IMG/VR virus record: IMGVR_UViG_3300046744_000023
Location: 1 to 39,541 of that record
Length of the DNA stretch: 39,541 nucleotides
Strand: one strand, 5' to 3'
DNA from: a virus
The position numbers were made by a program, and so were the translations under genes. Of the stretch, positions 1 to 39,541 are shown one piece after another. The notes under the pieces were generated by a model, which searched no databases, had not been told where the DNA came from, and saw only the letters and a list, made by a program, of their open reading frames with translations. Within the stretch, counting starts at the first letter, position 1. Each line of letters opens with the position of its first letter.

Positions 1-127
1 CATCAAACGATGCTTCATATACTTTACCGATCTCAGTAGTAATACTTTGACGGGCTGTTCCTTGTGAAGAACCAGAATTTTCTACTTCTAAGCGTTGGTT
101 GTTAATAGATAAATTTGCATTACTGGC
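1..127. repeat. 127-base exact direct repeat, copy 1 (window end)
   Basis: Bases 1-127 are identical, base for base, to 31046-31172; the first difference is at 128 (g) against 31173 (a). Both copies lie inside fibre coding sequence in the same frame. After 128 the two genes stay similar but no longer identical. An exact match that begins at the first base of the window is typical of a contig that starts on a repeated assembly k-mer. Confidence 0.97.
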
Positions 128-1981
128 GATCCAATCATCTAACGCACTAGCGTCGTCAAATGTTCCGCTATCCACCAGTTCAGAGCCTATATACTGCGGC
201 GTAGGCCACGGTAGGTTAGCCGATGGGATCGTGAAGGTTTCTGCCGCTCTGCTGACAGACGAGCCAGACGTTGGAATTAGCGATGAGGGTGTGGAGCCAG
301 ATTCAGTTTGCGCCCCGAATAAATAGATTCCAGAAGTGCCGTCACCTGTATAGCTAGTTGCATTGTCAGCATTGGCAACTTTAATGTCAGTAGTAGCGCT
401 TGATGTTGGCGTTCCAGTAATAGAGCATCTGTACCAACCATTACCATAGTCTTCAATTCTTGCAGTGACTGCGTTTTGTACTGTACCTAAAACACCGTTT
501 TCAAGATCGAACCAAGCCTGTCCGTTGCTAAATCCTGCAAAATTTATATTGCCCCAGCTTCGTTCTGCTTTTTTCATAAAGCAAGACATTGTGCTTGTAG
601 TGCCGCCAACCGCTTGAGCGCCTTGTACTCTATGTGCGCTTCCAGATGAGTCTTCAATTAACTTGAAAGAGTTGGTTGTACCGTCTGGTGCTGTAATATT
701 TGTTGCCGCACTGATGCTTGCTCCTGATGTAGTCCATGATCCAACACTAAAGTCTGAGCTATTAAGAATCAAATTAACCCTAGACTCAGACTCAGCCAGT
801 ACGCCCTCGTTAACCCATGCAGAGCCGTTGTAGACGTGGTGGCCTACTCTTGGGAGGTACTTGTCAGAAGACGTTGTAGGGACGTATGAGTCCCCACGAT
901 CAGGGTTGTCTACCATGCCGCCTAAGTCTGAACGGTAAGAGCGAATACGAGTAACGGTAACGCTTTCAGTTCCATCAGGATCAACAATTCTATTTATACC
1001 TGATACCTCAGACAAGCCCATTGTAAGATAGCCATTTAAATCAGTGCCATCTAATTCAAACTCAATAGCGCATAAAAACCCTTCAGAGGTAGCTGTGATT
1101 GTTGCTGTGTGTTGCGATGCTTCTGTATTTACAGAGCCACTTTGAATATCAAACACGCTTATTCCGTTTGCATTCGCATCAAAAATTTGAGTTTGCAGGG
1201 TAAGGTATTGAACGGTAGTGCTTGTTGTTTCTACTGCAAAAACATACGTTCCTTTTTGAGTAAAGGTTTGTAAAACACGAGCATAGGGCGTTTGAGCCCC
1301 TGATTGAGCCGTGGCAGTTAAAGTATTATTTGTTGTCCACGATGCGTCGTTAGTGCTTGTAAGAGATGATGATGGGGCCTCAGAGTAACTCAACAGATTA
1401 TGCGGAGCCCACTTCAAAACTGGCATCTCGCGGACGGATACGTTGTCTATGGAGCCTACGAAATCATTACTTGCTGTCATGCGAACATCGTCAGTTCCAG
1501 CGCAGGTAATAAGCTCTCTGTATGTTCCTGTTGCAGTTCTGGTTGTTCCTACTCCATTCGTTCCTAGCCTTGCAGTAATACTACCTGCTGATCTGCTAAC
1601 AACAGTAAAAGTAATTTCGTATGTAGTACCGATTGTCAGTATGTCTACTGCTTGTAATGCGCTAGAAGAAGACTGAGAGCCGTCAGAGCTAGCAACGCCA
1701 TCAGCAATACTCCAGCCCGTACCCTTAGTCCAGTCCGAATCTGAGTCGAACCCACCATTGGTTACAAGCTGAGGCCCATAGCCGTCCGTCATAGTGGCAT
1801 TGCCAGCACGGGCGTGGGTGACTGCATTAGCAAGCGTCTTACTGCCGCCACTGGCTAAGTAGTAGTTATCAGCAAAGTCCAACAGTAACTTCGGATACTT
1901 ACCGCCAACACCAGCCTCTCTCAACTGCTGGTTGATACGGTTAGGGCTTCGCTGAATGTTTATCCCAATATTAACTGACAC
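1..1981 (-). CDS. tail fibre / receptor-binding protein, partial (C-terminus beyond left end)
   Basis: Structural fibre protein, probably host binding at the tail tip. It starts at GTG 1981, sharing a base with the TAG stop of the upstream gene, with an AAGGAG Shine-Dalgarno about 8 bases before. It reads open for 660 codons to the window edge. The N-terminal 75 residues or so are unlike the fibre at 30318-33053, but the rest follows it: THAR...ATMTDGYGP, then a jelly-roll carbohydrate-binding-like domain ending in DNVSVREMP, a KWAPHNLLSYSEAPSSS segment and a second lectin-like domain. Joining base 1 to 31045 gives one continuous frame of 902 residues. It is last in the tail operon, as expected for a fibre. 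Fibre identity is by paralogy and repeated beta domains; receptor type is unknown. Confidence 0.85.
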   Translation of the reverse strand, partial: MSVNIGINIQRSPNRINQQLREAGVGGKYPKLLLDFADNYYLASGGSKTLANAVTHARAGNATMTDGYGPQLVTNGGFDSDSDWTKGTGWSIADGVASSDGSQSSSSALQAVDILTIGTTYEITFTVVSRSAGSITARLGTNGVGTTRTATGTYRELITCAGTDDVRMTASNDFVGSIDNVSVREMPVLKWAPHNLLSYSEAPSSSLTSTNDASWTTNNTLTATAQSGAQTPYARVLQTFTQKGTYVFAVETTSTTVQYLTLQTQIFDANANGISVFDIQSGSVNTEASQHTATITATSEGFLCAIEFELDGTDLNGYLTMGLSEVSGINRIVDPDGTESVTVTRIRSYRSDLGGMVDNPDRGDSYVPTTSSDKYLPRVGHHVYNGSAWVNEGVLAESESRVNLILNSSDFSVGSWTTSGASISAATNITAPDGTTNSFKLIEDSSGSAHRVQGAQAVGGTTSTMSCFMKKAERSWGNINFAGFSNGQAWFDLENGVLGTVQNAVTARIEDYGNGWYRCSITGTPTSSATTDIKVANADNATSYTGDGTSGIYLFGAQTESGSTPSSLIPTSGSSVSRAAETFTIPSANLPWPTPQYIGSELVDSGTFDDASALDDWIASNANLSINNQRLEVENSGSSQGTARQSITTEIGKVYEASFD

Positions 1982-2244
1982 TAGTTAGACTCCTTCGGAT
2001 AGCTTTCAATAGCGCCATCAACACTTGTCGATTGCACTAGCGATACTTTCACACCGTCTTTTGGAACAATTTTTAACGACTGAATTACGCCGTTTTGCGG
2101 TAAAAGACTGACTGACGACGCAACGCTATTAAAAGGTGCAACGCTTATCTGCTTTGATGTGAAACTCGCAGTTCCGCTGATTGTTGTGCCTGCATCTAAA
2201 GTAATCGCGTAGTTTGTCCGCGTTGGGCTTGTAAGGTTAATCAT
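1981..2244 (-). CDS. small hypothetical protein of the fibre cluster
   Basis: An 87-residue protein rich in Ser, Thr and Val with alternating beta-strand patterns and no cysteines or membrane segment. I do not recognise a family. Its start overlaps the end of the upstream Ig-like gene by 8 bases and its TAG stop overlaps the GTG start of the fibre by one base, so it is translationally coupled on both sides. Position between a baseplate-like Ig protein and the fibre suggests a virion or fibre-attachment role, but this is inference only. Confidence 0.6.
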   Translation of the reverse strand: MINLTSPTRTNYAITLDAGTTISGTASFTSKQISVAPFNSVASSVSLLPQNGVIQSLKIVPKDGVKVSLVQSTSVDGAIESYPKESN

Positions 2245-2554
2245 ACGTGATGTCTTCTATCAGCTTTAGCTTGAACGTCTCAGTAGAAAATATGTCACCA
2301 GCCGCATCGGTAAACTCGATATCGCACGAGTGTGTGCCGACTGTCCAGCTTGCAGTGCTGGTAGCGGTAGCTGTTAGGCTAAAGACACCACCGCTTGCGT
2401 TAGTCACTGTCGTAGTCAGCGTGGCAATCAACGTCGTTTTCTGACGGATCTGCGCTCGTATGCTGAAATCAGATATGTCTACGGCAGTCGCATTTTCGGT
2501 GAGCGTAATAACCCACTCCAGCGTATCGCCTTTCTTGTGGGTAATCTCTGCCAT
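2237..2554 (-). CDS. Ig-like baseplate/fibre-attachment domain protein (BppU N-terminal type)
   Basis: A 105-residue single beta-sandwich domain. It opens with KKGDTLEWVITLT, followed by VDISDFSIRAQIR, SWTVGTHSCDIEF and a last strand STETFKLKLIEDIT. This layout matches small phage proteins resembling the N-terminal domain of baseplate upper protein BppU, which anchor fibres to the tail tip. It sits between a spike base protein and the fibre genes with a 2-base gap upstream, which fits an adaptor role. Family assignment is from pattern memory. Confidence 0.7.
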   Translation of the reverse strand: MAEITHKKGDTLEWVITLTENATAVDISDFSIRAQIRQKTTLIATLTTTVTNASGGVFSLTATATSTASWTVGTHSCDIEFTDAAGDIFSTETFKLKLIEDITYD

Positions 2555-2556
2555 GT

Positions 2557-2835
2557 TTAGCCTACTACGAGAGCGTGGATGCCTGTTGCAGTTGTGCCTG
2601 TGCTTTTTACGCGCTTAACTGAACAAGTCAGCGTGTGAAAGTCAGGTACAGTGACAGTGCGCTCGTTGCCGTCTACGTTAAGAAAAACAACATCGCCGCC
2701 AGTCTCGATATACAAGCCGATAGCGATATTGTTAGCGCCTACGTTGTCGGTGCTGTCGTTAGTCGTTACCTCAATCATGTCGTAAACGAGGCCCGACTGA
2801 TTAGGTGACGCCGCAAATACAAACGGGTTTGCCAT
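2557..2835 (-). CDS. spike base protein, RCAP_Rcc01079-like
   Basis: A 92-residue protein with the pattern of the small spike base proteins first named in the Rhodobacter gene transfer agent: IAIGLYIETGGDVVF, then TVTVPDFHTLTCSVKRV and STGTTATGIHALV near the C-terminus. In that family the protein sits at the base of a head or tail spike. A strong AGGAGG-type ribosome site lies just before the start, and a TGATATAAT extended -10 lies about 25-33 bases upstream, so it may be the first gene of a separately promoted distal fibre unit. Confidence 0.75.
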   Translation of the reverse strand: MANPFVFAASPNQSGLVYDMIEVTTNDSTDNVGANNIAIGLYIETGGDVVFLNVDGNERTVTVPDFHTLTCSVKRVKSTGTTATGIHALVVG

Positions 2836-2859
2836 GTTAAAATCCTCCTGAGTAGCGCA

Positions 2860-2868
2860 ATTATATCA
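2860..2868 (-). promoter_or_regulatory. candidate extended -10 promoter before spike and fibre genes
   Basis: On the minus strand TGATATAAT gives a perfect TATAAT box with an upstream TG, in the 37-base gap before the spike base gene. No good -35 box is present at 16-18 bases, so recognition would rely on the extended -10. A 10-base palindrome TCCTTAAGGA (2870-2879) lies directly upstream. Confidence 0.4.
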
Positions 2869-2872
2869 TTCC

Positions 2873-3064
2873 TTAAGGATCAATATACGCAAGAATGCTC
2901 GGCTCGTTGGTTTCGGTGTTAATGTATGAGGCAAGCCAATACTGCAACACGTCACTTAAAGACTGAGAGGCAACCGCCGCCTCTGCCTCTGCCATCGTGT
3001 CATAGGTAGCTAAAACGATTTCTTCGTTGTCGGTTGAGCGTGTATAGCCTAGCGTGAAACTCAT
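2873..3064 (-). CDS. small hypothetical tail-region protein
   Basis: A 63-residue protein with no recognised family. It is acidic, has an alpha-helical middle (TMAEAEAAVASQSLSDVLQY) and no membrane segment. It begins 2 bases after the stop of the large tail tip gene and ends before a likely promoter, so it is the last gene of the main tail transcription unit. Composition and tight packing support it as real; the function is unknown. Confidence 0.6.
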   Translation of the reverse strand: MSFTLGYTRSTDNEEIVLATYDTMAEAEAAVASQSLSDVLQYWLASYINTETNEPSILAYIDP

Positions 3065-3066
3065 AA

Positions 3067-5976
3067 CTACCTCGTAAACTGTATCTGTCCCGCAAGGCCA
3101 ACGCCCATTGTCGCGGTGCCACTCGTGAGATGGTAGTACTTTGCGCGAACACGGTAATCCTCTTCTGAATCACTTGCCGATAGCGGCTGAAACATAAAGT
3201 GATTTGCTGATCCCGTAATACCTAAAACATTGTAACGAGGCTCCGACAGTGGCGCATAAGTTAACCATGTGCCCGCCGATGTCCACTTGTCCGCGTTGTA
3301 ATAGATGTCGCCCGAGCTAATAACCGTGCTACTTGCGTAGATAATGCGAGTCCTATCTGTGCTGGTTTGATATTCAACAGACACTACGTTGTATACAGCA
3401 CTAGGTGAGGTGGCTGACGTCGCGATACCGCCGTACATATCTAGTTCCGCCATTACATTGCCAGCAACTTCGATGTATCGTGCGCCCTGCGCTACGCCAT
3501 CATTTGCAACAACTGTCCCAAGTGATGTGCCTGTTGTCGCGCCTTTGCTTTTACGCTCTACTCTAACGCCAACCGTAAAGTCACCCGATGGATTGTTCGC
3601 GGTAAGCGTAAACATCGCCATCAGCAAAGCACGTTTTTTCACGTCAGACTCAGGCGCAGGCGTGCTAAATGAGCCAAACGTCGTTAACGAAGTTGATAGC
3701 GTCGTGCTGAGTGCATTGTAGATGCCAAACGTAATTGCCTCAGATACCGCGCCGTCTATTTCCTCTGACTTGGGTAGCTGAATGCTTTCGTATTCTGGGC
3801 CGACAGTCGTAGAGACGTTTCCTGAGAAATCCACAGCCTCAAGCCAAAAATACTTAATTGTGCCTTTGCCCTCGCCAGACGCGGCAGGGTATACAAACTC
3901 CGTGCCATTAATCTGTGCGACAGGGCTTGCAGGTTTCGTTATCGAACTAGCCACATAAATCTGCACATAGGCTAAGTCTGCGTCAGTTGGGTTAGTCCAC
4001 TGAACGGTGAGGTTTTTCAGCCCGCTAGTAATCTCGACGTTAGTAACAGGGCTTGGTGCTGTTGTGTCGCCTGTAAATGGTTTGTTAAGTAGTGTCGCGC
4101 CTGTGCTGGTAACACCTAATAGATTCTGAACCTGTACGCGGAAGTCGTAGTTTTGCGTAACATCTAAGCCAGACAACAGAATGCGCGGCTCTTTAGTCTC
4201 TGCGTGAAAATAGTTAGTTGTACCGTTGACGTTGTAACGCACCTTGTAAAAATCAATGAATGCGTCGTCAGGTGCTGTCCAAGTGAGTTCCGTTGTGGTT
4301 TTTGTGGCACCGTCAGGGCCGAGTAAGGCGATTTCGCTCTTTGCTAAATTTGTTACATTGTTAACTGTGCGCCCGTCGTATAAATCAAGCACTCCACCGC
4401 TTAAAAAGTCCTGTTCGTCGCTGGTTGCCCAATCGTAGATAGCCGCCGCCGTCTCAATAAGCTGAACATTGACAGCAAGATCGCCGCCAGAATTAATAGC
4501 TAACGAGTAATCAATAACTTCAAAAATCTTTTCGTCGTAGCCCAAACGCTCGTTAGTCAGCTTGATCGTGTCACCGACTTTAACCTGCAAGCCTTTGAGG
4601 TTTACCGTCATTGTTACGACAACTTGCTGGCGTGACTTTAGCAAGGCTATTTTTGCGAGCCGCTGTGCCTGTCGGTTATCAGTAACAAAAGGCAAGGGCA
4701 TATCTAAATAAATAGGATCGCCGTCCTCATCCTCGTAGCTAGAGCTAATCTGTGCAGGGTAATCGAGAACCTTGTAGTTTTTTTCTTGAGATACAAAAAT
4801 GCCTTTAACACCGTTGTAGGCACCGCGCCGTGACTGCTTTGTTTGTGTCTGTATGTCAGATACGCAATCGGCCTCTGTAAATTCAATAGTAGGTGCTAAG
4901 TAAGCTGTGCCAGTGCCACTTCCTGCACCTGTAGCCGTAAACTCCAAATCGACAACATTGTCATCGGCACCAATAGCAGTAAAGTCAGTGTCTCCGATAG
5001 TAAGAATTCTGTACTTAGTGCCGACAACAAAGCTACCCGCGTCAACGGCAAGTACGCCTGCGGCATCTATGAAGTACTTCCCGCCTGAGTAGCTTACGCT
5101 TCCACCCATAGCAGACAAGATCTGCTCGATGTTCGACTTTATTTGATTGTCAGTGTTCATCACGCCGTTACATTCATAGCGTGTATGCGTCCCGCCGCCA
5201 TTAAGTGCTACGTCCTCGTCACAAAGGTTTGCCGCCGCTGTTAAGGCTGTCTCGTCGATAAGCGTGTGATCCTCGCCAAGCCCGTACTTTTTATCTACTA
5301 AATAGTCACGCACGCAAAGCGCAGGGTTATCGGAGTAAGTCCATGTGGTGTCGTCTGTGGCGCTATGGCCGCTTTCTCTCGGATCGTAAACCTTTTTGCC
5401 TTTAACAATAGCAGTGATGTTAGGCACGCCCTGCGGAAACTTGTCTTGATCCCACTTGAGCTTAAAGTGAGCATAGGCCATGTCATTCAAAACGTGATTG
5501 TCAGTCCACTCAGAAAACGCGCTAACAAGCGTTTCGTCTGCTGTCGTCTGTGATCCATCGAATGTTGTCACAGTGACGTAACCAGTCCAGTCGCTTGTAA
5601 CCGCACCATTTTCATACGCCCTGAAGTCATTGAACCAAAACTCTTCGAACGACTCGATTTCGTGAGCGGCGAACACGATCACAAGGTGCAGAAATTCGTT
5701 ATTCGTTCCTGAATGCTGAATGTAAACGATTTGCCCGCCAACTCTGATCTGCCCATAGACTATCTGCCGTGGCCCTGCTGGATTCCTCGTGGTTTCAGTA
5801 ATTCCCCTCAGCTGTGCGCCTAAATTTGGTTTAGGTGCTAAGGCGCGAGAAACCATAGACAAGCCAGCGCCAATCGCAAATGCGGTTGCAAATTGCGCGA
5901 ACGTGATCGCTTGGAAGCCGATATAAGCCGCCGCACTTAACGCGCTAGATAGCCCTGCAACTGCCGCAATAGCCAT
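3067..5976 (-). CDS. tail tip attachment protein (lambda J / phage-tail_3 type)
   Basis: A 969-residue central tail tip protein that caps the tail, carries fibres and contacts the host. Residues 1-45 are hydrophobic and Gly/Ala-rich. Residues 60-300 hold the conserved J-type core (NPAGPRQIVYGQIRVGG, then WDQDKFPQGVPNITAIVKG). Residues 545-635 and 640-730 look like two fibronectin type III domains, for example PSPVTNVEITSGLKNLTVQW. The C-terminal 240 residues are variable. A separate Gly/Thr-rich module of about 50 residues (310-360, containing GDTDFTAIGADDN and GTGTAY) interrupts the core beta region. Order after tape measure and two tip proteins is that of lambda H-M-L-(K/I)-J. Confidence 0.88.
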   Translation of the reverse strand: MAIAAVAGLSSALSAAAYIGFQAITFAQFATAFAIGAGLSMVSRALAPKPNLGAQLRGITETTRNPAGPRQIVYGQIRVGGQIVYIQHSGTNNEFLHLVIVFAAHEIESFEEFWFNDFRAYENGAVTSDWTGYVTVTTFDGSQTTADETLVSAFSEWTDNHVLNDMAYAHFKLKWDQDKFPQGVPNITAIVKGKKVYDPRESGHSATDDTTWTYSDNPALCVRDYLVDKKYGLGEDHTLIDETALTAAANLCDEDVALNGGGTHTRYECNGVMNTDNQIKSNIEQILSAMGGSVSYSGGKYFIDAAGVLAVDAGSFVVGTKYRILTIGDTDFTAIGADDNVVDLEFTATGAGSGTGTAYLAPTIEFTEADCVSDIQTQTKQSRRGAYNGVKGIFVSQEKNYKVLDYPAQISSSYEDEDGDPIYLDMPLPFVTDNRQAQRLAKIALLKSRQQVVVTMTVNLKGLQVKVGDTIKLTNERLGYDEKIFEVIDYSLAINSGGDLAVNVQLIETAAAIYDWATSDEQDFLSGGVLDLYDGRTVNNVTNLAKSEIALLGPDGATKTTTELTWTAPDDAFIDFYKVRYNVNGTTNYFHAETKEPRILLSGLDVTQNYDFRVQVQNLLGVTSTGATLLNKPFTGDTTAPSPVTNVEITSGLKNLTVQWTNPTDADLAYVQIYVASSITKPASPVAQINGTEFVYPAASGEGKGTIKYFWLEAVDFSGNVSTTVGPEYESIQLPKSEEIDGAVSEAITFGIYNALSTTLSTSLTTFGSFSTPAPESDVKKRALLMAMFTLTANNPSGDFTVGVRVERKSKGATTGTSLGTVVANDGVAQGARYIEVAGNVMAELDMYGGIATSATSPSAVYNVVSVEYQTSTDRTRIIYASSTVISSGDIYYNADKWTSAGTWLTYAPLSEPRYNVLGITGSANHFMFQPLSASDSEEDYRVRAKYYHLTSGTATMGVGLAGQIQFTR

Positions 5977-5980
5977 GTAT

Positions 5981-6430
5981 TTACCTCAGCATTAAAGAGT
6001 AGACGCGCTCGATTTCCTCAAAGCCTAGACGCTCTAATATTGCGTCAAAAGGCTGGTGCGCTTTTGTGTTGATATGTACTTTAGTAACGCCTTCTGCCTC
6101 TAGTGCGTCCAGCGCAAACTTAATCAGCTTCACGCCTGTCAGTCCCTTTCGAGCGGCCTTAGTCAAAAAGATTATGTCGTTGTTGGCAAACAAGTGATCG
6201 CGATAATGAAGCGACTTGCTAACGATGACAACAAAATAGCCCATGAGCTTGCCGTCTTTGCGTGCTGTAAACACGCGCAACGCGTTAATCTTGTCCAGCT
6301 CTGCGTAGGCTCGCCAATCAGGGTTAAGCTTTATCTTGTCTTTGTTGAGCGCAATCTCTTCATAATGTTGCTGTAAGAGCGGCTCTGCTTCCCGTTTTAC
6401 CTGTGCTAATGCCTCTAGTGCAAAGTCCAT
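5981..6430 (-). CDS. GNAT-type acetyltransferase-like protein in the tail module
   Basis: A 149-residue protein resembling GNAT N-acetyltransferases: strands RVFTARKDGKLMGYFVVIVS, a motif A-like TKAARKGLTGVKLIKFALDA helix region, and a closing HQPFDAILERLGFEEIE strand-helix typical of the fold's C-terminus. Phages often carry such a gene between the L-like and J-like tail genes; in those cases it is thought to act in assembly or to modify a host or phage protein, but the substrate is unknown. The usual Q/RxxGxG/A acetyl-CoA loop is only loosely kept (ARKGLTG). Confidence 0.7.
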   Translation of the reverse strand: MDFALEALAQVKREAEPLLQQHYEEIALNKDKIKLNPDWRAYAELDKINALRVFTARKDGKLMGYFVVIVSKSLHYRDHLFANNDIIFLTKAARKGLTGVKLIKFALDALEAEGVTKVHINTKAHQPFDAILERLGFEEIERVYSLMLR

Positions 6431-6441
6431 GCTATGCCTCC

Positions 6442-7071
6442 TTATGGCCGCTGTGTGTTTTCCGCTGGGAAGTCACCGCCACCAGAATTTCCACCGCCGC
6501 TTGCGCCCACTTTGTTGCGGCCCCAAATGATTTCTTTTTCCTGCATCTCAGCAACAAACTCTAATCCCTTGTCATCGGGATAATCAATCTTTTGATCTTC
6601 AGCCGTATAGCGTCTGCCGCGTGTGCGCTCAAACTCGATTAAACGGTTTTCGACAGTAATTTGTATTGTCGCCGTCTCAGCACCGTCGTTAATTACCATC
6701 GTGTCCATGAAGCCACTGAAGAGAATGACAGGATTAGCAGTGACATCACCCTCTGAGTCGATAGCACCTAACAGCACTTTTAGCTCGCGGCCTTGATAGT
6801 CCTCGTCCCTAGCCTTGCTAATTAGCGGCTCCGTAATGCCAGACAAAGCAACAGTAAGGCCGTTGGCCTGTAGCTCTGCGCTCTCTGCAATTTCACCAAT
6901 CTGCAACAGCGTACCTGCGCCAACATACTCAACACTATCCACCGTTAGGTTACCGATGCCGCTCCACAGGTTTAGATCGCCGCTATCAAATGCACATTGC
7001 ACAAGCGTAATAGGACGGACTAAATCGGCAGTAACTGCCGACTTCATCGCCGTTGTTAGTTCTCTACTCAT
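6442..7071 (-). CDS. minor tail tip protein (lambda L / DUF2163-like)
   Basis: A 209-residue tail tip protein whose N-terminal 165 residues form a beta-rich domain with the pattern of hub-type proteins: ITLVQCAFDSGDLNLWSG, then YVGAGTLLQIGEIAESAELQ and ENRLIEFERTRGRRYTAEDQ. The family is proposed to form a ring below the distal tail protein. The C-terminus is a Gly/Asn-rich tail. It overlaps the upstream gene by 4 bases. The sequence shows no catalytic motif; a structural role follows from order and the FERxRxRRYT-type ending shared with DUF2163-like proteins. Confidence 0.75.
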   Translation of the reverse strand: MSRELTTAMKSAVTADLVRPITLVQCAFDSGDLNLWSGIGNLTVDSVEYVGAGTLLQIGEIAESAELQANGLTVALSGITEPLISKARDEDYQGRELKVLLGAIDSEGDVTANPVILFSGFMDTMVINDGAETATIQITVENRLIEFERTRGRRYTAEDQKIDYPDDKGLEFVAEMQEKEIIWGRNKVGASGGGNSGGGDFPAENTQRP

Positions 7072-7607
7072 ATCGCCTCAACGCACGCAAAGGTAAAGCC
7101 GTACAAGCTGGCTTGATTTATGCTCCACTCAATCTCATTAGATGCAAGTCGCCATGAGCCTTTAGGCAGTGAAAAGTCCATCGAGGTAGTAGCAGTGATC
7201 GCTGTTCTAAGTGGCGGCATGATGTCAAAGGTGGACTCTGCCACCTCAGTGATAATGTACAGGACACCATTAACCTCGAAGTAGTCACCAGCAACAGCAC
7301 CCGCTACCGATCCCGTCACCGTTGTCGCGTTACGCGCACCGCTGGTAATCGTGCCGACAGCCGTGACATTGTGCAGAGGATTGCCCATCGTAAACGTGTT
7401 GGCCTGCCCTCTGAGTGACGCAAAAAACGCTTCCATCTGCTTGGCATCTGATCGGGTTAACGGCGGCAGTGTTACCTCAGCCTCCCACCTTACGCCTTGG
7501 TGCTGATAGGTTTGTTGATCGAAAGTAAAAGGCGATTGACTAACTGACGTTGCAGAGCGAAGCCGCATCGTCATCGAGGTAAAGCCGATATCAGGAAACG
7601 CCGCCAT
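7068..7607 (-). CDS. distal tail / minor tail protein (lambda M position)
   Basis: A 179-residue protein directly after the tape measure gene (their ends share one base). RWEAEVTLPPLTRSDAKQME followed by AFFASLRGQANTF is the pattern of phage distal tail proteins, in which a short beta domain binds the end of the tube. A C-terminal beta domain includes FSLPKGSWRLASNEIEWSI. Position equals lambda M or a Dit protein. Role: joins the tube to the tip complex. Confidence 0.72.
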   Translation of the reverse strand: MAAFPDIGFTSMTMRLRSATSVSQSPFTFDQQTYQHQGVRWEAEVTLPPLTRSDAKQMEAFFASLRGQANTFTMGNPLHNVTAVGTITSGARNATTVTGSVAGAVAGDYFEVNGVLYIITEVAESTFDIMPPLRTAITATTSMDFSLPKGSWRLASNEIEWSINQASLYGFTFACVEAI

Positions 7608-9493
7608 TATGCACCCACCATTGCCTTACTAAAGCCACCGCCACGCATCCTAGAGTCTGCCACAGCCGCTTTCGCCGCGTCACTAATCTGAGGCAGTAAG
7701 TTAGCTATCTCAGCACGTACGGTTTGCTGTACGCCTGTCGTGACGTTAATGTTCTGCACGACAGTAACACCTCCACCGCCTAATTGGTTGTTAGGAACAA
7801 TGCCGCCTGTTGAACTAGGAACAAACAGCTCAGGGCCACGCTCACCTACTAAGTAGGGCTTGCCGCCCGTTACGGGGCCGCCTCTTGCGCGAGCGTTAAA
7901 GTTCGTTGCTTCAATCCCTAGGAAATCTTGATCCGCTTGATAGTTGCTGATTCCTGTCGTTATAGCGCCAAAAATCTTCTGTGTAATGTAATACTGCACC
8001 GCCATTCTAATTAAGTCGTCTACAACTGACTTAGCCATGCTCTTGATAGCATCAGCAAAGTTTTCTGCGCCTGTGATGGCATTAGTGAACCCTGTAGTGA
8101 AGGCGTTCATCGTGTTGTTAGCAAACTTGGATACTAAGTCCTCTGACTGCGGTAACTGCCGATCTAGTTGTTCGAGCGACTCAAGATACTTGTTCGCAAT
8201 GTTGCCGTCACCGCTTACTGGTGCCGCGCCCAAAACAAGATTAAAGCTTTCTACCTTGCCCATGATTGTCGCAAAAAGCGCGTCCAAATCTTCTTGAGTA
8301 AACCCAAGAATCTTTTCGATTTCTGGTATGCCCGATTTACCTTCAACAGCTGACATACTAGCTCTGAGGACTGCAACTTTTTGCGCCAATTGTTCTTGTA
8401 GCTGTAAACGTCTTTGTGCGTAATCTTCTTCAGTTCTTAGGCCTTCGTCTTGTGCGCGAGTGAATGTCCTATATTCGCTTTTAGTTAGCTCGAAGCCTTC
8501 TTTATACCGATTTTCTGTATATTTTTTAAAAGCCGCTTCTTGCTTATCTAACAATGCAATTTGTGATTCTGCGCTTCTTACCGCCTGCTCGTCGCCTGCA
8601 AGACTTAATCTAGCAATATAGGAATTTGCGACGTTAATGCCTGAGATAATTTTATTAAGAATTCTAACGATGCCATCAGCGCCACTCTGCACGCCTTGTA
8701 TAAGTGTTAGAGCAATACTTTTGCCGACTTCTGCAAAACCTTTTTGTGCATCACCAAAACTTATTAGCGCATCTGACAAAGACTTAACAATATATTCAAG
8801 CGCGGGGGCTAGGGCCGCCGTCGTCTGATCTAAAATGCCTTTAAATATGCTGTTTAGCTTAAGGAATTCATTGTTAGCTTTCTCGACGCCTGCCGCCGCC
8901 TCAGCAGACATAACAACGCCAAGTGCCTTAGCCTCACCAAGCATCTCGGCAAGTCCGCCTCTGCCCTGAGAGAGCGTATTAACAAGCGCGGCACCCTCTG
9001 AATCGAATAGCTTAAATGCTATGCGTAGCTTGTCTGTCTCACTTTTAACGCCTTGGAATGCGTCGGCAAGCACAAGCATCTGCTCATCAAGGGGTAGCTT
9101 TACGAGATCGCGAGCATCAATACCTAGCTCACGAATAGCGCCTTTTGCTTCACCCGTACCACTGGCGGCCTCTGACGCTCGACGGCTAAACCGTTGGAGC
9201 GCCATGTTCATCGTATTGACTTCGACGCCAGTTAGTTTGCCCGCGTATTGCAAAGCACTTAGGGCTTCAGTTGTGGTGCCGATTTTGCTCGCTGTTTTGG
9301 ATAATGCGTCTGTAGCTAGTAAAGACTGACGGACGAGCAACGTCATCCCTGTCGCGCCAAGCAATCCAGCTAATAGGGTTTTCAAAGACAGCAAAGGGCG
9401 AGCTATAGCGCCTAACCCTTTGCCAATACTGCCCAGAGCGCCCCGTGTCTTGTCTAAGGCGGTAATTCGAATCTTAACGTCTTGAGTCGCCAT
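7607..9493 (-). CDS. tape measure protein
   Basis: A 628-residue tail length-determining protein. The N-terminus (KIRITALDKTRGALGSIGKG) is followed by hydrophobic stretches (about 30-60), Ala-rich helices and coiled coil (about 320-390). The C-terminus carries the lambda-H-like signature ARGGPVTGGKPYLVGERGPE with LFVPS after it. At roughly 0.15 nm per residue this implies a tail near 90-95 nm (inference). It follows the frameshifted chaperone pair, overlapping the T segment by 20 bases, the universal siphovirus order. It is short for a tape measure, consistent with the compact genome. Confidence 0.92.
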   Translation of the reverse strand: MATQDVKIRITALDKTRGALGSIGKGLGAIARPLLSLKTLLAGLLGATGMTLLVRQSLLATDALSKTASKIGTTTEALSALQYAGKLTGVEVNTMNMALQRFSRRASEAASGTGEAKGAIRELGIDARDLVKLPLDEQMLVLADAFQGVKSETDKLRIAFKLFDSEGAALVNTLSQGRGGLAEMLGEAKALGVVMSAEAAAGVEKANNEFLKLNSIFKGILDQTTAALAPALEYIVKSLSDALISFGDAQKGFAEVGKSIALTLIQGVQSGADGIVRILNKIISGINVANSYIARLSLAGDEQAVRSAESQIALLDKQEAAFKKYTENRYKEGFELTKSEYRTFTRAQDEGLRTEEDYAQRRLQLQEQLAQKVAVLRASMSAVEGKSGIPEIEKILGFTQEDLDALFATIMGKVESFNLVLGAAPVSGDGNIANKYLESLEQLDRQLPQSEDLVSKFANNTMNAFTTGFTNAITGAENFADAIKSMAKSVVDDLIRMAVQYYITQKIFGAITTGISNYQADQDFLGIEATNFNARARGGPVTGGKPYLVGERGPELFVPSSTGGIVPNNQLGGGGVTVVQNINVTTGVQQTVRAEIANLLPQISDAAKAAVADSRMRGGGFSKAMVGA

Positions 9494-9632
9494 CAGCTTG
9501 CTCGCTCATAATCTGGAAGTAAGCGAGCCACTCGTGGAACTCAGTAACTGATATCTGCTCGACTTCTTCTATCGTCTTATGTAACCGATCAGCCAAGGCA
9601 ATTAAATTCATCCTCGACTGATCGGCCTTTAG
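9474..9632 (-). CDS. T segment of tail assembly chaperone, reached by -1 frameshift
   Basis: A -1 frame extension of 52 residues read after slippage at 9632-9638, ending at TAA 9474-9476. It contains LADRLHKTIEEVEQISVTEF and HEWLAYFQIM, the pattern of the T part of G-T chaperones (short helices, E-W-x-A-Y). An ATG at 9611 could start it alone, but no ribosome site precedes it, and the frameshift gives a 167-residue fusion with the gene upstream. The long form binds the tape measure protein and recruits tube subunits. It overlaps the tape measure start. Confidence 0.78.
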   Translation of the reverse strand, partial: LKADQSRMNLIALADRLHKTIEEVEQISVTEFHEWLAYFQIMSEQADGDSRR

Positions 9633-9976
9633 TTTTTTGCTAAGTCCTCCACGGACTCAATGGTGCCAAACATCTGGTTAGCGATTTCGGAAACAACGGT
9701 TGTCTCCTCTGCCATCAGCTCGACTCTATCGTCTGCCGCAGTAAACAGGCGCTCACCGTCCTGTGACTCTGCCTTCATAACAATCAAGTCAACCATGCTA
9801 GCAATGCTTGGATTCTGCAAAACAGCAGGGTGCTTGCGTTGCAGTTCGTTTAAGTCGTAGCAGGTAATAGGCCGACAGTATAAGACGAAAGCCCCATCGT
9901 CATCGGCCCACTCAGCAACTTCGATCTTGCGCCGCGACTGAGTGCGACGCTTACGAAGCTCTTTAGCTAGACTCAC
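9629..9976 (-). CDS. tail assembly chaperone (G-type, pre-frameshift)
   Basis: A 115-residue chaperone between tail tube and tape measure genes. It begins with a basic helix (LAKELRKRRTQSRRKIEVAE), has a beta stretch AFVLYCRPITCYDLNEL and an acidic C-terminal helix region. In siphophages this protein coats the tape measure protein during tail assembly and is made in excess over its frameshifted form. Its last codons GCA AAA AAC TAA carry a classic slippery heptamer. Start overlaps the stop of the tail tube gene by 4 bases. Confidence 0.82.
   Translation of the reverse strand: MSLAKELRKRRTQSRRKIEVAEWADDDGAFVLYCRPITCYDLNELQRKHPAVLQNPSIASMVDLIVMKAESQDGERLFTAADDRVELMAEETTVVSEIANQMFGTIESVEDLAKN
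9632..9638 (-). promoter_or_regulatory. -1 programmed frameshift site A AAA AAC
   Basis: On the minus strand the heptamer A AAA AAC fits X XXY YYZ exactly in the zero frame and is followed at once by the TAA stop of the G-type gene. Sliding back one base joins the T segment in frame. This is the canonical lambda G/GT arrangement. Confidence 0.85.
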
Positions 9977-10374
9977 GAGCTTGCGGCCTCAGTAACACCA
10001 CCAGAAACTTGAGCGCTAAATGACGCCTCAACGATTCCATCGTAAGAGCCTGATACTGTTTTTGAAGTAACAAAGGCTTCGCCCGTGTACATTTTGCCAG
10101 TACCAACACCTTCGGGGTGGATCTCAAAGTCAACGTGTGCGCCTACGTCAAAAATAAGCTGTTGTGCGTCTGCACTGTCCCAGAGGGCATCAACTGTAAC
10201 GGTGCCATCAGTCAAGCTATTAAGATAGCTTTTGGCTGTTGCGCCCATAGTTGTTACGTCTAAAGTGTCTGCTGTTTCGTCAACACTAAACGAGCGAATC
10301 TCTCCGACTGCCCCGACTGTTCCATCATGAATAGCGATCTTTACTACACCGCTAGAACCTTTTGCGATTGCCAT
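9973..10374 (-). CDS. major tail tube protein
   Basis: A 133-residue beta-rich protein: GEIRSFSVDETADTLDVTTM, ATAKSYLNSLTDGTVTVDAL and FVTSKTVSGSYDGIVEASFS. This is the pattern of TP901-1/lambda V-type tube subunits, which stack as hexamers to form the tail. It follows the tail terminator and precedes the chaperones, the standard position. No extra C-terminal Ig domain is present. Confidence 0.85.
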   Translation of the reverse strand: MAIAKGSSGVVKIAIHDGTVGAVGEIRSFSVDETADTLDVTTMGATAKSYLNSLTDGTVTVDALWDSADAQQLIFDVGAHVDFEIHPEGVGTGKMYTGEAFVTSKTVSGSYDGIVEASFSAQVSGGVTEAASS

Positions 10375-10387
10375 TTACTTTCTCCTG

Positions 10388-10819
10388 TTACGCATTTCCG
10401 CGTGTGTAAAAATATTCAACTTGTACCGTGACGATCACGCCGCCAATAGGATCTATTGTACCATCATCCACCTCAACGCTAATAACTTGCGTATCAATGG
10501 CGTGCCCGCCTCGCGTCCTGTCGATGTCCAGCCTTTCGTCAATTGCCTCAATCAACTGATTGCGCGCCGTGTCGATGTTCTTGTGTTTGACGAAGCAAAC
10601 TAGCTCATAGTCCACTGTGGACATGCGGCTAGACATACTCCCGCCAATAGATGAATCCTCACGCGTCTCGTTGGCTGTCCTTACAAGTATCGCCGGAAAC
10701 TGTGCGTTAGATAGCTTGTCAAAGTCAAAAGGCTCGCGTGTTACCTTCTTGACGTTAGGTGCAGTGATCGCCTGCAACTGAGTAACTAGGTTCGCCGCCA
10801 CATTCTCTCTAACACTCAT
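10388..10819 (-). CDS. tail terminator protein (lambda U type)
   Basis: A 143-residue protein: an N-terminal helix (RENVAANLVTQLQAI), a PAILVRTANETREDSS strand region, VDYELVCFVKHKN and a last strand GGVIVTVQVEYFYTRG. This alpha/beta layout and the closing V-x-V-x-Y strand are typical of tail terminators, which cap the tube and join it to the neck. It overlaps the upstream neck gene by 4 bases. Confidence 0.78.
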   Translation of the reverse strand: MSVRENVAANLVTQLQAITAPNVKKVTREPFDFDKLSNAQFPAILVRTANETREDSSIGGSMSSRMSTVDYELVCFVKHKNIDTARNQLIEAIDERLDIDRTRGGHAIDTQVISVEVDDGTIDPIGGVIVTVQVEYFYTRGNA

Positions 10820-11331
10820 CGCCGCCGATCCTTAATCTTAATACCTGAGAAGTAGACGCTAGCTAGTTGCTTCTGTTCGTCTCTGCTAAAGCCGAAAAAC
10901 TTGCGCTTTTCGTTAACCATAGCCGCCCGCTTTGCCGCGTCAGCTCTGCTAAAAAATATCTCGCCTACGTGCCTATTAACCACCTTGCCTTGTAATGCGG
11001 CCAGCATAGAGGGACGTTTGACGTAGCGTTCTTTGACGCTACTGATATTTACTGATCCATTCGATTCCGTTGCCGCCTTGCGCTCATAGCCAAACTCTAA
11101 GGTTACCTTTGAGGTTTCTAAGCCAAGATCCCTACGGACATTAGCCCAGCTTTTCGAGTAGCTTTTGAACGCGCCGCGAATACCTTTGCCTTGAGCCGTG
11201 CGATTTTCGATGATCTCAACGCCAGCTAACACCGTGCGCGTCATAGCCCGCTTCTTGCTGGCCTTGATGTCCTTCGCGATGTCTTTAGTGACTCGCTCTA
11301 GGCGCAGTGGGTTAGTGCGTACTCGTATCAT
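10816..11331 (-). CDS. neck / tail completion protein (Mu gpG / HK97 gp10-like)
   Basis: A 171-residue basic protein. The C-terminus KRKFFGFSRDEQKQLASVYF matches the R-x-F-x-G-x-S-x-x-D signature near the end of phage virion morphogenesis (tail completion) proteins. The N-terminal half is helical and Lys/Arg-rich. It sits between a connector-like gene and the tail terminator, where tail completion or head closure proteins lie. It overlaps both neighbours by 4 bases, suggesting strict coupling. Confidence 0.72.
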   Translation of the reverse strand: MIRVRTNPLRLERVTKDIAKDIKASKKRAMTRTVLAGVEIIENRTAQGKGIRGAFKSYSKSWANVRRDLGLETSKVTLEFGYERKAATESNGSVNISSVKERYVKRPSMLAALQGKVVNRHVGEIFFSRADAAKRAAMVNEKRKFFGFSRDEQKQLASVYFSGIKIKDRRR

Positions 11332-11741
11332 CTATCAAGCCGATTCAGTGCAATAACTTCTTTTTCTTTGTCGGTGACAGTGCCGTCGTTGTCTGCGTCG
11401 TACTCTACGCCGTCAGCAAAGATCGCATCTAGCTCCTCACCGTAGCGCACCTTGTAGAAATCAATCATGCGCAAAAATCTGTCGTCGTCTACCCAGTTGG
11501 TTAGCTGGGGTAACGCGTACTTCCACAATACAAGGTAGGCCGCTGATCGCGTCCACTGCGAGTCAGTCAGATAGCTCGCGTCCATCTCGCCTTTGATGCC
11601 CTTACGGTGCCACCAGCGATTACGGATCTCGCGCTCTATGTCGGCCTGCGCTCTTGCGTGCTCATCGGCAAACGTGTCGATGCCAAACTCTAAGATGTCA
11701 GGGATGAGATCGGTTAGATCGGTGTCTACAGAAAATGCCAT
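11328..11741 (-). CDS. head-tail connector protein with an EF-hand-like loop
   Basis: A 137-residue mostly helical acidic protein in the adaptor position between capsid and neck genes, with aromatic helices (RNRWWHRKGIKGEMDASYLT, LVLWKYALPQL). Near the C-terminus DADNDGTVTDKE fits the 12-residue EF-hand calcium loop: Asp at 1, 3 and 5, Gly at 6, a hydrophobic residue at 8 and Glu at 12. Connector identity rests on gene order and size; calcium binding is inferred from the loop. It overlaps the downstream gene by 4 bases. Confidence 0.68.
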   Translation of the reverse strand: MAFSVDTDLTDLIPDILEFGIDTFADEHARAQADIEREIRNRWWHRKGIKGEMDASYLTDSQWTRSAAYLVLWKYALPQLTNWVDDDRFLRMIDFYKVRYGEELDAIFADGVEYDADNDGTVTDKEKEVIALNRLDR

Positions 11742-11745
11742 TTGC

Positions 11746-12024
11746 TCACCACTTCACTTTAGCCGCCCAATAAATGGGATCGAATACGGTTGCGTTTTTA
11801 AGGTTGTCGCCGTGGCGTGCGTACCATGCTTTGCGCATTGCTTTACTACGCTCTGACTCGCCATCTCGTGGCGGGTATGTTTTCGCACCCTGTGCGCCAA
11901 ACCTTACTATCTTAATGGTGTCGCCTTTTTTAGCTAAAACAGCGTGAGACTTGGCAGGGTGATTACGTGTGCGCTTAGGTACGTTGTAATCCTCAAATCG
12001 CTCGCCTCTGTATACGACTGCCAT
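11746..12024 (-). CDS. small basic protein, homologue of the 36482-36748 product
   Basis: A 92-residue basic protein sharing a clear pattern with the small protein after the second portal gene: Y-N-x-P-K-R-T, H-P-x-K, A-K-x-G-D, R-F-G, A-R-H and a C-terminal Y-W...K-W. I have met this pattern in marine phage contigs, always near head genes, with no known function. Here it lies between capsid and connector, after the hairpin that follows the capsid gene, so its level may be set by readthrough. A nucleic-acid or capsid-binding role is a guess from its charge. Confidence 0.7.
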   Translation of the reverse strand: MAVVYRGERFEDYNVPKRTRNHPAKSHAVLAKKGDTIKIVRFGAQGAKTYPPRDGESERSKAMRKAWYARHGDNLKNATVFDPIYWAAKVKW

Positions 12025-12033
12025 ATAAACCTC

Positions 12034-12059
12034 AAAAGGAAACGGCCCCGAAGGGCCGT
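12034..12059 (-). terminator. hairpin terminator after capsid gene
   Basis: On the minus strand ACGGCCC-TTCG-GGGCCGT forms a 7-bp stem with a stable UUCG loop, followed by TTTCCTTTT. It starts 8 bases after the capsid stop codon. It probably reduces transcription into the neck and tail genes so that capsid exceeds tail protein. Confidence 0.8.
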
Positions 12060-12066
12060 GTATGCC

Positions 12067-12900
12067 TTAAAGTGCCGCGTCGAACAGCAACTCAACACCA
12101 TAGTCGTCATCAAGCTCGCCAACGCCGTAGATGGCAGTAGCGTTAAGCTCGAAGGCACGAAGTGATGCGTCACGCTGTGTCTCAAGGTTAAAGTCACGCT
12201 TCATGGCGATTGCTAGGGCTTCTGGTACGAATACCGCGCCTTTCGCATCGTCAGAACCGTCGATAGACACGTTGCTAGACTCGTAGATGTCGATGCCGCC
12301 GATCTGGCCAACGTATGCGTTACGCATTGCGTCGTTTTGCAAGTCACCACCGTTAGGGTTTACAAACGTGTTAGTGAGGTTGGCTTTCAACTGGTACGCG
12401 TGATATGGGTGTACCACAGCCGCCATTTGTCCGCGCGCCTTGTTTGTCTTAAGAGTAGCCGCCGCTTTCATTAAGTCAGCAACAGTGATCTCAGTGCCTG
12501 CACCGCCCAAAGAGCTAGAGAAGCCGTCGAACAATGCGATTAGATCAGTGTCGATCTTAGTAGCGATTGCGTTACCCAATACAGTGCCAAGCTCTTCAGC
12601 AGGGTTACCAGCACCCATTGCCGCAAGATCAGTCAGAATAACCTGCGCACCAACTTCAGAGACAGTGATTGTCTGCGAAGTAGTAGACACAGTGGTAGAC
12701 GACATATCAGTGCCCTCAGTCAACGCGCCTGCGGTGATTGCTGGGTACTTGGGTACTTGTACGGTTTTGCCAGCTTGGTTGCCGATGTCGTAACGAGTTA
12801 CGAGGCCAAGCATGAGTGATTCTTCTTCAGCAGTGAAACGTGCCTGAAGGATGATATTTGCGAACAGATCGTCCAGCGTTGTTGAAGTAGTAGCCGCCAT
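12067..12900 (-). CDS. major capsid protein, HK97 fold (phage A)
   Basis: A 277-residue capsid subunit. The pattern is that of small HK97-fold proteins: an N-terminal arm (about 1-35), GKTVQVPKYPAITAGALTEG, SEVGAQVILTDLAAMG, the spine region LGTVLGNAIATKIDTDLIAL, and an A-domain segment FVPEALAIAMKRDFNLETQR with RDA after it. It directly follows a scaffold gene with an 18-base gap containing GGAGA, and is followed by a strong terminator. No protease gene is seen, so maturation probably depends on the scaffold. Confidence 0.9.
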   Translation of the reverse strand: MAATTSTTLDDLFANIILQARFTAEEESLMLGLVTRYDIGNQAGKTVQVPKYPAITAGALTEGTDMSSTTVSTTSQTITVSEVGAQVILTDLAAMGAGNPAEELGTVLGNAIATKIDTDLIALFDGFSSSLGGAGTEITVADLMKAAATLKTNKARGQMAAVVHPYHAYQLKANLTNTFVNPNGGDLQNDAMRNAYVGQIGGIDIYESSNVSIDGSDDAKGAVFVPEALAIAMKRDFNLETQRDASLRAFELNATAIYGVGELDDDYGVELLFDAAL

Positions 12901-12918
12901 GATGAAGTCTCCTATAAG

Positions 12919-13596
12919 TTAGCGGTTAGCTTTTTGCGCTAGCTTGTATTCACGAAAAGCGGCTTTTCCGCCTTTATCGTAATTAGCTAGCATGTCAGCC
13001 GCCGACATAGGTTTCGGCGTAGCACCTCCAGCCGCTCCCATTGATCCAGCGCCGCCCTGCGATGCCTTCACAAAATGTGGATTAGCCGTTAGGAAATCAG
13101 ATACAAGCTCATCGACTGTCAGCAGTTCACCTTTGTCGTTATACCTTGGCGTCCCGTTAGTATCGTAAACCTCAACTGAGCCATCTTCAGATAGCTTAAC
13201 GGAGCCTTTCAGCAACTGACTAACTTGCTCTGCTGATACAGCGTTGTTCCTGCTTGCGGCTGTAAGTAACGCGCCATCGACTAAGGTAGCCTCTAGGCGT
13301 GACTTGTAGCCCTGTATTTCCTGATCTTTCTTTTCGACAGTATTACGCAAGATAGATTCAAACTCACCGCGATCCTTCTGTTGCTCTAACTCAGCTTGTT
13401 GCCTTTCGGCCAACAGTTGGCGCACTTCGTTTACGTCGATATCCTCGTATTTCTTTTCGACTTGCCGCTTAGTGCGGGCAATCCGATCAGACACGATTCG
13501 ATCTAACTCTTCTTGTGTGAACGTCTTAGTTTCCTGAGTTTCTTGCTCTTCAGCTACGGGCTCAGTCACCGCTTCCACCATGATTTCATCGCTCAT
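12919..13596 (-). CDS. capsid scaffolding protein
   Basis: A 225-residue acidic, highly charged protein. Residues 20-90 are predicted coiled coil (DRIVSDRIARTKRQVEKKYE, then ADER/EQQKDRGEFESI-type repeats). The C-terminus is basic (GKAAFREYKLAQKANR), as in scaffolds whose basic tail binds capsid subunits. Gene order portal-MuF-scaffold-capsid supports the role. A Gly/Ala-rich linker (about 175-195) precedes the binding tail. Confidence 0.82.
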   Translation of the reverse strand: MSDEIMVEAVTEPVAEEQETQETKTFTQEELDRIVSDRIARTKRQVEKKYEDIDVNEVRQLLAERQQAELEQQKDRGEFESILRNTVEKKDQEIQGYKSRLEATLVDGALLTAASRNNAVSAEQVSQLLKGSVKLSEDGSVEVYDTNGTPRYNDKGELLTVDELVSDFLTANPHFVKASQGGAGSMGAAGGATPKPMSAADMLANYDKGGKAAFREYKLAQKANR

Positions 13597-13635
13597 GTAA
13601 CGTATCCTCTTACGAGTAGGGTTAATTGTATCAAA

Positions 13636-13686
13636 TTAGCGTGATTTGCGCTTTTTCTTCTTTTTGTCTTTCTTGTGGTAAGGCAT
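13636..13686 (-). CDS. 16-residue Lys-rich micropeptide
   Basis: ATG at 13686, stop TAA at 13636-13638, encoding MPYHKKDKKKKKRKSR. The start is preceded by GAAGGAGAG, a strong ribosome site formed by the last codons of the MuF gene, and lies 2 bases after that gene's stop. The second head module has an analogous 28-residue Lys-tailed peptide with the same MP(G/Y) beginning. It could bind nucleic acid or the scaffold; it may also be only a translational bridge to the scaffold gene. Confidence 0.5.
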   Translation of the reverse strand: MPYHKKDKKKKKRKSR

Positions 13687-13688
13687 GT

Positions 13689-14441
13689 TTACTCTCCTTC
13701 AAAGACAGGCCGAAATCTGTGTCTGCAATTATACCCGCCTCCAACAACAAACGGGCTACCTTCGCGCTTGCCGCTCCACTCGCCGCTCCACGCTTCGTTA
13801 ATCTCTTCAATCGTCATCGTCTTGCCGACGTGCTTGTCACAATGCTCGCGGGTTTTGCTGTCGTCAGGGCCGTAATACTTAAACCGTGTTGCGCCTGCGC
13901 CTAGTGACATATTAGCCGTAATTGATCTATCAAAGTCCATCAGGCCGTCGTGCAATGCCACCTGTGCGTATCGCCCTAGATCGGCGTCTACACTGTTGCG
14001 TATCTGCTGTACGCTATCAGCAAAACTCGCGCCCGTTAAGGTGTTCTTGTATACCTGCGTCGCCACCTCCTCGATAAACTCTTCCCCCAGAGCCTCGAAG
14101 CCGTTAAACGTAAGCTGTTGCAACTGACTAACGACTGCGCTGTCTAGCTGTGCGAATGCCGTGTAGTTGCCAAGCATGGCCTGCGCCTCTGCCGCCACGG
14201 TTGCGTATTCCCTCAGTATGTCGTCAATCTCTGTCAGGTACTTTTCGCGAACAACCGATGCAATCTCAGAGCGTGCGTTTACTGCCCACTCTAAGTCAAA
14301 CAGTTGCCCATCACGCAATGGAGCGCCAGACATAAGCTGGATGATCTCTTGATCTAGCTCTGCAAGCGCCTGCGCCAGCCTGCGTTGGTGACGCTCGGCC
14401 CGTGCAATGACAGCGCGAGCGTGATCGGTATCAGCCGCCAT
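13689..14441 (-). CDS. minor head protein, MuF-like
   Basis: A 250-residue head protein with the MuF C-terminal domain: FKYYGPDDSKTREHCDKHVG, then GGGYNCRHRFRPVF, with the paired Cys/His residues typical of the family. The N-terminal 150 residues are helical. In SPP1- and Mu-type phages this protein binds the portal and is packaged in the head in a few copies. It overlaps the portal end by 11 bases, the usual portal-MuF coupling. Confidence 0.88.
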   Translation of the reverse strand: MAADTDHARAVIARAERHQRRLAQALAELDQEIIQLMSGAPLRDGQLFDLEWAVNARSEIASVVREKYLTEIDDILREYATVAAEAQAMLGNYTAFAQLDSAVVSQLQQLTFNGFEALGEEFIEEVATQVYKNTLTGASFADSVQQIRNSVDADLGRYAQVALHDGLMDFDRSITANMSLGAGATRFKYYGPDDSKTREHCDKHVGKTMTIEEINEAWSGEWSGKREGSPFVVGGGYNCRHRFRPVFEGE

Positions 14442-15831
14442 TCTCTACGACTTCAGTAAATTGGCCGACAGCGCGTTGTGTACCTTCGATCTCGTCGTGC
14501 GCTGATGCGAGTAGCTCGTCGTCGAGAATCAAGTCTGCGATCTGCTTATCAATTGCCTTGGCAAATACGTCGGAGCGAACGCCCGATGCTTTCGCCTGCT
14601 GTAGGAATCGAAGCTCTGATTCGTAATCTCGGATATCGAAGGAATCTGGATAGCTGATCTGTACCTCGTGCGGATCATGCCCCTGCCATAAGCAATAGAA
14701 CATCCACAGTTGCTCTTCTGCCAGCTCTAAAATGTCGGCTTTCTCTGACAGCTTGGCGTTTAGCATTTGGAATTCAGTCTGCATCGCTACGCCTGATTGC
14801 AAGATTGCCTCTGTGCCACGTACTGCGCCCATGTGCGCCATGCGGTTAATCGACTCGATCTTGTCGGTTATAGATGCGCGGATAGCGTCGAGGTTAGCGC
14901 CTGATGGCTGTAGCTGGTACGGCTTTAGCCCTGCATCGCTGTCCTCAGAGATATTGATAACCGCGCCTGCCCCTGCGCTTGCGTCAGTCTCGTATGTCTT
15001 AACCAGCGTTGGGTGATTAGATATGCGAATCAGTTGCTCGATCTCCGACAGCTCCTGATAGATTGCCTGTTGCATATAGGCGATGTCGCTAATGTCACTG
15101 ATACCCATGCCACGCACCACGGATCGGTTAGCGGGCAGGTTAACAGCAGGAATCTTGCCGATAGGGTTTTCGATCTCTTCTAGCAATGCGGCATCTGCGC
15201 CGTCGTAACGTATTAGGCAAATCTTGTCTTTGTACCACTCGCGGAAGTGGGTAACCGTTGTCGTGCCATCTACGCGATCAACTGACTCACGAATCTTTAG
15301 GTATACCAGCTCATGCCGTCCGCTCGGCTGTCGCTCCCATCGCCAATCGTAGACGTTCTCAGGCGTAATCAGCGTGACGTAGGGCCGTATTTCTTGCGCC
15401 ATCTCTTCAGCGCGTGTGCCTGCGTTGGACTGCGGCTTGTCCATCATTAGCCAAACGTGCCCGTAAACACTGCTCCAAATCTGAGCCTCACGCATAAAGC
15501 TATTGAAGTTCTGGCCGTCAAGGTTTGCGTCTTTGATAAACGCTTCTAGATCGGCACTACCCTCCATGCCAGCGAAATTACGAGTAGGCGCAACACGCCA
15601 CAGGAACGACGAGTAGACATGCACGACGTTACGACAGTGATTGTCTAACGGAGTAAGCGCCAGCCTGCGGCTGTAGGCGTTCTTGTCCTCGTTGAGGTAG
15701 CTAGTTAGGTATGAGCCGTCGCGGTAATCCTCACCGCCCATGTAACTCCTAACGTAGAACTCCCAGCGGTTTACGTTGTTCTCGTAATCGGGGTGCTGGT
15801 ACTCGATATCATGGTTGTAGATCATGTCCAC
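14431..15831 (-). CDS. portal protein (phage A, SPP1/DUF4055-like)
   Basis: A 466-residue portal. The N-terminus (NNVNRWEFYVRSYMGGEDYR with LTPLDNHCRNVVHVYSSFLW) and the later NLPANRSVVRGMGISDISDI and AMQTEFQMLNAKLSEKADIL segments fit portals of the DUF4055/SPP1 gp6 type. It forms the dodecameric DNA gate at one head vertex and docks the terminase. It overlaps the terminase stop by 10 bases and MuF by 11. Confidence 0.88.
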   Translation of the reverse strand: MDMIYNHDIEYQHPDYENNVNRWEFYVRSYMGGEDYRDGSYLTSYLNEDKNAYSRRLALTPLDNHCRNVVHVYSSFLWRVAPTRNFAGMEGSADLEAFIKDANLDGQNFNSFMREAQIWSSVYGHVWLMMDKPQSNAGTRAEEMAQEIRPYVTLITPENVYDWRWERQPSGRHELVYLKIRESVDRVDGTTTVTHFREWYKDKICLIRYDGADAALLEEIENPIGKIPAVNLPANRSVVRGMGISDISDIAYMQQAIYQELSEIEQLIRISNHPTLVKTYETDASAGAGAVINISEDSDAGLKPYQLQPSGANLDAIRASITDKIESINRMAHMGAVRGTEAILQSGVAMQTEFQMLNAKLSEKADILELAEEQLWMFYCLWQGHDPHEVQISYPDSFDIRDYESELRFLQQAKASGVRSDVFAKAIDKQIADLILDDELLASAHDEIEGTQRAVGQFTEVVENGG

Positions 15832-17036
15832 CTCTGCGGCTGTACAGGTGTATGCGCCTTTTTGATTGGGAATAAGTAATCAACCGCATAGCCCAGTGCA
15901 TCATTCATGTGATCGAATCCGTCCTTTTCGGGTTGGCTAGTGCCTTCCTTGTATGTGTGACGTTCCAAGCTCTCGATCACCTTCTTGCACTTAGGATCAA
16001 CGTACAAACGCCGCTTGCCATCGCTACTCTGCAAACGTGCGTTCACCGCATTTATACGATCCCTAATCTGGCTGTGACTTGTCTTGGCGCGTACCTCAAA
16101 GCCTGCATTCTGCAAAATAGACAGATCAGTTCTACCGCCTGCGCTTGTTTTACGCTGACGACTAGCTGGATCGGGATAAATTATAACACGCGACTGCCTG
16201 CCATACCTCTGCCGTATTTCGTCAACCATCTCGTCGGTGTTTGAGCCGAACAAAACGATCTCATCGAAGACGTGCAAGGTGTCACCGTGTCGCGCCATTA
16301 AAACAGCAGACATCGGATCAATGTTGAAGTCCATGCCTACGTGTATGACACCGATATCGTCGGTATGTCTTGCAACTGACTCTTCTCGCTTGAAGTTGTA
16401 GTAAATGATTCCTGAGTAATTGACGAATTTTGCACCGTATTCTTGCTCGAAGGTTCGCTCGTCCAAGTCCGCTTTAGCTGACTCAATTTCTGCTGATGGG
16501 ACATTGCCGCCTTCAAGCGTTGTGTATTGATGTGAACTCCACCCGTCATCGTGATCTACTCCCTTGCCCCATAAATCGTAAAAGTGATTGCGGCCTTTCG
16601 GTGTGCCAATGAACAGTGCACCGCCTTGCCTATCAGATAGCGATGGGCGTATTACCTCAAACCACGCCTCTTTACGCATATCTGCAAACTCGTCCATAAC
16701 GACAAAATTCAAAGATCGGCCCCGTAAGTTATCGGGCTTCTCTGCGCCTTTCAGCGATATGCTTGAGCCATTCAGAAAATTGATCGTTAGCGACGTTTCA
16801 TTTGTGCGTTCGATGTAATCTGAGGGGATCTGACTAATCAGCATCTCCCAAGCTATTTCCTTAGCGGCCTTATAGGTGGGCGCGACATACCACACGTTCT
16901 GATCTTTGGCGGCCAAGGCGCGAGCTAATAGCTCTGCCGTGCTTAGGAATGTCTTGCCGAATCGACGCCCTGCAACAACGACACGAAAGCGTGTTTCATC
17001 GTCGAATATTTTAGTCTGCGGCTTCGTCAGTATCAT
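15822..17036 (-). CDS. terL: terminase large subunit (phage A)
   Basis: A 404-residue packaging motor. Walker A is AGRRFGKT (22-29), with adenine-contact Gln near residue 7. Walker B with the catalytic Glu is NFVVMDE (110-116). IGTPKGRNHFYDL is the coupling motif III region. The C-terminal RNase H-like nuclease opens with HVGMDFNIDPMSAVLM. It overlaps terS by 26 bases. It is compact compared with typical 420-550-residue subunits but no catalytic motif is missing. Confidence 0.95.
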   Translation of the reverse strand: MILTKPQTKIFDDETRFRVVVAGRRFGKTFLSTAELLARALAAKDQNVWYVAPTYKAAKEIAWEMLISQIPSDYIERTNETSLTINFLNGSSISLKGAEKPDNLRGRSLNFVVMDEFADMRKEAWFEVIRPSLSDRQGGALFIGTPKGRNHFYDLWGKGVDHDDGWSSHQYTTLEGGNVPSAEIESAKADLDERTFEQEYGAKFVNYSGIIYYNFKREESVARHTDDIGVIHVGMDFNIDPMSAVLMARHGDTLHVFDEIVLFGSNTDEMVDEIRQRYGRQSRVIIYPDPASRQRKTSAGGRTDLSILQNAGFEVRAKTSHSQIRDRINAVNARLQSSDGKRRLYVDPKCKKVIESLERHTYKEGTSQPEKDGFDHMNDALGYAVDYLFPIKKAHTPVQPQRWT

Positions 17037-17376
17037 CGCGGTTCAGCTTGATGACGATTGGCGGCAAATCTTGCGCCTCTGTCTGTGCCTCTTTCCATCC
17101 TGCCTGAGTCTTTAGGTAAAAAATCGCCGCCGCTGTGTTGCCCGATTTCGCTTGGCTGATTAGGTTTGAGCCAATGCCTGCGATAGCTTTCGCCTGTCCT
17201 TTTTTATAGTGTTCGGAAAGACGCTCATCACGTTTACGCATTTCATAGAACGTCGTGCGGGATATGCCGAAGTAGTCGGCTATCTGATCAGTGTTTAACA
17301 CTGCGGCAAGCGTTTCGACTTCGCGTAGTTGATCGTCTGTTAGCTCTTTAAGAGGACGGCCCGTCTTACTCATCAA
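17011..17376 (-). CDS. terS: terminase small subunit
   Basis: A 121-residue DNA-recognition subunit. Residues 22-50 form a helix-turn-helix (LNTDQIADYFGISRTTFYEM). Helices for oligomerisation follow (AIAGIGSNLISQAKSGNTAA, then IFYLKTQAGWKE). The GRPLKELTDDQL start and AGW-K ending are common in this family. It overlaps the large subunit start by 26 bases and the methyltransferase end by 11. Confidence 0.9.
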   Translation of the reverse strand: MMSKTGRPLKELTDDQLREVETLAAVLNTDQIADYFGISRTTFYEMRKRDERLSEHYKKGQAKAIAGIGSNLISQAKSGNTAAAIFYLKTQAGWKEAQTEAQDLPPIVIKLNRDDTDEAAD

Positions 17377-18505
17377 AGGCCACTCCAGTGTCGGCGTGTA
17401 TAGCCTTTTTGCCTGTGTAGTCCTGCCAGCGCTTAATAATCACGTCGCAGTATTTAGGATCAAGCTCCATGATGTATGAGTTAATGCCATGCTTTTCTGC
17501 CGCGATTAGTGTTGAACCTGAACCACCAAAAAAATCGGCAATCGTTCTTGCGCTTAAATTGAAGCGTTTGATTATCCATTCCATCAAAGACACAGGCTTC
17601 TGCGTAGGATGCACCCTGTTAGTTTTTTCACTAGCCTGCGTAAACTGACGCACAACACTTCGGAAATTTGCCCATGCAAGCTCACAATCAGTTTGATCGC
17701 TTTGCCCGTTGTTTTTATCCCATACAAGCCAGCACTCACTGTCTGGCAATGCACTGCAATAGTAATTTGCGCCCCACCAAATTTGCTTGGCACTTGGATA
17801 TAGCGAATAAATGAGCGTGAATGCGTCTTTAGCAACCGTTGCATCGTCATCGCCTAAAATGTCGCCGTCATAGTTTTTCGATAAGACAGCTGACTTACTC
17901 ACCGCGTTCATGCCGTATGGAGGATCAGTGTGTATTAAATCTATATAGTCGCCTTGGGTGAGCTCATGTATATGCTCAGGATTCGTTGCACTGCCACACA
18001 TAAGCCGATGATTGCCTAGCACCCATATATCGCCCTCCACCGTTACAGGCGTCTCAGGCACATTAGGCACGTCATCCTCGTCGGTTAGTCCCTCTACCTG
18101 CTCAGGCTCTAGAAGTTGGGCAAGCTCATCGGAGTCAAAGCCAATCAAGTCCAGATCAAACTTTAGCTCCTGTAAGCGCCTTAGCTCTGCCGTTAGTGCA
18201 TCGGTGTCCCAGCCAGCGTTTAGCGCCAGCTTGTTGTCGGCTATGACGTAGGCTTTTTTCTGCGCCTCAGTAAGCCCCTCGAGGGTAATCGTCGGCACCT
18301 CGGTTAGCTTCAGCTTTTTAGCCGCCATCAATCGCCCGTGGCCTGCAATGATGCCTGCCGCGTCGTCAATCAATATAGGGTTAGTAAAGCCAAACTCTTT
18401 GATGCTTGCGGCTATCTGCGCCACCTGCTCATCTGAGTGAGTTCGGGAATTCATTGCATACGGAAGCAAATCCGTAGTTGGTACATAGTCGATTGATAGA
18501 CTCAT
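17366..18505 (-). CDS. ParB-domain DNA methyltransferase (beta class)
   Basis: A 379-residue fusion. Residues 1-100 are a ParB/Srx-like domain with GIIAGHGRL (51-59), a variant of the ParB nucleotide-binding box. Residues 155-365 are an amino-methyltransferase: motif IV DPPY (194-197) precedes motif I FFGGSGST (325-332), the beta-class order of N6-adenine or N4-cytosine enzymes. HPTQKPVSLMEWII is the usual region between them. Such fusions are common beside terminase genes. Likely roles are protection from restriction or marking DNA for packaging. No partner endonuclease is adjacent. Target site unknown. Confidence 0.93.
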   Translation of the reverse strand: MSLSIDYVPTTDLLPYAMNSRTHSDEQVAQIAASIKEFGFTNPILIDDAAGIIAGHGRLMAAKKLKLTEVPTITLEGLTEAQKKAYVIADNKLALNAGWDTDALTAELRRLQELKFDLDLIGFDSDELAQLLEPEQVEGLTDEDDVPNVPETPVTVEGDIWVLGNHRLMCGSATNPEHIHELTQGDYIDLIHTDPPYGMNAVSKSAVLSKNYDGDILGDDDATVAKDAFTLIYSLYPSAKQIWWGANYYCSALPDSECWLVWDKNNGQSDQTDCELAWANFRSVVRQFTQASEKTNRVHPTQKPVSLMEWIIKRFNLSARTIADFFGGSGSTLIAAEKHGINSYIMELDPKYCDVIIKRWQDYTGKKAIHADTGVAFDE

Positions 18506-18508
18506 ATT

Positions 18509-18709
18509 TTATAAAGGTGACGGTATACCTTCAGCCCAATAGAGGCCATGTGTTTGCCCGTCTCTTACTTCTCCGCGTTTAATGTCTTGGTGTGACATGG
18601 GGTATGTCTCCACTGCCCCGTCGTCAAATGCGACAAGGTAAGTGCCTTCATTTCGTGGCATACCGCCCTGTGTTACGGGCCGCCAATCTATTGTTACTGT
18701 CTGCAACAT
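18509..18709 (-). CDS. small hypothetical protein, DUF551-like
   Basis: A 66-residue protein. WRPVTQGGMPRNEGTYLVAF followed by DDGAVE resembles DUF551-type small phage proteins of unknown function. I chose ATG 18709 because GGGGGA lies 7-8 bases before it. An upstream ATG at 18730 overlaps a TATAAT box and would be missing from a transcript started there. It ends 3 bases before the methyltransferase start. Confidence 0.65.
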   Translation of the reverse strand: MLQTVTIDWRPVTQGGMPRNEGTYLVAFDDGAVETYPMSHQDIKRGEVRDGQTHGLYWAEGIPSPL

Positions 18710-18728
18710 ATAGTGTCCCCCGAAATCC

Positions 18729-18734
18729 ATTATA
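18729..18734 (-). promoter_or_regulatory. candidate promoter -10 (TATAAT)
   Basis: A perfect TATAAT on the minus strand lies between the terminator at 18756-18777 and the DUF551-like gene. A weak -35 (TTATGT) sits 17 bases upstream. A terminator followed by a promoter would make the methyltransferase and terminase genes a separate transcription unit. Confidence 0.4.
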
Positions 18735-18755
18735 CACCATATAGTAAACGGACAT

Positions 18756-18777
18756 AAAAAAGCCCGCTAGTGCGGGC
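18756..18777 (-). terminator. intrinsic terminator ending the small-gene cluster
   Basis: On the minus strand GCCCGC-ACTA-GCGGGC forms a 6-bp GC stem followed directly by TTTTTT. It lies 9 bases after the stop of the 18787-19008 gene. No plus-strand T run is present, so it acts on leftward transcription. Confidence 0.85.
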
Positions 18778-18786
18778 AATGCGTCT

Positions 18787-19008
18787 CTACGCTGGAAATT
18801 TGTATCTAACTATTTCAAGTGGCGGCTCGTCATTATCATCAAGCGGCACTATGCTGTAGTCAAATAATATCGCCATGTCTTTCTCGTGTCGGTTAGCCAT
18901 AGCGTGTGCGGCTTTGACTGCAATGATCGTGTCCTCAATCTCCTCGCTGTCCATTTGTGCAAGCCGTTTCGTAAATCCCTCTAAAGTCAGGATGTCCGTC
19001 CCTACCAT
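18787..19008 (-). CDS. small acidic hypothetical protein
   Basis: A 73-residue protein, acidic, largely helical in the first 50 residues (LAQMDSEEIEDTIIAVKAAH), with no known family. GGGGGC precedes the ATG at 19008 by about 7 bases. Its first 74 bases overlap the end of the membrane-protein gene in another frame; an internal ATG at 18954 would remove most of the overlap. It is followed by a terminator. Confidence 0.55.
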   Translation of the reverse strand: MVGTDILTLEGFTKRLAQMDSEEIEDTIIAVKAAHAMANRHEKDMAILFDYSIVPLDDNDEPPLEIVRYKFPA

Positions 19009-19162
19009 TTGTTTGCCCCCATAAGTCTACGAATTCGCAGTAGATGTCTTGTTGCGCTACCGCATCGTCGTAATCACTGCGCCCTACTATCCCCAGAATG
19101 AACACCAATAAAATCATGCCCACCAGAATTACTGCATAAGCGTCCGTTGATAATTCCTTCAT
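18935..19162 (-). CDS. small single-span membrane protein
   Basis: A 75-residue protein with an N-terminal membrane segment (AYAVILVGMILLVFILGIVG, about 8-27) and a soluble tail with two cysteines. WGQTNGRDGHPDF and a final YETAC resemble small proteins scattered among phages (W-x-x-T-x-G-x-x-G-x-P-D), function unknown. AGGGG lies before the ATG. It overlaps the sigma-like gene upstream by 89 bases and the gene downstream by 74, each in a different frame. Confidence 0.6.
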   Translation of the reverse strand: MKELSTDAYAVILVGMILLVFILGIVGRSDYDDAVAQQDIYCEFVDLWGQTNGRDGHPDFRGIYETACTNGQRGD

Positions 19163-19295
19163 ACAAACCCCTCACTTTTGGATTCTTGCGTAGCTTCTCT
19201 AAGGCTACGGTTTCGATCTGCTTTACCCGCTGGCGTGAGATACCCATAACTGCGGCTACCTCTGTCAGTGTCATTTGCTCGCTAAACTTGCTCAT
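19074..19295 (-). CDS. sigma-70 region 4-like HTH protein
   Basis: A 73-residue protein whose first 45 residues are a clear sigma region 4 helix-turn-helix: TLTEVAAVMGISRQRVKQIE followed by TVALEKLRKNP. In full sigma factors this part binds the -35 box. No other sigma region is present, so it could act as a DNA-binding regulator or with host polymerase, for example to switch on late promoters (inference). The last 28 residues overlap the membrane-protein gene and look less protein-like. GGGGGG lies just before the start. Confidence 0.72.
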   Translation of the reverse strand: MSKFSEQMTLTEVAAVMGISRQRVKQIETVALEKLRKNPKVRGLYEGIINGRLCSNSGGHDFIGVHSGDSRAQ

Positions 19296-19316
19296 TTGCC
19301 CCCCAGCGAAGGGCCG

Positions 19317-20159
19317 CTATGCGGCCACTGCCTCATTTATAACTGCGGCTTTTGTAGGCCGCTTGAAAAAACCAAACTTAGCGTCTTTGTCTGATGCTGT
19401 CACCGTAGCGATGAACGTAATGCGGCTCTCGCGCTCTGCGTCATCAAGGCTAGAAGGCACTGAACCCCATACGCGAAAGCCACGATCATCCTGCACAAGC
19501 ATTTTGAGTACATCACCGTACATAGACTCTTGAACCTTAAATGACAGCACCGTGCCAGTGATTACAACGCGGCCTTCTGGTGCATCCTCGCCAGCCTCAT
19601 GCGCCGCATCACGCTCTGCGCGTTGTGCATCGCGTTGCTCTTGAGCGTACTTTTGCAATCTAATCAGATCGCCTACCAGCTTTTCGCGGATAGCTTCGCA
19701 GATATCCTGCGGGCAGTGCGAAACAGTGACGTAGCGCATTGGCTTGCCGTGCTTGTCACTAAACACGCGCGAAGCGTAAACGCTGACGATCTCGCGAGTC
19801 ACTGCTGATAGCTCTTGCCACTGCGTCATAAACTTGTCGGCACGATCAGCAGGAACGACAAACTTAGTCTCTTCTCCAAACGCACCTAGAGCGACACTTT
19901 CGCGCTCTTTAGGAAAGGGCAAATACTGGCCTGCAAGGTAAGCCGCCTCGAACTCATTGTCGCCCTCCTGCCAAACCCAGACATAGCCATCGCAAGGCGC
20001 GTGTAAGCGGCCGGACTTTTCAGAAAAAATAGGCTCTGCACCTTCGTTGCGATTAGCCGCCGCACGTTGTAGGCGAGTGTCGTAAGCCTTAACGCCACGC
20101 TGACGCGCAACCTCGTAGTCTGCGATGCGATTTTCTAAAAAATTAAAAAAGCTACTCAT
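19317..20159 (-). CDS. OB-fold-containing protein of unknown function
   Basis: A 280-residue protein. I start it at ATG 20159 (MSSFFNFLENRIADYEVARQ) because GGAGAAGGG is 3-9 bases upstream; a longer in-frame reading to 20360 lies on top of another gene. A charged helix (about 170-205, rich in Arg, Glu and Ala) leads to a C-terminal OB-fold-like domain: VVITGTVLSFKVQESMYGDV, RGFRVWGSVPSSL and DAKFGFFKRPTKAAV. I recall similar C-termini in many phages without a function. It may bind single-stranded nucleic acid. Confidence 0.75.
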   Translation of the reverse strand: MSSFFNFLENRIADYEVARQRGVKAYDTRLQRAAANRNEGAEPIFSEKSGRLHAPCDGYVWVWQEGDNEFEAAYLAGQYLPFPKERESVALGAFGEETKFVVPADRADKFMTQWQELSAVTREIVSVYASRVFSDKHGKPMRYVTVSHCPQDICEAIREKLVGDLIRLQKYAQEQRDAQRAERDAAHEAGEDAPEGRVVITGTVLSFKVQESMYGDVLKMLVQDDRGFRVWGSVPSSLDDAERESRITFIATVTASDKDAKFGFFKRPTKAAVINEAVAA

Positions 20160-20184
20160 TACCCTTCTCCTCGTTAAAGGCCGC

Positions 20185-20412
20185 TTATGCGGCCAGTTGT
20201 GATTCGAGCGCCTGAAAAATATTGCGTCGATACTGAACTTCGTTGCCTTGACGCGAGATTGATACAAAGGCACCGACAGCCGCGTCACCAAATGCGTATG
20301 CTTCGCCGCGAGCTTCGCTCTCCATCTCGTGCAACTGCTCCTGCGCGTCGTCGAATGCAATTTCAGCCTTTGTCAAAGTTGCCCAAAAATCGTTGTTGAT
20401 TGCGTCTTTCAT
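20185..20412 (-). CDS. small hypothetical early protein
   Basis: A 75-residue acidic helical protein (FWATLTKAEIAFDDAQEQLH, then EMESEARGEAYAF). No family is recognised. GAAGGGAAG precedes the ATG and a well-formed promoter lies 46-74 bases upstream. It is 25 bases before the OB-fold gene, so the two are probably co-transcribed and may act together. Confidence 0.65.
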   Translation of the reverse strand: MKDAINNDFWATLTKAEIAFDDAQEQLHEMESEARGEAYAFGDAAVGAFVSISRQGNEVQYRRNIFQALESQLAA

Positions 20413-20457
20413 GTTTTCTTCCCTTCGGTTAGTGGCTGTGCGTCAGCCGATGTAGGT

Positions 20458-20486
20458 AATTTACAAGCGCATTTATCCCTTTGCAA
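20458..20486 (-). promoter_or_regulatory. candidate sigma70 promoter TTGCAA-N17-TAAATT
   Basis: On the minus strand the -35 TTGCAA (20481-20486) and -10 TAAATT (20458-20463) are separated by exactly 17 bases, in the 143-base gap before the 20185-20412 gene. The predicted start near 20451 leaves a leader of about 40 bases. Confidence 0.6.
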
Positions 20487-20530
20487 CACTTATTTGCCTT
20501 TTTTTGATAATTATTTGGGGGAATGGGCGC

Positions 20531-20550
20531 AATGTGACAATCGTGACATT
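20531..20550. promoter_or_regulatory. imperfect palindrome, possible operator
   Basis: AATGTGACAATCGTGACATT has AATGT...ACATT ends and also reads as TGTCAC-GAT-TGTCAC direct repeats on the minus strand. It lies 45-64 bases upstream of the -35 box of the neighbouring promoter, a plausible activator or repressor position. No protein can be assigned to it. Confidence 0.3.
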
Positions 20551-20555
20551 TTCAA

Positions 20556-20744
20556 TCACCCGTAATGACGGGCAATCTCTGCAATGAATTGATCTTCGTT
20601 TGGGTGGCGCGACAGGCGCTTGAGGTAGGTTTCCTCGTCAACGCCTTTCTCTCTGCCTAGTCGAGCAAGTAGCTCTGTAATTTTGTCAGTAACGACGATG
20701 TGATGCCGCTCTGCAAAAAACTGCCGTTGGCTCTGTACACACAT
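20556..20744 (-). CDS. small hypothetical protein
   Basis: A 62-residue basic helical protein (TDKITELLARLGREKGVDEE, then TYLKRLSRHPNEDQFIAEIA). No family is recognised. GAGGAG lies about 8 bases before the ATG, and an extended -10 promoter sits 26-34 bases upstream. It follows the NinG-like gene and precedes a noncoding gap. Confidence 0.6.
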   Translation of the reverse strand: MCVQSQRQFFAERHHIVVTDKITELLARLGREKGVDEETYLKRLSRHPNEDQFIAEIARHYG

Positions 20745-20769
20745 GACAACACTCCTCTGTTGCCCTGTA

Positions 20770-20778
20770 ATTATAGCA
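20770..20778 (-). promoter_or_regulatory. candidate extended -10 promoter (TGCTATAAT)
   Basis: On the minus strand TGCTATAAT combines a perfect -10 box with an upstream TG, in the 43-base gap between the HNH gene and the 62-residue protein gene. No good -35 box is present. Confidence 0.45.
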
Positions 20779-20787
20779 TAGAGGCAA

Positions 20788-21171
20788 TCAGTTATACGAC
20801 ACGATCACGTAGTCAGGGTTTTTCTCTTTCTTGCGTACTTCTTCGCGGTAGTGCTTGGCTATCTCATCGCGTACGGCTTTGTTCTCTTTGAGGATGCCCC
20901 TGCACTTCTCAGTCAGTATCTCTAAATGGCCTGCTCCTAGCTCAAGCTCTAACCACCCTGCAAATGCTAGAGGCGATTCCGTAAACGCCCTGTGATGATG
21001 GTGGCAGAGGGTTACGGCGTTCATCATGCTATATCGCACAATTCGCCGTCGTCGGCCATATATGTGTGCGCACTCAAGTGACTGATCTGTTCCGCAAACC
21101 AAGCACGCACCATCTCTAGCCCGTACAGCTTTGCTAAACCAGATGTCAGCGTTAGTGCGTTTTATTGCCAT
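20788..21171 (-). CDS. HNH nuclease, NinG/Rap-like
   Basis: A 127-residue nuclease. The start at ATG 21171 removes an extension overlapping the upstream gene. Zinc and catalytic residues are visible: C23-x2-C26, CAHIYGR (34-40, catalytic His), N51, and CHHHHRAF (56-63). The FSKAVRARDG and ECAHIYGRRR blocks and the FTESPLAFAGWLELELG ending match NinG/Rap proteins of lambdoid phages, which process branched DNA. A generic HNH endonuclease is the alternative. Confidence 0.83.
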   Translation of the reverse strand: MAIKRTNADIWFSKAVRARDGACLVCGTDQSLECAHIYGRRRRIVRYSMMNAVTLCHHHHRAFTESPLAFAGWLELELGAGHLEILTEKCRGILKENKAVRDEIAKHYREEVRKKEKNPDYVIVSYN

Positions 21172-21310
21172 AATAAGTCTCTTTAGTAAATTGTCGCTCG
21201 CGCAGTATGGCTTTTTCGCTGTGCCCACAGTCGCATGTCCAGCCTTCTAGTTTACCGCCTTGGCGCGTAAATTGCGGAACCATGTCTTTATGGCACTCAG
21301 TGCACTTCAC
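21152..21310 (-). CDS. small zinc-ribbon protein
   Basis: A 52-residue protein with C3-x2-C6 and C26-x-C28 pairs (KCTECHKDM ... WTCDCGH), a zinc-ribbon pattern. I chose GTG 21310, which overlaps the upstream stop by 14 bases; an ATG at 21385 would add 25 residues overlapping that gene. It overlaps the NinG-like start by 20 bases. It might bind DNA alongside its neighbour; the function is unknown. Confidence 0.6.
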   Translation of the reverse strand: MKCTECHKDMVPQFTRQGGKLEGWTCDCGHSEKAILRERQFTKETYYGNKTH

Positions 21311-21539
21311 GATCCAGTCGCCAGTCGTCAATAGTTGTAAGAAGCGCTGTGAGCCAAGACGTTGTAAAACTGTCAATATCGACATCTATTGTGATCCCCT
21401 CGGGGCAAGCCACCTCAATATAAACGTCAGTCAAGTCTGCGTTGCGCATGTTAGTTGTAGCCGCTGTGATTGCATCTACCCTACACACGACTGATCCGCC
21501 ATCAGGCAGAGGCATCGAAATAATCGGCATCTTTTCCAT
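21297..21539 (-). CDS. small acidic hypothetical protein
   Basis: An 80-residue protein with beta-like alternation (GGSVVCRVDAITAATTNMRN; VYIEVACPEGITIDVDIDSF) and an acidic C-terminus. No family is recognised. TAATG links its start to the stop of the metallophosphoesterase gene, so the two are translationally coupled. Confidence 0.6.
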   Translation of the reverse strand: MEKMPIISMPLPDGGSVVCRVDAITAATTNMRNADLTDVYIEVACPEGITIDVDIDSFTTSWLTALLTTIDDWRLDREVH

Positions 21540-22690
21540 TACAGCCTTGGCCTAATTGTCGTGCGGTGTACTTCTCCCTGTAGCTTATCGTAGGTGATTA
21601 CCTTAGCGCCACGCATCGAATACCACCCACCGCGAGCCTCGTATGACGAACGTCCAGTGAGCGATGGATGGAGTTCTGCAATAGCGCCGCCCTCTTCTAC
21701 TATCCGCTCATGGTGCAGATGCCCCGAATGGATATAGCAGAAGTCACTAGCCCCCCACATAGAGCGGAATCTTGGTTCGCTTGCAAACAGCTTGTGCAGA
21801 CTAGCAAGTTTCATCTTATGGCCGTGATGGAAGCCGAGCATACATTTACCGTGCAGATAGGCGTAATACGGAAACGGGTTGTCGATCACCTCGACGCGGC
21901 TACCCTCGAAAAGGTGCTTGATGTACTTGCGGAGCCATACGCTCGAGCTGATGTCGTGATTACCCTCTGCAACCACCACTACAACGCGCTCAAATCGCGC
22001 CAGCATCATTTTGACAGCTTCCCTAACTATCGACATGGCTACGTCAACGATCTTTGTGTAGCGCGTATCAGCGTCTAGTACGTGAAAATTTCCGCTGGTG
22101 ACTGGCTGAAGGTTGATGCCGTCGAAGTGAATGAAGTCCCCTAGTATGTTTAACATCCCTGTTTTCGAGTTAGGGCAAGCCGCTAGCATGTCGTGCATCG
22201 CGTTTAGGAATATGTCTGCTGCTATCTTGGTGTCAAAGTTATCACCAGTCTCCGCCTCCCAACAGGCACTGCCCACATGAAAATCCGTAACCGTCAACAA
22301 ACTCAGTAGCCGATCATCGCTTCTCTTTGGCGGCTTGGTAGGCTTAAACGGCTTAACAAGTTCAAGGCTGTTTTCCATGCGCTCGATTAATAGCTCAAGT
22401 TGCCGCTCTTCGTCGCTCTGACTTTTCACCCACTGGCTAACGGGTTTCCCGTCAGTGTACAGCGTAGAGACGCCACGAATTTTAAAGCCATCAGGCACAG
22501 GGTGCGTATAGTCGTGTTCTGGACTGTAGCCCTTTTTCGCGGCGGACAATTTCACAGTCTCTACGTGAGTGACTACCGTGCTTCGCGAGATTTTAAGCTC
22601 TTTAGCTATTTCTCGCTGGCTCTTGCCTTCTTCTACTCGGCTGATTATTTCTTTCTGCCTTTCGGTTTTGCAAAACTGTAATAGGCTCAT
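21539..22690 (-). CDS. HTH-metallophosphoesterase
   Basis: A 383-residue protein. Residues 8-45 form a helix-turn-helix (EGKSQREIAKELKISRSTVV). Residues 128-370 are a calcineurin-like metallophosphoesterase with all metal motifs: DFH (136-138), GDFIHFDG (184-191), GNHD (243-246), GFHHGH (286-291) and GHLHH (323-327). Such enzymes hydrolyse phosphoesters in nucleic acids, nucleotides or proteins; lambda carries a phosphatase (NinI) in the same early block. The HTH could target it to DNA, making a nuclease or nucleotidase role attractive (inference). Confidence 0.88.
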   Translation of the reverse strand: MSLLQFCKTERQKEIISRVEEGKSQREIAKELKISRSTVVTHVETVKLSAAKKGYSPEHDYTHPVPDGFKIRGVSTLYTDGKPVSQWVKSQSDEERQLELLIERMENSLELVKPFKPTKPPKRSDDRLLSLLTVTDFHVGSACWEAETGDNFDTKIAADIFLNAMHDMLAACPNSKTGMLNILGDFIHFDGINLQPVTSGNFHVLDADTRYTKIVDVAMSIVREAVKMMLARFERVVVVVAEGNHDISSSVWLRKYIKHLFEGSRVEVIDNPFPYYAYLHGKCMLGFHHGHKMKLASLHKLFASEPRFRSMWGASDFCYIHSGHLHHERIVEEGGAIAELHPSLTGRSSYEARGGWYSMRGAKVITYDKLQGEVHRTTIRPRL

Positions 22691-22692
22691 GC

Positions 22693-23130
22693 CTACCCCC
22701 CCAGTTTGCTGTACTCCGAATTTTGAGGTTTGGTGAGTTTGACGCCAAGATCAATGCACCATGCCTCTACTTGTTGCATGAAGTATAACATTTCTCCCCT
22801 GTCTAGCGTCGAAGTACCGCGTACCTGTGCGGGTATCGTCGTATTGCCGACATCTACGTCCTCAGTGCCGAGGAATTTGTATTTAAGCATTAGCTTTAAA
22901 TCATCCTCTGTACCCGTAAACCCACCGCGCTTTTTAAAGTGCCGTGTCATATCCCGACACCAAACGTGAAACAGATCATTTTGACTCAGCGAGCGCCGTG
23001 GCTTGTACTCTTTCACCTGCCATGAAATAGGTTTATCCCAATTCCATTCGTCCTCTAGAAATTTCTGAAACGCTTTCATGCGATCCTTTATTTCTATCGG
23101 ATCTTTTATCAACCAGAACTCGCCCATCAT
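22693..23130 (-). CDS. NinB-like recombination protein
   Basis: A 145-residue protein with ISWQVKEYKPRRSLSQNDLF and HVWCRDMTRHF, the R-x-S-x-x-Q-N signature of NinB-type proteins, which bind single-stranded DNA in phage recombination. GEMLYFMQQVEAWCIDLGVK is the usual C-terminal helix. It overlaps the replication gene upstream by 4 bases and is 2 bases from the phosphoesterase gene. NinB is typically found after replication genes, as here. Confidence 0.72.
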   Translation of the reverse strand: MMGEFWLIKDPIEIKDRMKAFQKFLEDEWNWDKPISWQVKEYKPRRSLSQNDLFHVWCRDMTRHFKKRGGFTGTEDDLKLMLKYKFLGTEDVDVGNTTIPAQVRGTSTLDRGEMLYFMQQVEAWCIDLGVKLTKPQNSEYSKLGG

Positions 23131-23501
23131 CGCGTTACCTTCTGCCCGTCAAACGTCACGTACTGCCCATACTTCTCAAGGCATGACTGCCTAAACGCTT
23201 CGCTTTGACAGAAATCGTGAGTCAAATCGTCTAATTGAGTCCAAGTCTTAAGCGGCTTCTTGCCCGTGGCCTCTTGCTCTTGCTGTGCAAACGGGCTTCC
23301 GCCTTTTTGGTTTGCGCGTGACAGCCAGCTCTGACAAAAGCGAGGCATTCCCCGCACTGTTTTGACGCGAGTAGGGTTAGCCTCTAACCATGTCGCCATG
23401 ACATTTAGCTCGGCAAAAATATCGACATCAGGAAAAGCGTGTTGCCAGCTCAGTAGTTGCTCGTCTGTTGGTTGCCAATCAGTTCCATTCTTGCAAATCA
23501 T
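23127..23501 (-). CDS. replication protein / helicase-loader C-terminal-like
   Basis: A 124-residue protein starting at ATG 23501, preceded by GAGGTGGG. WQPTDEQLLSWQHAFPDVDI, LNVMATWLEANPTRVKT and GMPRFCQSWLSRAN match the C-terminal module found on many phage replication initiators and helicase loaders. Here it stands alone without the N-terminal DNA-binding part. It overlaps the nuclease gene by 23 bases. It may recruit a host helicase to an origin, possibly the nearby 24.1-kb repeats. Confidence 0.65.
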   Translation of the reverse strand: MICKNGTDWQPTDEQLLSWQHAFPDVDIFAELNVMATWLEANPTRVKTVRGMPRFCQSWLSRANQKGGSPFAQQEQEATGKKPLKTWTQLDDLTHDFCQSEAFRQSCLEKYGQYVTFDGQKVTR

Positions 23502-23889
23502 TTCTTGCCCACCTCTCCCATATCTCAAATTGCTGTTTAAGTGTTTCTAGCGTTCCGTTTCGGCGCTTGTAAACATGGTTCTTGTGATAACGAAGGTAAT
23601 AGAACACCTCCATCGTTTTAGAGTCGCCATATACTAGGAACACGGTGAAGTCGTCTCGTTGCATCAGACTGCGAAACATTCGCTCTTGTCCGCCTGTCAC
23701 TTCACCGCCTACGCCTTTCCACTCCATAAGCAAAAACTTATTGTTGATTTCGGTTATTGCGTCGATGTCAGAAAATGCAATTTTCCCCGTAAAGCATTCT
23801 GCGAAAATTTCGATTTTAGGATGGCATTCAGTTAAATAACATCCGTTGCTTTTACACTGCCACCGTATTGGATTGTATCCGTTGTCCAT
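23479..23889 (-). CDS. PD-(D/E)XK nuclease-like protein
   Basis: A 136-residue protein with the nuclease core FSDIDAITEI (D41, D43) followed by LLMEWKG (E56-x-K58), the acidic pair and E-x-K of PD-(D/E)XK enzymes. Four cysteines in the first 32 residues (C12, C17, C22, C32) may bind a metal. Candidate roles are resolvase-like or recombination nuclease. It is the first gene after the noncoding region and has AAGGGT just before the ATG. Confidence 0.75.
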   Translation of the reverse strand: MDNGYNPIRWQCKSNGCYLTECHPKIEIFAECFTGKIAFSDIDAITEINNKFLLMEWKGVGGEVTGGQERMFRSLMQRDDFTVFLVYGDSKTMEVFYYLRYHKNHVYKRRNGTLETLKQQFEIWERWARNDLQEWN

Positions 23890-23921
23890 ACCCTTACCCT
23901 TTTTTTAGACAATAGGGATCA

Positions 23922-24060
23922 TTAGAGGCGGTTGTTGCCCTATACAAGTATCCTAGCTAGTCCATTCAGTTCTACAGTATCAGTGCAGATTCATTTACGG
24001 CTCTGCCAAACCGCGCCCTTACTACTTGGCAACATAACCACTGTTTATCCCCGCCTCTAA
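23922..24060. repeat. long-range inverted repeat TTAGAGGCGG ... CCGCCTCTAA
   Basis: TTAGAGGCGG (23922-23931) and CCGCCTCTAA (24051-24060) are perfect complements closing a domain of 139 bases. Just inside, GTTGCC (23934-23939) can pair with GGCAAC (24028-24033), and TGCCAA/TTGGCA (24004-24009/24026-24031) can form an alternative inner stem. This could be a structured RNA or a DNA element. Confidence 0.6.
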
Positions 24061-24089
24061 AGGTTCGAGAACTGATTCGGCTTTCGTGA

Positions 24090-24167
24090 GCGACTGCACC
24101 TGCGACAGCACTATTTGACTAGGCTCGACTAGGCACACATAAGGTAAGAATAGGTGAGATAGGTGTA
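24090..24167. repeat. three clusters of short tandem repeats (iteron-like, candidate origin)
   Basis: In order: two 12-base units GCGACtGCACct/GCGACaGCACta (24090-24113), two 10-base units GACTAGGCtc/GACTAGGCac (24117-24136), and two 9-base units ATAGGTGag/ATAGGTGta (24150-24167) with a weaker third copy just before. Clustered direct repeats in a noncoding gap beside replication genes are typical of iterons bound by an initiator. Confidence 0.5.
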
Positions 24168-24191
24168 CAGACAGCTAGATTGCTGTACAAT
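24164..24191 (+). promoter_or_regulatory. candidate plus-strand promoter inside an inverted-repeat operator
   Basis: TGTACA (24164-24169), 16 bases, then TACAAT (24186-24191) form -35 and -10 boxes. The arms TGTACAG (24164-24170) and CTGTACA (24183-24189) are perfect inverted repeats, their centres 19 bases apart, and cover both boxes, so one dimer bound there would block polymerase. Confidence 0.45.
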
Positions 24192-24197
24192 TCTTCC

Positions 24198-24286
24198 TAT
24201 CCTTTTTGCGTGCAAGCTCAAGGATACCTCTTGCGTCTACCCTTCCGCAAGTGGCTAGCCCCGTTTCCTCGACGGGGCTTTTTTTT
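24198..24286 (+). ncRNA. candidate 89-nt three-hairpin RNA, OOP-like layout
   Basis: Transcription from the 24164-24191 promoter would start near 24198, exactly at the first hairpin. Hairpin 1 pairs TATCCTT (24198-24204) with AAGGATA (24220-24226). Hairpin 2 pairs CCtCTTGCG (24227-24235) with CGCAAGtGG (24246-24254), one mismatch. Hairpin 3 is the terminator. No ribosome site or ORF is evident. The RNA runs against every neighbouring gene and ends on the stop codon of the HTH gene, much as lambda OOP RNA lies between cII and O. Its action is unknown; pairing with mRNA of the HTH or upstream operon, or priming replication, are options. Confidence 0.5.
24257..24286 (+). terminator. plus-strand intrinsic terminator
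   Basis: AGCCCCG (24257-24263) pairs with CGGGGCT (24273-24279) around a 9-base loop, followed by eight T residues (24279-24286). The T run is only on the plus strand, so the hairpin serves rightward transcription, although all nearby protein genes are leftward. Confidence 0.8.
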
Positions 24287-24494
24287 ATCTGCCTAATTTC
24301 TCAAACTCATCCAACGACAAGTTGAGTCTGTTGGCTAACTGAACGACAAGCGAAAACTTCATGTCGTCCTTATGCCGCCATCTACAGACAGCGACATTCC
24401 CAACACCGAACTCCTTTGCCAGCTCCTCATTGCTGACGCCTGCCAGTGCTTGCGCCTTCTTAAGTGCGCGGCCTGTGCTAGAAGGGCAAATCAT
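24285..24494 (-). CDS. Cro/CI-type HTH regulator
   Basis: A 69-residue DNA-binding protein with one helix-turn-helix: LKKAQALAGVSNEELAKEFG, VGNVAVCRWRH, and a closing helix VVQLANRLNLSLDEFEKL. Size and fold match Cro or small cII-like regulators. The ATG at 24494 lies inside the last codons of the SSB-like gene (17-base overlap); no separate ribosome site is clear, so it may be coupled. Its stop codon touches the terminator of the opposing RNA. The inverted repeats at 24164-24189 or 25836-25849 are candidate operators. Confidence 0.8.
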   Translation of the reverse strand: MICPSSTGRALKKAQALAGVSNEELAKEFGVGNVAVCRWRHKDDMKFSLVVQLANRLNLSLDEFEKLGR

Positions 24495-24738
24495 CGTCTA
24501 GCTCCTGTACCTGTAGTGACTGGCGAGCCTGTTGCATACCCTTGTTATGCACCTCGTCCTTTGCCGTCGTGCTGAGAGACATAAACGTGTTGCCGTTCTT
24601 GTCTTTCTTGAGCCACGCTGACAGCCAAAACTCTGCGCCATTGCCATCGGTGTAGCTACCCTTGTAGTCAGGGTGCGTTTCCTTTTCCTTCCTGTCGTTC
24701 TTAAACAGGACGCCTCGGTTGCTGTTGTCATACTCCAT
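24478..24738 (-). CDS. SSB-like single-stranded DNA-binding protein
   Basis: An 86-residue protein. I start it at ATG 24738 because GGAGGG lies 7 bases upstream; an in-frame ATG 5 codons earlier falls on that site. It ends with QELDDDLPF, closely matching the acidic tail (DDDIPF) by which bacterial SSB recruits partners. The body is beta-like (GNGAEFWLSAWLKKDKNGNT, then FMSLSTT) but too short for a classic SSB OB-fold, so it may be a minimal or divergent type. It follows the annealing-type gene by 1 base, a common recombination pairing. Confidence 0.7.
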   Translation of the reverse strand: MEYDNSNRGVLFKNDRKEKETHPDYKGSYTDGNGAEFWLSAWLKKDKNGNTFMSLSTTAKDEVHNKGMQQARQSLQVQELDDDLPF

Positions 24739-24739
24739 T

Positions 24740-25312
24740 TTACTTCCCTCCATTCGGGTTTTGCTTCATGCACTTAACTTCGTGCGTTGTGAATACCCCG
24801 CCCTTCGTATAGGCGCGGCTAAACTTCTTCTTAACCTCGTTGGGTGTCTCTTCAATGATGCACCGCAACGTCTCCCACTCCTCATTCGCTACTGCTGACT
24901 TAATGCTGGCAACGAAATCAAAGTGCTCGTCGATGGCGTGTATGTACTCAATAAACTCGCCGTCGTTCTGCTGGCTGATAGCGTTAGCCACCTCATCGGC
25001 GCTTGCTATCTCCGTACCCATCAGATCACGGTGTAGGAAGGCCACAGCGCGGCCACAGGCGCTTGTCTCGCAAATCTCGAGTGATGATGTGCCATGGAGC
25101 CTAGACGCGTCCCTGCGCTCCTCAGCCCATCCTGTGGACACTAGGCGGTTGTCTGAGTCGTACACCTTGGAAACCATAACCACGCGCTCATCGTCTGCTG
25201 ACACCAGCTCAGTGACTAGGGTGTGATTAGGAAACTTGTCACGGAAGTCGGCTACACGCTTCGCAACTGTCTTGTACTCCTTGCCGTGGATTTTAACTAC
25301 GCCATCGCTCAT
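24740..25312 (-). CDS. candidate single-strand annealing protein (ERF/Sak-type region)
   Basis: A 190-residue protein. GKEYKTVAKRVADFRDKFPN, then VMVSKVYDSDNRLVSTGWAE and SLEICETSACGRAVAFLHRD with EIASADEVANAI form a pattern common in phage early regions next to SSB genes. The E-x-x-E-T-S-A-x-G-R-A block recalls ERF and Rad52-like annealing proteins, but I cannot confirm the family. The C-terminus is basic with several Lys. TAATG couples its start to the upstream gene. Confidence 0.6.
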   Translation of the reverse strand: MSDGVVKIHGKEYKTVAKRVADFRDKFPNHTLVTELVSADDERVVMVSKVYDSDNRLVSTGWAEERRDASRLHGTSSLEICETSACGRAVAFLHRDLMGTEIASADEVANAISQQNDGEFIEYIHAIDEHFDFVASIKSAVANEEWETLRCIIEETPNEVKKKFSRAYTKGGVFTTHEVKCMKQNPNGGK

Positions 25313-25599
25313 TAGATGCCTCCCTGATTTTCGTAGTCATAACAATCGGCATAGCCAGCGTTGTACGCATCTCGCTTGCCCTCTGAGTGCCTGATGCCTT
25401 CCTCGCAGTCAGTCCACCCCTTTATGTAGTCCTGCTCTGCAAGCTCTAGGTAGTCAGCCATGCGCGCATCCATTGCCGCCTCTTGTAAGTGAAACGTAGG
25501 CGGCTTGCGGATAGACAGGTTACGCAACTGGCCTACCAGCGAATCCAGCTCATCAAGTAGCTCTGACTTGATTGGCTGTGGCTCTACAAACTTTTTCAT
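25312..25599 (-). CDS. early hypothetical protein
   Basis: A 95-residue protein, helical and acidic, with a Tyr/Asp/Gly-rich C-terminus (YIKGWTDCEEGIRHSEGKRD; YADCYDYENQGGI). The pattern GWxDxxxG...YxxGYxD occurs in small phage early proteins of unknown role. I start at ATG 25599, preceded by AGGAGG. It is translationally coupled to the annealing-type gene by TAATG. Confidence 0.65.
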   Translation of the reverse strand: MKKFVEPQPIKSELLDELDSLVGQLRNLSIRKPPTFHLQEAAMDARMADYLELAEQDYIKGWTDCEEGIRHSEGKRDAYNAGYADCYDYENQGGI

Positions 25600-25610
25600 T
25601 AACACCCTCC

Positions 25611-25817
25611 TTACTGTCGTTCGAGATCAAGCACGTCGCCGATCATGGCATCGTAGATTGCTCTCAGTTGAATTTGCGACTGGCCCTGAACATCGGTTAG
25701 CCCGTAGTCCTGATCGGCCTTGATAAGCTCCGCTAGAGCCTCGTCGAGTTTGTCCAGAATCTCGCTGTACTGAACGATTTGATCGCCAAGGTTTATTTCT
25801 TTTTCATATACACACAT
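25611..25817 (-). CDS. early hypothetical protein
   Basis: A 68-residue acidic helical protein (DQIVQYSEILDKLDEALAEL, then IKADQDYGL). I start at ATG 25817, which has GAAGGGAG about 8 bases upstream; the longer reading to 25883 would run through the operator and promoter. It is the first gene of the leftward early operon. No family is recognised. Confidence 0.65.
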   Translation of the reverse strand: MCVYEKEINLGDQIVQYSEILDKLDEALAELIKADQDYGLTDVQGQSQIQLRAIYDAMIGDVLDLERQ

Positions 25818-25835
25818 TGTGCTTCTCCCTTCAAA

Positions 25836-25849
25836 GTTCCACATGGAAC
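25836..25849. promoter_or_regulatory. inverted repeat GTTCCA-CA-TGGAAC, candidate operator
   Basis: Perfect 6-base arms around a 2-base centre, lying at the predicted start point of the early promoter. The 14-base core differs by one central base from GTTCCACGTGGAAC, the core I recall for Pseudomonas-type parS sites. It could bind the HTH protein or a host ParB. Confidence 0.5.
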
Positions 25850-25855
25850 ACGTAC

Positions 25856-25883
25856 AGAATACACCCATCTGGGCAATGCGCAA
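25856..25883 (-). promoter_or_regulatory. candidate early leftward promoter TTGCGC-N16-TATTCT
   Basis: The -35 TTGCGC (25878-25883) and -10 TATTCT (25856-25861) are each 4 of 6 matches, spaced 16 bases. The predicted start near 25849 falls on the inverted repeat. A second possible box set, TTGACA-N18-TTTAAC, lies further upstream near 25915-25945. Confidence 0.4.
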
Positions 25884-25960
25884 GCCCGAATAGATAAATT
25901 ATTTGCATTTATTGTTAAAGTGGTGCAGAGTGTCGCCTGTCAACTGAGAGGAGAGATGAC

Positions 25961-26185
25961 ATGCAAAATCGAGTAATTAAGATGAAGCCGCGCAAGTCCG
26001 TATGGGATCGTGTGGCACGTAGCGCCCTAGTCCTTTGCTCTAATGAGGAATGGCTGGCGGTAATCAACGAGGCTCAGGACAGAGGCATCATCCCGCGTGA
26101 GACACTCATGCGAGACATTGTAGCTTTTAACGAGCGTGCTAGTGAGTTCGACGGTACTGTGCGGGAGCTACTGGCTCAGCCGTAA
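25961..26185 (+). CDS. lone plus-strand hypothetical protein
   Basis: A 74-residue protein on the opposite strand to all others. It has an AGGAGAG ribosome site 5-11 bases before ATG 25961. Helices are predicted (VWDRVARSALVLCSNEEWLA; TLMRDIVAFNERASEFDGTV). No family is recognised. It is divergent from the early operon and overlaps the endolysin gene tail-to-tail by 10 bases. The position recalls repressor or antirepressor genes facing early operons, but there is no visible HTH. Confidence 0.6.
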   Translation: MQNRVIKMKPRKSVWDRVARSALVLCSNEEWLAVINEAQDRGIIPRETLMRDIVAFNERASEFDGTVRELLAQP

Positions 26186-26535
26186 GTCCACATTACTGGG
26201 GTAGTGGTGCGCATATCGACATGCACAAAACCACCACTATGCGAAACGCCTATGCCAGCGAAGCCCATGTCGAGGGCTTCCTTTACTAGCTTCATACGTT
26301 GCACACTGTCAGCGACTGCAATGTCACAGGCGATCCCCTTTGTGTGCGTGCCTCCACCATTTGATTTGTTGCGCTCGGCAGAGTGTTTGACGCTTCTGTA
26401 GCCAGAGGTAATTTTAAATGGGAAGCCACAACGCTCGCGTAGCTCATCAAGCGCCCACATGAATTCGGGCTTCATATCGCACTCTTGCGTCTCACGGCAC
26501 CTCATCTCCGCCGTCGTGAACCATTTATACGTCAT
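26176..26535 (-). CDS. endolysin, M15 family peptidase
   Basis: A 119-residue peptidoglycan peptidase. Zinc-site motifs are visible: SGYRS (44-48), GGTHTKGIACDI (61-72, His64 and Asp71) and FVHVD (103-107, His105). No signal peptide is present, so export depends on the adjacent holin. I start at ATG 26535, which overlaps the holin stop in ATGA. Such single-domain M15 lysins (L-Ala-D-Glu or D-Ala peptidases) are common in Gram-negative phages. Confidence 0.9.
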   Translation of the reverse strand: MTYKWFTTAEMRCRETQECDMKPEFMWALDELRERCGFPFKITSGYRSVKHSAERNKSNGGGTHTKGIACDIAVADSVQRMKLVKEALDMGFAGIGVSHSGGFVHVDMRTTTPVMWTYG

Positions 26536-26879
26536 TTGCCTTTCCACTTAGTAAGTCCCCGAACTCCGACGCTAGACGCCACAAGTGCCGCAAGCATTGC
26601 TCGGTAGTAGTCAGGCATGGTTTCCAAGACTTCGAAACCGTCACGAACATAAGGGACAAGAGGTGGTATGAAACAAGCAATAAGAGGAATGCTAAACAGC
26701 AAGCTAAAAAACTCATCGCGCCAACTATTATTTGCATTGTTAGCATGAATATTTTCCCAATTCGCGTCCTGCCGAATTGTCTCAATTTTGCGCTCATGTA
26801 CTGCGCGCTTTTCTTCAGACTTTCTTTCAAAGTGTCCCCCAACTAAATTAACGACAGGGCCGATCAGTGCTTGCCACAT
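26532..26879 (-). CDS. holin (3-TM/GTA type)
   Basis: A 115-residue protein: a charged helical N-terminus with KSEEKRAVHERKIETIRQDA, then NSWRDEFFSLLFSIPLIACF (first membrane span, about 57-78) and YYRAMLAALVASSVGVRGLT (about 91-110). The W-R/K-D-E motif before the first span is typical of holins found in gene transfer agents and marine phages. It is coupled to the endolysin by ATGA. A third span is not obvious. Confidence 0.82.
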   Translation of the reverse strand: MWQALIGPVVNLVGGHFERKSEEKRAVHERKIETIRQDANWENIHANNANNSWRDEFFSLLFSIPLIACFIPPLVPYVRDGFEVLETMPDYYRAMLAALVASSVGVRGLTKWKGK

Positions 26880-27604
26880 TAGTAGTCCCTTATCAGTATC
26901 AGATCAAAATTAGCCGTTACGCTCGAATCGTTAGCGCTGACGTTATCTACCTGCACGTCAATGTCGGTTTTTTCTCTAAACCGTAGCGGCGCTGTAAAGT
27001 CATAACGATAGTGGCCCGAAGTTTCAGCCATGTGAGTGATTCTAAATGGCTCTCCGTTTATTCTGCGCGTGTATAGCATCACCGTGCAGTCTTTCTTTGA
27101 GTCGATAGTTACGTCGAAATTAATTAGATACCCTGAATACCCAACGGGTACAGTGTAAACAGCCATAAGCGACTGTGCATCGCCTGCCTCAATCTGAGCT
27201 ACGACAGTGCCCGTGCCAGACGTAACCCGCGCAGTGATCGTGCCAACATTGAGATCGTCGTATGTCATACGAAAAACGCGAATGAACGAGTTGGTAGTGG
27301 CTACCGCTGTTTGGCCGTTAAGCGTTACCGTTTCGGACTGCTCGTTGTAGTCAGCATCTAGGCCCTCAATCGTTAGCGTTGTCGTGTCTAAAGCGCTAGT
27401 CGATATTACATAGATTGTCTGCGCTGTTGCTAACGACGCCCAAGGATACAGGCCGCCGCCGCTCCATATACTTTCAGGATCGGTGTTCTGATCTATGTCG
27501 AAGTTTGCGCCGAACTTGTGGATGATCTTGCTGTTAGGGATGACACCGCGAGCGATGTCCAAGTACATAGCCGTACTCGGGCGGTGAGGTGAAAACTGAA
27601 ACAT
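26879..27604 (-). CDS. putative virion structural protein
   Basis: A 241-residue beta-rich protein. FGANFDIDQNTDPESIWSGG, GLDADYNEQSETVTLNGQTA and AVYTVPVGYSGYLINFDVTI form a pattern that recurs among aquatic phage virion proteins of unknown position (possibly head decoration or tail spike). It shares single bases with both neighbours. The TDPESIW-GGG and L-x-G-L-D-A-x-y-x-x-Q-x-E-x-V segments are its most recognisable parts. Role uncertain. Confidence 0.7.
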   Translation of the reverse strand: MFQFSPHRPSTAMYLDIARGVIPNSKIIHKFGANFDIDQNTDPESIWSGGGLYPWASLATAQTIYVISTSALDTTTLTIEGLDADYNEQSETVTLNGQTAVATTNSFIRVFRMTYDDLNVGTITARVTSGTGTVVAQIEAGDAQSLMAVYTVPVGYSGYLINFDVTIDSKKDCTVMLYTRRINGEPFRITHMAETSGHYRYDFTAPLRFREKTDIDVQVDNVSANDSSVTANFDLILIRDY

Positions 27605-27801
27605 TATCGGATGAACTCTATAACGCCAATCACTAACGGGATGACAGTCATAATAACTATGAGCTGACGGTTCATCGCGGCATCTAGCTTATCGAAGCGG
27701 ACGTTATGTTCATCAAGCTGGCGCTGGATGTTCTCGTATCTGATCAGGCACTCTTTCTCGTGCGCCTCTAGTTTAATCAGTGCTTCCTGTGCCACATCCA
27801 T
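27604..27801 (-). CDS. XhlA-like coiled-coil membrane protein
   Basis: A 65-residue protein with a coiled coil (EALIKLEAHEKECLIRYENI, then QRQLDEHNVRFDKLDAAM) and a C-terminal membrane span (LIVIMTVIPLVIGVIEFI). This layout matches hemolysin XhlA-type lysis helpers. I start at ATG 27801, after an AAGGGCGG sequence, rather than the longer reading to 27825. It lies in the lysis cluster. Confidence 0.65.
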   Translation of the reverse strand: MDVAQEALIKLEAHEKECLIRYENIQRQLDEHNVRFDKLDAAMNRQLIVIMTVIPLVIGVIEFIR

Positions 27802-27802
27802 C

Positions 27803-28264
27803 TCATTTACCGCCCTTATCAACAATTAACCAAATTAGAAACCCCACAGGGAATGCTCCAATTATAACAGTAAGAACCGCTAGCATTTGATCTTTCAGTC
27901 TCTTTTGGTTGTAGATCGTCAGCTCACGTTCTCGGCTGATAGTCTTTTGTAGCTGTCTAAACTCCTCTAGGCCATCATCGCCATAGGTATACTTAATTAG
28001 CATAACGATTTCGCGCCTTTGCGCTCTCAGCTTTTGCTGTCTGGCAAAGCGTTCTAAGGCTTCAGCCTGTACACTCTTAGCGAATACCACCTTGCGGAAG
28101 GGCGACGGATCTTTCTTGTCGCACTCCATCGCGTCGCTGTAATGCCCCCACCAAACGCCAATTTGCGACAAAACATCGTGCGCCTCTTTTCCAGCCGCAA
28201 CCATACTTTTTACGGTGCTATACGCCTTTACGCAACCAGCGGCGGCGGTGACAGGATCAATCAT
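27803..28264 (-). CDS. conserved marine-phage protein with C-terminal membrane span
   Basis: A 153-residue protein starting MIDPVTAAAGCVKAYSTVKS, followed by GVWWGHYSDAMECDKKD, a long charged helix (about 75-130) and a C-terminal membrane span (MLAVLTVIIGAFPVGFLIWL). This DPVTA...W...T-YG...TM pattern is common in cyanophage and pelagiphage contigs; its function is unknown, and the lysis neighbourhood suggests an envelope role. The start is odd: ATG 28264 directly follows the T run of a terminator, and the earlier ATG 28276 is inside its stem. Confidence 0.7.
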   Translation of the reverse strand: MIDPVTAAAGCVKAYSTVKSMVAAGKEAHDVLSQIGVWWGHYSDAMECDKKDPSPFRKVVFAKSVQAEALERFARQQKLRAQRREIVMLIKYTYGDDGLEEFRQLQKTISRERELTIYNQKRLKDQMLAVLTVIIGAFPVGFLIWLIVDKGGK

Positions 28265-28289
28265 AAAAAAGCCCATACGATGATGGGCT
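28265..28289 (-). terminator. terminator overlapping the next gene's start
   Basis: On the minus strand AGCCCAT (28289-28283) pairs with ATGGGCT (28276-28270) around a 6-base loop, followed by TTTTTT. The T run ends exactly at ATG 28264. It lies 38 bases after the stop of the 28328-28729 gene and would end the fibre transcript. Confidence 0.75.
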
Positions 28290-28327
28290 ATTTTACCACG
28301 CGGCTACTATTGCAAACGATAAAAGTT

Positions 28328-28729
28328 TTACAGCCAAACTCTCATAGGTGTCTCAGGTGTAACACCGTGCGATGTATCTAGTGCCTCTACAGTCTCACGT
28401 ACAGCATCTCCCACGAGTCGGATGTTAACGTGCCAGCCTGCCATTGGTGCCATCTCAGGGTACTCGTTACCCTCGTCGTCAGTCAGCATAGTGCCTGTAG
28501 GCTCGTGTAGCGTCCCTACAACGTCGATAGCGTAGTCATGGCTATGAGTCACCATGTAGGGATCACCGTCCTCTACCTGCGTTTCTACGCCTTCCTCGTC
28601 CACGTTAGTTACGTAGTCCTGTCGGTAGAAGTCAGCCAGCACAGTAGGCATATCTGACTCAGCGCTCAGACGTAAATAGAAGTCTACTTTTGGCGCGTCA
28701 ATTACTTCTTCGATTACTTCTTCTGTCAT
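28328..28729 (-). CDS. hypothetical protein of the fibre cluster
   Basis: A 133-residue acidic protein that follows the second fibre gene by 9 bases. Features: DFYLRLSAESDMPTVLADFY, MVTHSHDYAIDVVGTLHEPT and AGWHVNIRLVGDAVRETVEA. The WHVNIR segment and position resemble small proteins found after fibre genes, some of which are fibre-assembly chaperones; this is inference. A terminator follows. Confidence 0.65.
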   Translation of the reverse strand: MTEEVIEEVIDAPKVDFYLRLSAESDMPTVLADFYRQDYVTNVDEEGVETQVEDGDPYMVTHSHDYAIDVVGTLHEPTGTMLTDDEGNEYPEMAPMAGWHVNIRLVGDAVRETVEALDTSHGVTPETPMRVWL

Positions 28730-28738
28730 GTCTAATTC

Positions 28739-30325
28739 CTATGATGTTAAGTCAACGAGCTGGGCGTTCGTGAGTCTTCTGGGGTAGTACTTGATTGACT
28801 TGATGTGGCCGTTCATTCGGCCTCCTCCTCCGTTAAAGTTAGAACCGACATATACCGTGGTTATTCCGTCAGGAACTGTCCCTACTGAGTCCGTTAAACT
28901 TACTGAGTTATTTACAAGTAACTTAAAATCATTTTCTTTAAAAGCAAAAGCTACTTTGTACTGAGAGTCATAATCGTTGAATGTGTTTTGTGCTGATGTT
29001 TGCACAACGCCGCCATCAGTAACAGTCATGCGAATATTGTTGCCATCGTTTACATCAATTCTTATTCTGTTGTCTGATGTTCCGTCCGACAGCACTACTA
29101 CTCTGGGATCAGTTGTATTTCCAGCTATGTTTTGCGCTACGGCAAACAACGTCCCAGCACTCTGGTTATACCCAAAGTCAGCCACGGGGATAGACGCTAC
29201 ATCGGCAGAGCGTGTTACAGTTGCCCCTGTAGTCTTTATGTAACTGGTGGGGAAGCTACCTGCTTCTAGTTGAGCGCCCCAGACGTAAAGATCAGATGTC
29301 CCGTCTCTATTGGTGTTGAGAAATAGATTGTCGCCTTCGCACAAATAAATATATAACTGCCCAGTCGTATCTACTGCGTCTGTTGTAAATGTTACGGAGC
29401 AACGGTACCAGCCATTAGGAAACTCTTCGATAGCACCAGATAATCCAGAGCCTTGCGTTCCAACTACCCCACTGTCTAAATCAAACCAAACTCTTCCGTT
29501 GTTTGGTGTAGTAAATTGAATAACACCCAAAGCCATCCAGTTTAGCTGGCCCTTTTTTCCAAACACTGAATATGTGTAGGTTGTGGATGTGCTTACGGTA
29601 ACAGGTTCAATAAGTGTTACAGCCGCATTAGTTCCTTGGTTATTATCTCTAGCTTTTGTTGCTGTTAACGTTCCGTCAGGAGCAAGAATTTCGTTTGGAT
29701 CGGAAAAGCCCGTCCACTGACTAAAGTCTTCAGAGTAAGCAACCAGATTAGTCCTAGACTCCTCCACCAGCAGTCCCAGCCTGTTACCGTCTGCATCGTA
29801 CTCTACACGGGGGACGCCGTCTGGATGCTCGAATAGCGTTAGGGTGCCGTCTGGTTGATCGAAGAGGACTTCTTTGACGCTGATGTTGTCTAGGGTTACG
29901 GCTGATCCGTTGTTACCTAAAATGTTTAATCGAGTTCCTCCTGATTCTCCTACAATGTTAAAAACAAGCGTTCCTGTGGAGTTAATATTAGTTCCTGTTG
30001 AGTAACTAGCGTGGTAAATCCGAAATGTGCCAGTAAGTCCAGAAACGTCTAAAGACACTTTATAAATTTTACCGACATCAAGATCCATAAATTGGTAGAG
30101 TGCTGAATTTCCATACACTCCGTCGCCACCGACAAGCGTTGCAACACCTCCGCTGATTGTCCAGTTTGTGCTGACTCCCCAGTCACCATTGTCGCCTAAC
30201 TCAAAATCTCCATTGTTTACAAGCTCAGTCCCATAGCTAACAGGGCGCAACGCATGGCCTTTAGAGGCTCTGGTAAACGTCAAGAGATCAGAGTAGTTTG
30301 AAAATTGCTTAGTCATCTCATTCAC
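28739..30325 (-). CDS. tail fibre / lectin-like appendage protein
   Basis: A 528-residue beta-rich fibre protein. SNYSDLLTFTRASKGHALRP leads into a first jelly-roll domain (about 35-150, ending TLDNISVKEV), then the LLVEESRTNLVAYSEDFSQW domain (about 190-365, with NGWYRCSVTFTTDAVDTTGQ and YVWGAQLEAGSFPTSYIKT), then a concanavalin-like domain (about 380-528, ending GHIKSIKYYPRRLTNAQLVD). These modules are common in marine phage fibres and bind surface glycans (inference). It overlaps the 30318-33053 fibre by 8 bases. Confidence 0.82.
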   Translation of the reverse strand: MNEMTKQFSNYSDLLTFTRASKGHALRPVSYGTELVNNGDFELGDNGDWGVSTNWTISGGVATLVGGDGVYGNSALYQFMDLDVGKIYKVSLDVSGLTGTFRIYHASYSTGTNINSTGTLVFNIVGESGGTRLNILGNNGSAVTLDNISVKEVLFDQPDGTLTLFEHPDGVPRVEYDADGNRLGLLVEESRTNLVAYSEDFSQWTGFSDPNEILAPDGTLTATKARDNNQGTNAAVTLIEPVTVSTSTTYTYSVFGKKGQLNWMALGVIQFTTPNNGRVWFDLDSGVVGTQGSGLSGAIEEFPNGWYRCSVTFTTDAVDTTGQLYIYLCEGDNLFLNTNRDGTSDLYVWGAQLEAGSFPTSYIKTTGATVTRSADVASIPVADFGYNQSAGTLFAVAQNIAGNTTDPRVVVLSDGTSDNRIRIDVNDGNNIRMTVTDGGVVQTSAQNTFNDYDSQYKVAFAFKENDFKLLVNNSVSLTDSVGTVPDGITTVYVGSNFNGGGGRMNGHIKSIKYYPRRLTNAQLVDLTS

Positions 30326-33053
30326 TCCAGTCGTTCACGATAAAGCTGTTAGTGCCAGTGCCTTCAAAGGTTAGGCTCAGGCTTGGCTCTAGGCTTGGGT
30401 TGGTAGCTTCGACAATACCAGTGTCTCCTAAGTCCTTATCCCAGACACGGAAGGTGCCGATGGTTCCTTGGAAGTTATAAGCCAGTTCCAAATCAGCAGA
30501 CGACAAGTCAGCCAAGGCAGTCGGCGTTGTGTCTGCTGTGAGAGCTACGCCCTCAGTTGCACCATTTACGAAAGTAGAGCCGTGACGTGACGCTACATTA
30601 AAAGGTACAAGCACATCAGGTGAGTAATAGGTAGCGGCGGTAGATACAACATCAACGACACCGTTTTCTTGTTGGAAAAAACGCATTTGCCCTGTTCGTG
30701 TCGAAGCGGTATCTAGATACGTTTGTATTCTATTTTGTGAGTCAGCAAACCACCGATATTGCATAGTTTCGTCAGTGCTATCAGTATCAGCATACGTTAC
30801 ACGACCCTCAGTAGCGATGGAGACTGACAGGGGGTTTATCTCGCGGACGCTGATGTTGTCGAATATTGCACTAAACCCAGATGTGGATGATCCCGTGTAC
30901 AACGTCCAAAAAGTTGTTGTTGTGGTAGGTGTGAAAATAAAAGAAACAGTAGCGTCAGAACTATGAGCGACACTGTAGTACTCAGCACCACCGTTACTAA
31001 CCCCCAGCCTTACAATAGGGTTTCCTTCTCCAGAAACTTTAACCACATCAAACGATGCTTCATATACTTTACCGATCTCAGTAGTAATACTTTGACGGGC
31101 TGTTCCTTGTGAAGAACCAGAATTTTCTACTTCTAAGCGTTGGTTGTTAATAGATAAATTTGCATTACTGGCAATCCAATCATCTAACGCACTAGCGTCG
31201 TCGAATGTTCCGCTGTCTACTAGTTCAGAACCTATGTACTGCGGCGTAGGCCACGGTAGGTTAGCCGATGGGATAGTGAAGGTTTCTGCGGCGCGTGTGA
31301 CAGACGAGCCAGACGTTGGGATTAGCGATGAAGGTGTGGAGCCTTTTTCAAACTGTGCGCCATAGATCAGGATGCTAGAGGTTCCGTCAAGAGAAACACC
31401 ACTTGATCCGTTGTCTGTTACGTAAATTGCTACAGCGCCATTCGTGTCGGCGCTATCGGTTGTGAATGTAATTGCACATCTGTACCAGCCGTTACCTACA
31501 TCTTGAATTGTTGGCGTATGATCTGGCGTTCCGCCAAAGGCCGAAAATGTGCCGTCAGTTAAGTTAAAAACATATCCATTAGTGCTAGGCGTGGTAAATC
31601 CTGATGTATAAAGCAAAACTTCGTCTAGCTGATCTTTTTTAGCATACAACGACAGGGTGTAATCACTTGAAGTATCAACAGTGACAGCCTCCGCTAAAGA
31701 CACACCTCCAGATCCAGTAGAGCCATCGTCTATCAGTTTAACAGCGGAATTTGATTGTCCGTCTGGGCCAACAGAATCTAACGAAAGAGTCCCCACATTA
31801 GATCCAGCAGTCCACGCAGAGTTTGTAAAGTCGTTTGAATAAGTCAGCAGATTAGCCCTAGACTCAGACTCCGCCAGAAGCCCCTCATTTGCCCATGCAG
31901 AGCCGTTGTAGACGTGGTGGCCTATACGGGGTAGGTACTTAGCAGAGGACGTTGTAGGGACGTATGAGTCCCCACGATCAGGGTTGTTCACCATGCCGCC
32001 TAAGTCTGAGCGGTAAGAGCGAAGACGAGTAACAGTAACGCTTTCAGTTCCATCAGGATCAATAATTCTGTGTATACCCGATACCTCAGACAAGCCCATT
32101 GTAAGATAGCCATTTAAATCAGTGCCATCTAATTCAAACTCAATAGCGCATAAAAACCCTGAAGAGGTAGCTGTAATTGTTGCTGTATGTTGCGATGCCT
32201 CTGTATTCACAGAGCCGCTTTGAATATCAAATACGCTTACTCCATTCGCATTCGCATCAAAAATTTGAGTTTGTAGGGTAAGGTATTGAACGGTAGTGCT
32301 TGTTGTTTCTACTGCAAAAACATACGTCCCTTTTTGCGTAAAGGTTGTTAGAACACGAGCATAGGGCGTTTGATTGCCTGATTGAGCCGTGGCAGTCAAA
32401 GTATTGTTTGATGTCCACGATGCGTCGTTAGTGCTTGTAAGAGACGATGATGGATCTTCAGAATACGTCAGTAGATTATGTGGCGCCCATTTGATAACAG
32501 GCATCTCTCGAACGCTTACGTTGTCTACATAAAAGGTAGCCGTGCCGCCTCTGAAGCCCAACTCAAAAGTGGATGAGTCAGCAATATAAACGTATTCATA
32601 ATTGCCACTTGTTGAGTGCGATTGAAGCGATTGTTCGCCGTCCATAAGCGAAGGAGTGCCGCCGGAAACGTCTATCAATGTGAAGGTGACAATGTATGTC
32701 TTACCTGCTTCAACAGCTACGTCTTGGCTTAACGCAACAGTGACGCTTGATCCGCTGTCGTATGATGCGCCCCTGCTAGACCAAACCCAACCCGCTCCTG
32801 ACCAGCCATCAATGCTATCCGTAAACGAACCATTGGTAACAAGCTCAGGCCCATAGCCGTCCGTCATAGTGGCATTGGTAGTACGTGCGTGGGTTATGGC
32901 TCCATCAAAGTTGACGGTCTGGTTCTTGTCCTTCTGATAAAAGTTATCAATGAAGTCAAAGACAAGACCGGGGTTGTCAGAACCAACAGAGTATTTAGAT
33001 ATTCCTCGCCTAATAGACGTAGCTAGTCTGTTAAGCCTAGAGCCAAAAAACAT
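30318..33053 (-). CDS. tail fibre / receptor-binding protein (full-length paralogue)
   Basis: A 911-residue fibre. An N-terminal anchor of about 75 residues (MFFGSRLNRLATSIRRGISK ...) is unlike that of the 1-1981 gene. Then follow three jelly-roll binding domains closing in D-N-(V/I)-S-V-R-E (about 75-190, 640-745, and an intervening RANLLTYSNDFTNSAW domain at about 400-620), and a C-terminal concanavalin-like part (SLEPSLSLTFEGTGTNSFIV). Codons before 31046 belong equally to the fibre at the left end if the circle is closed. ATG 33053 shares a base with the upstream stop. Confidence 0.85.
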   Translation of the reverse strand: MFFGSRLNRLATSIRRGISKYSVGSDNPGLVFDFIDNFYQKDKNQTVNFDGAITHARTTNATMTDGYGPELVTNGSFTDSIDGWSGAGWVWSSRGASYDSGSSVTVALSQDVAVEAGKTYIVTFTLIDVSGGTPSLMDGEQSLQSHSTSGNYEYVYIADSSTFELGFRGGTATFYVDNVSVREMPVIKWAPHNLLTYSEDPSSSLTSTNDASWTSNNTLTATAQSGNQTPYARVLTTFTQKGTYVFAVETTSTTVQYLTLQTQIFDANANGVSVFDIQSGSVNTEASQHTATITATSSGFLCAIEFELDGTDLNGYLTMGLSEVSGIHRIIDPDGTESVTVTRLRSYRSDLGGMVNNPDRGDSYVPTTSSAKYLPRIGHHVYNGSAWANEGLLAESESRANLLTYSNDFTNSAWTAGSNVGTLSLDSVGPDGQSNSAVKLIDDGSTGSGGVSLAEAVTVDTSSDYTLSLYAKKDQLDEVLLYTSGFTTPSTNGYVFNLTDGTFSAFGGTPDHTPTIQDVGNGWYRCAITFTTDSADTNGAVAIYVTDNGSSGVSLDGTSSILIYGAQFEKGSTPSSLIPTSGSSVTRAAETFTIPSANLPWPTPQYIGSELVDSGTFDDASALDDWIASNANLSINNQRLEVENSGSSQGTARQSITTEIGKVYEASFDVVKVSGEGNPIVRLGVSNGGAEYYSVAHSSDATVSFIFTPTTTTTFWTLYTGSSTSGFSAIFDNISVREINPLSVSIATEGRVTYADTDSTDETMQYRWFADSQNRIQTYLDTASTRTGQMRFFQQENGVVDVVSTAATYYSPDVLVPFNVASRHGSTFVNGATEGVALTADTTPTALADLSSADLELAYNFQGTIGTFRVWDKDLGDTGIVEATNPSLEPSLSLTFEGTGTNSFIVNDWSE
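31046..31172. repeat. 127-base exact direct repeat, copy 2 (internal)
   Basis: Identical to bases 1-127. It is the branch point where the sequence to the left (to 30318) could continue either into 128-1981 or into 31173-33053. Beyond it the two fibre genes are a mosaic of near-identical and unrelated segments. Confidence 0.97.
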
Positions 33054-33346
33054 TAGTCCATCTCCGATACGTAAGCTGTGCCTGTGCTTCCGCCAGTGAT
33101 AAAGCTAATGGTGTCTCCTGAATAAGTGTGGATGAACTCTACAGTGTTAGAGGGAATGTAATAGTCGCTAGTGGTAGCTGTGCCTGAGACGCTGATGTGT
33201 ACGTCTACAGTGGCAACAATACGTGTTACCCGTTGTGAAATAGAAGTAGAAGAAGCAGCAGAGCCTGATACGGATACTGTCTGAGTAGCTCCCGGACGTA
33301 AACACTGGATAGGCGCTGAGTTAGAATCTTTAGCTAAACGTGACAT
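33053..33346 (-). CDS. small virion protein following capsid (phage B)
   Basis: A 97-residue beta-rich protein: MSRLAKDSNSAPIQCLRPGA, RIVATVDVHISVSGTATTSD, YYIPSNTVEFIHTYSGDTIS and a final GTAYVSEMD. This layout (PIQ-L-PG, STVD-HI, GDTIS, YV-EMD) recurs in marine podovirus contigs directly after the capsid gene, probably a decoration or attachment protein. AGGAG precedes the ATG. It lies after the capsid terminator. Confidence 0.68.
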   Translation of the reverse strand: MSRLAKDSNSAPIQCLRPGATQTVSVSGSAASSTSISQRVTRIVATVDVHISVSGTATTSDYYIPSNTVEFIHTYSGDTISFITGGSTGTAYVSEMD

Positions 33347-33365
33347 GGATGTTCTCCTGAGTCAG

Positions 33366-33395
33366 AAAAGGTAAAGGGGCCATTGCTGACCCCTT
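33366..33395 (-). terminator. terminator after capsid gene (phage B)
   Basis: On the minus strand AAGGGG pairs with CCCCTT across a 10-base loop (33374-33395), followed by TACCTTTT. It starts 17 bases after the capsid stop codon and resembles, in position, the terminator after the first capsid gene. Confidence 0.65.
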
Positions 33396-33411
33396 GAGTT
33401 TTAGCTTATGC

Positions 33412-34419
33412 TTAGTTTGGCAGAGCCAGAACAAAACCAGCTTCAGGACGGTAGCACTCGACACCGTAGAGAGTGTCAGCAGTGTACAGAGTTGACAAGT
33501 GCTCCTGCTTGTACTGAGTCTGTGAACGTACAGACATTTGCTCTGCAAGAACAATAGCGTCCTTGTGGAACAAGAGTCCAGCACGTACTTCAGGACCAGC
33601 GCCGTTTTCAGAAGCTAGTTCAATAACTTCACAGTTAGAAGACACGTATACGTCTACACCGTAAAGGTTACCGATAAGGCCGCTTGCAACTGGCTGACCG
33701 CTTACGAAGTCAGAAGACACGTAACGTGAGATACCAAGGATCTGGTTACGTACTGAAGGTGGGATTACAAGGCAACGGTTGTCCATTGGAACGTCGTTGT
33801 CGTCCATCTTCTGAATCATGTCACGGAAGAAGTCGTCAGTAAATACGTCATCAGCAATAACCCTGTCTTGAACAAAAGCTGAAGTACCGTCAGTAGCGTC
33901 GTTGTAGAAACAAGAGCTATGTACGTAGCTTGCAGGAAGACCCGTGTGCAGTACGTTACTAGAACCTGCGTTAGCATTAGCACCGTCAATACGGAAAGCT
34001 GTAGCAACTTGGTGGAGGTCAGTGTCAACTTTCTTAGCAAGCGCATAACCAGCGTCTTCAGTATAAAACTGACGGAGGCTGTTGAGTGCCTGTACTTCTA
34101 CGATGTCCTCAATCAGACGAGAGTACTCAAAGTGACGATCAACGTCAATTGTGATTTCGTCTTCAGTGTTTGCAATTACAGTAACTGCAGTGTCAGCAGA
34201 CTTAGCGTTTGCGTCAGCACGGACAGGTACTGGGACGTGAATGCGGTCACCCTTCTTGCCAGACATTGCAATCTTCTTGACAAGCGGTGCCATCTTGAGG
34301 TTCTTCTGGTAAGCAGCAATTACCTCGTCACTCCAGATTTCTGGAATAAACGCTGATGCTTCGGTCTTCGCTGTAAACGCTGCTGCTGCAGGCGAAGAAG
34401 TGTATGTTGTAGTAGCCAT
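33412..34419 (-). CDS. major capsid protein (phage B, podovirus-like)
   Basis: A 335-residue capsid protein unrelated by eye to the 277-residue one. Recognisable segments: FIPEIWSDEVIAAYQKNLKM, GDRIHVPVPVRADANAKSAD, IDVDRHFEYSRLIEDIVEVQ, and a C-terminal half with RCLVIPPSVRNQILGISRYV and GLIGNLYGVDVYVSSN. This fits HK97-fold capsid proteins of marine podoviruses. It follows a scaffold gene by 17 bases with GGAG before the ATG. Confidence 0.87.
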   Translation of the reverse strand: MATTTYTSSPAAAAFTAKTEASAFIPEIWSDEVIAAYQKNLKMAPLVKKIAMSGKKGDRIHVPVPVRADANAKSADTAVTVIANTEDEITIDVDRHFEYSRLIEDIVEVQALNSLRQFYTEDAGYALAKKVDTDLHQVATAFRIDGANANAGSSNVLHTGLPASYVHSSCFYNDATDGTSAFVQDRVIADDVFTDDFFRDMIQKMDDNDVPMDNRCLVIPPSVRNQILGISRYVSSDFVSGQPVASGLIGNLYGVDVYVSSNCEVIELASENGAGPEVRAGLLFHKDAIVLAEQMSVRSQTQYKQEHLSTLYTADTLYGVECYRPEAGFVLALPN

Positions 34420-34436
34420 GTTAATCTCCTAATAGA

Positions 34437-35228
34437 TTATTTGACACGACCCTCTGCGTACGCTTGTAAGATTTCTTCGGACAAGCTTTGGTAACGCTCT
34501 GGGTCAGTTCTCATTAGTTTAATAATGTCGGCCCTGCGATATACCTTCTTACGACTTCCTTCAGCACTGCCTCTGGCGTTGCCTGTGTTAGCTGCCTTGA
34601 GTTGTTGCTTACGCTCCTGTTTTTCAACATTAGCGGTCTGCTTTACTACTTGCTTCCGTTCTTTCCAGAGTGAGAAGAGTTCGTCAGCAGAGTCAGCATC
34701 GTACCCTTGGTCAGCGGCTACAAACAATTGAGTCCTAATCTTAGAAGTTTTAATCCACTCAGCAAACTTAGGATCAGCTAAGATCTCTTGCATGTCTGGG
34801 TGTTTATTATTAAGCGTAGCCAGTGCAGCCTGTTGTTTGTACTGCGCTGAGTACTGCTCTGCTTCTTTAATCTTAGGGTGGTTCTCAATAGCCTTGTTGA
34901 CAGCACCTTGCGGATCTGTAAAATAGTCTATATCGTCTTCAGGCTCAACGTATTGTTGAGGTGCTTGTTGTTGTGTCTGAGTACTAATGTAATCGTCTAC
35001 AACTTTACGAAGTTCTCCTACTTCAGATGACTGACGACCTAAAAGCTTTTCAGCCTCTTGGTGCATCTGTACAACTTCTTCCAGAGACTTACCTTGGTAC
35101 TTATCTGGAACTGCAGGTTGTTCTTGAGGTTGCTCAACTTCTTCGTGTTGAATCTCTTCTACTTCGTTTTCAATTGTGTCCACGTTGTCCTCTTCAGGTT
35201 GTGGATCTACAATCTGTGCTCTTGACAT
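34437..35228 (-). CDS. capsid scaffolding / assembly protein (phage B)
   Basis: A 263-residue very acidic, Gln- and Glu-rich protein with coiled coil (about 40-85, LEEVVQMHQEAEKLLGRQSS) and a basic C-terminal region (KKVYRRADIIKLMRTDPERY, then ILQAYAEGRVK). These are the hallmarks of a scaffold, and the gene is directly upstream of the capsid gene. A GGAG ribosome site precedes ATG 35228; a weak CTCC/GGAG stem could mask it. Confidence 0.82.
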   Translation of the reverse strand: MSRAQIVDPQPEEDNVDTIENEVEEIQHEEVEQPQEQPAVPDKYQGKSLEEVVQMHQEAEKLLGRQSSEVGELRKVVDDYISTQTQQQAPQQYVEPEDDIDYFTDPQGAVNKAIENHPKIKEAEQYSAQYKQQAALATLNNKHPDMQEILADPKFAEWIKTSKIRTQLFVAADQGYDADSADELFSLWKERKQVVKQTANVEKQERKQQLKAANTGNARGSAEGSRKKVYRRADIIKLMRTDPERYQSLSEEILQAYAEGRVK

Positions 35229-35252
35229 AATTAAACTCCGTGACTATAATCA

Positions 35253-35477
35253 TTATGGAGATGTTTTATTTTTACCTGCTTTTTCGTGTTCCCTTACCCA
35301 TTTCATGTGTGCTCCGGGGAATGTACCATCGGAACCGTTTAGGTGGAAAGACGGGGCAGATACCATCCTTGTAGAAACAGCGCCACAGGTCTTGCACCTA
35401 CTTTCTGTGACTTCTGCTTTTACAAATTCTTCATGTACGTGTCCATTAGGACAACGAAAGTCAAATACTTTATACAT
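35253..35477 (-). CDS. FmdB-like zinc-ribbon protein
   Basis: A 74-residue protein with C9-x3-H13 and C28-x2-C31, the zinc ribbon of FmdB-type small regulators (FRCPNGHVHEEF ... SRCKTCGAVSTRMVSAPSFH). The C-terminus is GTFPGAHMKWVREHEKAGK. Similar proteins recur next to head genes in marine phages; the role is unknown. ATG 35477 overlaps the upstream stop by 8 bases. Confidence 0.72.
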   Translation of the reverse strand: MYKVFDFRCPNGHVHEEFVKAEVTESRCKTCGAVSTRMVSAPSFHLNGSDGTFPGAHMKWVREHEKAGKNKTSP

Positions 35478-35724
35478 ACTCTACTTCTTTGTCTTCTGCT
35501 TCTGCTTGCTCTTTAGATGCTTCTATAGTTGACTCTAGGTTCAGTATAGTAGCAAAAGCAGCAACTTGGCCTTTTCTAAAGAAAAGTTCTTCAGAGTCTT
35601 TTACAGTCTGAATGTTAGATAACTGAGTAGTAGTAGCAGTGATTTCTTCTAAGAGTTGTTTGAAACCCTCGTTCTTAAAAAGACCAAGGAAGTTATCGTA
35701 ATAAGTTTCAAGCTCTGGTGTCAT
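35470..35724 (-). CDS. small acidic hypothetical protein
   Basis: An 84-residue helical acidic protein (ETYYDNFLGLFKNEGFKQLL, LESTIEASKEQAEAEDKEVE). The pattern is of small proteins before scaffolds in podoviruses, function unknown. It is the first gene after a very strong promoter, with a leader of about 22 bases and no clear ribosome site. Confidence 0.62.
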   Translation of the reverse strand: MTPELETYYDNFLGLFKNEGFKQLLEEITATTTQLSNIQTVKDSEELFFRKGQVAAFATILNLESTIEASKEQAEAEDKEVEYV

Positions 35725-35752
35725 AAGATATCATTCGTTAAACTATAGTATT

Positions 35753-35781
35753 AGTATAGCATACTTTTAAACAGATGTCAA
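35753..35781 (-). promoter_or_regulatory. near-consensus sigma70 promoter TTGACA-N17-TATACT
   Basis: On the minus strand TTGACA (35776-35781), exactly 17 bases, TGC, then TATACT (35753-35758). It has perfect -35, optimal spacing and an extended -10. The -35 box includes the TGA stop of the preceding gene. It should drive 35724 through the capsid gene to the terminator at 33366-33395. Confidence 0.88.
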
Positions 35782-36068
35782 GCATTTCTTGTAGATTTTC
35801 TACGTTTGCCTGAAGCTGTGACAGCATGTTTAATTTTAGCAGGTCCTGTTTTGCGTTTAGCTGATGACTTTTTTTCTGCTGCGGTCATTTTAGCAGCAAC
35901 TGCTTTAGGTCTACAGGAGGGGTATGGGCGTTTCTTTTTCTCCTTCCCAGTACGTCCACAGGGTTTACCTGTCTTAACGTCTACCCACTCCTCCTTAAAC
36001 CACTTAGTTAGTCCGCCAGTAGGTTTCTTCTTAGTTACCCGTTTACGAACTTGGTTTGGTTTAGGCAT
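35778..36068 (-). CDS. Lys-rich virion-type protein (DUF5872-like)
   Basis: A 96-residue very basic protein. GGLTKWFKEEWVDVKTGKPC, GRTGKEKKKRPYPSCRPKAV and ARKMTAAEKKSSAKRKTG-type repeats match small phage proteins I recall as DUF5872-like, which may bind DNA in the head. Its stop codon lies inside the -35 box of the downstream promoter. It overlaps the upstream gene by 8 bases. Confidence 0.72.
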   Translation of the reverse strand: MPKPNQVRKRVTKKKPTGGLTKWFKEEWVDVKTGKPCGRTGKEKKKRPYPSCRPKAVAAKMTAAEKKSSAKRKTGPAKIKHAVTASGKRRKSTRNA

Positions 36069-36231
36069 AAGTACCGCCTCTACGTTTGTACTCTTTAGTT
36101 AACCAGCCGGAAGCATAAGCACTAGGCCATACGTCAAACTTACGTTTAGCCTCTGCTTTGACTCTAGCGTACAACGCTTTGTTCTTAGGCGTAGGTCCAG
36201 ACTTCTTAGGCTTGCTCTTTGCTTTAGCCAT
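36061..36231 (-). CDS. small basic protein related to the DUF5872-like neighbour
   Basis: A 56-residue protein from ATG 36231 to TAA 36061-36063. It begins MAKAKSKPKKSGPTPKNKAL and continues YARVKAEAKRKFDVWPSAYA, SGWLTKEYKRRGGTYA. The KNKALYARVKAEAKRKFxVWPSAYAS-x-W pattern is known in small phage and giant-virus proteins of unknown role. The next gene starts within its last codons. Confidence 0.75.
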   Translation of the reverse strand: MAKAKSKPKKSGPTPKNKALYARVKAEAKRKFDVWPSAYASGWLTKEYKRRGGTYA

Positions 36232-36233
36232 GA

Positions 36234-36320
36234 CTACTTCTTCTTCTTTTTATTTTTTTTGTTAGTTGTAGTACGTTGACCACGTTTAGGTAAACTTACA
36301 TTTGATTTATATCCGGGCAT
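36234..36320 (-). CDS. 28-residue Lys-tailed micropeptide
   Basis: ATG 36320 to TAG 36234-36236, encoding MPGYKSNVSLPKRGQRTTTN followed by KKNKKKKK. AAGGAG lies about 8 bases before the start. It is the counterpart of the 16-residue Lys-rich peptide in the other head module. It lies 2 bases before the downstream start. Likely real because of the ribosome site and tight spacing; function unknown. Confidence 0.6.
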   Translation of the reverse strand: MPGYKSNVSLPKRGQRTTTNKKNKKKKK

Positions 36321-36330
36321 GACGCTCTCC

Positions 36331-36477
36331 TTACTTTTTATGAACCTTTTGGACTGCAAAGTTAGCTGACTTAGTTGCACCCTTGTGTGGCTTGTAGCCG
36401 TCTGTTGGGTCTTTCATCAGTTTGTATTCTTTACCAGCCTTCATCCAGTGATAGCCTTTAGGTGCGTTGACTTTCAT
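36331..36477 (-). CDS. small basic hypothetical protein
   Basis: A 48-residue protein, MKVNAPKGYHWMKAGKEYKL, MKDPTDGYKPHKGATKSANF, AVQKVHKK. The M-K-x-x-A-P-K-G-x-H-W-M pattern recurs in small basic phage proteins. ATG 36477 lies 4 bases after the upstream stop. Function unknown; it fits a run of small basic proteins between portal and scaffold. Confidence 0.68.
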   Translation of the reverse strand: MKVNAPKGYHWMKAGKEYKLMKDPTDGYKPHKGATKSANFAVQKVHKK

Positions 36478-36481
36478 AGTA

Positions 36482-36748
36482 TCACCATTTCTTACACGAC
36501 CAGTATCGTGCCGTTAGTTTACTAGGTGGATTAGTGTCACACTTGTGACGTGCTCTGAACGACTTACGTCGCGCTGGCTGGTCTTTCTTAATAGTCATCT
36601 TGGCGTCACCAAAGCGTATAGTCTTAGTCTTGTCGCCTTCCTTGGCAACTACTACAAACTTCTTCGTTGGGTGACTAGGCGTCCGCTTTGGCTTGTTGTA
36701 CCCGCTTACGCCCGCTCGTGCTAGTTTTGGGTCTTTCGACTTTGGCAT
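36482..36748 (-). CDS. small basic protein, homologue of the 11746-12024 product
   Basis: An 88-residue basic protein. YNKPKRTPSHPTKKFVVVAK, EGDKTKTIRFGDAKM and a C-terminus FRARHKCDTNPPSKLTARYW with SCKKW after it share the same order of motifs as the 92-residue protein near the other capsid gene. Its start ATG shares a base with the portal stop. This form keeps a Cys pair near the end (C-x-n-C) that the other lacks. Confidence 0.75.
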   Translation of the reverse strand: MPKSKDPKLARAGVSGYNKPKRTPSHPTKKFVVVAKEGDKTKTIRFGDAKMTIKKDQPARRKSFRARHKCDTNPPSKLTARYWSCKKW

Positions 36749-36860
36749 TACTGAGTTCCTCCACCTTGCGTTCCAATTCCTCCAAGCGGTCCCATTGGTC
36801 TTGAAACTGCTGGCTGATTTTGTGCGTTAGGAGTTGAAACTCTTTGGTTGTCATTAACAT
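36675..36860 (-). CDS. possible overlapping coiled-coil protein
   Basis: A 61-residue reading frame covering the last 113 bases of the portal gene and the first 74 of the next gene, in another frame. It looks protein-like: KISQQFQDQWDRLEELERKV, then EELSNAKVERPKT, with heptad spacing and a basic end. AAGG lies 8 bases before the ATG. Most out-of-frame readings here are not like this, but the low-complexity portal C-terminus could create it by chance. Confidence 0.35.
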   Translation of the reverse strand: MLMTTKEFQLLTHKISQQFQDQWDRLEELERKVEELSNAKVERPKTSTSGRKRVQQAKADA

Positions 36861-38781
36861 TAGTTTTACCTTCTATAGCTTTTTCTTTAAGGAGAGTATC
36901 AGCGATTTTCATACGTCGCTCAAACTCTTTATCTTCGGCGTCACCTTCACGAAGGTTTCGGGTGACAGCATTAATACGATCAATCTCAAGCTCCTGAGGC
37001 ACTGCCTGAGCCTCTGCAGCCAACTTAGTAGCCCTAGCACTAGACTCTTGAGCCTGTGCTGCCAGAGCCGCTGTCTGGGACTGCTGGAACTGTAGTTGTG
37101 CTTGTTGTGCTTGTTGCTGCATCTGTTGTGCTTGAGGGTTAGGTTGCATAGCTTGGGCCATAGCCGCAAGTAGGTCTTCACGGTTAGACAAGTTCATGTT
37201 GTCAATAACAGACTGAATCAATGTATTGTACAACGGTGAGTCTTTGCCCATAGTCTGCAACAGTTGTACAAGCTGAGTTACTTCGTACTCACGAGCAATA
37301 ATGCCCAGAGTAGAACTAGCGTTAAACTTGTAGTCAGCTACGGGGTACGACTCAGGGTCAAACTGCATGTACCGATAGGCTGCTTTCTTAACAAAAGGAA
37401 TCAGGAAAGACTGTTGGAAGTTAATCAGGGTCCGCTTGTGACGTTTAATAATAGCGCCAAGAGACATACTGATACCAGCGGCAGTACTCTCGCCATTAAC
37501 CTGACCTGCAATTCCTGCTGAGTCAACGGCTCCTGTTGCTTGCTGTACCATCTGCTGCAAGGCTCCGGCCTGAGCAAAAGTGATTTGATTGACTTGACCA
37601 AAGTTGAAAGGCTGAAGTACTTCACGAGGATCTCCGCTGGTTAGAATCATCTTACCGGGGCGTATCTCAGGTTTAGCACCTCGTGGTAGACGTGTGGCGT
37701 CAATAGCCATCATTGGGTGGATAGTTAGACTCAGGGCGTCAATTCTAGCTCGTAGCTCTGTGTCTAAAGCTTTTTGAGAGTTGTAACCTTTTTCACAAAC
37801 ACCACGACCCCAGAAACGTCCGGGTACTACGTCCCAAGGGAAAGCTACTACAGGACGATCAGACATCATGTAAGGGTTTGCTTCTGCCTTAAGCAGTACA
37901 CCACCGTTAGCAATCACCACAACGGCCTCTACGTACTTTGAGTCAGACTCTTGGTCAGGTACTAACTCTTCGGTATCGTCCTCTGTAGAGCCTTCTAGAA
38001 GCTCTCGTGGCACTAAACCGTAGTACTTAGTCAGACGTACTTTGTCGTCGTTGTAAATGGTTATGTCTTGGTCAGGCTCTAAGTCAGTATCAGGAGCAGC
38101 AGAACCAACGTACACGTCATTGTACACTCCTTGTTCCTGCAACATTTCTACTTGGTGTTTGCTTACAAACTCATCAATAGCCACACCCAAAGCGTCATCA
38201 ACAGAGGTTGCTACAGGATCAATTAGGAAGTTCTGAGGCAGTACAGGCTTAAGTTTTACCTTAACTCGTTCAGTAATGTTTACTCCTACTGCTTGTAACT
38301 CACCTCCCATAATAGGCTGAGTAGCAGGAGCCATTTCTTTCATTTCTTCAATAATGATTTCACCAACGCCTGTGCCAAAGACAGCAGCATTGATAAGACA
38401 TTCAGCAACAGCTTTACGTACCATACAGTCTTCAAAGTCTTCCGTAAGCTTGTTACGTAAAAACTGTACGTCCTGTTTGTCAGTGTCACCCATGTTGTCA
38501 CTAACGTCAAACCACTTGCCACGACCAAAGGTGGCTTCTTCTAGTTCCGCTACATTGGACTCAACAGCTTGTTGAAGTGCAGGAGAAATAATGCGGGAAC
38601 GCTCAGACTTACGCTCAGAATCAGCAGGGTCCCACTGACCACGCCAGAGTCTATAATATTCTTCAAATTTTCCTTCATAATTGCTTTCGTAGTAGTCCCT
38701 CCAATTTTCACATTTAGACATGACCCATTCTTCAATAGACTCGTCAATCATCAATGGGTCTGTTTCGTATAGTTCTTCCAT
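36748..38781 (-). CDS. portal protein (phage B, podovirus type)
   Basis: A 677-residue head-tail connector. The N-terminus (ESIEEWVMSKCENWRDYYES, YRLWRGQWDPADSERKSERS, RIISPALQQAVESNVAELEE) and the VPGRFWGRGVCEKGYNSQKA region fit P22-like large portals of marine podoviruses. A Gln/Ala-rich coiled segment (about 540-600) and a Gly/Pro/Asn-rich end suggest a barrel inside the capsid. It is unrelated by eye to the 466-residue portal. It begins 1 base after the terminase stop. Confidence 0.85.
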   Translation of the reverse strand: MEELYETDPLMIDESIEEWVMSKCENWRDYYESNYEGKFEEYYRLWRGQWDPADSERKSERSRIISPALQQAVESNVAELEEATFGRGKWFDVSDNMGDTDKQDVQFLRNKLTEDFEDCMVRKAVAECLINAAVFGTGVGEIIIEEMKEMAPATQPIMGGELQAVGVNITERVKVKLKPVLPQNFLIDPVATSVDDALGVAIDEFVSKHQVEMLQEQGVYNDVYVGSAAPDTDLEPDQDITIYNDDKVRLTKYYGLVPRELLEGSTEDDTEELVPDQESDSKYVEAVVVIANGGVLLKAEANPYMMSDRPVVAFPWDVVPGRFWGRGVCEKGYNSQKALDTELRARIDALSLTIHPMMAIDATRLPRGAKPEIRPGKMILTSGDPREVLQPFNFGQVNQITFAQAGALQQMVQQATGAVDSAGIAGQVNGESTAAGISMSLGAIIKRHKRTLINFQQSFLIPFVKKAAYRYMQFDPESYPVADYKFNASSTLGIIAREYEVTQLVQLLQTMGKDSPLYNTLIQSVIDNMNLSNREDLLAAMAQAMQPNPQAQQMQQQAQQAQLQFQQSQTAALAAQAQESSARATKLAAEAQAVPQELEIDRINAVTRNLREGDAEDKEFERRMKIADTLLKEKAIEGKTNVNDNQRVSTPNAQNQPAVSRPMGPLGGIGTQGGGTQ

Positions 38782-38782
38782 A

Positions 38783-39541
38783 TTAATATCCCGCCACCAC
38801 GTCTAAGATTTCGTGGTCCTCAATTTCGTAGTCGTAGTCGTACGCTACATTTGCCAGTTGGTCGATGTACGCCAAAGCGTCAATCAAGTCGTCGTGCGTC
38901 AAAGGGTCAGGGAACTGAAAGAGTTGGTCTAGAAATCTACTGTTCCATTCTCCTTTGTTTAATGTAATGTAGCCGTTTTCGAAACGACCTTGTAATGCCC
39001 ACATTATTCTGTCGGTCTTCTTTTTGTTACCGTGGGTAAGCTCTTCTACTCTAAAGAACATACCGTAACGCTTTTGCATGTCCATCAAAGGAGACATTAC
39101 AGCCTGTTTAGCAATACCTCTTTCGATTCCAACTGATACGGGACGGTAATCTCTAACGGCCTGAAATATCTTAGCTGCTGTTTCGTCAAGTGACCATCTA
39201 CCGTATATGATATTGTCAACATACCAACCATGCTCATTGACCTTAACCACGGCGATGGCTGTGTCGTCAAGCTTGGAGTTCTTAGTCTTCTTTTTGTTGA
39301 CTTCTTCAAAGCCCGCCAAGTCAACGGCAATGTAGTAATCTCCTACTTCCGGCTCATCTTCGCCAAACTTAACCCAATCTTCCTTAAACATCTCTGACCC
39401 ACGGGCTTCAAACGACGCCATAAATTCTTGACGAAACGCATAAGAAGACATAGACCTTTTAGCAATGTCAATTTCACTAGGGTCCAGTAGTGGGTTATCA
39501 TAAGAAGTAAAGTGCCAAGCTTTGTACGTAGGGTCATCATC
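38783..39541 (-). CDS. terL: terminase large subunit (phage B), partial
   Basis: The frame is open to the right window edge; the visible 252 residues are the C-terminal part. WHFTSYDNPLLDPSEIDIAK and MSSYAFRQEFMASFEARGSE form the end of the ATPase domain, and YYIAVDLAGFEEVNKK opens the RNase H-like nuclease domain, whose later acidic site is in HDDLIDALAYI. Walker motifs lie beyond the window. The start at 39451 is internal, not the true start. Confidence 0.9.
   Translation of the reverse strand, partial: DDDPTYKAWHFTSYDNPLLDPSEIDIAKRSMSSYAFRQEFMASFEARGSEMFKEDWVKFGEDEPEVGDYYIAVDLAGFEEVNKKKTKNSKLDDTAIAVVKVNEHGWYVDNIIYGRWSLDETAAKIFQAVRDYRPVSVGIERGIAKQAVMSPLMDMQKRYGMFFRVEELTHGNKKKTDRIMWALQGRFENGYITLNKGEWNSRFLDQLFQFPDPLTHDDLIDALAYIDQLANVAYDYDYEIEDHEILDVVAGY

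Follow-up and report, generated by a model that had tools for sequence, protein, structure and literature searches.

A conserved, uncatalogued regulatory locus with a predicted counter-transcribed RNA between an HTH gene and replication genes in phages

The window analysed here, the whole 39,541 nt of IMG/VR record IMGVR_UViG_3300046744_000023, contains a noncoding element flanked by two genes that both lie on the minus strand. On one side is a Cro/CI-like HTH gene (24285-24494, minus strand), which matches Pfam Phage_CI_repr above the cut-off and encodes a candidate operator-binding protein. The other neighbour (23479-23889, minus strand) is a gene for which no family was found and which differs among relatives, and behind it lies a replisome-organiser-like gene (23127-23498, minus strand) present in every locus with enough DNA. 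The product of the latter, a 124-aa protein consisting of the C-terminal domain only, is related to the C-terminal part of replisome organisers, and no credible relative of it was found among solved structures. Loci with enough DNA have the order recombination gene, SSB, small Cro-like HTH gene, element, zero to three variable genes, organiser-like gene, NinB and exonuclease. The HTH gene and the palindrome described below adjoin in most loci, and in some (L005, L076 and L099) an extra gene lies between the HTH gene and the element.

The window also carries two structural gene sets, at 12067-17036 and 33412-39451. One of them, comprising terminase, portal and capsid, resembles that of the relatives, its portal being found in nine of the ten tested; the other has an SU10-like portal, found in none of the ten, and a T7-like terminase piece. 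This double set is either a chimeric assembly or a genuine double module.

On the plus strand, opposite to the flanking genes, the element holds a predicted promoter (24164-24191) with a -35 box TGTACA (24164-24169), a 16-nt spacer and a -10 box TACAAT (24186-24191), the latter reading TATAAT in many relatives. Both boxes are covered by a perfect 7+7 inverted repeat without strand (24164-24189), TGTACAG (24164-24170)-N12-CTGTACA (24183-24189). Boxes and palindrome were thus found just as the initial annotation had claimed in describing an operator-covered promoter, and the palindrome covaries in relatives, where it can read TATACAG/CTGTATA, with G-C changed to A-T on both sides together. We presume that this palindrome is an operator, probably for the neighbouring HTH protein.

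Behind the -10 box come three hairpins and a T run, which make up a predicted counter-transcribed RNA of 88-89 nt (24198-24286, plus strand). The first hairpin starts at 24198 or 24199, 6-7 nt after the -10, and the plus strand of 24198-24286 folds at -34.0 kcal/mol vs -20.1 +/- 2.9 in shuffles (z -4.8, 0/200). In hairpin 1 (24196-24226, plus strand), seen in the fold and in comparison of subfamilies, segment M (24196-24204, CCTATCCTT) pairs with segment W (24220-24226, AAGGATA). Hairpin 2 (24227-24254, plus strand) is indicated by the fold, a repeat and covariation and has ACCCTT in its loop (24236-24245), while hairpin 3 with its T8 (24257-24286, plus strand; stem 24257-24279, T run to 24286) is an intrinsic terminator by sequence and covariation, occurring in at least three covarying versions with the T run always behind. 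The T run reaches into the HTH stop codon (24285-24287) and shares 2 nt (24285-24286) with the HTH frame. The small three-hairpin plus-strand RNA ending in T8 on the HTH stop codon, as proposed earlier, therefore holds in its sequence facts, and these are kept in many relatives. In addition, TACCCTT in the loop of hairpin 2 (24238-24244) is repeated at 23889-23895, and the loop UACCCUU is complementary to the ribosome-binding region ahead of the next gene. This match, 7 nt long here and 8 nt in L144, gave p 0.01-0.04 in A1 and <0.002 in L144, and was absent from L158, L243, L200 and L206.

An exact scan for the terminator hairpin returned nine IMG/VR contigs, two further scans and a profile search led to 54 other contigs with a homologue, and a fourth scan brought in distant homologues, most of them full-length (L142/L149, L143/L144/L146/L154 and L153/L158/L161), for a total of about 60 other IMG/VR contigs. 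The conserved unit spans ~397 nt (about 23890-24286) with 84-93% identity, which equals or exceeds the conservation of the flanking genes. The 89-nt plus-strand stretch of the initial annotation is real, but its limits were too narrow, since conservation runs through 23890-24286 and a pseudoknotted domain upstream of the promoter had been missed. Among 72 viral loci newly fetched via the organiser-like protein, 53 have the element upstream, and several of the remainder end early. No DNA relative of the element was found among cultured phages, a 34-nt match of L158 in Riemerella phages (E 0.4) being disregarded; the core pattern occurred in no cellular genome searched, and a search of cellular genomes for the organiser-like protein gave eight distant loci, none with the element. 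Within the window Rfam 15 yielded no family at the gathering threshold, and no tRNA or tmRNA was found.

Some organiser-like loci without an element of this family (family A) have the same gene order and a gap of ~290-550 nt in that place. The gap sequences comprise a class 2/3 family, a hybrid, L217, in which the family-A upstream domain is joined to a different downstream module, and a loner, L243 (a weak match). These other types share a plan, with a counter-strand terminator adjoining the HTH gene and a C-rich loop, and over all types the predicted RNA measures 72-91 nt. A -10-like box lies 6-7 nt ahead of the first hairpin in most element types. In the window alone the promoter pattern is at chance level (in 5 kb, five found vs 5.0 expected), which left comparison to make the case. 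When the match to TATAAT at the fixed spacing was compared with matches elsewhere in the same element, it proved better in A1 and A2 (0 of ~390 positions as good), L217 (0.008) and class 2 (0.000-0.038), and was weak in A3, L243 and class 3.

Three further observations concern this or a similar slot. L217 and L142/L149 are mosaics: the upstream pseudoknot domain has been exchanged independently of the downstream promoter/small-RNA module, and the break lies close to the invariant ACTAGGCTCGACTAGGC. Upstream of its counter-promoter L243 carries a ~33-nt palindrome twice in tandem, as AAATAGAACGCTATTGCTTTTGTGTTCTATTT and as a variant of it, an apparent double operator. Vibrio phages 1.122.A (L165, 1691-2301) and 1.275.O (L166, 2065-2667) have a ~600-nt noncoding gap in a similar slot upstream of an organiser-like gene; it is not homologous to the element. 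The first ~180 nt of the two gaps are almost wholly different, both with a terminator-like hairpin at the end, and the other ~430 nt are nearly identical, and this gap is possibly another unlisted element.

Read in the sense of the genes, the unit forms a putative leader (23890-24284, minus strand) that runs from the HTH stop to the ribosome-binding site of the next gene and is delimited by conservation. Covariation in the leader identifies helices A (23922-23931/24051-24060) and B (23933-23939/24028-24034), together spanning 23922-24060 on the minus strand, and helix C (23966-23973/24068-24075; 23966-24075, minus strand), which crosses A and B to form a pseudoknot and has been rebuilt with other letters in many lineages. 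A fourth structure, stem D (24133-24213, no strand assigned), has outer arms at 24133-24138 and 24208-24213 and the palindrome as its tip, and its outer arms covary through the versions GCGUAC/GUACGC, GCAUAC/GUAUGC, GCACAC/GUGUGC and GCACUC/GAGUGC. Over seven helices in 43 distinct family-A sequences, 93.9% of cells were paired vs 87.9% in shuffles (0/500), 15 pairs were doubly changed vs 9.2 (0/500), and the covariation score was 0.187 vs 0.078 (0/500), with slid controls at 0.012-0.053; because this alignment also guided the choice of helices, the slid control is in part favoured, and the shuffle figures are no probability. Compensatory changes in family A fall in the terminator, hairpin 2, the palindrome, stem D and the pseudoknot. 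The stem conservation that the initial annotation had named as a check was seen in hairpin 2, the terminator and the palindrome, and hairpin 1 shows it when subfamilies are compared. The stretch at 24100-24134, GACAGCACTATTTRACTAGGCTCGACTAGGC, is nearly invariant across family A, although no more than part of it belongs to a supported helix.

The plus strand does fold into three back-to-back hairpins as described, but the 3' arm of stem D sits in the loop of hairpin 1, which gives this part partners that exclude one another. Segment M has an alternative partner upstream, segment U, which is either AATAGG (24149-24154) or GATAGG (24158-24163). By inspection M, U and W have changed together in three family-A subfamilies, in class 2 and in L243, and in single sequences the U-M pairing seldom beats shuffles.

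Wobble pairs reveal the transcribed strand. In the class 2/3 consensus 30 pairs form on the gene-sense strand, 13 of them doubly compensated, and departures from Watson-Crick pairing are G.U on that strand (for example U.G in 8 and A-U in 2) and A.C on the other. The fold reaches -39.5 kcal/mol on the sense strand vs -28.1 on the other, a loss of ~11 kcal/mol that lies beyond the shuffled-column range, and the class 2/3 leader clearly folds on the gene-sense strand. For family A the strand difference in whole-element fold energy stays within the shuffled-column range, and the strand call therefore rests on wobble-pair polarity: interior departures in the pseudoknot favour G.U on sense, which reads A.C on plus, by 12 to 1. 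An automatic wobble count was not relied on, its A.C cells in helix B having come from a doubtful helix extension. Stem D folds better as plus-strand RNA in 28 of 40 versions vs 7, a bias not expected of a leader that is sense only. This is most simply explained by a sense leader, the first part of which would be transcribed from the opposite strand as well.

The likeness to lambda OOP that had been proposed holds for the arrangement: like OOP, the predicted RNA is small, runs counter to an early operon between a DNA-binding regulator and an O-like replication gene, ends in a terminator and has a promoter with a repressor site, here a presumed one (PMC5869508), and this slot is kept in many relatives. 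It fails for the overlap with the regulator gene, which in OOP covers 52 nt of the cII 3' end (PMC5869508) and here 2 nt of the HTH frame. With so short an overlap, the RNA is unlikely to have the job of silencing the HTH mRNA by pairing, and as antisense overlap with the regulator gene is a defining feature of OOP, we do not file the RNA as an OOP homologue. By position the complementary RNA is the predicted sense leader of the downstream replication genes, not the HTH mRNA. A conserved structured leader of ~300 nt also adjoins the small RNA here, unlike in OOP, and no sequence similarity was found in Rfam. The OOP repressor site is one for LexA, whose form is CTGT-N8-ACAG, whereas the palindrome here, ACAG...CTGT, is the reverse of that form.

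Similar in design are systems that control plasmid copy number. In ColE1, RNA I is a three-hairpin counter-transcript of ~100 nt that opposes the start of RNA II, a long folded RNA with alternative pairings, and the predicted arrangement here is alike in each of these respects; it differs in having a gene for a protein organiser, and a priming role in replication for the sense RNA here would be speculative. In the plasmid units copB-copA-repA of R1 and copG-RNAII-repB of pMV158 an antisense RNA base-pairs with the replication mRNA in its leader (PMC5717011). The order repressor gene, counter-transcribed RNA, replication gene was found here too, as was a folded sense leader, clearly in class 2/3 and in family A by the wobble polarity of the pseudoknot only. 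The present units, in contrast, belong to phages, often have accessory genes between leader and replication gene, and have a longer leader and an antisense effect that is predicted. The best Rfam scores for hairpins 2-3 were with anti-hemB (RF02837, 27.2 bits) and the Betaproteobacteria toxic sRNA (RF02278, 23.9 bits), in which a GC-rich terminator likewise follows a hairpin whose loop is rich in pyrimidines. We rejected membership since these scores are far below the gathering scores (49.5 and 50) and the context is another; the likeness is likely a convergence of C-rich loop and terminator.

We regard the locus as a conserved, uncatalogued regulatory locus and the small RNA as predicted, and several readings of it have to be weighed. 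Conservation of the whole unit up to a plus-strand terminator, and a stem D that extends across the would-be start, with its better fold on plus, would suit one long plus-strand noncoding RNA of ~390 nt, from near 23900 to the T8, with the 89-nt RNA as its 3' part only and the "promoter" as a hairpin tip. This is unlikely, given that no conserved promoter was seen at the 5' end, that wobble pairs in the upstream domain point to the other strand (class 2/3, pseudoknot) and that the -10 box before hairpin 1 recurs across different element types. That the hairpins act as DNA in a replication origin and/or operator region, with the small RNA as a by-product, seems rather improbable: the element does adjoin the organiser-like gene, contains a palindrome and is very highly conserved, but no direct-repeat array and hence no iterons were found, and crossing helices with compensatory changes and strand-polar wobbles are RNA signatures.

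Tuning of the repressor by an OOP-like antisense RNA against the HTH gene we consider quite improbable; it would fit the slot between a DNA-binding regulator and O, as in OOP (PMC5869508), and the end on the HTH stop codon, but hardly an overlap of 2 nt with the HTH frame, nor the loci (L005, L076, L099) in which another gene parts the HTH gene from the element. Very improbable is a mere plus-strand terminator guarding the HTH gene from opposing transcription, with hairpins 1 and 2 lacking a role. Terminators are common at such places, and hairpins 1 and 2 vary in their letters from one element type to another, yet unrelated types again have hairpin 1, the C-rich loop and the same distance to the -10.

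On balance we lean towards a replication-control unit, in which a counter-transcribed RNA opposes a structured leader ahead of replication genes. In its favour are the conserved ~397-nt unit, the compensatory changes, the fixed place between the HTH gene and the organiser-like gene, the like layout of other element types, the -10 match at the fixed spacing in A1, A2, L217 and class 2, the strand polarity of the wobble pairs in class 2/3 and in the family-A pseudoknot, and the loop repeat at the ribosome-binding region. Counting against it are the chance level of the promoter taken alone, the weak -10 of A3, L243 and class 3, the U-M pairing that seldom beats shuffles, the better plus-strand fold of stem D, the loop match missing from L158, L243, L200 and L206, and the first gene behind the leader, which varies among relatives. 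It is also conceivable, if rather doubtful, that the sense RNA is a phage replication RNA (origin primer or scaffold) or a sensor RNA with the counter-RNA as its brake, several sequence-unrelated versions being exchanged in one slot, each with its own HTH protein. For transcription, HTH binding, target and sign of effect in the replication-control unit we infer the following scheme. The sense leader would adopt the conserved pseudoknotted fold, ending at the ribosome-binding site of the next gene, and the promoter inside it, on the opposite strand, would produce an RNA of ~88 nt stopping at the HTH stop codon, whose position makes it complementary along its full length to the leader's first ~90 nt. 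Pairing of the two would tie up M and W and keep M from pairing with U in stem D, and the leader would then refold; the ACCCUU loop of hairpin 2 might in addition mask the purine-rich region for ribosome binding. The small RNA would rise with phage DNA copy number and repress the replication genes except when the operator is bound, which would make the HTH protein the switch of the counter-promoter.

A counter-transcribed RNA and a folded leader for copy-number control are textbook plasmid biology. A phage family of such layout, with one fixed slot and several sequence-unrelated versions, would suit the study of how RNA replication brakes evolve and are exchanged, and the covarying pseudoknot and the segment with two partners lead to direct predictions. 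The family would also lend comparative context to lambda OOP, the regulation of which is still unsettled.
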